From the IMG/VR virus record IMGVR_UViG_3300031951_000795, positions 1 to 31,381 of that record: a stretch of DNA of 31,381 nt. One strand, 5' to 3'. The position numbers were made by a program, and so were the translations under genes. Source of the DNA: a virus. The notes below the pieces were generated by a model, which made no database searches, had not been told where the DNA came from, and was given only the letters and a program-made list of their open reading frames with translations. Positions 1-31,381 of this stretch are shown here, one piece after another (position 1 is the first letter of the stretch; every line of letters starts with the position of its first letter).

Positions 1-1
1 T

Positions 2-763
2 GTTAGCCCATCACTCGCAAAAGAATATGCGTTTGAAAAATTTAAAGACAAGAATCCTGAACCAATTGAGAAAAAACAAGTCGCTCCCCGCCAACAAGTG
101 TTTACTGATCTCGGAACAAGGCTTGACTTACTCAATGCTGACCACAAGGCGGTAAAATATGTCCAGTCCCGTGAAATCCCGAAAGAAAAATATATCAATT
201 TTTCTTACTGCAATGATTTTAGCAAGATCATGCAATCCTTTGGTCGTGAAGGGACCAAAGAACCCAGACTCGTCATACCGTTCTATAATGACGGTGGGGA
301 GCTTATCGGAGTTCAGGGTCGCTCTATTGACCCGACTGGTCAAAGCATTCGTTACATCACGCTGAAGAGAGAAGGCGAAGACAGGCTTTGGTACAATCTA
401 GATAAGATAGACCCACGTGATACGGTGTACGTTACGGAAGGTCCTATTGACTCGATGTTCATTCCCAACGGAGTGGCAATGCAGGGTGCTGGTTGGTTGG
501 CAGAATTGCCCGAGAAACTGAAGAAGTCCAAAGTGATCTTCATCTTCGACAATGAGCCAAGAAATGCTGAGATCGTTGCTTTGATTGGTAAGTATGTTGA
601 TGCCGGAAGAAACGTAGTAATCTGGCCCTCGGAGATAGACAAGAAGGACATAAACGACATGGTATTGGCATATGGAATAAACACGACCATGAAGCTGATA
701 ATCAACAATGTTTATTCTGGACTTGTCGCAAAAATGAAGTATGCTTTCTGGAAGAAGGTTTAA
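2..763 (+). CDS. 61: DNA primase, T4 gp61-like (5' partial)
   Basis: The frame is open from base 2 with no stop, so the gene begins upstream of the window; the GTG at 98 is only an internal valine codon. The visible part is the catalytic TOPRIM region. EGPIDSMF supplies the conserved glutamate, and the acidic stretch IFIFDNEPRN is the D-x-D-equivalent metal-binding motif typical of gp61-type primases of T4-like phages. The family synthesises short RNA primers at the fork together with the gp41 helicase. The N-terminal zinc-binding domain is not in view. The stop at 763 directly abuts the next ATG, so the two genes are cotranscribed. The family call is good; exact orthology is inferred. Confidence 0.85.
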   Translation, partial: VSPSLAKEYAFEKFKDKNPEPIEKKQVAPRQQVFTDLGTRLDLLNADHKAVKYVQSREIPKEKYINFSYCNDFSKIMQSFGREGTKEPRLVIPFYNDGGELIGVQGRSIDPTGQSIRYITLKREGEDRLWYNLDKIDPRDTVYVTEGPIDSMFIPNGVAMQGAGWLAELPEKLKKSKVIFIFDNEPRNAEIVALIGKYVDAGRNVVIWPSEIDKKDINDMVLAYGINTTMKLIINNVYSGLVAKMKYAFWKKV

Positions 764-997
764 ATGAACGACGATAACGAAGAAATGACCGAAGAAGACA
801 TCTTGAAGGCCAGCGAAGCCTATCTGCAATTTGTCCAAAGATTTGGTGAGTATATCAAGGAGATGGATCCTGATCTTTGGGAAAGAGCAAGAGTCTATGC
901 TGCAGACTTTACGAAGATTCCTGGTGTGACCGTTGAACTTGTAGATAAGGATGAACTTGACGATGACAAAGACGATAGAAAGTCTGGAGCAGACTGA
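764..997 (+). CDS. small acidic hypothetical protein (77 aa)
   Basis: The ATG follows the primase stop codon without a gap and has a good Shine-Dalgarno (AGAAGG, 5 bases upstream) inside the primase 3' end, so translation should be coupled. The 77-residue protein is strongly acidic, with an N-terminal MNDDNEEMTEED and a C-terminal ELDDDKDDRKSGAD. It has no cysteines, signal peptide or membrane segment. Its last 35 bases overlap the start of thyX. I do not recognise a family. Its place between primase and nucleotide-metabolism genes suggests early expression and perhaps a replication role, but that is only context. Confidence 0.7.
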   Translation: MNDDNEEMTEEDILKASEAYLQFVQRFGEYIKEMDPDLWERARVYAADFTKIPGVTVELVDKDELDDDKDDRKSGAD

Positions 998-1670
998 AGT
1001 AAAGGTTTTGGATCACGGACATGTGCAGTTGGTGGATTGGATGGGAAGCGATCTGTCTGTTTGTGACGCTGCCCGTGTGTCCTTCAACAAGCAAAGTCAG
1101 TTGGACGAAAATGGTGATCTAACCGAGAGAGATGCAAAATTAATTGCATATCTCTCAAAGCATGATCACTTCACTCCATTCTGCCATGGCATGGTGACTC
1201 TTCGAATCAAGTGTCCCATATTTGTGCGGGCCCAGTTGGGCAAACATCAGATCGGGCTTACCATGAACGAAGTGAGTCGTCGTTACGTGACCTTCGAACC
1301 AGAGGTTTATGTTCCATTGTGGAGAGCAGCACCAACCAACGGTGCAAAACAAGGAAGCAGTGGAAGAATTGAAGACATGGATCTCTGTATTAAGATGAGA
1401 CAGGAATATGATTCCGTTGCAAAAGATTGCATCAAACTTTACAATGATCTTTTGACAGACGGTGTAGCACCAGAACAAGCAAGAGCAATTTTGCCACAGG
1501 GAACCTATACTGAATTTGTCTGGACTGGTTCCTTATATGCTTTTGCCCGTATTTATAAATTACGGATTGATTCCCATGCTCAATGGGAAATTCAGGAATA
1601 TGCAAAGGCAATTGACAAATTAATTGCTCCACTTTTCCCGGTTTCGTGGCAGACTCTCACAACTAAATAA
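963..1670 (+). CDS. thyX: FAD-dependent thymidylate synthase ThyX
   Basis: ThyX makes dTMP from dUMP using methylene-tetrahydrofolate, FAD and NADPH. The signature is visible as KHQIGLTMNEVSRRYV, followed by EPEVYVPLWR and later ARAILPQGTYTEFVWTGSLY and the terminal HAQWEIQEYAKAI block. The classical RHRxxSxNExSxRY is altered: Lys and Gln replace the two arginines, Thr stands at the Ser position, and there is one extra residue before NE. The downstream SRRYV is intact. The start is uncertain. ATG 951 has a purine run with no spacing, while ATG 963 lies about 12 bases after AAGG; I chose 963. It overlaps the preceding gene and lies 25 bases before the ribonucleotide reductase gene, forming a dNTP-supply unit. 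Confidence 0.93.
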   Translation: MTKTIESLEQTEVKVLDHGHVQLVDWMGSDLSVCDAARVSFNKQSQLDENGDLTERDAKLIAYLSKHDHFTPFCHGMVTLRIKCPIFVRAQLGKHQIGLTMNEVSRRYVTFEPEVYVPLWRAAPTNGAKQGSSGRIEDMDLCIKMRQEYDSVAKDCIKLYNDLLTDGVAPEQARAILPQGTYTEFVWTGSLYAFARIYKLRIDSHAQWEIQEYAKAIDKLIAPLFPVSWQTLTTK

Positions 1671-1695
1671 GATCACCAACAGAAAGAAGTACAAT

Positions 1696-3585
1696 ATGGC
1701 AGAAATTTTATCACCATTTCAATCGTTTATTTTCATCTCCCGCTACTCACGTTGGCTTCCATCAGATGGACGCCGAGAATCTTGGGATGAATGTGTAGAT
1801 CGTTGGTGGAATTATTTTACGAGCAGAGTTCCTGCACTAGCAGAACGTCCTGACATCAAGAAGGCAATTCTCAATCTTGAAGTTCTTCCTTCCATGAGAA
1901 GTCTGATGACCGCTGGTCCAGCACTGGATCATGACAACACTTGTCTTTACAACTGCTCTTATCTGCCAATTGACTCGGTTGAATCTTTTGCCGAACTTTT
2001 CGTCATTCTCATGAATGGCACTGGTGTCGGCTACAGTGTCGAGCGTCAGTACACTGATAAACTACCAACTGTCGCAAACAAGATAGAAAAGGATTTTAAT
2101 GTTGTCATCAAAGTTGAAGACTCTAAAGAAGGTTGGGGAAACGCTCTCAAGGAAGTTCTACGACATCTGTATTCGGGTCGTCACGTTAAATGGGATGTTT
2201 CCGGGATCAGACCCGCTGGAGCTAGACTTAAGACTTTTGGGGGTAGGGCTAGTGGTCCTCTTCCTCTTGATAATCTCTTTAAGATGATCGTCAAGGTATT
2301 CTACAGCGCACAGGGTCGAAGACTAACCGCTCTGGAATGCCATGATGTATGTTGTGCTATTGCCAATGCCGTGATCGTTGGTGGTGTTCGTCGTTCTGCC
2401 ATGATTTCTCTCAGCGATCTTTCTGATCGGGAGATGGCCCTGTGCAAGAGCGGAGCATGGTGGGAGCAAGCAGGATTCCGTTCTTATGCTAACAACTCCG
2501 CTGTCTATCGTGGTCGTCCACCCATGGGTCAGTTCCTTGAGGAATGGACTTCACTTTACAACAGCCACAGCGGAGAGCGTGGTATGATCAATCGCAAGGC
2601 ATTGCAGGAGCAAGCCGCCAAGTGGGGCAGAGATCCAGATGCTGAATATGGAACCAATCCATGCTCGGAAATTATTTTGAAGCCATTTGAATTCTGCAAT
2701 CTATCCACCGTGGTTGTTCGACCTGACGATACCGCTGCTACACTCAAGAAGAAGATTGAGATGGCAACAATTATCGGCACCGTGCAATCTACATTCACTC
2801 ATTTCCCATACCTCCGTCCGGAATGGAAGAAGAACTGCCAAGAGGAACGGCTGCTAGGTGTCAGTATGACTGGTATCTATGACAACAAGTTGACAAGTGG
2901 TCTTGAAGGCAAGCCAAAGTTAATTCGTCTTCTTGAGACTCTACGTGATCATGCCACTGCGACCAATCTTCAATGGGCCGAAAAGTTGGGAATCAATCCA
3001 AGCAAGTCAATCACTTGTGTAAAGCCAGAAGGAACTACTTCTTGCTTGGTAGATTCTGCATCGGGTCTGCATCCTCGCTATGCAGATTATTATTACCGCA
3101 GAGTTAGAATTGACAAGAAAGATCCGATCTATGAACTCATGAAAGATCAAGGAGTTCCATGTGAGGATGACGTAATCAATCCAAACAACACCGCTGTATT
3201 CACGTTTGCAATGAAGGCCCCAAGAGGCACAATCACTACGGAGGATCTTCGTGCACTTGATCACTTGGATCTCTGGAAGACTTACCAAGAACATTATTGC
3301 CAACACAAGCCTTCGGTCACTGTGAACTACAGAGACAGCGAATTCCTTGAGGTCGGAAACTGGCTGTGGGAAAACTTTGATGTTGCAACCGGCATTTCGT
3401 TCCTGCCTGGTGGTGACAGTCACACCTATGCTCAGGCTCCGTTTGAGCAGATCGATGCTTCTACCTATGCAGAGCATCCAAAGGTCAAGGTCAACTTTAA
3501 GGAGTTGCATAAGTATGAGAGTCAGGACAACACCGAGGCTGCAAAGGAATTTGCATGCAGTGCTGGTGGCTGTCAGATAGTGTGA
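1696..3585 (+). CDS. nrdJ: adenosylcobalamin-dependent (class II) ribonucleotide reductase
   Basis: This enzyme reduces ribonucleotides to deoxyribonucleotides with a B12-generated thiyl radical. The chosen ATG has an AGAAAGAAG ribosome site and gives 629 residues (MAEILSPF); the reading frame extends further upstream but overlaps thyX. The catalytic set is complete: Cys87 (NCSYLP), Cys323, Glu325 and Cys334 in NPCSEI...FEFCNLS, and a C-terminal redox pair Cys621/Cys626 (CSAGGC). The spacings 323-334 and 621-626 equal those of Lactobacillus RTPR (408-419 and 731-736). GGVRRSAMISL and PEGTTSCLVDSASGLHPRYA are further family blocks. No small-subunit gene is seen, as expected for class II. The enzyme depends on cobalamin from the host or environment. 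Confidence 0.95.
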   Translation: MAEILSPFQSFIFISRYSRWLPSDGRRESWDECVDRWWNYFTSRVPALAERPDIKKAILNLEVLPSMRSLMTAGPALDHDNTCLYNCSYLPIDSVESFAELFVILMNGTGVGYSVERQYTDKLPTVANKIEKDFNVVIKVEDSKEGWGNALKEVLRHLYSGRHVKWDVSGIRPAGARLKTFGGRASGPLPLDNLFKMIVKVFYSAQGRRLTALECHDVCCAIANAVIVGGVRRSAMISLSDLSDREMALCKSGAWWEQAGFRSYANNSAVYRGRPPMGQFLEEWTSLYNSHSGERGMINRKALQEQAAKWGRDPDAEYGTNPCSEIILKPFEFCNLSTVVVRPDDTAATLKKKIEMATIIGTVQSTFTHFPYLRPEWKKNCQEERLLGVSMTGIYDNKLTSGLEGKPKLIRLLETLRDHATATNLQWAEKLGINPSKSITCVKPEGTTSCLVDSASGLHPRYADYYYRRVRIDKKDPIYELMKDQGVPCEDDVINPNNTAVFTFAMKAPRGTITTEDLRALDHLDLWKTYQEHYCQHKPSVTVNYRDSEFLEVGNWLWENFDVATGISFLPGGDSHTYAQAPFEQIDASTYAEHPKVKVNFKELHKYESQDNTEAAKEFACSAGGCQIV

Positions 3586-3592
3586 TACAAAT

Positions 3593-3665
3593 TCCTCTGT
3601 AGCTCAGTAGGTAGAGCGGGAAGCTGTTAACTTCCATGTCACTGGTTCGATTCCAGTCGGAGGAG
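3593..3665 (+). tRNA. trnN: tRNA-Asn (GTT)
   Basis: Complete cloverleaf. The acceptor TCCTCTG pairs with CGGAGGA (one G-U), the anticodon stem GGAAG/CTTCC encloses loop CTGTTAA with anticodon GTT, and the T-arm is ACTGG-TTCGATT-CCAGT. The 3' CCA is not encoded. It lies 7 bases after the RNR stop codon and 5 bases before a terminator hairpin, so it is the last element of the preceding transcription unit. Confidence 0.97.
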
Positions 3666-3669
3666 CATC

Positions 3670-3697
3670 AAACCCCCGGAAGAAATTCCGGGGGTTT
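3670..3697 (+). terminator. intrinsic terminator after RNR/tRNA-Asn
   Basis: A perfect 12-bp stem, AAACCCCCGGAA and TTCCGGGGGTTT, closes on a GAAA tetraloop. Only three T residues follow the G-run before the sequence becomes TATAAATA, so the tail of the terminator is merged with the next late promoter. Confidence 0.85.
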
Positions 3698-3704
3698 ATA
3701 AATA
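3697..3704 (+). promoter_or_regulatory. late promoter TATAAATA
   Basis: Exact T4 late-promoter consensus, sharing its first base with the terminator stem. Five bases separate it from the ATG at 3710. With T4 geometry (the last A at -6) transcription would start on the A of that ATG. Confidence 0.8.
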
Positions 3705-3709
3705 TATTT

Positions 3710-5995
3710 ATGGATTATTTGGCTAAATTTTACAAAAATAAATCAGAGCAACTTCAAGAAAAAATGAATCTTCTTGAAAATTTGCTTATTGAGAAAAAAC
3801 GTAGAGAAGATCCTCCATTAATTGAACCGGATGAAGAAACAAAAGATCAAACTAGTGTTCCTGCTCCATTTTCTGAAACAGATCCAACACCTTTACCGGG
3901 TCCGGTCACACCAGATGATATTTCAAAAGAATGGGAGGAATATAAAGATTCACTAATTCCTGGTGGTTCTGCCACAGATTTGTGGAATATTAAAAATGCA
4001 ATGCAACCATACCTCCCCAACGAGGATAAAGATTTTTTTGATACTATTCCTTATAAAGAATACTCTAGACTGTTTAATCCAAAATCTCTTCGTACTTTTA
4101 TTGATGCAAAAAGCCGACCAACACCAACACCAGCTCCACCCGCATCTGAACCACCATCTGCAGCCCAATTAGCAAGAGTTCAATTTCAACCAAAAACTAC
4201 ACAACAATCAGGTCAAACAGAATTGGGTACAAATCCATACATAGAAGCAGAACAAAGATTAGATTTTGAAAGAGAAGCAATGGGAATGAGCCCATATTCA
4301 AGATACGCACAAGTTATGCCGGGATGGGTTGGTACGAGAGTTTTTCGAACAAGTGGAGATGTTGATAGATCAAGGATTGCCGATGAAGAATTCAAAAAAA
4401 GATTGAGAGACGTTATTAATCAAAGGGAAGAAGAAGAGGGACTACCACTCACGGTAGTTAAACAAGGAACCAGATATTATGAACCATATATTCGTGATTT
4501 ATTTGATGCAATTAAAACTTTTTCTACACCACAAAGAAAAATAGATGATATTGTTCAAAAAATGAGTCAGTGGTCAGGAAATACCCAAGGATCAAGACCT
4601 TTTTCTTATTTTTACGGTCCAATGGATACAGCTTTTGCCGCAACACTAAAAGCATTAGAAGACACATATAGATCAATTCCATCTGATGTGGATTACAAAC
4701 CTCCAACATACATACCTTATCAAAAAGCACCACCAACACAAGCGGATATAGAGCAACAAAACAATCCATTGTATGGTGACGTTGAACCAAAATCAAATGA
4801 AAGTAAAAGACCATCTCCGCAACCACAACCATCAATGACCGTAGGAAAATCATCTGCATACATTGGTGAACCAGTAAAAATTGATGACAATGAAGGAGGA
4901 ATGAACAAACCAGTGAGTCTTCCATATGAAGAACCAACATTAGTAAAAACAGATGCGGGTTATGATACACCAAGAGCCATGATGTACAGAAGATATCCCG
5001 TTGGTGTTGTAGAAAGAATGAGACGGGCAATAGCAGAAAGAGAAAGAACTCACAATACTACTCCAGCAGCACAGGAAATGTATAGAAATTTCCATGTTCC
5101 GGATTATAGTGACCAGTCAATTGATAGATTGATAAAAGTTAACACGTCTGCAAATACTGATGATATGCATAAACCTAAAGATCAAGAAGGTTTGGTTTTA
5201 GGTCAAACTGCTATTACTCCGCCAACAAGAAGTAATCCTTACCCTGTTGGAGAAATCAGCATATTGAGTAATCCAGCTGTAAGCGGAAACATCGACCCAA
5301 AAGAGGCGGAAGCAATTAATAATCAGCGTTTTTCCAATAAAATAAATCCAGGTGATGGATTGACAAATAATCCAAAGTTATATCCACACCAAAGAAGCAA
5401 ACTAAAAACAGATGTATGGGGAAAATTTGATGCAGAAGTAGATGATTCAAAACCAAGAGTTGAAATAGAAGATAATCCTGGATCAGAGTACAAGGTTACC
5501 ATGGGAAAGGAATTGGATGGTTTTATTGATAGATTGATGAGAGGATTCAGTGTAGATACAAGCCAATCATTCCAGAGTGATGTATACGGCCACGAAGGAA
5601 TTCATACATTGGTATCACCAAAGGGTGAAAGATATGATTCTCCCGACAAGAGATCTTGGCCAAGAATATCTCCAGAAGAATCTGCTATAATGTCTGATGA
5701 AGGAAAAGAAAAAACATTAGATCGAAGAAAATATACTCAGAGCGCTGGAGAGCCCGCACCAAGAATGTTCTCTTATAAAAATTATTACTTCAATAAGACT
5801 GGAAGAGTTCTTGATGCCAACATGTCACAACAAGAAAAACAAGAATTTTTAGATTTCTTGACAACCGATCCAATGCTTAAAGGTGATCCAGAGGTTCAAG
5901 ATATAATAAATGTTATTGAAACCCCTGAAGGTGAAGAACTTCTTAGAAGAACACAAAGAAACAATAGAGATCGTTCTGGCACTAGAATAGTATAA
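3710..5995 (+). CDS. large late protein, proline-rich, unknown (761 aa)
   Basis: No family recognised. The N-terminus (YLAKFYKNKSEQLQEKMNLL) is a short predicted coiled coil that recurs in the protein starting at 22840 and, more loosely, at 26606. Residues from about 35 are low-complexity and rich in Pro, Thr, Gln and acidic residues. The run SPQPQPSMT resembles PKPQPSMT in the 691-aa late protein at 8052. The C-terminal third is more globular, with several Tyr-rich and charged segments. There is no signal peptide or membrane span. The gene has its own late promoter and no Shine-Dalgarno, so it is probably translated from a leaderless mRNA. Late expression and composition suggest a virion-associated or internal capsid protein; this is inference. 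Confidence 0.85.
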   Translation: MDYLAKFYKNKSEQLQEKMNLLENLLIEKKRREDPPLIEPDEETKDQTSVPAPFSETDPTPLPGPVTPDDISKEWEEYKDSLIPGGSATDLWNIKNAMQPYLPNEDKDFFDTIPYKEYSRLFNPKSLRTFIDAKSRPTPTPAPPASEPPSAAQLARVQFQPKTTQQSGQTELGTNPYIEAEQRLDFEREAMGMSPYSRYAQVMPGWVGTRVFRTSGDVDRSRIADEEFKKRLRDVINQREEEEGLPLTVVKQGTRYYEPYIRDLFDAIKTFSTPQRKIDDIVQKMSQWSGNTQGSRPFSYFYGPMDTAFAATLKALEDTYRSIPSDVDYKPPTYIPYQKAPPTQADIEQQNNPLYGDVEPKSNESKRPSPQPQPSMTVGKSSAYIGEPVKIDDNEGGMNKPVSLPYEEPTLVKTDAGYDTPRAMMYRRYPVGVVERMRRAIAERERTHNTTPAAQEMYRNFHVPDYSDQSIDRLIKVNTSANTDDMHKPKDQEGLVLGQTAITPPTRSNPYPVGEISILSNPAVSGNIDPKEAEAINNQRFSNKINPGDGLTNNPKLYPHQRSKLKTDVWGKFDAEVDDSKPRVEIEDNPGSEYKVTMGKELDGFIDRLMRGFSVDTSQSFQSDVYGHEGIHTLVSPKGERYDSPDKRSWPRISPEESAIMSDEGKEKTLDRRKYTQSAGEPAPRMFSYKNYYFNKTGRVLDANMSQQEKQEFLDFLTTDPMLKGDPEVQDIINVIETPEGEELLRRTQRNNRDRSGTRIV

Positions 5996-5998
5996 ATA
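5991..5998 (+). promoter_or_regulatory. late promoter TATAAATA overlapping a stop codon
   Basis: Exact T4-type late consensus overlapping the TAA of the preceding gene. The predicted start, six bases after the last A, is G6004. That is two bases before the base of the long hairpin described next, so its first product is a structured RNA rather than a coding sequence. Confidence 0.7.
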
Positions 5999-6003
5999 AT
6001 TTT

Positions 6004-6083
6004 GCCGAAGGATGTGGAGTTCCCGTTTGCCCTTGCCGATTCGAAGCAACAGCATCAGCGAACTCAGAACCACATCCTTCGAC
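6004..6083 (+). ncRNA. candidate small structured RNA between two late promoters
   Basis: A perfect 12-bp helix (6006-6017 with 6070-6081, CGAAGGATGTGG/CCACATCCTTCG) continues as AGTTC/GAACT (6018-6022 with 6060-6064) after a five-base bulge. The 37-base apical region contains TTGC-N9-GCAA around GATTCGAA, which resembles a tRNA T-loop. No reading frame of useful length is present. A late promoter places its 5' end at about 6004, and a second late promoter at 6089 starts the next gene. It could be a stable RNA or a structured leader of the RuvC-like gene. No T-tract follows, so its 3' end is unknown. Confidence 0.55.
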
Positions 6084-6088
6084 ACGGT

Positions 6089-6095
6089 CTAAATA
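6089..6095 (+). promoter_or_regulatory. late promoter CTAAATA
   Basis: CTAAATA variant of the late motif. Transcription should start at about 6101, 7 bases before ATG 6108. The in-frame ATG at 6099 would lie at or before the start site, which favours 6108 as the initiation codon. Confidence 0.65.
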
Positions 6096-6107
6096 ATCAT
6101 GTTCCAT

Positions 6108-6659
6108 ATGCTAATAGGTGTTGATTATTCGATAACGTGCCCCTGCCTTTGTCTTTACGATGAACGCAAAGAATTTAAATTTGAAAATTGCTTCTTTTAT
6201 TATCTGACTCAGACTCAGAAATATGCAGATAAAATTTTACCAAACATAAATGGTGAAAGTTTTCAGGAATATGTGGCCGATGTAGACCGCTTTGACACAA
6301 TCTCTGACTGGGCCTTCAATCTATGTGCAGGAGCCTCAGACGTGGCCGTAGAGGGCTACTCCTACGGTTCTAAAGGCAAGGTATTCAACCTAGCCGAGAA
6401 CATGGGGATCTTCAAGCATAAGCTCTATAAGGCCGGGATTCCGGTGACCGTCGTAGAGCCATCCAAGGCCAAGAAACTCGCCACAGGCAAAGGAAACGCC
6501 GATAAAGTGGCAATGTACAAAGCCTTCTCTGAAGAGACTGGTACAAACTTAGTTTTTACATATAACCAGAGAACTTTGTCCAATCCGATAACGGACATTG
6601 TGGACAGTTTTTATATTCTTAAATCTCTTCTGAAATCAAAGACTGATTGTCAAGATTAA
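6108..6659 (+). CDS. RuvC-like Holliday-junction resolvase
   Basis: An RNase H-fold nuclease of about 183 residues. The first strand MLIGVDYSIT provides the first catalytic Asp (D6), AVEGYSYGSKG the central Glu, and the C-terminal NPITDIVDSFYILK the closing Asp. VEPSKAKKLATGKGNADK is the usual RuvC-type segment between them. Proteins of this type cut branched DNA during recombination, repair and packaging, a job done in T4 itself by endonuclease VII. The frame also has ATG at 6099, but promoter spacing favours 6108. Its 3' end overlaps the opposing gene by 41 bases. Confidence 0.85.
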   Translation: MLIGVDYSITCPCLCLYDERKEFKFENCFFYYLTQTQKYADKILPNINGESFQEYVADVDRFDTISDWAFNLCAGASDVAVEGYSYGSKGKVFNLAENMGIFKHKLYKAGIPVTVVEPSKAKKLATGKGNADKVAMYKAFSEETGTNLVFTYNQRTLSNPITDIVDSFYILKSLLKSKTDCQD

Positions 6660-6915
6660 TCACTTTATACTCATAAAGTGGTGCTAGATCAGTATTTCCA
6701 TTAAGCATAACTTCTTCATAGCCGTTTTCATTAGCAATGTATGCTTTTCCTGAAAATCCAAATGATTCAGCCAATGGAACAATGTTTAAATCTTCATTTT
6801 GAACCAATAGAGTATTGTGTTCTGTTAGAATTAAGTGACCAAGAACTCTGTCCTCAAAAACAATATTGTAAACTGTGCAATCACTCAGCAAAATCTTTTG
6901 AAGTTTGTATCCCAT
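6619..6915 (-). CDS. small late protein, unknown (98 aa)
   Basis: No family recognised. The 98-residue protein (MGYKLQKILLSDCTVYN at the start) alternates short hydrophobic and polar runs, suggesting a compact beta-rich fold, with no membrane segment. A late promoter (GATAAATA) five bases upstream of the ATG, with no Shine-Dalgarno, supports the start and the reality of the gene. It is the last gene of the HNH/zinc-ribbon operon and can be transcribed both with it and on its own. The 3' end runs 41 bases into the convergent RuvC-like gene. Confidence 0.75.
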   Translation of the reverse strand: MGYKLQKILLSDCTVYNIVFEDRVLGHLILTEHNTLLVQNEDLNIVPLAESFGFSGKAYIANENGYEEVMLNGNTDLAPLYEYKVINLDNQSLISEEI

Positions 6916-6920
6916 AATGA

Positions 6921-6928
6921 TATTTATC
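6921..6928 (-). promoter_or_regulatory. late promoter GATAAATA
   Basis: Late-type motif on the minus strand, overlapping the 3' end of the zinc-ribbon gene. It is separated from the ATG at 6915 by five bases (TCATT), giving a predicted leaderless transcript. Confidence 0.7.
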
Positions 6929-7229
6929 TTGTAATTCTGCCCGCCATCCCCTTGCCAGCATTATCTAATCTGTCATGAAATCTTTTTGGAACCATTCCAT
7001 TGTTCTTTATTCTGTCTATTGTTTCTTTCCATGCCCCACCCATTGTTTTCATTGGAGTCAGAAACATGTCATAGGCAATGGCGTTTCTTTGATCTTCCCA
7101 ATTTTTGCGAACTTTTTTCTTTTTGCAGTTTGGACACTTTTCCTTTAAAGGTTTGTCGTTTTCCGACATCTTTAAAAAAACTTCAAACTCATGATCACAA
7201 CCTTCACATTTAAATCCATAATTTGGCAT
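6924..7229 (-). CDS. FmdB-type zinc-ribbon protein
   Basis: The N-terminal 40 residues form a zinc ribbon: Cys8-x2-Cys11 and Cys32-x2-Cys35, with the family-typical opening YGFKCEGCDHEFEVF. This matches the FmdB family of small putative regulators, common as single-domain proteins in bacteria and phages. The rest (residues 45-101) is basic and lacks a recognised domain. The start codon lies one base after the upstream HNH gene's stop, with AAGAGAGA as ribosome site. The actual target is unknown. Confidence 0.8.
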   Translation of the reverse strand: MPNYGFKCEGCDHEFEVFLKMSENDKPLKEKCPNCKKKKVRKNWEDQRNAIAYDMFLTPMKTMGGAWKETIDRIKNNGMVPKRFHDRLDNAGKGMAGRITR

Positions 7230-7230
7230 A

Positions 7231-7719
7231 TTAATCTCTCTTAAAAGTAATTAGCATGTGATCAAACAGGAATCCATATGATGGTTCCTTTGGCTTGTTC
7301 TTCAATGGCATCTTGGCTTCCTTTGGTGTTCTATTGCCTTTGGCAAGATTGCAATCCTTGCAAGAGGCAACCATGTTAACCCAAGTGGAACCCCCACCCT
7401 TTGATTTTGGAACTATATGATCTATTGTAGCAGTCTTATCGCAAAGATCCAATCCACAATATTGACAGATATAACTGTCTCTACGGAATACATTTTTTCT
7501 GTTGGGAACAACTCTTTTAAAAGGAAGTTTGACGTAATATTTTAAAATTAAAACTTTTGGAATTTTGACAATTTTTGATACAGACACAACTTCATAATAT
7601 TCCGGTGACTGTTCATCAATCCAGACTTTGTCTTTTGCAATGAGTTTAAATGCTTTTCCAACGGTAATGATATTAAGCGGTGTATTGTCCTGATTGAGCA
7701 AGAGAACCTGCTTAGTCAT
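7231..7719 (-). CDS. HNH endonuclease (McrA-like)
   Basis: A 162-residue protein with a C-terminal HNH/zinc-finger nuclease module: Cys85-x2-Cys88, the catalytic Asp100-His101 in TIDHIVPKSKGG, Asn115, and Cys120-x2-Cys123 in SCKDCNLAKGNRT. The N-terminal 80 residues (MTKQVLLLNQDNTPLN, then basic segments) resemble the accessory region of stand-alone phage and cyanobacterial HNH proteins. Upstream in-frame codons exist, but the ATG at 7719 has a Shine-Dalgarno (AAAAGG) and sits 10 bases after a late promoter. It may be a freestanding homing or DNA-processing nuclease. First gene of a three-gene minus operon. Confidence 0.88.
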   Translation of the reverse strand: MTKQVLLLNQDNTPLNIITVGKAFKLIAKDKVWIDEQSPEYYEVVSVSKIVKIPKVLILKYYVKLPFKRVVPNRKNVFRRDSYICQYCGLDLCDKTATIDHIVPKSKGGGSTWVNMVASCKDCNLAKGNRTPKEAKMPLKNKPKEPSYGFLFDHMLITFKRD

Positions 7720-7729
7720 ACCTTTTAAG

Positions 7730-7737
7730 TATTTATG
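7730..7737 (-). promoter_or_regulatory. late promoter CATAAATA (HNH operon)
   Basis: Minus-strand late motif 10 bases upstream of ATG 7719, with a Shine-Dalgarno between. It lies back to back with the plus-strand motif at 7743, only 5 bp away, so two polymerases could not occupy both. Confidence 0.65.
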
Positions 7738-7742
7738 AAAAT

Positions 7743-7749
7743 CTAAATA
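7743..7749 (+). promoter_or_regulatory. late promoter CTAAATA
   Basis: Plus-strand late motif ten bases before ATG 7760. The predicted leader is only about four bases and there is no Shine-Dalgarno. Confidence 0.65.
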
Positions 7750-7759
7750 TTTTACAGCC

Positions 7760-8050
7760 ATGGATAATAAACAGAATAGACAATTTTTCTGGAATGTCAA
7801 GGATTTCTTGAACAAAACACCAGAACCAGTGAAAACAAAATCCAATCCACTACAACAAACTATAAAGGAAGTTACTTCAAATATTTCCTACGTTGCTCCT
7901 CCAGTAAATGAAATGATAAACAGTTCTTCTGGATTGAAAAATACGATAAACAATAAAATTACCGAGTATCAAAATTTATTGAACAAACAAAAACCAAGTT
8001 CTGTAAAAACAATTCCTCACATAACAAGCAATCCTTTTAGAATCAAATAA
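7760..8050 (+). CDS. small late protein, unknown (96 aa)
   Basis: No family recognised. The 96-residue basic protein opens with NRQFFWNVKDFLNKTPEP and is rich in Asn, Lys, Ser and Pro, with little predicted globular core. It is transcribed from its own late motif and followed after one base by the long 691-aa gene, so the two are translationally coupled. Its size, composition and context fit a minor structural or packaged protein; that is inference. Confidence 0.75.
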   Translation: MDNKQNRQFFWNVKDFLNKTPEPVKTKSNPLQQTIKEVTSNISYVAPPVNEMINSSSGLKNTINNKITEYQNLLNKQKPSSVKTIPHITSNPFRIK

Positions 8051-8051
8051 C

Positions 8052-10127
8052 ATGAACACGATTCCAGTTCCATTGCAAAATGTATTGAGACAAAGATATC
8101 AATCATCTTTGCTATTGGAAAAAAGGGATGATGGTATAGATAGACAATACAAAAAAATAGAATATTTACCCGAGCCACCAGAACAGCAATATGGGGGACC
8201 ACCTGAAGGATTTGGAAATCAGGTAACAAATAGATTAAAAGAAATTGCAAGTGATCCATGGACCTATGGTGCTTTGGCTGCAGGAGCATTGCTTGCAGTG
8301 AGCCCATTGGCTCCAATTGCAATACCAGCAATGGCTATAGCGGGAGCTGGACTTGGTGGATGGAATGCATACCAACAAGCATCAGAAGGTGATTATGGTG
8401 CTGCTACAGTTGACGCTGCACTAGGTTTACTTCCTTTTGGCGCAAAAAATGTGCGTGGTTCAATTCCACAATTAGCAAAAGGTAAGGCTTTTAAAGATGT
8501 GGCTTTAGCTTTTAAAGATGTTGCAAAACCATCACCTACTTCTAGCACAACAAGACCAGTTGTTGAGGTCGATCCATTGACTGGTTTGAGAAGAGAAATT
8601 AATACGAGAATGTTTGATCCTCTTGAAAGAAATACAACCATGGATCAAATGAACCAATGGGTGAAAGATGCTGAAAGAGCGGGATTTAAACCTTGGCAAT
8701 GGGAAGCATCCGAAGCAATGTCACAGGCAGCTGAAGCAAGAGCAGCCAATCCATGGAAGTCGGTTTTAGATGATATGGCTAATCCAAGAGGTACATCTAG
8801 AAGAAGAAGAGGACAAACTTGGGAAGTTTCACCTAGATTCCCAACACGAAGAGAATTAAATCAAATGCTTAATTCCGAAAACCCGGAAGTAAGACTAAGG
8901 GCTCAAACAATTTTAAATTCTCAGATCCGTGCAGCAATACAAGGAGAGCGTCCTCGTCTAGGTGATCCTACGGAAACTACAATAGGTAGAGATTTAATTC
9001 AAGATTATAATAGTGACTTTCCAGAAGATATTCCAACTGAAACAGTTGTAAGAAATTATTTGAGAGGAAGAGGATTAAATGCTCCAGAACCTCCTACTTA
9101 TTCTGCTGGTGAACTTACACCTGGTTTTGATTATAATGTAACACCAGCGCTTAATTTTAGAAGACCCGCTGATTATTCTAGTAGAGAAGATTATTTAAAT
9201 TCTATAGAAAAAACTGTAAAAAGAGAACTAACTCCAGAAGAAAAACAACAATTAATTGGGGTGTACGACTCGGATGTTAAGAAACTTGAATTTGAATTGG
9301 CAAGTGAAACAAAAGTACCATTAGGGTCTCCAAGAGATGTTGCATATTTTGAAAATCAACTTGGAAATTATGGAATAACAGAACCAAAACCACAGCCATC
9401 TATGACTCCTGCACAAAGAACAGCGGCTGCTGCTGCTGCCGCTGCAAAATTGGCCACTTCAATGCCCGATGTTGCTCCAATAGAAGTTGCTCCGACTACG
9501 CCCACGACAGTCGCCGTAGATGTTATTCCAGTGTCTTCAGTTTCCACTGGGGGTCCATCTATTCCTAGATCAACTCCAGTAAGAGTTGACATACCAAAAA
9601 TTCCATTTACACCATCAAGGGCACCTTCAACTAATACACCAGCAGTTCCTGTTAATACACCAACAACCCCTGTTGATTCCAGAACATCTACAGCAAATAC
9701 TATACCAGTTGCAATTCCAGCGACAGAACCTGTAAAAATAGATGTTCCAGAAATTTTAAAAGATATCGCACCAACTGATGTAAAAACAGTTGTAGATGAC
9801 AGCTCTGAATTTTTAGACGATCAATCAATTCCAGATCAAGCATACTTCAATTTAACAAATTTTGCTCCAGCAGCAGCGGTTGCTGCTGCAATGGCATCGA
9901 CAAATTTTAAAGACAATGCTGAAATAAGAAATGTTCCAGAAGTTCCATTTGGAAAAGGAAGAGGAAGATTTAGAATTCTTCCGTCGTCTAGTGGTGGAAG
10001 AGAATCCAATCGAGGAAGAGAAAACGAAGACTTGGTTGCAATGCTTGCTCCCTCTGCTGAAGAATTGCGCACAGCACTAAAACGTGGACAATTGGGTCAA
10101 GTTAGTGGATATTATCAATTAGCGTGA
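8052..10127 (+). CDS. large late protein with alanine-rich hydrophobic segment (691 aa)
   Basis: No family recognised. Residues about 70-105 are hydrophobic and rich in Ala and Gly (YGALAAGALLAVSPLAPIAI), enough for one or two membrane passages. The next 250 residues are charged and helical. From about 440 the chain is low-complexity: an eight-residue poly-Ala run, then Pro/Thr/Val repeats. A second Ala-rich patch (FAPAAAVAAAMAS) precedes a basic Gly/Arg-rich tail. PKPQPSMT is shared with the 761-aa late protein. No Shine-Dalgarno is visible, so translation probably depends on coupling to the gene one base upstream. A membrane-interacting virion or ejected protein is possible but unproven. 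Confidence 0.8.
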   Translation: MNTIPVPLQNVLRQRYQSSLLLEKRDDGIDRQYKKIEYLPEPPEQQYGGPPEGFGNQVTNRLKEIASDPWTYGALAAGALLAVSPLAPIAIPAMAIAGAGLGGWNAYQQASEGDYGAATVDAALGLLPFGAKNVRGSIPQLAKGKAFKDVALAFKDVAKPSPTSSTTRPVVEVDPLTGLRREINTRMFDPLERNTTMDQMNQWVKDAERAGFKPWQWEASEAMSQAAEARAANPWKSVLDDMANPRGTSRRRRGQTWEVSPRFPTRRELNQMLNSENPEVRLRAQTILNSQIRAAIQGERPRLGDPTETTIGRDLIQDYNSDFPEDIPTETVVRNYLRGRGLNAPEPPTYSAGELTPGFDYNVTPALNFRRPADYSSREDYLNSIEKTVKRELTPEEKQQLIGVYDSDVKKLEFELASETKVPLGSPRDVAYFENQLGNYGITEPKPQPSMTPAQRTAAAAAAAAKLATSMPDVAPIEVAPTTPTTVAVDVIPVSSVSTGGPSIPRSTPVRVDIPKIPFTPSRAPSTNTPAVPVNTPTTPVDSRTSTANTIPVAIPATEPVKIDVPEILKDIAPTDVKTVVDDSSEFLDDQSIPDQAYFNLTNFAPAAAVAAAMASTNFKDNAEIRNVPEVPFGKGRGRFRILPSSSGGRESNRGRENEDLVAMLAPSAEELRTALKRGQLGQVSGYYQLA

Positions 10128-10133
10128 TATAAT
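10125..10133 (+). promoter_or_regulatory. extended -10 sigma70-type promoter (exonuclease)
   Basis: TGATATAAT is a perfect extended -10, overlapping the stop codon of the upstream late gene. A weak -35 (TGGATA) lies 16 bp upstream. Start at about 10140 leaves one or two bases before the GTG at 10142. This separates the early exonuclease from its late neighbours. Confidence 0.6.
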
Positions 10134-10141
10134 ATATTATA

Positions 10142-10804
10142 GTGTGTACATTTAAAAAATTCAATCATAAATTCATAGACTTAAAAGAAGAAATCACGGA
10201 AGTTGAGATAGACGGAAAACGTTTTTATTCAACACCTGGTGGCACGTTTCCAAGCGTCACAACTGTAACAGGTTTTGAGAAGAAACAATTTTTTGCTGAA
10301 TGGAGAGAAAAAAATCCAGAAGAAAGCAAAAGAGTTACTTCTCGGGGAACAAAATTTCACAGTACGATAGAATCTTACTTAAGAAATGAGCCCATTGATC
10401 TGGAAAACATGATGCCGGGAAACAAAGCACTATTTTTATTGTTAAAACCAGAATTAGATAAGATAGACAACATTTTGGCCTTGGAAACACCCCTGTGGTC
10501 AAAGACAATAGGTCTGGCTGGAAGAACAGATTGTATTGCTGAATACGATGGAAAACTTTCCATAATAGACTTCAAGGCCAGCAGTAAAGAGAAAAAAAGA
10601 AGTCATATAGACAATTATCTTACCCAGGCAACTGCTTATTCACTGATGTTTCAAGAAAGAACGGGAATAAAAGTTGATAATTTTTCAATTTTAATTGCTG
10701 CAGAAGATGGAATGAAGCAAGTTTTTGAAGGAAAACCTATAAGATATGTGAAAGACTTATATAATGTAATAAAAAAATACAAGGAATCAAATGGAAACTC
10801 GTAA
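10142..10804 (+). CDS. RecB-family (PD-(D/E)XK) exonuclease
   Basis: A 220-residue single-domain nuclease. The motifs appear in the expected order: GTKFHSTIESYL (His73), Glu116 in LETPLWS, GRTDCIAEYDG (Asp130), IIDFKAS (Asp143, Lys145) and QATAYSLMF (Gln162, Tyr166). This is the Cas4/RecB layout found in the small exonucleases of T4-like cyanophages, which process DNA ends or degrade host DNA. The start is GTG with no Shine-Dalgarno; an extended -10 promoter eight bases upstream implies a nearly leaderless mRNA. Its last 14 bases overlap the next gene. Confidence 0.87.
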   Translation: MCTFKKFNHKFIDLKEEITEVEIDGKRFYSTPGGTFPSVTTVTGFEKKQFFAEWREKNPEESKRVTSRGTKFHSTIESYLRNEPIDLENMMPGNKALFLLLKPELDKIDNILALETPLWSKTIGLAGRTDCIAEYDGKLSIIDFKASSKEKKRSHIDNYLTQATAYSLMFQERTGIKVDNFSILIAAEDGMKQVFEGKPIRYVKDLYNVIKKYKESNGNS

Positions 10805-11375
10805 TATAAGAACAGAAACAGATGAAGTAAATAGACCTGGATCCAAAATTTGGTTGATGATGAATGATAATTCAAAAGCCAAATTTTTAAGAGATCAATT
10901 TATTTCAAGGCATGGTGGTTCTTTTTATAGAGCAGGAAGAGGTTGGAAATGGAGATCACCTGTTACAGAAAAAAATGGTTATTGGCTTAAAAAAGTAGAC
11001 ACAGAAGAAAAAGTTTTCTTTGAAAACATGACTGAATTTGGAAAAACTTACGGACTCACTCCAGTAAAAATATGTGAACTTTTAAATGGAAAAAGAAAAA
11101 CATATAAGGGTTGGACAGCTGCAGAACTTAGACCAGTTAAAGAAAATGTCGGCTCAAATGTAAAAGAAAAAGAGCCAGAAAAATTAAAAATAAAAACACA
11201 CAATGGAGCAACTTTTCAAAATATAGTGACAAAGGAAGTTTTTTACATTGAAAACATTTCCCAGTATTGTCAGGAACAGGGTTGGAACAAGAGTAATTTG
11301 TATAAAGTTGCAGTTGGAAAAGCAAAAAGTTACAAAAACCTTAAATTATACAATCCATTAGAACCCCAAAATTAA
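10791..11375 (+). CDS. NUMOD1/IENR1-type DNA-binding protein without nuclease domain
   Basis: The protein (194 aa) contains two related modules. Residues about 68-108 (VFFENMTEFGKTYGLTPVKI, then NGKRKTYKGW) and about 145-188 (VFYIENISQYCQEQGW, then VGKAKSYKNL) both follow the helix-turn-helix pattern of intron-endonuclease repeats. That pattern is a sequence-associated opening, a short HTH, and a G-K-x-K-[TS]-Y/x-x turn. No GIY-YIG or HNH catalytic motif is present. It may be a degenerate homing endonuclease or a co-opted DNA-binding protein. It overlaps the exonuclease by 14 bases and is probably cotranscribed with it. The N-terminal 50 residues (GSKIWLMMNDNSKAKFLRDQ) are unassigned. Confidence 0.7.
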   Translation: METRNIRTETDEVNRPGSKIWLMMNDNSKAKFLRDQFISRHGGSFYRAGRGWKWRSPVTEKNGYWLKKVDTEEKVFFENMTEFGKTYGLTPVKICELLNGKRKTYKGWTAAELRPVKENVGSNVKEKEPEKLKIKTHNGATFQNIVTKEVFYIENISQYCQEQGWNKSNLYKVAVGKAKSYKNLKLYNPLEPQN

Positions 11376-11376
11376 A

Positions 11377-11383
11377 CTAAATA
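11377..11383 (+). promoter_or_regulatory. late promoter CTAAATA
   Basis: Late motif followed by ATTTAG and the ATG at 11390. The six-base spacer puts the predicted start site within one base of the A of ATG, and no Shine-Dalgarno is present. Confidence 0.75.
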
Positions 11384-11389
11384 ATTTAG

Positions 11390-13759
11390 ATGAACTTCAA
11401 AGATCTTCTAAATTTATTGGAACAAAAGCGGTCTACAGCCGATTCTTTCCGTACCACTGGTGAAGCCATGGAAAAGGACAAAATTAAGTCTTCTTCTGCT
11501 ACCGACAAGCAAAAGGATGCAGAAAGAAAGCGCAAGGAGCGTTCTCGCCAAATTCCAAGAGAACGTAAGTCAAAAGAAGAGCTTATTAGGGAAGTAATTG
11601 CCGTAAAGACTCCATCCGGAAGGGTTCAAATAATTTTCCGTGATTCATTTGACAAAAACAAACACCAACGTCTTAGCAAAAATGACAATATGTCCATGGA
11701 AGAGGCTAGATCACTGACAAGTGATCCTAAATTTGAACAAACGGGAGCATCAAAACTTTTATTCGGAAACGTAAGAGAAAAAGAATCATCAGGTAAGGAA
11801 AAGGGAAAACCGTCTGCCAAAGAACAAGAAAAAAGAGCTGATAGGGGTAAAGATGATTCTGAAAAGTCTGAGCAAAAAACGCCAGCAAAAGAAGCAAAAA
11901 GAATGTCTAAGGAAGAAATCTTTGACGCCATGTCACAGATGAATGGCGAACAATTGAATCAAATTCCGTTCGACATGCGTCAAGAATATTTCAAGATGGT
12001 TCGCAATCCACCCACAAACAGCAGTTTTGATTCAATGACATTTGAGGCATTGGCCAATAAATTTGGCATCAATCCTCTGTCAACTGCATCATATAACCAA
12101 CAAGTATTGAATGCATTGATATTCTTGGCCAAAATAAAGGCTGGCGCAGGAGAACAAGAACTTGAATCCTATACATCAATTGCTCCAAATGCTTTGGATT
12201 TTACCAAAAATGCCTTTGCACAAGCCAAGAAAATCCTTTCACAAATCGGTGAACAGTGCATTCAAAATCTTGTTGCAAGCATCGAAAGCGGTTCAAAGAC
12301 CATATTCGCTGAGGGTAATGTTGATATGGAGTGTGGTAACTACAAGTTTAACATTTCCGCTGGTGGAGAATTTTCACTTACCACGGACAAGTTTGATCAA
12401 AGTAGCAAATCGTTTCGTGGTTTGATTCGCAATTCCATTGCAACGGCATTATCTTCAACCGATCTTGAAAAAGATCCCAAGTTTAACAAATTTGCTGATT
12501 CAATCAACAAAAATGGTTCTAAATTTGGATCTATGCTTCTTTCAAATGAATCAATATCTGCAGTTCAAAACAATCCACAGCTGTTGGCGCAATTACAAAC
12601 GATGGACTTGGCCGACAGTGAAGGAAGAAACATAGGAAAAGTCTTTGATGAAAATGGAAAAGTAAATAAATTTGCTTCTTTGGCAAATTATCAGGCTGAT
12701 ATTACCAAGAGTGCACCAGCACTTTTTAAGAATTCCGCAAATAAAATATCAGAATTTTCAGATGTATTTGTTAAAAATATATTGAAAACTTACTACCGTG
12801 GAGACCTGTTGAAAAAGCCAGAGGAATCACCAACACACTTGATAACTCAAAATGGAATTTTTCCATTAAGTGACAATTACTTTGATGAAATTGTAAAAAG
12901 TGCCACAGTGTCAGTAAGACCATCTGTTATGATTGCTGCAAAAGACAACATTAATCAAAGAACAGACAATCAATCAGAAATAACTAGAAGATTTGCCACC
13001 ATGATTGAGGCAAAGGAAGAGATTGATATAAATTCCCTTTTTATTCCAAAGGATCAAATAAATCCATTGCAAGTTGCCATGGATTATGTGATGAATAATA
13101 TGGATTTTGACATAAACGTCAGCCTTATTCCTGGATTCAATACAAATGATCTCAATACGATACAATACAATTACGTCAGAATAAACGGAAAAACAATAAA
13201 AATTCCTGTCGAGAAAACAGATACGTTAAAAAGTTTTGTAAATGAGAACAATACTTTTTTTGTGAATTATCTTTTAAATGAAGCATTAACAAATAATTTT
13301 GTTCTTTCTTCTCTTGTATCATCAAATCTCCTGACACACGAAGAAGCAACTAGTCTACGGCAACCAAATCTTCTTACCGAAGACAACACAGAGTTAAAAA
13401 CGATATTCAGGAGTGTTGCCGACCGATCAATTGTTTTTCCAGAATTGCTTATGGCAGTATTGAACAGAAGAGAAAAAGAATTAAGTGAAGAGAAAAAAAG
13501 AAATTATGCTATGGAATATAGAAATTACCATGGCAAGCCAAAGCAAAGAAAAGAAAGAGCAAAAAGAACCAAAGCCCGTGAACAAATGATAAAAAAGGGT
13601 AAGGTGAAGAAGGGCGACGGAAAAGACATAGACCACAAAAAAGCTCTTCGACATGGTGGTTCAAATGGCATAAATAATCTACGAGTCAGAAATAAATCTG
13701 AAAATCGAGCCGATAACGGCCACTCAAAAGGTGAAAATCAAGACAAGGATTGGAAGTAA
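11390..13759 (+). CDS. large late protein with C-terminal HNH-like module (789 aa)
   Basis: Domains in order are a short hydrophobic N-terminus (MNFKDLLNLLEQKR) similar in style to T4 capsid-targeting sequences, a highly charged Lys/Glu/Ser region to about residue 180, a long helical mid-region without recognised motifs, and a basic C-terminal module. The last has KARRxM-like residues, then GDGKDIDHKKALRHGG (Asp748-His749) and GINNLRVRNKSENRA. The D-H...N-x-L-x3 pattern matches the HNH-like tail seen on many phage proteins. The gene has its own late promoter and ends in TAATG, coupling it to the next gene. A virion-packaged DNA-binding or nuclease protein is a reasonable hypothesis. Confidence 0.8.
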   Translation: MNFKDLLNLLEQKRSTADSFRTTGEAMEKDKIKSSSATDKQKDAERKRKERSRQIPRERKSKEELIREVIAVKTPSGRVQIIFRDSFDKNKHQRLSKNDNMSMEEARSLTSDPKFEQTGASKLLFGNVREKESSGKEKGKPSAKEQEKRADRGKDDSEKSEQKTPAKEAKRMSKEEIFDAMSQMNGEQLNQIPFDMRQEYFKMVRNPPTNSSFDSMTFEALANKFGINPLSTASYNQQVLNALIFLAKIKAGAGEQELESYTSIAPNALDFTKNAFAQAKKILSQIGEQCIQNLVASIESGSKTIFAEGNVDMECGNYKFNISAGGEFSLTTDKFDQSSKSFRGLIRNSIATALSSTDLEKDPKFNKFADSINKNGSKFGSMLLSNESISAVQNNPQLLAQLQTMDLADSEGRNIGKVFDENGKVNKFASLANYQADITKSAPALFKNSANKISEFSDVFVKNILKTYYRGDLLKKPEESPTHLITQNGIFPLSDNYFDEIVKSATVSVRPSVMIAAKDNINQRTDNQSEITRRFATMIEAKEEIDINSLFIPKDQINPLQVAMDYVMNNMDFDINVSLIPGFNTNDLNTIQYNYVRINGKTIKIPVEKTDTLKSFVNENNTFFVNYLLNEALTNNFVLSSLVSSNLLTHEEATSLRQPNLLTEDNTELKTIFRSVADRSIVFPELLMAVLNRREKELSEEKKRNYAMEYRNYHGKPKQRKERAKRTKAREQMIKKGKVKKGDGKDIDHKKALRHGGSNGINNLRVRNKSENRADNGHSKGENQDKDWK

Positions 13760-14910
13760 TGGATCGCAAGACAAAACTACTAGTTGAAAAGGTATTTGAG
13801 CGTTCCGGACTGGGCAAATGGTTCAACAAAGAATCGGCTGGTGGTGGTCCTGGGTGGGATCGCTATAATACAAAGGGAGAACGAGTAGGTAAGTGTGGTG
13901 ACGCTGAAGAGGGTGACTCCTATTCTGCTTGTCTAAGTCGCCAAAAGGCAGATAAACTTGGAAAAGGTGGTGTTGCCTCTTTTGTGCGTCGTAAGCGTTC
14001 AGCACAAAAGAAGGCGGGAAGAGGCAAAAAGGGATCGGTAAAGGGAAAAGGCAAAAAGCCTGTGTTTGTCAAGACGGGAGTTACCGAAATAAAAGAAACT
14101 TATGACTCTTTCATAGTCGAAAGCCATTCCAATGTCTTTCAAATGAATTTTACTCCAATTGAAGCTAGAGAACTTCTTCCATGTGATCTCATAATAAATG
14201 AGGCTGGTGAAGTATTTGATGTGGATTACATTGAAGAATCTACAAATAGTTTTACAGTACATATGACTAATGAATTTGGAGAAGTTATTATTGAACAATT
14301 TTCACCAGATACTCTAATGGGATTTTTAGACAATTTGGAAGAATCTGCATTCAATGAATTTGGAGACAAGATTGAGATTCATGAATCTGAAGGAAAAAAG
14401 GTAAAATTGAATAAGATTATGAAAGGTGATGTGAAAAAATACAAAGTTTATGTAAAGAATGACAAAGGCAACGTTGTCAAAGTAAACTTTGGTGATCCAA
14501 ATATGGAGATTAAACGAGATGATCCGGAAAGAAGAAAAAATTTCCGTGCTCGACACAACTGTGACAACCCGGGACCACGTTGGAAGGCCAGATATTGGGC
14601 GTGCAAGACATGGAGTTCAAAGTCCGTTACATCCATGTTAAAAGAGGATGTTGAATGTCTAGAAGAAGGAAAGAAAAACAAGCCAAAGAATCCAAAGAAA
14701 TGGTCATCGTGCATTGCTCAGGCAAAGAAAAAGTTTGATGTTTATCCTAGTGCTTATGCTAATGCATGGGCTGCAAAGTGCTATAAGTCAAAGGGTGGTA
14801 AATGGAAAGCCATATCCGAAGACATTTCTCATAAAATTTTGAACAGTCTAAAGAATAAAAAATATGATTCAGATCTTTTCAATCTGATAAAACAAAGAAC
14901 TTCAAATTGA
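13759..14910 (+). CDS. mosaic late protein of several conserved phage modules (383 aa)
   Basis: The ATG overlaps the previous stop (TAATG) and has GGAAG just upstream, so it is preferred over TTG 13750. Three modules that I recall as separate units in marine T4-like phages are joined. Residues about 15-95 have a WFNKESAGGGPGWDRYN, CGDAEEGDSY and basic Lys/Arg tail (DUF5872-like). Residues about 210-295 contain the block MEIKRDDPERRKNFRARHNC followed by ARYWACKTWSS. Residues about 315-355 contain KWSSCIAQAKKKFDVYPSAY and KCYKSKGGKWK. An acidic linker (about 115-205) joins the first two. The conserved cysteines may bind metal. Role unknown; late cotranscription with the 789-aa protein suggests packaging. 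Confidence 0.75.
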   Translation: MDRKTKLLVEKVFERSGLGKWFNKESAGGGPGWDRYNTKGERVGKCGDAEEGDSYSACLSRQKADKLGKGGVASFVRRKRSAQKKAGRGKKGSVKGKGKKPVFVKTGVTEIKETYDSFIVESHSNVFQMNFTPIEARELLPCDLIINEAGEVFDVDYIEESTNSFTVHMTNEFGEVIIEQFSPDTLMGFLDNLEESAFNEFGDKIEIHESEGKKVKLNKIMKGDVKKYKVYVKNDKGNVVKVNFGDPNMEIKRDDPERRKNFRARHNCDNPGPRWKARYWACKTWSSKSVTSMLKEDVECLEEGKKNKPKNPKKWSSCIAQAKKKFDVYPSAYANAWAAKCYKSKGGKWKAISEDISHKILNSLKNKKYDSDLFNLIKQRTSN

Positions 14911-14911
14911 A

Positions 14912-14918
14912 CTAAATA
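14912..14918 (+). promoter_or_regulatory. late promoter CTAAATA
   Basis: Late motif directly after the stop codon of the mosaic protein. It lies 11 bases upstream of ATG 14930, and the purine-rich AGAGAAG between may serve as ribosome site. Confidence 0.65.
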
Positions 14919-14929
14919 AAAGAGAAGCC

Positions 14930-15463
14930 ATGAAATTCAAACAATTATTGAAAAAAATCGAACCAATCAATGAAAATTCAGGTGAACAAACCTTCGGTGG
15001 TGGGTTATTCATCGGGGATCCTCAAGCACCAAGAATGCCAAGTCCTTTGACAGACAAGGGCACGTTTAATCTTAAACTCCCAAGATCAATTGATGCCATA
15101 AATGCTTTGCTTTTTGGTCTCAGTCAAAGAGATTACATTGATCCAGATAGCGTTTTAAGTACAGTAAAAGAAAAATTAAATCACTTTGGTTTAGATTTTG
15201 AATACAAGACTTCTCTACAAGATGGAGAAAATGCATTCAAGTTGTATCAGTACGGTAGCCCATACATTGGTGTTTATGGACAAAATCCATACGAAGACAT
15301 CAACAAGACCGGATTCAATCAAGGCGATGGAATTTCAGATAAAATGGGTCATGGTCTTAAGTTGATAGCCACGGTTATCAAGCAACCCAATTCTCTTCGT
15401 AAAGTTCAAATGGTTATTGTGCCAGATATGGGTTCGAATGAAAACTGCGGCTGCGGTGAATGA
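14930..15463 (+). CDS. late protein, unknown (177 aa)
   Basis: No family recognised. The N-terminus MKFKQLLKKIEPINENSGEQ is short, basic and amphipathic and ends in I-N-E, the kind of site cut by the T4 prohead protease after capsid-targeting sequences. The body is globular with Gly, Asp and Tyr-rich turns (GSPYIGVYGQNPYEDINKTG) and an acidic C-terminus ending in NENCGCGE, a cysteine pair that might bind metal. The gene has its own late promoter. The next gene starts 8 bases after its stop codon. Confidence 0.75.
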   Translation: MKFKQLLKKIEPINENSGEQTFGGGLFIGDPQAPRMPSPLTDKGTFNLKLPRSIDAINALLFGLSQRDYIDPDSVLSTVKEKLNHFGLDFEYKTSLQDGENAFKLYQYGSPYIGVYGQNPYEDINKTGFNQGDGISDKMGHGLKLIATVIKQPNSLRKVQMVIVPDMGSNENCGCGE

Positions 15464-15470
15464 ACAAAGA

Positions 15471-15863
15471 ATGGAAGATGAAGCTCTGAACGAAGCAAAT
15501 TTTATTGCTTTTTGTCAGAAATATTATTTCAATTCTCATTGTTCCGGAAAAACCGAATTTGTGGATGATCTCAAGCGTATAAAATACGTTAAAAGATTAA
15601 TTCAAAAAATTCACAAATATAAAACAATAAAATCCATTCGTGAGAGATTGATCTTAAATCATATAATAATATTAAGAAATGTTTTTGGAGAAGAAAATTC
15701 TGCAAGAATACTTTTTTTTAAACTTGAACCAAAACTTCATTCTTATCTAAAATCATTCTTGGTTTTTCTTGAATACAATATAGGAAAAATACCAGAAGCT
15801 CAATATCATAAAATAAATACGGATCCTAGAATAGACAAAAAATTGCTTGGTGCAAAAAACTAA
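15471..15863 (+). CDS. conserved phage protein, DUF7207-like (130 aa)
   Basis: All-helical protein with the conserved run FIAFCQKYYFNSHCSGKTEF, DDLKRIKYVKRLI, RERLILNHIIILRNVFG and FFKLEPKLHSYLKSFLVFLE. I recognise this as a domain widespread in T4-like cyanophages, annotated only as a domain of unknown function. The frame is open upstream into the previous gene; ATG 15471 is chosen because it is the first ATG after that gene's stop codon. GTG 15456 is an alternative. There is no good Shine-Dalgarno, so coupling is likely. Function unknown. Confidence 0.8.
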   Translation: MEDEALNEANFIAFCQKYYFNSHCSGKTEFVDDLKRIKYVKRLIQKIHKYKTIKSIRERLILNHIIILRNVFGEENSARILFFKLEPKLHSYLKSFLVFLEYNIGKIPEAQYHKINTDPRIDKKLLGAKN

Positions 15864-15866
15864 ATA
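15860..15866 (+). promoter_or_regulatory. late promoter CTAAATA overlapping a stop codon
   Basis: The motif contains the TAA stop of the DUF7207-like gene and is followed by ATTTAA and ATG 15873 (six-base spacer). This implies a leaderless or one-base-leader transcript. Confidence 0.75.
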
Positions 15867-15872
15867 ATTTAA

Positions 15873-17672
15873 ATGCGCCATCTGCAATATATTCCTTCAT
15901 TTTATTTTTATAAGTTTGCAAATGCTGTTGCAGCACCTTATACTTCTTTGAGTGCATACCAAAATGGTGTAATTGACGAAAATGGCAATTTAATGTCTAC
16001 AGAGGGTTCGTTGGACGATTTTGAATATTTTGTGATAAAACTAAAGAAAATTTTTGAAGATCTTCCACCTGGATTGACAAAGAGCAGACTAACAAATGTC
16101 TCTAGTATAATGCAACTATTTTCCGAGGGAGTTGAAAATATTGGTGTTACTCAAGAACAGGTTTTGTCTTTGATTGAAGCCCATGTTACAATAAACAGCA
16201 ACAATAAAGTTAGTTTGCTGGAATTGCTTGAGGACATGGGAACTGGAGCCATGTCAACCGGAACCAAGGCTGGAGAAATTGGTGTTCCTGCAGAAGCACC
16301 AGAGGCAAACAAGGGAAATATATCTGGTTATGATCCTAGATTGGGTGAAATTTTAACAAGAAATCAACCAGTCAACATGTTTGCAAATGTTGAAATGTTT
16401 AATGTTCCTTCTCAAGAATTCAAGGCTTTTAAACAATCAAAAGCCTGGAGACATTTACCGGATAGCCTAACCAAGAAATATTTGCAAAGATTCCAGAGAA
16501 GAAATAAAGAAGGTAAAATGGCGGTTCGGGATGAATCTAGTGGAGAAATTTTCTTTGTTCCATACAAGGAAAAATCTTTTATGGAAGAATTTGGTTTAGA
16601 ATATCTGGATATACTTAATGAACAAAATAAACCAGCAACAGAAAGATTTAAAGATTCCCCAACAGATCCAAATCGAAATGTAGCAGTATTAGACAATGAC
16701 CAAGAAGAAAAACTAGGGTCTGCAGAACCTGTAGAGGCTTCCCCAAAAGAATTGAAAACAACTGCAGAAATTTATCTACAACAATTTGGTAGAGAAGTTG
16801 GAGCACAGGAGGCTAGAAGAAGAAAGTCTGCAGAAACAAAAGCTGCTGAGACTGGCAGACCATCACCACAATTCAAAGGCGTAAGAGAAAGAAAAACCCA
16901 CCCAATGTTGGGTGGACAAGCCGCAGAAAGATATGCTGGAGCAGTTAGATTTGCACAGTCGTTTCCAGCAATTGAACGTGTATTGAAAAGCATGGGAAGT
17001 CAAGGAGAGGAAATAGCCGCAAGAGCCCACGGAATGATGAGACATCTTGCAACCCGATCTGGTTCCAGCCAAATGCCATATGATATTGCTGGATTTAGAT
17101 ATGATGAAGATCCTGAGACTGGATTGGCAATTCCACACCTTGGATTTGAAGATGTCAAGGCATTGAGTGCAAGAAATCCAACAGGAATGGATATTGAAGA
17201 ATTTGAGGATGTGGAAGGTGGAATGCCAAAAATTAGTGGTCAACCCGCATACCAAGCTCAGACTGCTGCCAAAAAAGCTGGTGACTATACAGAAGCACAA
17301 AGAATAGAAAGAGAAGTGATTGCTCCGTGGTTTGGAAAAGAAAAAGTCCAAGAAAGGGCAAGAAACATATGGACCCGCAAGATGAAAGAAAAGATGGGGC
17401 AATCCGGAGTATCAATGGTCGCTGCTTCAAAACCAGGAGAAAATCTTGTTCCATTGGATGATGTTGGACTTGATGCCCTTGCTAAACAAGGCATGATGTA
17501 TCGTCATGCTAGTTCAAGAGAAAATTATTATCCACTAATGCAAACGTTGTATTCAGTTGGAAAACTTGTAAAAGGAAAAAGGAGTCCTCTTGTTTTACCA
17601 GAGAGGACTCCTCTTATGAGTCAACGAGATACAGAACGTGTTGCTAGAGGACTCAGACTTCCGGGATATTAA
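15873..17672 (+). CDS. large late protein with conserved phage N-terminal domain (599 aa)
   Basis: Residues about 10-70 carry a block I recall from many T4-like marine phages: YKFANAVAAPYTSLSAYQNG, then FEYFVIKLKKIFEDLPPGLTK. The block is named only as hypothetical. The remaining 500 residues are helical and charged, with a Glu/Ala/Lys-rich linker around 285-330 and a basic C-terminus. No membrane segment is evident. The late promoter and absence of a Shine-Dalgarno suggest leaderless translation. The last codons overlap the convergent 72-aa gene by four bases, and the 3' part also contains a terminator hairpin acting on the opposite strand. Possibly a structural protein. Confidence 0.8.
   Translation: MRHLQYIPSFYFYKFANAVAAPYTSLSAYQNGVIDENGNLMSTEGSLDDFEYFVIKLKKIFEDLPPGLTKSRLTNVSSIMQLFSEGVENIGVTQEQVLSLIEAHVTINSNNKVSLLELLEDMGTGAMSTGTKAGEIGVPAEAPEANKGNISGYDPRLGEILTRNQPVNMFANVEMFNVPSQEFKAFKQSKAWRHLPDSLTKKYLQRFQRRNKEGKMAVRDESSGEIFFVPYKEKSFMEEFGLEYLDILNEQNKPATERFKDSPTDPNRNVAVLDNDQEEKLGSAEPVEASPKELKTTAEIYLQQFGREVGAQEARRRKSAETKAAETGRPSPQFKGVRERKTHPMLGGQAAERYAGAVRFAQSFPAIERVLKSMGSQGEEIAARAHGMMRHLATRSGSSQMPYDIAGFRYDEDPETGLAIPHLGFEDVKALSARNPTGMDIEEFEDVEGGMPKISGQPAYQAQTAAKKAGDYTEAQRIEREVIAPWFGKEKVQERARNIWTRKMKEKMGQSGVSMVAASKPGENLVPLDDVGLDALAKQGMMYRHASSRENYYPLMQTLYSVGKLVKGKRSPLVLPERTPLMSQRDTERVARGLRLPGY
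17575..17612 (-). terminator. minus-strand intrinsic terminator inside the 599-aa gene
   Basis: Perfect 11-bp inverted repeat (AGGAGTCCTCT, 17580-17590, with 17602-17612) and an 11-base loop. Read on the minus strand it is followed by TTTTTCC. It lies about 57 bases downstream of the last gene of the 17669-18995 operon and is encoded within codons of the convergent late gene. Confidence 0.7.
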
Positions 17673-17887
17673 TCCTGAATAAAATCTTTTTTCTTGCAGC
17701 ATTTTGGTTTACTGCAGGAATTGCGTTCTCTTGCCTCATTGATGATCTTATTATTTGCATCATCCCAACCAGTTGAATATTCCTGCCAATATGGATTCGT
17801 TGGAATTGAAGCCTGTTGTGGTTTCTCTCCACCATTCATACGACATTGAAAACCCTTGTCATATCCTTCACCGGGAGTGTAATTCAT
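17669..17887 (-). CDS. small cysteine-containing protein, possibly RMF-like (72 aa)
   Basis: Residues 8-48 follow the pattern of ribosome modulation factor and CrpP-type proteins. GYDKGFQCRMNGG is followed by a Pro-rich gap, NPYWQEYSTGWDDANN and a basic end; RMF has GYQAGLxG...CPY...W..GW..A. The C-terminal SCSKPKCCKKK is an extra cysteine-lysine tail. RMF dimerises 70S ribosomes, and phage relatives are common but untested. The ATG overlaps the preceding stop (ATGA), so translation is coupled. Last gene of the early minus operon, with a terminator 57 bases further on. The family assignment is by eye and tentative. Confidence 0.7.
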   Translation of the reverse strand: MNYTPGEGYDKGFQCRMNGGEKPQQASIPTNPYWQEYSTGWDDANNKIINEARERNSCSKPKCCKKKDFIQD

Positions 17888-18285
17888 TGTAGTGGTCCCT
17901 TATCATGTACATTGATGTGATTAAGAACTTTGTCCAAAGCCTTTACGTGAGCATACTGTTCCGTGATTGCAAGATATCCACGAATTTCAATCAGTTTTAA
18001 ATATTCATCTTGAGTAAAATGGACAATCTTGGTCTTTCTTTCTTTTGGTTGCTTCTTTGGAGATTTACCTTCAGCCTGTTGTTTTCGAAGTTCATTCATC
18101 TCATTCAAGTGCATGTACTTCTGAAGATAGTCGATTGGGTTCTCCGACTTATCAACCATCTGCTCCCACATCTTGCGAAATTGTTCCTTGTTTCCATTGA
18201 AATAGAAGAAACCATTCTTCTGTGACCATGGATTGGCGGGATCTTCCTCTGGGTTTTCCCATTCATTAAAATCAAATTTGTCCAT
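17884..18285 (-). CDS. early protein, unknown (133 aa)
   Basis: No family recognised. Acidic, Trp-rich N-terminus (FNEWENPEEDPANPWSQKNG), a helical middle, a basic linker (about 75-90), and a C-terminal helical region ending in KALDKVLNHINVHDKGPLQ. Soluble. It has a clear Shine-Dalgarno (AAGGA) upstream of the ATG. It is spaced 8 bases from the preceding gene and overlaps the following RMF-like gene by four bases. Confidence 0.75.
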   Translation of the reverse strand: MDKFDFNEWENPEEDPANPWSQKNGFFYFNGNKEQFRKMWEQMVDKSENPIDYLQKYMHLNEMNELRKQQAEGKSPKKQPKERKTKIVHFTQDEYLKLIEIRGYLAITEQYAHVKALDKVLNHINVHDKGPLQ

Positions 18286-18293
18286 ATATTTCC

Positions 18294-18590
18294 TTATTTG
18301 ATGTCGAAGAACTGCTCATACACTACTTTGCCACCAGTATCAGTAACAGACATGTAACGAACATGACGCTCAATAGCATCAGTTATATTTATGGGATCAT
18401 TGGGACCGAAAGACAGGTTCTTGATCCATGCTGGACAACCACCAAGGGAAATCCTTACCTCAGCACCAGCAGCATTGGTTCCGTAGAAGTCAAAGGTAGA
18501 CTTCTCACCATCATAATAAGTAAAGAAACAATCAACGCTATCAAACTTTTTGCGAACCTCGTCTAGAGGCAGTTGTGTGGCATTAGCCAT
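18294..18590 (-). CDS. early protein, unknown (98 aa)
   Basis: No family recognised. The frame is open further upstream, but MANATQLPLDEVRKKFDSVD is the best start because it overlaps the end of the 57-aa gene by 8 bases. The protein appears to be an alpha/beta fold with FFTYYDGEKSTFDFYGTNAAG and GKVVYEQFFDIK as strand-like segments, and two cysteines. Member of the six-gene early minus-strand operon. Confidence 0.75.
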   Translation of the reverse strand: MANATQLPLDEVRKKFDSVDCFFTYYDGEKSTFDFYGTNAAGAEVRISLGGCPAWIKNLSFGPNDPINITDAIERHVRYMSVTDTGGKVVYEQFFDIK

Positions 18591-18756
18591 TTGGCAATCT
18601 CTCTTGCTTGACAGACTTGGGAAGTTGGCCAATCCGGTCAAGCTCTCGGAGTGTGCCAACCTTGGCGTTCATCAGGCTCTTTGCCCGAATGCGCTTGCGT
18701 CTCTCATGAGAACGCTTGTGCTTGCGATTAGTGATTCTTTGCTTTGAATTAGGCAT
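18583..18756 (-). CDS. small, very basic early protein (57 aa)
   Basis: Too short for usual length cut-offs but well supported. It has a perfect sigma70 promoter with exactly six bases between the -10 and this ATG, and tight overlap with the next gene. The N-terminal half (NSKQRITNRKHKRSHERRKR) is extremely rich in Arg and Lys, suggesting nucleic-acid binding, and the C-terminal half is helical. No family recognised. The mRNA should begin on the A of ATG. Confidence 0.75.
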   Translation of the reverse strand: MPNSKQRITNRKHKRSHERRKRIRAKSLMNAKVGTLRELDRIGQLPKSVKQERLPNG

Positions 18757-18762
18757 AGTTAC

Positions 18763-18791
18763 ATTATATCACTTTCTTTTCTTCTTGTCAA
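18763..18791 (-). promoter_or_regulatory. consensus sigma70 promoter for the 57-aa gene
   Basis: TTGACA (18791-18786), 17 bp, TATAAT (18768-18763) preceded by TG (extended -10), then 6 bp and ATG 18756. Both hexamers are perfect consensus. The -35 lies inside the 3' end of the 48-aa gene. Confidence 0.85.
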
Positions 18792-18915
18792 GTTTTTTCT
18801 TCAAATCCATGTTTTCTGCAGCAAGTTTGCCTGCCGCAACAGTGATCTCACGGTTTATCTTTTGGAGTTCTTGGATCTTTTCCCTGAGTTTCTTGATTTC
18901 TTCTTCTTTTGACAT
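18769..18915 (-). CDS. small coiled-coil early protein (48 aa)
   Basis: A single charged amphipathic helix (KLREKIQELQKINREI with a heptad pattern) ending in KKKLDKKKRK. It overlaps the 46-aa gene by 61 bases in another frame, and its 3' end hosts the -35 box for the next gene. No Shine-Dalgarno of note (TTGG). A coiled-coil dimer or RNA-binding peptide is possible. Below usual length cut-offs; supported by heptad pattern and operon position. Confidence 0.55.
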   Translation of the reverse strand: MSKEEEIKKLREKIQELQKINREITVAAGKLAAENMDLKKKLDKKKRK

Positions 18916-18995
18916 CCAAAAATTTTATCCCAGTTTTCACAATAAATTTTGTAATTTACAGGACGATAGGAGTCACCTTTACCAGCATCACTCAT
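18855..18995 (-). CDS. conserved small phage protein with GKGD...NWDKIFG motif (46 aa)
   Basis: MSDAGKGDSYRPVNYKIYCE followed by NWDKIFG is a motif I recognise from small proteins in many unrelated phages (GKGDxxRPV...Y..NWD.IFG), function unknown. The C-terminus is a run of Lys, Ser and Arg. It is preceded by TTGACA-16-TAATAT and exactly six bases, so the mRNA should start on this AUG. First gene of the six-gene minus operon. Confidence 0.75.
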   Translation of the reverse strand: MSDAGKGDSYRPVNYKIYCENWDKIFGCQKKKKSRNSGKRSKNSKR

Positions 18996-19001
18996 ATACA
19001 T

Positions 19002-19029
19002 ATATTAGCCTGTTTACAAGTAATGTCAA
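19002..19029 (-). promoter_or_regulatory. sigma70 promoter of the early minus operon
   Basis: TTGACA (19029-19024), 16 bp, TAATAT (19007-19002), 6 bp, ATG 18995. It is divergent from the late promoter at 19031, with one base between the two elements. Confidence 0.75.
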
Positions 19030-19030
19030 G

Positions 19031-19038
19031 TATAAATA
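19031..19038 (+). promoter_or_regulatory. late promoter TATAAATA
   Basis: Exact late consensus, five bases (TTTTC) before ATG 19044. It places the transcript start on the initiation codon and fixes the start of the 851-aa gene. Confidence 0.8.
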
Positions 19039-19043
19039 TTTTC

Positions 19044-21599
19044 ATGGACAAGAAAATCAAGAAATATTCCTGGATTCATGAACTCAATGCTGCAGCCATG
19101 AAGGCAAAGTTGTTGAATGAGGCACAAAAATACTCCAATCAACAAAAATTTTTGGCAGAAGAACAACAAAAGTTAAATGAAGCCAAGGAAGCAGGCCTTG
19201 AAGGACTTGTAAATTTCCTAAAGGATGTTGGTGTTACGATTCCACAAACCAGAAGAAATGCAGCCGCATTTCGTGGATGGGGTGGAATGATGGACAGAAG
19301 CCCAGATCCAGATACCGCATCTCTTGGTCGCACAATTAGAGATGTAAATCCAAATAATTCTGATATGAATGGTGACGGAGAAGCATCTGCTTTGGAAGTT
19401 CAGGCCGACGTGGAAACGGATGGTGAACTTGATGGGAATACTGATTATGAAAATTTGGGAAGAATGCCAACATTCAATATTCCAACACAACCAACTTCAA
19501 TACCACAACCAGCACCAAGCATGCCAGCAAATCTTTCACAAGATCAGTATACACGCCTCGGAATGCAACAGGCAGCAGAGAGTGGTGCAATACCAGCAAG
19601 CCACATGCAAAGAGTAGAAAGAGAAAGACTACGAGCACTCGGAACACAGGCAATCAAGGGTGCTGCATCCCGTGCAGCAGAGGAAGCCAGAAAAGGTGGA
19701 AGTCTTCCTTCTACGGTGAGACAAAAAGCCATGCAGGCTGGAATGCGTGCAAGAGATGATTTTAGACAAAACGTAAAACTTGACAGAGCAGCGAATGAAA
19801 TGATTGGTTCATCACAAGGTCCAAGAATGAGTGAAGAGGATTTGAAAAAAATTGCTAAAATTTTGGGAGAAGATTATAATTCATTAAAACAAAGAGTTAA
19901 TTTTTTTTTGAATGAAGATGGTGCCGACATGCGGGCCAAACAACGTGAAAAAAAAGCAATGGAAGATGCTGGAATTGATACTTCAGGTGAAACAGAAGAA
20001 GAACAGCAACCACAACAAACCTCAACAGATAGATCTGGCATGCAGCAGAACGTTCCACCAGGAAAACTGTCTCCAGAAATAGATCCAAATCTCACACCAG
20101 AACAACAAATGCAGCAAGATATGGATGCTGCTTCTGGTACACCTCAGCCACAAGCCACTACCGCTCCTTCTGCTCCGATGACAGATGATCAAATTTGGGC
20201 TTCAAATGCACAAAAAATAAAAAAACTAAGAGAAAAACAAAGAAACGCAAAAAACGATGCAAAAAGAGCAGAAGCGGAAAAACGCCTTGCCGCAATGAAT
20301 GCTTATGATGAATCAAAGATGTCTGATTCGATGAGAGCAAGAAGAGCAGCAAATAGAGCAAAACTACAACAAGAAATTGAAAATTTTTCTTCTGGAGACG
20401 ATTTAACTTCAGATGAAGCCGCAGAACTCACTAGATTGAGTGGACAAAATATAGAAATTTCAGATAAAAAACGTGGCGCTTCTATGGGCAATAGGTTAAA
20501 GGAATTGTCAGCAAAAGACCCAAAAACACTCACAGCACAAGAAGCATCTGAATTAGTTCTTTTGAAGATATCACTATCAAAACCAGGAACAACAAGAAGT
20601 GCTGCTGATGCAGCTTTGGGTGCTGATGCAGATAAAGTTTATGGAAGCACAATAAATGCGGAAATGGATGATCTTGTTTCAGCATCTAGAACAAAACTTA
20701 GACAAGAAGAAGACGCTGCAAGAGAAGAAAGAAAAAAGAGAGATGCAGAATGGGCTGAAGATGCTAGACGTGCTCGTAGAGATGTAGTTATTAAAGGAAC
20801 TACAATGACCTATGGAGAGTTTGAAGATCAATATGGAAGACCGTATGATGCACTGAACAAAGAAGATAGCGCTATGTTGAGTCGTGCAGCAAGTGTAGTT
20901 TCTGCTGCAAGAGTTTCACCAACCGCAAGAGCATATGATCAAACGGTCGTTGACTTTAATAGAGCATACAGAGATCAAAATGCAAGAATGGCTGGAGAAC
21001 TTGGTAAGGCTGACAGAAGAGTAGACGCTGCACAAATGGCGCTAGATCAATTTAATGCGGACAGAAAAGGCACAGTTCAAAGAGAAATTTCTAGAATTCA
21101 AGCACAACCCGGGTTTGTACAAGGTGTGGCTCAGGACATGAAAACTGGAATTGAAGATGCAAAATTCAGAGCGGAGTCAGACAAGATTAGAGCAGAAATG
21201 GCTGGTGAACAAGGGCCACCTAGATCTGATGCTGAACTTTCAAAAATGATGCGTGATGCAAGAGATGCCTCTGATCAAAACGTAACACAGGCTGCTCAAA
21301 GCCAAACACAAAAAGAAGCAGGAAAAATTGCAGACAAGGTATCTAGTTTCACTGAGTTGAATCCAGTTGAGTCAGAAACCGGAGAAGAAACTTCAGGACT
21401 TTCTTCGATGATGGGATTAATTAATCAACTTCCAGAACCAAGACCTACATCACAACAGACTGCAAATAGATTTGTTGATAAAGTTTTTATGCGGCAGTTC
21501 CAAAATCCTTCAAGAAAATCAAAAGTAAATCTACAATCAAATTTACCGACTGAAGCCAGAAACTCTTTGGACAGATACGTTTATAGAAGAAGAGCTTAA
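19044..21599 (+). CDS. large late protein with EF-hand-like loop (851 aa)
   Basis: The frame is open upstream, but promoter spacing makes ATG 19044 (MDKKIKKYSWIHELN) the start. Residues 1-60 form a coiled coil. At 107-118, DMNGDGEASALE fits an EF-hand calcium loop (D-x-N-x-D-G-x-x-S-x-x-E). Residues 150-165 are Pro/Gln-rich. The remainder alternates Glu/Lys/Arg/Ala-rich helices, much of it coiled-coil-like, with Gln-rich linkers around 360-400. There is no membrane segment. No family recognised. Its size, composition and late expression suggest a fibrous virion or internal protein. It ends four bases into the convergent gene. Confidence 0.8.
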   Translation: MDKKIKKYSWIHELNAAAMKAKLLNEAQKYSNQQKFLAEEQQKLNEAKEAGLEGLVNFLKDVGVTIPQTRRNAAAFRGWGGMMDRSPDPDTASLGRTIRDVNPNNSDMNGDGEASALEVQADVETDGELDGNTDYENLGRMPTFNIPTQPTSIPQPAPSMPANLSQDQYTRLGMQQAAESGAIPASHMQRVERERLRALGTQAIKGAASRAAEEARKGGSLPSTVRQKAMQAGMRARDDFRQNVKLDRAANEMIGSSQGPRMSEEDLKKIAKILGEDYNSLKQRVNFFLNEDGADMRAKQREKKAMEDAGIDTSGETEEEQQPQQTSTDRSGMQQNVPPGKLSPEIDPNLTPEQQMQQDMDAASGTPQPQATTAPSAPMTDDQIWASNAQKIKKLREKQRNAKNDAKRAEAEKRLAAMNAYDESKMSDSMRARRAANRAKLQQEIENFSSGDDLTSDEAAELTRLSGQNIEISDKKRGASMGNRLKELSAKDPKTLTAQEASELVLLKISLSKPGTTRSAADAALGADADKVYGSTINAEMDDLVSASRTKLRQEEDAAREERKKRDAEWAEDARRARRDVVIKGTTMTYGEFEDQYGRPYDALNKEDSAMLSRAASVVSAARVSPTARAYDQTVVDFNRAYRDQNARMAGELGKADRRVDAAQMALDQFNADRKGTVQREISRIQAQPGFVQGVAQDMKTGIEDAKFRAESDKIRAEMAGEQGPPRSDAELSKMMRDARDASDQNVTQAAQSQTQKEAGKIADKVSSFTELNPVESETGEETSGLSSMMGLINQLPEPRPTSQQTANRFVDKVFMRQFQNPSRKSKVNLQSNLPTEARNSLDRYVYRRRA

Positions 21600-21826
21600 T
21601 TCAAATATATTCCAGTAATACCACCAAGTGATGTAACAGAATATGCATTCATTGGAAGTATATTAGAACCACCAGTAAATCCAATACTGTAGGCAAAGGT
21701 GTTTCCTGTGTCATTTACTAGATAAAAACTAACTGTTCCGGTTCCATTAAACAAAAATCCCTTGTGTTTTGGAAGTTTTGTTGTACCGATTGAAAAAGTG
21801 TTTCCTGTTTGATATTTGTCGTACAT
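21596..21826 (-). CDS. small beta-rich late protein (76 aa)
   Basis: No family recognised. Gly, Thr, Phe and Tyr alternate (GNTFSIGTTKLPKHKG, GTGTVSFYLVNDTG, FAYSIGFTGGSN), suggesting a beta-sandwich such as a decoration protein. There are no cysteines. The chosen ATG lies eight bases after a late promoter; the frame continues upstream, but that codon would precede the transcript start. Confidence 0.65.
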   Translation of the reverse strand: MYDKYQTGNTFSIGTTKLPKHKGFLFNGTGTVSFYLVNDTGNTFAYSIGFTGGSNILPMNAYSVTSLGGITGIYLN

Positions 21827-21834
21827 GGTATTAA

Positions 21835-21842
21835 TATTTATA
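21835..21842 (-). promoter_or_regulatory. late promoter TATAAATA (minus)
   Basis: Exact consensus, eight bases upstream of ATG 21826. Two bases away is the mirror-image promoter at 21845; together they form the palindrome TATTTATATGTATAAATA. Confidence 0.75.
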
Positions 21843-21844
21843 TG

Positions 21845-21852
21845 TATAAATA
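21845..21852 (+). promoter_or_regulatory. late promoter TATAAATA (plus)
   Basis: Exact consensus, with 22 bases to ATG 21875, giving a leader of about 16 bases. It drives the 21875-23613 gene cluster and is divergent from the motif at 21835. Confidence 0.75.
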
Positions 21853-21874
21853 TACTTGGAATAATTAAATTCAC

Positions 21875-22066
21875 ATGAAACCAATCAACGAAGGAAATCT
21901 ATATAATTTTGAGGATGAAATAAAGGGCAAATCCGATGCATCTTTCATCGGTATTTCCAAGCTCCAAATGGAAATCAGAAAACAAATTATAGACCAACTT
22001 AGAAGACAAAATATTCCAAACATAGAGCAAGTAATTCAAAAAACCCTTGGGCAAACACTGGACTAA
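21875..22066 (+). CDS. small late protein, unknown (63 aa)
   Basis: No family recognised. Helical, charged (SKLQMEIRKQIIDQLRRQNI), with an N-terminal INEGNLYNFED. The following gene starts after two bases, suggesting coupled translation. Expressed from the late promoter at 21845. Confidence 0.7.
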   Translation: MKPINEGNLYNFEDEIKGKSDASFIGISKLQMEIRKQIIDQLRRQNIPNIEQVIQKTLGQTLD

Positions 22067-22068
22067 AA

Positions 22069-22836
22069 ATGAATAAATCAAATTTTCAAATACTTTCTGA
22101 AGAACTAGAACAAGAAGTAAGAGGTCTATTGGAAGAGGTTGAAATCAAAAAACAATTACTTGAAAAAGCCCCTGGCCCAGACTTTGGAACTATAGATTAT
22201 ATTGATGTATACGATCTAGGCAAACCAAATACAGGGGGTATTGCTGGATTGGCCGTAGGACCAGCCGCAAACCCTGCTGCAGTGGTTTTGAATCCTGCTC
22301 TCATATCTGCAGCAAAAGGAAGAATTCTTCCAGATGCAGACCCAAGAGTTGTAAAATATAAACCATATTATTCAAATAATTTGGCCACAATGATGGGTCT
22401 TGGAATAGATCAATCAACTTTCCAAAGAGCAAAAGAATTTATGAATATGTACAGCCCTGTAGACGGTGGTGTTGTTGAAAAAGATGATCCAGAACAAAGC
22501 ACCGCCTTGGATTGGAAACGTTTGAATCAAGCAGTATCAATTCACAATTCACAAAGAATAAAAGAAACTTTAGCAAAAAACCACGTTTTCTCTGGAAACG
22601 CAACAGATCCTTACTCACAGGGTGTTCCTGATACATATCAAAGATTTGTATTGGGAAAGAAAGCACAAAAAGCAGCAGAAGAAGCAGCATCCCATATATT
22701 GGGAAAACCAACTAAGTCTAAGGGCAAGGAAGTTTCTGGATATGTCCGTCAACTTTCACAAGCCCAAAAGGAAAGAATGGGTTCAATGTGGAGTCAGGGA
22801 TCAGATCAATCAGGAAAAATCAAACTAGGCAAGTAA
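22069..22836 (+). CDS. late protein with N-terminal coiled coil (255 aa)
   Basis: The N-terminus SNFQILSEELEQEVRGLLEE is a short charged coiled coil, comparable in position with that of the flanking late proteins. Residues 60-90 are Ala/Pro/Val-rich (GLAVGPAANPAAVVLNPALI), and the rest is soluble and helical. No recognised domain. It starts two bases after the previous stop and ends three bases before the next start: a tight three-gene cluster. Probably a virion-associated protein, by context only. Confidence 0.75.
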   Translation: MNKSNFQILSEELEQEVRGLLEEVEIKKQLLEKAPGPDFGTIDYIDVYDLGKPNTGGIAGLAVGPAANPAAVVLNPALISAAKGRILPDADPRVVKYKPYYSNNLATMMGLGIDQSTFQRAKEFMNMYSPVDGGVVEKDDPEQSTALDWKRLNQAVSIHNSQRIKETLAKNHVFSGNATDPYSQGVPDTYQRFVLGKKAQKAAEEAASHILGKPTKSKGKEVSGYVRQLSQAQKERMGSMWSQGSDQSGKIKLGK

Positions 22837-22839
22837 AAC

Positions 22840-23613
22840 ATGAATTACCTAACAAACTATTATAAAAGTTTATCAGAACAACTTCAAGAAAAAATCAACA
22901 CTTTGGAATTATATCTTCATAACTTAAATGAAGATTTGGAACCAGGAATAATACAACAAGGTGGTGGTGCTGGGGTTGGTACAGGTTCACCAAATCAACC
23001 AAACAACAATTCCGACTTGAATGCATTCTTACAGGCTTGGGGAACTTCAAATCCAAGTTATGATTTCAACGGCGATGGTGTCGTTGATGGAAACGATTTG
23101 GGAATCTTCCTTTCCAATATGATTTCCAATGGAAGACCAACAACACCAACAGTTCAAGCACAAACTTCTTTCGGTGGAACCCCAATGGGACCACGTGGAG
23201 GAAAACAAACAGGAAAAGTAACAGCAATTGATCAGGCTGGAGTAGAAAATGCCGCTAGTGCTGGTGCTGGCGGTTTTCAAACAGGTGGACCAAACAGACC
23301 AGGAATTACACCAACAGCCGAAGGTGGTCCAGTAATCAGAACAAAAGTTCCATACTCTGGACCCGGGGCAAATTTAGGATCAAGACAAAATCCCCCGACA
23401 CAAGGAAACCCACCTAGAAGAGAAAAGAGATTTCCAACCCCAAACACCGTTTCAATTCAAAGTGAAACTGGATCACAAGATCAAATTTCTCCAACACAGG
23501 GTGTTGGTAATGTTACTGCAATGAATCAAGGAGACATTCCATATTGGATGAGCACAGGAACAACCAATGTAGATACTAGTTTCCGGGCAATGACACCAAG
23601 AAGAAAAAAGTAA
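22840..23613 (+). CDS. late protein with coiled-coil tag and dockerin-like EF-hand (257 aa)
   Basis: Residues 1-33 (NYLTNYYKSLSEQLQEKINT) repeat the N-terminal module of the 761-aa protein at 3710. Residues 58-95 read as one dockerin/EF-hand unit: SDLNAFLQAWGTSNPSY, then DFNGDGVVDGND (Asp75, Asn77, Asp79, Asp83, Asp86 as ligands), then LGIFLSNM. Such units bind calcium and are familiar in planctomycetes and cellulosomal proteins. The rest is Gly/Pro/Gln/Thr-rich, low-complexity and basic at the end. A terminator follows inside the convergent gene. Probably a virion or packaged protein. Confidence 0.78.
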   Translation: MNYLTNYYKSLSEQLQEKINTLELYLHNLNEDLEPGIIQQGGGAGVGTGSPNQPNNNSDLNAFLQAWGTSNPSYDFNGDGVVDGNDLGIFLSNMISNGRPTTPTVQAQTSFGGTPMGPRGGKQTGKVTAIDQAGVENAASAGAGGFQTGGPNRPGITPTAEGGPVIRTKVPYSGPGANLGSRQNPPTQGNPPRREKRFPTPNTVSIQSETGSQDQISPTQGVGNVTAMNQGDIPYWMSTGTTNVDTSFRAMTPRRKK

Positions 23614-23619
23614 TTTAAA

Positions 23620-23781
23620 TCACTCTAGCTTTTTGAAGAACTCGTCAAGTTTCTTGGCGAGTTCTTCTTTTTCTTTCAGTTTCTTGTTATATTCTTTTCC
23701 ACTGTCTTGACCATCAGTTTCCATTCGCCCAAGCCTGTACATTACATGACCGTATTGATAGACGGTTTCTTCAAAGTCCAT
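23620..23781 (-). CDS. small early protein, unknown (53 aa)
   Basis: MDFEETVYQYGHVMYRLGRM followed by a Lys/Glu-rich amphipathic helix. The chosen ATG overlaps the preceding stop by 11 bases; a longer frame starts at 23835. No family recognised. Last gene of the 24440-23620 operon. Its 3' codons also contain the terminator of the opposite strand. Confidence 0.65.
   Translation of the reverse strand: MDFEETVYQYGHVMYRLGRMETDGQDSGKEYNKKLKEKEELAKKLDEFFKKLE
23635..23672 (+). terminator. intrinsic terminator for the 21875-23613 cluster, inside a convergent gene
   Basis: GAAGAACTCG and CGAGTTCTTC form a 10-bp stem, extended by a T-G pair and CAAG/CTTG around a TTT loop (15 pairs in all), and followed by TTTTT on the plus strand. 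The hairpin lies within coding sequence of the 53-aa minus-strand gene. Confidence 0.8.
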
Positions 23782-24115
23782 CAATTGGATTATCTTTCCG
23801 CCAATCAAGATTGGCATAATAATCAAGACGATCAATGTCTTCCTTCAAGGTAGCAAAACAAACACGTAGTTGATCCTGAATTCTGTACATTCTTTTTCTT
23901 GCCTTGGAATTCAAATCTCTTGACTTTTCATCTTTCATAGTGGAAAGGTAGCCACAATACTCGGCATACAGAGCAAGATCATCAATCAACATGGTGTATG
24001 GCTTATGCTGCAATTCCGTTGCGAATGATTCATCGGACTCATCCATTGGGATGACATCCCAGCGATCAAAACTAAAAGGAACGGTTTTTGTAATTTTCAC
24101 TTTTTTCTTTGGCAT
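23771..24115 (-). CDS. early protein, unknown (114 aa)
   Basis: No family recognised. Basic N-terminus (MPKKKVKITKTV), an acidic stretch (PMDESDESFATE), then a helical region with charged residues and two cysteines. The start is one base after the upstream stop; longer in-frame options overlap that gene. Middle gene of the three-gene early minus operon. Confidence 0.72.
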   Translation of the reverse strand: MPKKKVKITKTVPFSFDRWDVIPMDESDESFATELQHKPYTMLIDDLALYAEYCGYLSTMKDEKSRDLNSKARKRMYRIQDQLRVCFATLKEDIDRLDYYANLDWRKDNPIDGL

Positions 24116-24116
24116 T

Positions 24117-24440
24117 TTAATTCTCCATTGCTTTGAAGGTTTCAAGTTCAATTTTTAATTCATTATTTTCTTCAATTAATTCTTCAATTTGTTTTTTTAG
24201 TTCCTCAATCTGTCTATCTTTGTGCGCCTTCATATCCTTAAAATCTTTTGCCAATTGTTCATGGTATCCATCAAGAGACTTTCTTGATTTATACATATTT
24301 GGATTGTAGGTTAGTTTTCCATCATGAGTTTGCAATTGATATGGATCATATTCAATTTTTATTTCTTTTGGATTTTGAACTAAATGTTCGACAACATATT
24401 CAATATCTTCGGCTGAAAGATTAAATTCATCTTCATTCAT
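24117..24440 (-). CDS. early protein with C-terminal coiled coil (107 aa)
   Basis: The start is placed at ATG 24440 because a sigma70 promoter ends exactly six bases upstream. The in-frame ATG at 24458 has GGGAA before it but would lie upstream of the transcript. The N-terminal 60 residues are acidic and globular (NEDEFNLSAEDIEYVVEHL). From about residue 60 there is a clear coiled coil (RQIEELKKQIEELIEENN). No family recognised. Confidence 0.75.
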   Translation of the reverse strand: MNEDEFNLSAEDIEYVVEHLVQNPKEIKIEYDPYQLQTHDGKLTYNPNMYKSRKSLDGYHEQLAKDFKDMKAHKDRQIEELKKQIEELIEENNELKIELETFKAMEN

Positions 24441-24446
24441 GATGAC

Positions 24447-24474
24447 AATATAACTCATATTTCCCACATGTCAA
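24447..24474 (-). promoter_or_regulatory. sigma70 promoter of the 24440-23620 operon
   Basis: TTGACA (24474-24469), 16 bp, TATATT (24452-24447), 6 bp, ATG 24440. Same geometry as the promoters at 19002 and 30106. Confidence 0.8.
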
Positions 24475-24477
24475 ATC

Positions 24478-24505
24478 TTGACTCCATGTAATTTGGTTAT
24501 ATATT
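24478..24505 (+). promoter_or_regulatory. sigma70 promoter of the tRNA cluster
   Basis: TTGACT (24478-24483), 16 bp, TATATT (24500-24505). Start at about 24512 is two bases before tRNA-Gly. The -35 is divergent from that at 24469-24474, three bases apart, forming the palindrome GTCAA-ATC-TTGAC. Confidence 0.75.
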
Positions 24506-24513
24506 GATGATGT

Positions 24514-24585
24514 GCGGGTGTAACTCAGTGGTAGAGTGCTAGCCTTCCAAGCTTGCTGTCGAGGGTTCAAATCCCTTCACCCGCT
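24514..24585 (+). tRNA. trnG: tRNA-Gly (TCC)
   Basis: Acceptor GCGGGTG pairs with CACCCGC; the anticodon loop CTTCCAA gives anticodon TCC; the T-arm is GAGGG-TTCAAAT-CCCTT with a terminal G-T. The anticodon stem CTAGC/GCTTG has one T-T mismatch. No encoded CCA. First RNA of the cluster. Confidence 0.95.
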
Positions 24586-24601
24586 TTGACAATTGCATAA
24601 T

Positions 24602-24746
24602 GCACGCTGTTTGTGTAGACAAACTAGGACTACTTGGCTGGCCAGCAGGAGTCTGACAAGAGATTGTAGAGAGGTCCATCAGGGTAAGAGAAGGCCGTAG
24701 CCTTCACCTCTCCTTTATCGAATGGGTTCAAGTCCCTCAGCGTGCT
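24602..24746 (+). ncRNA. unclassified structured RNA with tRNA-like ends
   Basis: The ends pair perfectly over 8 bp (GCACGCTG, 24602-24609, with CAGCGTGC, 24738-24745), and a T-arm-like GGG-TTCAAGT-CCC precedes the 3' strand, as in a tRNA. The interior is too long and has no normal D- or anticodon arm. It shows hairpins GTTTGT-GTAG-ACAAAC (24609-24624) and ACAA-GAGA-TTGT, and a nested pair, GAGAGGT/ACCTCTC (24669-24675 with 24706-24712) enclosing GAAGGC-CGTA-GCCTTC. Placed between tRNA-Gly and tRNA-Thr on one transcript. It could be an interrupted tRNA, a tRNA-derived RNA or a novel RNA. I cannot assign a class. Confidence 0.6.
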
Positions 24747-24749
24747 CTT

Positions 24750-24821
24750 GCCACCTTAGCTCAACGGTAGAGCCTTGCTTTTGTAAAGCAGAGGTTGCGG
24801 GTTCGAATCCCACAGGTGGCT
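24750..24821 (+). tRNA. trnT: tRNA-Thr (TGT)
   Basis: Acceptor GCCACCT/AGGTGGC, D-arm GCTC-AACGGTA-GAGC, anticodon stem TTGCT/AGCAG around TTTGTAA (anticodon TGT), T-arm TGCGG-GTTCGAA-TCCCA region intact. No encoded CCA. Confidence 0.96.
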
Positions 24822-24826
24822 TTCTA

Positions 24827-24908
24827 GCGAGTATACTCAAGCGGTCAACGAGGTCTGACTGTAAATCAGATGGCTACGCCTACGGGAGTTCGAATCTCTC
24901 TGCTCGCA
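24827..24908 (+). tRNA. trnY: tRNA-Tyr (GTA)
   Basis: Class II tRNA with a long variable arm. Acceptor GCGAGTA/TGCTCGC, anticodon stem TCTGA/TCAGA around CTGTAAA (anticodon GTA), variable arm TGGCTACGCCTA, T-arm GGGAG-TTCGAAT-CTCTC. No encoded CCA. Confidence 0.96.
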
Positions 24909-24962
24909 TTCATGCACAACATCAACATCAATCATTTTTATTGTTATTTGAGAAAAGAGCAC

Positions 24963-25529
24963 ATGTACCAACACGAAAATCATGTTGGCGAATTCGACAA
25001 GGTGCTTGTATTTGGTGCCCAGTCTTGTTTTGGTTATGCCATGACTTTTCATGTGATGACTGACTATGGCATAGTTCGCAGCAGAGTTCCAATACACATG
25101 CTTTGTTGGAAGCCAGATGCTCCCCAGATGCCTTTGGACTATTTGCAGTTATGGGATTGCTTCCATGAAAATGTATCTGTAGTAAAATACGATGCATTAT
25201 TTGACTGTCGGGCAAAAGTCGTAATGAAGGATAAGTCCGAGCATTGGGGTGATTACATAATGACTTTTGATTGGTACAGAAATGCATATTCCAACGAACC
25301 AAGCCAATACAAATGTTTACACATGATTGCCTTGGACAATGGAAATTATTCTTTGCAGCCAAACAACAGAATTTTTTGGAAGAATATGTCTTTCGTTACG
25401 AAGCCATTTCCAGAAAAACCAGATTTCAAAGTTGATAACAAGTCTTGGAAGTGCGAAGGAGAAAGCGATAGGTGGGTCATAGATGGTGATGATGACAATT
25501 ATTATTATGATATAAAATCCACTAAATAA
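24963..25529 (+). CDS. conserved phage protein, unknown (188 aa)
   Basis: The frame is open back into tRNA-Tyr. ATG 24963 is preferred because AGAAAAGAG lies about five bases upstream; ATG 24912 is an alternative. Residues about 10-45 (KVLVFGAQSCFGYAMTFHVM, then GIVRSRVPIHMLCWKP) and the later AKVVMKDKSEHWGDYIMTFDW resemble an uncharacterised phage protein family I have seen in marine T4-like genomes. The C-terminus is very acidic and Tyr-rich. It sits between tRNAs and the tmRNA, so cotranscription with the RNA cluster is likely. Function unknown. Confidence 0.75.
   Translation: MYQHENHVGEFDKVLVFGAQSCFGYAMTFHVMTDYGIVRSRVPIHMLCWKPDAPQMPLDYLQLWDCFHENVSVVKYDALFDCRAKVVMKDKSEHWGDYIMTFDWYRNAYSNEPSQYKCLHMIALDNGNYSLQPNNRIFWKNMSFVTKPFPEKPDFKVDNKSWKCEGESDRWVIDGDDDNYYYDIKSTK
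25522..25528 (+). promoter_or_regulatory. late promoter CTAAATA before the tmRNA
   Basis: Late motif overlapping the stop of the preceding gene. The predicted start at about 25534 is just upstream of the tmRNA acceptor piece. Confidence 0.6.
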
Positions 25530-25533
25530 ATTT

Positions 25534-25850
25534 GGCATTGATGATAACGGATTGAAATGCGAACAGCACAGGGGTTCGACTCCCCTCGGCTCCATTCGGT
25601 TAGCGGCTTGGTAAGAACAAGCGGAGTTGAGAAGACTCGCACTTGCGTAAAACGGTCTACTGCGAATTGACCGACAAAGCAAGAAAGAGGGTGAAAATCC
25701 TTCCTAACCACTTTACGGGGCTGAACAGGTTTCGACTGGCGCAGAGTAATGAAGAAGGAGATGCCCGACACGGGTAACAAGTGTCGTAAATAAACAGTTG
25801 CAACAACAAAAGCCGCACCAATGCGGATGGCTGCTTAAAGCAGTGGGGTT
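25534..25850 (+). ncRNA. ssrA: tmRNA, circularly permuted two-piece type
   Basis: The acceptor half comes first: T-arm AGGGG-TTCGACT-CCCCT (25570-25586) and acceptor 3' strand CGGCTCC plus A (25587-25594). After a spacer of about 120 bases comes the coding half, starting GGGGCTG (25717-25723) and GGTTTCGACT. GGGGCTG pairs with CGGCTCC and places G3-U70, the alanyl-tRNA-synthetase identity pair. P2 pairs CTG...CGCA (25736-25743) with TGCG...CAG (25558-25566). PK1 is an H-type pseudoknot: GCCC/GGGT and GACAC/GTGTC (25763-25785). The tag reading frame is 25800-25838, with its stop in the loop of CTGCT-TAA-AGCAG. CCA is not encoded. It would rescue stalled ribosomes during infection. A terminator follows. 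Confidence 0.92.
25800..25838 (+). other. tmRNA tag reading frame (ATTKAAPMRMAA)
   Basis: By alignment with the usual upstream context (AACAGTT then GCA), the resume codon is GCA 25800. The 12-residue tag ends in Met-Ala-Ala and TAA 25836. The hydrophobic-Ala-Ala end is the type recognised by ClpXP and related proteases. The resume codon is inferred, not measured. Confidence 0.8.
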
Positions 25851-25851
25851 T

Positions 25852-25886
25852 CCCGGTTTTCCCGCATCTGAAAAACCGGGTTTTTT
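25852..25886 (+). terminator. intrinsic terminator of the tmRNA
   Basis: CCCGGTTTT (25852-25860) and AAAACCGGG (25872-25880) form a 9-bp stem with an 11-base loop, followed by six Ts. The loop CCGCAT can also pair with ATGCGG in the tag (25821-25826). Confidence 0.9.
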
Positions 25887-25891
25887 ATTGG

Positions 25892-25899
25892 CATAAATA
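25892..25899 (+). promoter_or_regulatory. late promoter CATAAATA (gp14)
   Basis: Late-type motif, 11 bases before ATG 25911. The predicted leader is about five bases, without a Shine-Dalgarno. Confidence 0.7.
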
Positions 25900-25910
25900 A
25901 TTTTAGCACA

Positions 25911-26570
25911 ATGGCCTTAAACCCTTATTTTAACAATTATGCTGGCGAACAGAATCTGGTAGAAGATATAACAGTGGAAGTTATAAAAGCCACAGGCACA
26001 AATTGCGTTTATGTGCCAAGGGAATATCTGAATATTGACAAAGTTTTTGGTGAAGATCCTGGTACAAAATTTAAAGATTCTTATACAATTGAAATGTATC
26101 TTTTGAGCTATAAAGGATTTGATGGCACAGATATAATCAGTCAATTTGGAATGGAAATAAGAGACAAAGTCGTGTTGGTGATGGCTAGAAAAAGATTCAA
26201 GGAAGAAGTAACTAACATAAATTCCTCGATAACAAGACCAAGAGAAGGAGATCTAATCTATTTTCCATTGGCAAATTCATTATTTGAAATAAATTTTGTA
26301 GAACATGAAAATCCATTCTATCCTCTTGGAAAACTTTATTCCTATACAATAACTGCAGAACTATTCACATACAGTTATGAAAAGATGAATACCAAAAACA
26401 CAGCAATTGATTCTGTATACAATACCACTAAGGGTGCCTGTGCAGCGAACATTATTCCAATGAACAACATGCTCGGCACCACAGCGGGCATAAATGATGT
26501 TTTAGAAGACGAGTCATCCTTGTATGATTTCAATGCAAATAATCCAGGGGCAACCTGTGCCCCTGCCTAA
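25911..26570 (+). CDS. 14: neck protein, T4 gp14-like
   Basis: The opening ALNPYFNNYAGEQNLVED and the blocks YVPREYLNIDKVFGEDP, FGMEIRDKVVLVMARKRF, RPREGDLIYFPL and LFEINFVEHENPFYPLG are typical of gp14 from T4-like cyanophages. gp14 joins gp13 on the portal after DNA packaging to form the neck to which tails attach. The 219-residue length is slightly short compared with T4 gp14, with a low-similarity C-terminus. It has its own late promoter following the tmRNA terminator. This is the clearest virion morphogenesis gene in the window. Confidence 0.93.
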   Translation: MALNPYFNNYAGEQNLVEDITVEVIKATGTNCVYVPREYLNIDKVFGEDPGTKFKDSYTIEMYLLSYKGFDGTDIISQFGMEIRDKVVLVMARKRFKEEVTNINSSITRPREGDLIYFPLANSLFEINFVEHENPFYPLGKLYSYTITAELFTYSYEKMNTKNTAIDSVYNTTKGACAANIIPMNNMLGTTAGINDVLEDESSLYDFNANNPGATCAPA

Positions 26571-26573
26571 ATA
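26567..26573 (+). promoter_or_regulatory. late promoter CTAAATA
   Basis: The motif includes the stop of the gp14 gene. ATG 26579 lies five bases on, but the better start at 26606 has AAGGA, giving a leader of about 27 bases. Confidence 0.7.
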
Positions 26574-26605
26574 ATTTTATGATAAAGAAACAAGGAAACA
26601 AAAAT

Positions 26606-27154
26606 ATGAAAAACGAAGAACACTATTACAAAATACGTTGCGCTCAATTGAATGAAATCAGAAAAAAATTGATCGCTGAAATAAGTGCACTCAATGAAGA
26701 TTTGGCAGCACAAGGAATGTCTCAGGGATTACAAGCCCCTTCTTCCAATCAAACTAAAGCAGGAAAACAAAAGGTATCGCCAAAACAGGCAATAAAATCG
26801 CCTGTAAAAATGCAACACGGTCTTGCACACACAGGATCGGCTGCACAAGCACAAGAAGACATTTTAAATACGTATTCAGATAACCCGAATACAGAAGAAC
26901 AAGAACAGCCAAAAGACGCATCCTGGCAATCTGTAAATTCTGCTGTCGGAAACTACATGACTCAACAAGTTGCTAAACTTGCACAAGCACAGCAAATGGT
27001 GAAGGAAGAGTCAGAGTCAAACAAGAGAGAACTTGCCCGTATCAATGCAGATCGCAAGGCCGAAGGAAAACCACCTTTCAGAACTTTGGATGCTGCACTT
27101 TCATACTATGAAAAAGAAGACGAAAGAGCAAGAAAAAAGAAACTCCAAGGCTGA
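26606..27154 (+). CDS. late protein with N-terminal coiled-coil module (182 aa)
   Basis: ATG 26606 is preferred: it has AAGGA ten bases upstream, and the resulting N-terminus (HYYKIRCAQLNEIRKKLIAE, then ALNEDL) aligns with that of the 257-aa protein at 22840. A leaderless start at 26579 would add nine residues. Residues 40-130 are Gln/Ser/Lys-rich and low-complexity; the C-terminus is basic and helical. No membrane segment or recognised domain. It is followed after five bases by the nucleotidyltransferase gene, so both share the late promoter. Confidence 0.78.
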   Translation: MKNEEHYYKIRCAQLNEIRKKLIAEISALNEDLAAQGMSQGLQAPSSNQTKAGKQKVSPKQAIKSPVKMQHGLAHTGSAAQAQEDILNTYSDNPNTEEQEQPKDASWQSVNSAVGNYMTQQVAKLAQAQQMVKEESESNKRELARINADRKAEGKPPFRTLDAALSYYEKEDERARKKKLQG

Positions 27155-27159
27155 TTTGT

Positions 27160-27882
27160 ATGAAGACTTTCGGTGAATTCATCAATGAATCCTCGGATCT
27201 GACTCTCAGATACCACGATCAATTGAATTCAAAGTTGTGGCAAGGCGATAAACTAAAACCAGAAGTCCGTGAAAAGTTGATTGAAATAGGAAATGCGTGG
27301 GCAGAATTCTCAAACATTCCACAAGAAGCGATAAAGGATATGATTCTTGTGGGTGGTAATGCAAATTTTAATTATACAGATTTTTCTGACATAGATCTTC
27401 ATTTGCTTGTTGACAAGGATGACATGCCAGATTGCCCGGATCTTCTCGATGATTATCTGAAAGACAAAAAGCAACTGTGGTCATTGTCGCATGACATTTC
27501 GATTTATGGGCACGATGTTGAACTGTATGCCCAGGATGTCAATGCTGAGTTCCCTGCCAACCAAGGGGTTTACAGCCTCACACAGGACAATTGGATGGTC
27601 CCACCAACACGACAAGAAGTGAATCTAGATGATTCAAACTTGATAAGAAAAATTGAAGATTACGTAAATAAAATAAATGGATTGATTGATTCTAATGCCG
27701 ATGACGAGTCATTTAAAAAATTGAAGAAAAAGTTTTCAGATATGAGAAAAGCCGGAATTAAACAGGCCGGGGAATTTTCACAAGAAAATTTGATATTCAA
27801 AGAACTCAGAAATAAGGGCTATTTGGATCGTATGAATCAATACATTAAATCCAAAGAAGATGAAAAATTGAGTTTAAAATAA
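27160..27882 (+). CDS. nucleotidyltransferase with capsid-targeting-like N-terminus (240 aa)
   Basis: Residues 62-84 (ILVGGNANFNYTDFSDIDLH) contain the polymerase-beta-type nucleotidyltransferase signature: Gly65-Gly66 followed by Asp77-x-Asp79, with Glu121 (VELYAQD) as the probable third metal ligand. The family transfers NMP groups to nucleic acids, proteins or small molecules; the substrate cannot be told here. The N-terminus MKTFGEFINESS closely matches T4 capsid-targeting sequences (MKTYQEFIxEA) with I-N-E before Ser, the site type cut by the prohead protease. This suggests the enzyme is packaged and injected, as T4 Alt is. Transcribed with the preceding late gene. Confidence 0.85.
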   Translation: MKTFGEFINESSDLTLRYHDQLNSKLWQGDKLKPEVREKLIEIGNAWAEFSNIPQEAIKDMILVGGNANFNYTDFSDIDLHLLVDKDDMPDCPDLLDDYLKDKKQLWSLSHDISIYGHDVELYAQDVNAEFPANQGVYSLTQDNWMVPPTRQEVNLDDSNLIRKIEDYVNKINGLIDSNADDESFKKLKKKFSDMRKAGIKQAGEFSQENLIFKELRNKGYLDRMNQYIKSKEDEKLSLK

Positions 27883-27883
27883 A

Positions 27884-27890
27884 CTAAATA
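27884..27890 (+). promoter_or_regulatory. late promoter CTAAATA
   Basis: Late motif just after the nucleotidyltransferase stop. The 18 bases to ATG 27909 include a TAGGA ribosome site, an example of a leadered late gene. Confidence 0.7.
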
Positions 27891-27908
27891 ATTTACATAG
27901 GAAACAAA

Positions 27909-28556
27909 ATGGATCCAGCATTTACAAAAATTCAACAATTACTTTATACTACGCAAATGTTAACTGAAGAATTAGAAATTGTTTATGGTATTTTAGACAA
28001 CTTGTTTGAAGAAGAAGATTATGATCTTCCAGCAGAAATTCTTGTGGAGAAAAAGAAGTGGATTCAAAAAGCCATCAAGAAAGAAGGGGCTCTTCGTAAA
28101 ACAACGAAGACCAAGGAAGGAAAAAAGATTCCTGTTTCAAAACTAAAGAAGGCTGCAGAAAAGGGTGGCAAAACAGGAAAGCGTGCTCGCCTTGCTCTCA
28201 CACTTAGAAAGTTGAATGAACAAGACGAAGGCGAGACAATGGATAGACCATGGGACACTTTCATTGGATTGGTAAGCAACGCAAAGAAAGAGTTTGTAAA
28301 AACACTTCCACCAGGAACCAAGTCAATCGGTGATGATGTTGTCAAAATGCTCGATGCATTTACCGCAGACCCATCTGAGAAGGGTGATAACGTCACAGAT
28401 GACCTGATTCAAAGGGGATTCCCAGCAGAAACGATTGCTCAGGCTGCTAAGATAAGAAGACAGGCAATTCAAAGTCAGCGCAGAAGTTCGCCAGATCCAT
28501 CATTCGGTGGAACATACAAGCCAAGAGGCGACCCAAACGCCTCACCCTTCGACTGA
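27909..28556 (+). CDS. late protein with conserved phage basic domain (215 aa)
   Basis: The N-terminal 45 residues are helical and acidic (IQQLLYTTQMLTEELEIVYG). Residues about 48-100 form a strongly conserved basic block: KKKWIQKAIKKEGALRKTTK, KIPVSKLKKAAEKGGKTGKR, ARLALTLRKL. I recognise this block from many phage proteins as a domain of unknown function (IKKPGALRK...GKRARLA). The C-terminal half is soluble with a Pro/Ser/Gly-rich tail. The late promoter with a Shine-Dalgarno indicates late expression. The 3' end overlaps the convergent GroES gene by 15 bases. Confidence 0.8.
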   Translation: MDPAFTKIQQLLYTTQMLTEELEIVYGILDNLFEEEDYDLPAEILVEKKKWIQKAIKKEGALRKTTKTKEGKKIPVSKLKKAAEKGGKTGKRARLALTLRKLNEQDEGETMDRPWDTFIGLVSNAKKEFVKTLPPGTKSIGDDVVKMLDAFTADPSEKGDNVTDDLIQRGFPAETIAQAAKIRRQAIQSQRRSSPDPSFGGTYKPRGDPNASPFD

Positions 28557-28817
28557 TTCACGCTCAACAAAAGAAACCCAGTCTTGGTGGACGATGTGAT
28601 TTCCATCCTTGCCGTCTTTGATCTTGGACACATCCCACCATATGACATCACCGACTTGAATGTCTTCGGTCAATTTATTTCCGATGGAAATCACTTTTGC
28701 AGGAATTATCTTTGAAGACGATTTCTCGTTGTATATGATGCCCGCTGATGTCGTCTTTTGACCACCAATCAAAGACTTTGCGAGAATCCACTTGCCAATA
28801 GGTTTCATTTGTTTCAT
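28542..28817 (-). CDS. groES: GroES-type co-chaperonin
   Basis: The 91-residue protein follows the GroES (Cpn10) layout: MKPIGKWILAKSLIGGQKTT, SAGIIYNEKSSSKIIPAKVI (mobile loop and conserved I-I-Y), SIGN, DIQVGDVIWWDVS, and a final HIVHQDWVSFVE. T4 encodes gp31 and other phages encode related co-chaperonins to help fold the major capsid protein with host GroEL. The start MKQMKPIG (28817) has AAGGA four bases upstream, and this lies inside the acceptor stem of tRNA-Gln; 28808 is an alternative. Last gene of the long minus operon. Confidence 0.87.
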   Translation of the reverse strand: MKQMKPIGKWILAKSLIGGQKTTSAGIIYNEKSSSKIIPAKVISIGNKLTEDIQVGDVIWWDVSKIKDGKDGNHIVHQDWVSFVERESVEG

Positions 28818-28820
28818 AAA

Positions 28821-28891
28821 TTCCTTCGCTAGGATTCGAACCTAGAAAGAGAGATCCAAAGTCTCCCGTGTTACCGTTACACCACGAAGGA
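28821..28891 (-). tRNA. trnQ: tRNA-Gln (TTG)
   Basis: Acceptor TCCTTCG/CGAAGGA, anticodon loop TTTGGAT with anticodon TTG, T-arm CTAGG-TTCGAAT-CCTAG. The 5' end overlaps the last 15 bases of the SpoU gene, and the 3' acceptor strand holds the Shine-Dalgarno for the GroES gene, whose ATG follows three bases later. Confidence 0.95.
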
Positions 28892-29437
28892 GTGTACCTT
28901 GGCACAATAATTGTTCATTATGATGCCAGAGGCTGTACCAACATTGATGCTTCTCACAGAACCATACTGAGGAATGTAAAGAAGCTCGTCACACATACTT
29001 AGAACGTCTGCAGGAACTCCAATCTGTTCCTGCCCAAAGATCATAATATAATGCACAGTTGGGTCAAAGTCAAATGCGTTTATGTCTTTTGCTTCACATA
29101 CATTGTCAATTCCCAATAGTTTAACTTTGCCTTCAAACTTGGAAATAGTTTCTTCAATGTAGGACTGGAGACTGTCAATGCTTTTGACATGACGAAAGTT
29201 GGTGTAGTGATGAGTACCGACAGTCCCCCGCCTATCGTATTTCTTATTCCCATAGATCACCACTTCTTTCGCCAGAAACGCATTAGCATTCCGTATGACG
29301 GTAGCAATATTAAAATCGTTGCCAATGTTGCAGCACACAACAGAAAAGTTATGGCGCTTAGTCTCAAGATCAGCAATGATTGCGTCATCTTCCCAATATT
29401 TATAGTGATCAATTAGATTGCGGGTTTCCAGTGCCAT
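28877..29437 (-). CDS. SpoU/TrmH-family RNA 2'-O-methyltransferase
   Basis: All three SPOUT motifs are present. Motif 1 is NIGNDFNIATVIRNANAF (residues 37-54, with Arg49 and Asn50). Motif 2 is IMIFGQEQIGVP (131-142). Motif 3 is IPQYGSVRSINVGTASGI (155-172), which forms the knot that binds SAM. At 186 residues it is the size of a single-domain TrmL/TrmH protein, which methylates the ribose of tRNA or rRNA; the substrate is unknown. The stop codon lies inside tRNA-Gln. Part of the translation-related minus operon. Confidence 0.9.
   Translation of the reverse strand: MALETRNLIDHYKYWEDDAIIADLETKRHNFSVVCCNIGNDFNIATVIRNANAFLAKEVVIYGNKKYDRRGTVGTHHYTNFRHVKSIDSLQSYIEETISKFEGKVKLLGIDNVCEAKDINAFDFDPTVHYIMIFGQEQIGVPADVLSMCDELLYIPQYGSVRSINVGTASGIIMNNYCAKVHSFVV
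29257..29388 (-). CDS. candidate nested small membrane protein (43 aa), speculative
   Basis: An out-of-frame ATG inside the SpoU gene encodes MTQSLLILRLSAITFLLCAA followed by more hydrophobic residues and a basic end (RFWRKKW). That is one membrane span with a positive tail, as in a holin-like or regulatory peptide. TATAAATA lies eight bases upstream on the minus strand. GGGAAG abuts the ATG, too close for good initiation. Chance cannot be excluded. Confidence 0.2.
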   Translation of the reverse strand: MTQSLLILRLSAITFLLCAATLATILILLPSYGMLMRFWRKKW

Positions 29438-29603
29438 AGCAGATAGCCTCTGTGCGAGTCAGTCTCTTGTCAAGCTCAGAAATTTTGTCATTCAATCTGT
29501 CAACTGCACAAGAATTTAAAAACCATATTGTCATCACTATTATAGCAGATATGTTCATGCTTTTGTACGTAACGTAACGATCATCGAAATCTTCTTTATT
29601 CAT
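29409..29603 (-). CDS. small membrane or lipoprotein-like protein (64 aa)
   Basis: ATG 29603 has GGAAAAG upstream and overlaps the preceding stop by eight bases. After a charged start (MNKEDFDDRYVTYKS) comes a hydrophobic helix (NISAIIVMTIWFLNSCA) with L-N-S-C, a near-lipobox, then a short charged coiled coil. An outer-membrane lipoprotein such as a spanin component, or a plain inner-membrane protein, is possible; neither is established. Confidence 0.65.
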   Translation of the reverse strand: MNKEDFDDRYVTYKSMNISAIIVMTIWFLNSCAVDRLNDKISELDKRLTRTEAICYGTGNPQSN

Positions 29604-29841
29604 CTTTTCCCTTTCCCCATCCACCACCATTCTCATATTCTTTTAAAATTGAACGGTTTGGTGTGATATGATCTTTGTAAAGTTCATTGAGTCTGTGTTG
29701 CATTGGGAAATGTTTTATTAATCGTGATGCCCTTTCACGCACTTCTGAAGGAACATTCTTTGTATGTGCAGGATTCATCAGATCATATAAAAAGTTTTTT
29801 ACGGCAACTAAACTATAATATTCTTCATCGGGTAGAGTCAT
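29596..29841 (-). CDS. small helical protein, BPSL0761-like (81 aa)
   Basis: ATG 29841 has a strong Shine-Dalgarno (GGAGG) five bases upstream; in-frame 29853 is less likely. The pattern YYSLVAVKNFLYDLMNPAHT, VPSEVRERASRLIKHFP resembles BPSL0761-type small proteins found in proteobacteria (E..A....FL..L......P..VR..A...LRHYP). Soluble, all-helical, function unknown. It follows tRNA-Glu by 12 bases. Confidence 0.72.
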   Translation of the reverse strand: MTLPDEEYYSLVAVKNFLYDLMNPAHTKNVPSEVRERASRLIKHFPMQHRLNELYKDHITPNRSILKEYENGGGWGKGKDE

Positions 29842-29853
29842 AAAAACCTCCAA

Positions 29854-29928
29854 TGATCCCTATGGGATTCGAACCCATGTTATGGCCTTGAAAGGGCCGT
29901 GTCCTAGACCGGACTAGACGAAGGGACC
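29854..29928 (-). tRNA. trnE: tRNA-Glu (TTC)
   Basis: Acceptor GGTCCCT/AGGGATC with one G-T, anticodon loop CTTTCAA with anticodon TTC inside GGCC/GGCC, T-arm ATGGG-TTCGAAT-CCCAT. No encoded CCA. It lies between the membrane-protein gene and the BPSL0761-like gene on one transcript. Confidence 0.95.
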
Positions 29929-29934
29929 TAAAAA

Positions 29935-30099
29935 TCACTCTTCCTTGGTACGTATCTCAAGGGCTAGAAAACCAACAATCATACCAATTATACTACCAAC
30001 AACCGCACCCTCATAGTTCTTGTAAAACAAGAATCCAATTAGGTTAATTGCAAAAAGAATAATTAACGGAACCATTAGTCTATTCATTACGTTTTTCAT
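29935..30099 (-). CDS. small two-span membrane protein (54 aa)
   Basis: MKNVMNRLMVPLIILFAINL followed by IGFLFYKNYEG, then VVGSIIGMIVGFLALEIRTK: two hydrophobic helices joined by a short polar turn. ATG 30099 is preferred because a sigma70 promoter ends six bases upstream. ATG 30117, which overlaps the methyltransferase stop, is the start if the gene is read from the upstream transcript. Function unknown; the size and topology would fit a holin-like or membrane-stress peptide. Confidence 0.7.
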   Translation of the reverse strand: MKNVMNRLMVPLIILFAINLIGFLFYKNYEGAVVGSIIGMIVGFLALEIRTKEE

Positions 30100-30105
30100 A
30101 ATTGA

Positions 30106-30133
30106 AGTATACCTCATCGTTTGGATATGTCAA
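30106..30133 (-). promoter_or_regulatory. sigma70 promoter of the minus-strand tRNA/SpoU/GroES operon
   Basis: TTGACA (30133-30128), 16 bp, TATACT (30111-30106), 6 bp, ATG 30099. It lies at the 3' end of the methyltransferase gene and makes the downstream block a separate early transcript. Confidence 0.8.
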
Positions 30134-31373
30134 GTATTCTCTCACCGATCCATTCCATGCAGTTGACGGCCATGCTGTTTCCGAGTGCCTTGTACCTATG
30201 GCCCTCTGGACATTCGTCTGGAGATTTTCCTCTCCAAGAAATTTTTGTATAATTGTCCGGGAAACCCTGAAGTCTTTCACACTCCAGAGGAGTCAATCTT
30301 CGAACACGCAGTTTCTCGACAACGGCAGCAAAGGAAGCATTGTCTCTCGCAAGAGTGTGACAAGGATCTCCCGGACCTCTGCGTTGAGTATTCAACGGTT
30401 CAGTAATCTTGAACAGATCATATGGCACTGGACCCGCCTCCGTGACATAGGTATCCCCATCTTCACGATGCCTTGACCAGCCACGGGCGGACACGCACTT
30501 GGCCACATCGGTCTCTTGACCATGTGGAACCAAGAATCCACCGCCCTGAGAGAACAACTCTTGGTTGCTGTATCCCGGTGCGCCTGTTCCCTTGATTGAT
30601 TGGCCAAGAGTTGGAGCAGTTTCAGCAGGCCAACTAGGTGCAATGACAGCTCCGAAGTTATCCTTGTCGGGCATACGCTGATCACCACCAGCGTTCTTCT
30701 TGGTCAGGGTTCCTGCGCATTCTGTTCCGTCCCACCAGCAACCGACTCCAATGCTTTCTTTAGAAGCGGAGGCAGAGTCTTGTTTCTCTTTGTCGCCCGT
30801 TCTAGAATGCTTCTGCATGCTTTGGGACTCAAAAAGAACTTTTCCTGCACTGAGCATGTCTCCAAGACATCCGACAACGAACACACGTCTCCTGCGCTGC
30901 GGGACGGCAAATGGGTGGCGTTGTGTTCTGACCCACTGAGCGTCCAAGACCCGGTAGGCCCACCCATACCCCAGTTCTGCCAGCCCCCCGAGGAAGGAAC
31001 CAAAATCCCTTCCTCCGTTTGCGGACAGGACTCCCGGCACGTTTTCCCAAACGATCCATCGGGGCTTATAGCACCGAGCGATTTCAAGATAGGTGAGCAT
31101 GAGTCCTCCACGGGGATCGGAGAGTCCTTTTCGGAGTCCTGCCATAGAGAAAGACTGGCACGGAGTGCCGCCGACGAGGAGGTTGACTTCTTCTTTGATG
31201 TTCCATTTTTCATAATTCGTCATGTCTCCAAAATTGGTGACGGCTGGATAATGGTGAGCGAGAACCGCTGATGGAAAAGGTTCGATGTCGCTGAAACCGA
31301 CAGCCTTCCACCCAAGAGGTTCCCACGCAACCGTAGCCGCTTCAATACCTGAACAAACAGAAAGATAATTCAT
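30114..31373 (-). CDS. dcm: DNA (cytosine-5) methyltransferase
   Basis: The C5-methyltransferase motifs are in order: CSGIEAATVAW (I), GGTPCQSFSMAG with the catalytic Cys (IV), WENVPGV (VI), QRRRRVFVVG (VIII), then RRLTPLECERLQGFPDNYT (IX) and YKALGNSMAVNC (X). The target-recognition region between VIII and IX contains three loose repeats around GTLTKKNAGGD, CVSARGWSRH and CHTLARDN. The gene is visibly richer in G and C than its neighbours, suggesting recent acquisition. No partner endonuclease is in view. Methylation could protect phage DNA from host restriction. It overlaps the membrane-protein frame at its stop. Confidence 0.93.
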   Translation of the reverse strand: MNYLSVCSGIEAATVAWEPLGWKAVGFSDIEPFPSAVLAHHYPAVTNFGDMTNYEKWNIKEEVNLLVGGTPCQSFSMAGLRKGLSDPRGGLMLTYLEIARCYKPRWIVWENVPGVLSANGGRDFGSFLGGLAELGYGWAYRVLDAQWVRTQRHPFAVPQRRRRVFVVGCLGDMLSAGKVLFESQSMQKHSRTGDKEKQDSASASKESIGVGCWWDGTECAGTLTKKNAGGDQRMPDKDNFGAVIAPSWPAETAPTLGQSIKGTGAPGYSNQELFSQGGGFLVPHGQETDVAKCVSARGWSRHREDGDTYVTEAGPVPYDLFKITEPLNTQRRGPGDPCHTLARDNASFAAVVEKLRVRRLTPLECERLQGFPDNYTKISWRGKSPDECPEGHRYKALGNSMAVNCMEWIGERILDISKR

Positions 31374-31381
31374 TTTAATCT

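Follow-up and report, generated by a model that had tools for sequence, protein, structure and literature searches.

The spacer between the two halves of a circularly permuted phage tmRNA gene was found to be a conserved, tRNA-shaped RNA (hereafter TLS), and it is here that the novelty of the locus lies, as two-piece tmRNAs are already known from phages. The TLS recurs in other phages, in tRNA arrays as well as with tmRNA genes, and is apparently an undescribed family of phage RNAs. We consider it likely that the locus encodes a functional tmRNA, with the TLS spacer cut out by tRNA enzymes.

The DNA analyzed, called the window throughout, is the whole of a 31,381-base IMG/VR record. Its gene content, which includes gp14 neck protein, ribonucleotide reductase, ThyX, primase, and tRNAs, identified it as a fragment of a T4-like myovirus. 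The gp14 of the window was nearest to those of Stenotrophomonas, Sinorhizobium, and Caulobacter phages and of cyanophages, with identity below 60% in all cases. Elsewhere in the window, genes for a SpoU-type RNA methylase and a Cpn10-like chaperonin (28880-29437 and 28545-28817, minus strand) flank a tRNA-Gln. The features at and around the tmRNA gene are as follows.

24514-24908, plus strand: tRNA genes upstream of the tmRNA (tRNA-Gly 24514-24585, tRNA-Thr 24750-24821, tRNA-Tyr 24827-24908)
25522-25528, plus strand: motif CTAAATA, resembling a T4-type late promoter and located 5 nt ahead of the acceptor piece (motif counts)
25534-25594, plus strand: tmRNA acceptor piece, with the 5' strand of P2, T-arm (25570-25586), 3' acceptor strand (25587-25593), and discriminator A (25594) (RF04321, 61.2 bits; covariation in alignment A4)
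25595-25716, plus strand: intervening segment, 122 nt (RF04321 alignment)
25717-25880, 3' end approximate, plus strand: tmRNA coding piece, with the 5' acceptor strand (25717-25723), D-loop region, and PK1 hairpin (25766-25786) (RF04321; A4 pair counts)
25800-25838, plus strand: tag reading frame ATTKAAPMRMAA and stop codon TAA (sequence; ARAGORN calls the identical tag in L100, L143, L157, and L162)
25831-25843, plus strand: hairpin CTGC-TTAAA-GCAG, its loop holding the stop codon (unchanged in 12 relatives)
25844-25886, plus strand: possible pseudoknot GTGGGG/CCCGC and terminator hairpin CCCGGTTTT/AAAACCGGG followed by a T run (sequence; A4)
25911-26570, plus strand: neck protein gp14 (head closure Hc2), downstream of the tmRNA (phrog_679, E 6.8e-61)

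The original prediction of a phage-borne, circularly permuted tmRNA, two-piece by the form of its gene and with the acceptor half first, was borne out. The Rfam model of permuted tmRNA, RF04321, matched positions 25534-25838 over its full length (model positions 1-213) with 61.2 bits against a gathering cut-off of 47, and the alignment placed the start of the coding piece at 25717, leaving a spacer of exactly 122 nt where about 120 had been estimated. The Rfam search that had been named as a check was thus positive with this model, but not with the alpha, beta, and cyano clade models RF01849, RF01850, and RF01851, none of which reached its cut-off; the best was beta_tmRNA with 35.8 bits against 84. 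ARAGORN did not call the window copy and did call close relatives with the same tag as permuted tmRNAs.

Most of the individual parts of the predicted structure were likewise recovered. GGGGCTG (25717-25723) pairs with CGGCTCC (25587-25593) to give the expected G3-U70 pair, and P2 joins the two pieces (25534-25539 with 25760-25765 and 25558-25566 with 25736-25743), changing on both sides in 7 pairs. Of the PK1 pseudoknot, the 6-bp hairpin is present and shows no variation among the relatives, and its candidate second stem, CCC/GGG, is invariant and shares two Cs with P2. The tag codons run from GCA to GCT (25800-25835), ending in small nonpolar residues, and the stop at 25836-25838 sits inside the hairpin loop as predicted. 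The predicted terminator is also present, its hairpin having two compensatory pairs in L143, and the candidate pseudoknot stem ahead of it is invariant. A full CCA tail is not encoded after discriminator A 25594. By analogy with known permuted tmRNAs, the intervening segment would be missing from the mature molecule.

The CTAAATA motif at the 5' end does resemble a T4 late promoter, as had been noted, and NTAAATA motifs are enriched on the plus strand (22 versus 12.1 expected), about ten of them lying within 25 nt of a gene start. These counts support the late-promoter motif itself but not the late role in translation of virion mRNAs that had been proposed with it; that the tmRNA may be used late in infection is hinted at by the promoter-like motif only.

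Relatives were sought in viral contigs with the pattern KAAPMRMAA. This yielded 32 stretches, nearly all of them permuted tmRNAs tagged ANIKAAPMRMAA or ATTKAAPMRMAA, such that a single tag family, A(TT/NI)KAAPMRMAA, extends across about 30 IMG/VR contigs with a near-identical coding half. In the codons scanned, not one of 84,980 bacterial and archaeal genomes encoded the last nine residues of the tag. Twelve distinct relatives were then aligned (A4), and 99.5% of the cells in 48 pairs were formed. Changes on both sides were seen in 14 pairs, compared to a mean of 6.7 after shuffling and 0-2 when partners were slid by 1-3 columns, and the pairing is therefore not due to chance. The G3-U70 pair was invariant in 12 of 12 sequences while adjacent acceptor pairs changed together. 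The anatomy of the tmRNA and its conservation are, in our assessment, practically certain. SmpB was found neither in the window nor in the records of 14 relatives, all of which are fragments, and use of the host SmpB is accordingly assumed.

The spacer, by comparison, varies among relatives carrying the same tag. It may be 5-6 nt (e.g., CTTTAC in L003), a 71-97-nt structured RNA that we term type B, or 122 nt, the last being found in the window and its near-twin L114 and ending in the same CTTTAC. Because close relatives carry either the minimal or an unrelated structured spacer, the spacer is modular. The earlier description gave its length correctly but missed that it is the tRNA-like RNA, the most unusual part of the locus, which is conserved and found elsewhere too.

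Two further RNAs were observed at these loci. In type B, which is unrelated to the TLS, GGCGA...AAGUCC is conserved and two loops may pair through CUGCAA/UUGCAG, replaced by CUGUAA/UUACAG in L149. It occupies permuted tmRNA spacers in L100, L142, L144-L147, L149-L152, L154, L156, L164, L165, and L168, and the one type B spacer searched against Rfam at a relaxed threshold matched no family. Another tRNA-like RNA (GCGUAG...GGUGCAAGUCC...CUACGC) is located immediately 5' of the acceptor piece in several relatives (L147 526-620, L138, L141, L143, L148, L149, L154, L159, and L163-L167) and, in L100, 5' of a TLS (about 1700-1605, minus strand).

The core of the window spacer folds as a five-way junction (z = -3.2). 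A covariance model, R1, was built from five TLS sequences, in whose alignment 100% of cells were paired with 6 compensatory pairs, versus at most 1 when slid. The following elements, all on the plus strand, were assigned by R1 and covariation.

25598-25709: TLS core, 112 nt (R1, 142 bits; 17/31 pairs compensatory in 16 sequences)
25598-25603 with 25704-25709: acceptor-like stem
25606-25622: D-arm-like hairpin
25624-25638: third arm, with a GAGAA pentaloop
25642-25683: long variable-arm-like element
25687-25703: T-arm-like element with loop UGAAAAU, abutting the closing stem

The spacers of L121 and L171, two permuted tmRNAs with divergent halves, also contain the TLS. In L170 and L173 it immediately precedes a one-piece tmRNA (RF00023, 118-120 bits). 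R1 also located a copy (81 bits) in L100, which has the tRNA-Gly/Thr/Tyr order of the window; there the TLS follows tRNA-Tyr and is not beside the tmRNA. A family scan using the conserved D-arm-like hairpin as a pattern, and hence blind to tmRNA, gave 14 further loci with R1 scores of 59-106 bits, including some near-identical strains. Ten of these belong to tRNA arrays, where the distance to a tRNA is commonly 1-6 nt (e.g., L199, L241, and L206), two are permuted tmRNA spacers (L189 and L238), and two precede one-piece tmRNAs (L230 and L220, the latter by sequence only). In several genes, both permuted and one-piece, the TLS is positioned 5-7 nt ahead of the 5' end of the tmRNA.

In an alignment of 16 TLS sequences, 96.9% of cells were paired and 17 of 31 pairs had changed on both sides, compared to no more than 7 when slid; as this alignment was fitted to R1, the slid control carries the most weight. 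More distant, GC-rich copies were chosen by the D-arm pattern. Of 57 distinct D-arm sites, 14 had both a 6-bp acceptor stem and a T-arm abutting it; shuffling the acceptor strands among sites left 0.66 on average and never more than 3. The D-arm sequence GCGUGGUNNGAACACGC is invariant in nearly all copies, the internal-loop motif GUAAAA is conserved, and the third-arm loop is GANAA in the AT-rich branch. The structure of the TLS, its membership in a family, and its locations are established with high confidence.

tRNA-like RNAs that stand alone, are mostly GC-rich, and share the D-arm were seen in L196, L192, L236/L254, L229, L211, L201/L247, and L232; most have a true T-arm loop, TTCGAAT, and several lie near recombination-type genes. 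The genes next to stand-alone copies suggested no common partner. Other RNAs noted in TLS-bearing phages were a Group I intron (L121 6604-6784; RF00028, 64.3 bits) in the phage whose permuted tmRNA carries the TLS, and Pistol ribozymes, each following a one-piece tmRNA at a distance of about 2.2-2.3 kb (L170 4010-4077, L173 3260-3327, and L230 2895-2962).

The resemblance to tRNA was evident in several ways. The cloverleaf arms, as defined by covariation, are in tRNA order with the T-arm abutting the acceptor-like stem, and of the 22 weaker R1 hits, 20 fell on genuine tRNAs in the same orientation (17 for Leu, Ser, or Tyr), in sequence of which tRNAs make up 1.3%. On the other hand, the tRNA model RF00005 gave no gathering-level match at 25595-25716 and scored the L199 copy at 13.1 bits against a cut-off of 29. 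The third arm, UU-GANAA-GA, has a 5-nt loop closed by U-G in place of a canonical 7-nt anticodon loop and lacks U33. This pentaloop and the low tRNA score indicate an RNA that is tRNA-like but not a decoding tRNA. CCA is not encoded, and C56 is absent from some T-loops.

Searches for a known counterpart gave none. At a relaxed threshold, Rfam searches of the locus and of two TLS copies matched the TLS to no known family. BLAST of the TLS from the window, L170, L199, L236, L196, and L201 against isolated phages, and of the L170 TLS against plasmids, revealed no real copy, in the former case among annotated isolates. One TLS pattern had no hits in the 84,980 bacterial and archaeal genomes, but the pattern is narrow, and absence from bacteria is therefore weakly supported. 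No such RNA was described in the openly licensed papers covered by our literature searches. Identity as an attC site was ruled out by the opposite order of arms, and a cobalamin riboswitch, considered on account of the GGUGNAAAUCC hairpin, scored 12.8 bits against 50. A Pseudomonas phage stretch (L258) has 30 nt in common with L196 but no TLS match by R1, and a tRNA-like stretch between the capsid protease and scaffold genes of Arthrobacter phage EvePickles (L259 330-442) scored 18.7 bits with R1, which does not make family membership clear.

We propose that the locus would work as follows. A single transcript, probably driven by the late promoter, would comprise the acceptor piece, spacer, coding piece, and terminator, and removal of the spacer would leave two RNA pieces held together by the acceptor stem and P2. 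Host alanyl-tRNA synthetase, recognizing G3-U70, would act with host SmpB in the rescue of stalled ribosomes, to whose products the tag ATTKAAPMRMAA would be added; transcription, charging, SmpB use, and trans-translation are all inferred for this phage tmRNA. The TLS, as an inserted RNA, would be cut on its 5' side by RNase P and on its 3' side by RNase Z or exonucleases. Its tRNA shape makes it a likely substrate for tRNA enzymes, and its excision would part the pre-tmRNA between the pieces and free a separate small tRNA-like RNA. Copies placed 1-6 nt from tRNAs imply that something must cut near the TLS ends. Recognition by RNase P is nonetheless not assured, given the low tRNA score and the lack of encoded CCA, of an anticodon loop, and in some cases of C56. 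From the tRNA shape and the abutment to tRNAs, we judge the chances of processing by tRNA enzymes to be about even.

The strongest competing explanation is that the TLS is an independent phage RNA gene, nested in a spacer that tolerates insertions and taking no part in the maturation of a real tmRNA. In L100, which is closely related and shares the tag, the TLS is part of the tRNA array and the spacer holds another RNA; distant phages have copies that stand alone. Processing and splitting do not require the TLS, since most relatives use a 5-6-nt or type B spacer, and in one-piece genes it lies 5' of the tmRNA, where excision would not separate two pieces. That relatives do without it and that it precedes one-piece tmRNAs argues that the TLS probably has a role of its own. 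Against a passive insert, 4 of the 14 strong loci recovered by the tmRNA-blind pattern abut a tmRNA, an unlikely preference. We give this explanation a substantial, if minority, chance; it and excision of the TLS can both hold.

The TLS might instead be a self-cleaving ribozyme or ligand sensor controlling 5' maturation of the tmRNA, a role that its position just upstream of several tmRNA 5' ends and its conserved GUAAAA and GANAA motifs would suit. The copies in arrays and on their own have no tmRNA downstream, however, the architecture is tRNA-like, and the locus matched no ribozyme or riboswitch in Rfam, making such a function improbable. A defunct tmRNA, acquired from a host and now in decay, would accord with the missing ARAGORN call and the modest model scores, but it is very hard to reconcile with compensatory changes throughout the tRNA domain and P2 and with a tag and coding half kept in about 30 contigs. 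Misassembly of a foreign RNA gene into the spacer, conceivable for a single uncultured contig, is very unlikely, as the arrangement recurs in a second contig (L114/L002), whose tmRNA shows base differences, and a TLS occupies the same position in four divergent ones (L121, L171, L189, and L238).

Returning to a functional tmRNA with an excised TLS, we lean toward the broader proposal that very different phages share undescribed, tRNA-shaped, non-decoding RNAs that move among tRNA arrays and tmRNA genes, and that in the window one such RNA is nested in a permuted tmRNA gene, so that one transcript would give three mature RNAs by way of tRNA-processing enzymes. The segment separating the halves of a split tmRNA has to be removed and is usually treated as filler; here it is structured, conserved, and tRNA-like. 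If tRNA enzymes excise it, this would be a simple route to building and evolving split RNA genes. The family would then represent an overlooked class of phage RNA with possible links to tRNA processing or to defenses aimed at tRNAs; as a guess, the freed TLS could serve as a decoy for host enzymes that attack tRNAs.

The original prediction supposed that few two-piece tmRNAs were known from phages, which is not the case. Buchholz et al. (2022) reported 53 two-piece tmRNAs among 133 phage tmRNA structures, 50 of the 53 being aquatic, and described that of the OM43 phage Melnitz (PMC9004378); given these counts, the window tmRNA is one more case of a published gene type. It shares with the RF04321/Melnitz type the order of acceptor piece, spacer, and coding piece, G3-U70, P2, the PK1 hairpin, and the tag frame, as well as a T4-like phage with no phage SmpB found here. 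It differs in its new tag family, KAAPMRMAA, and in the tRNA-like RNA within its spacer, and it is set apart from the alpha, beta, and cyano tmRNAs by not reaching their model cut-offs. Separately, we observed an unannotated permuted tmRNA called by ARAGORN in Caulobacter phage phiCbK (L175 1446-1885, JX163858.1) and a candidate one, recognized by eye only, in CcrColossus (L174 about 1470-1830, JX100810.1), both with long, structured-looking spacers.

Like the TLS, the CDS-less tmRNA of phage DS6A is a small phage tRNA-like RNA tied to trans-translation, but it is the tRNA-like domain of a tmRNA without the tag, whereas the TLS has a D-arm and was not tmRNA-derived by any test made (PMC11915505, PMC4131195). 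With class II tRNAs (RF00005; Leu, Ser, and Tyr), the TLS shares the acceptor-like stem, D-like arm, third arm, long variable-like arm, and T-arm, differing in the GANAA pentaloop, the lack of U33 and of encoded CCA, and a score far below cut-off. The mascRNA-menRNA family (RF01684) is eukaryotic and matched L236 weakly (19.3 bits, cut-off 42.5). RNase P and RNase Z release these RNAs from the MALAT1 and MEN beta transcripts, which offers a model, by analogy, for what we propose for the TLS, a tRNA-like element within a longer RNA that is excised by tRNA enzymes.
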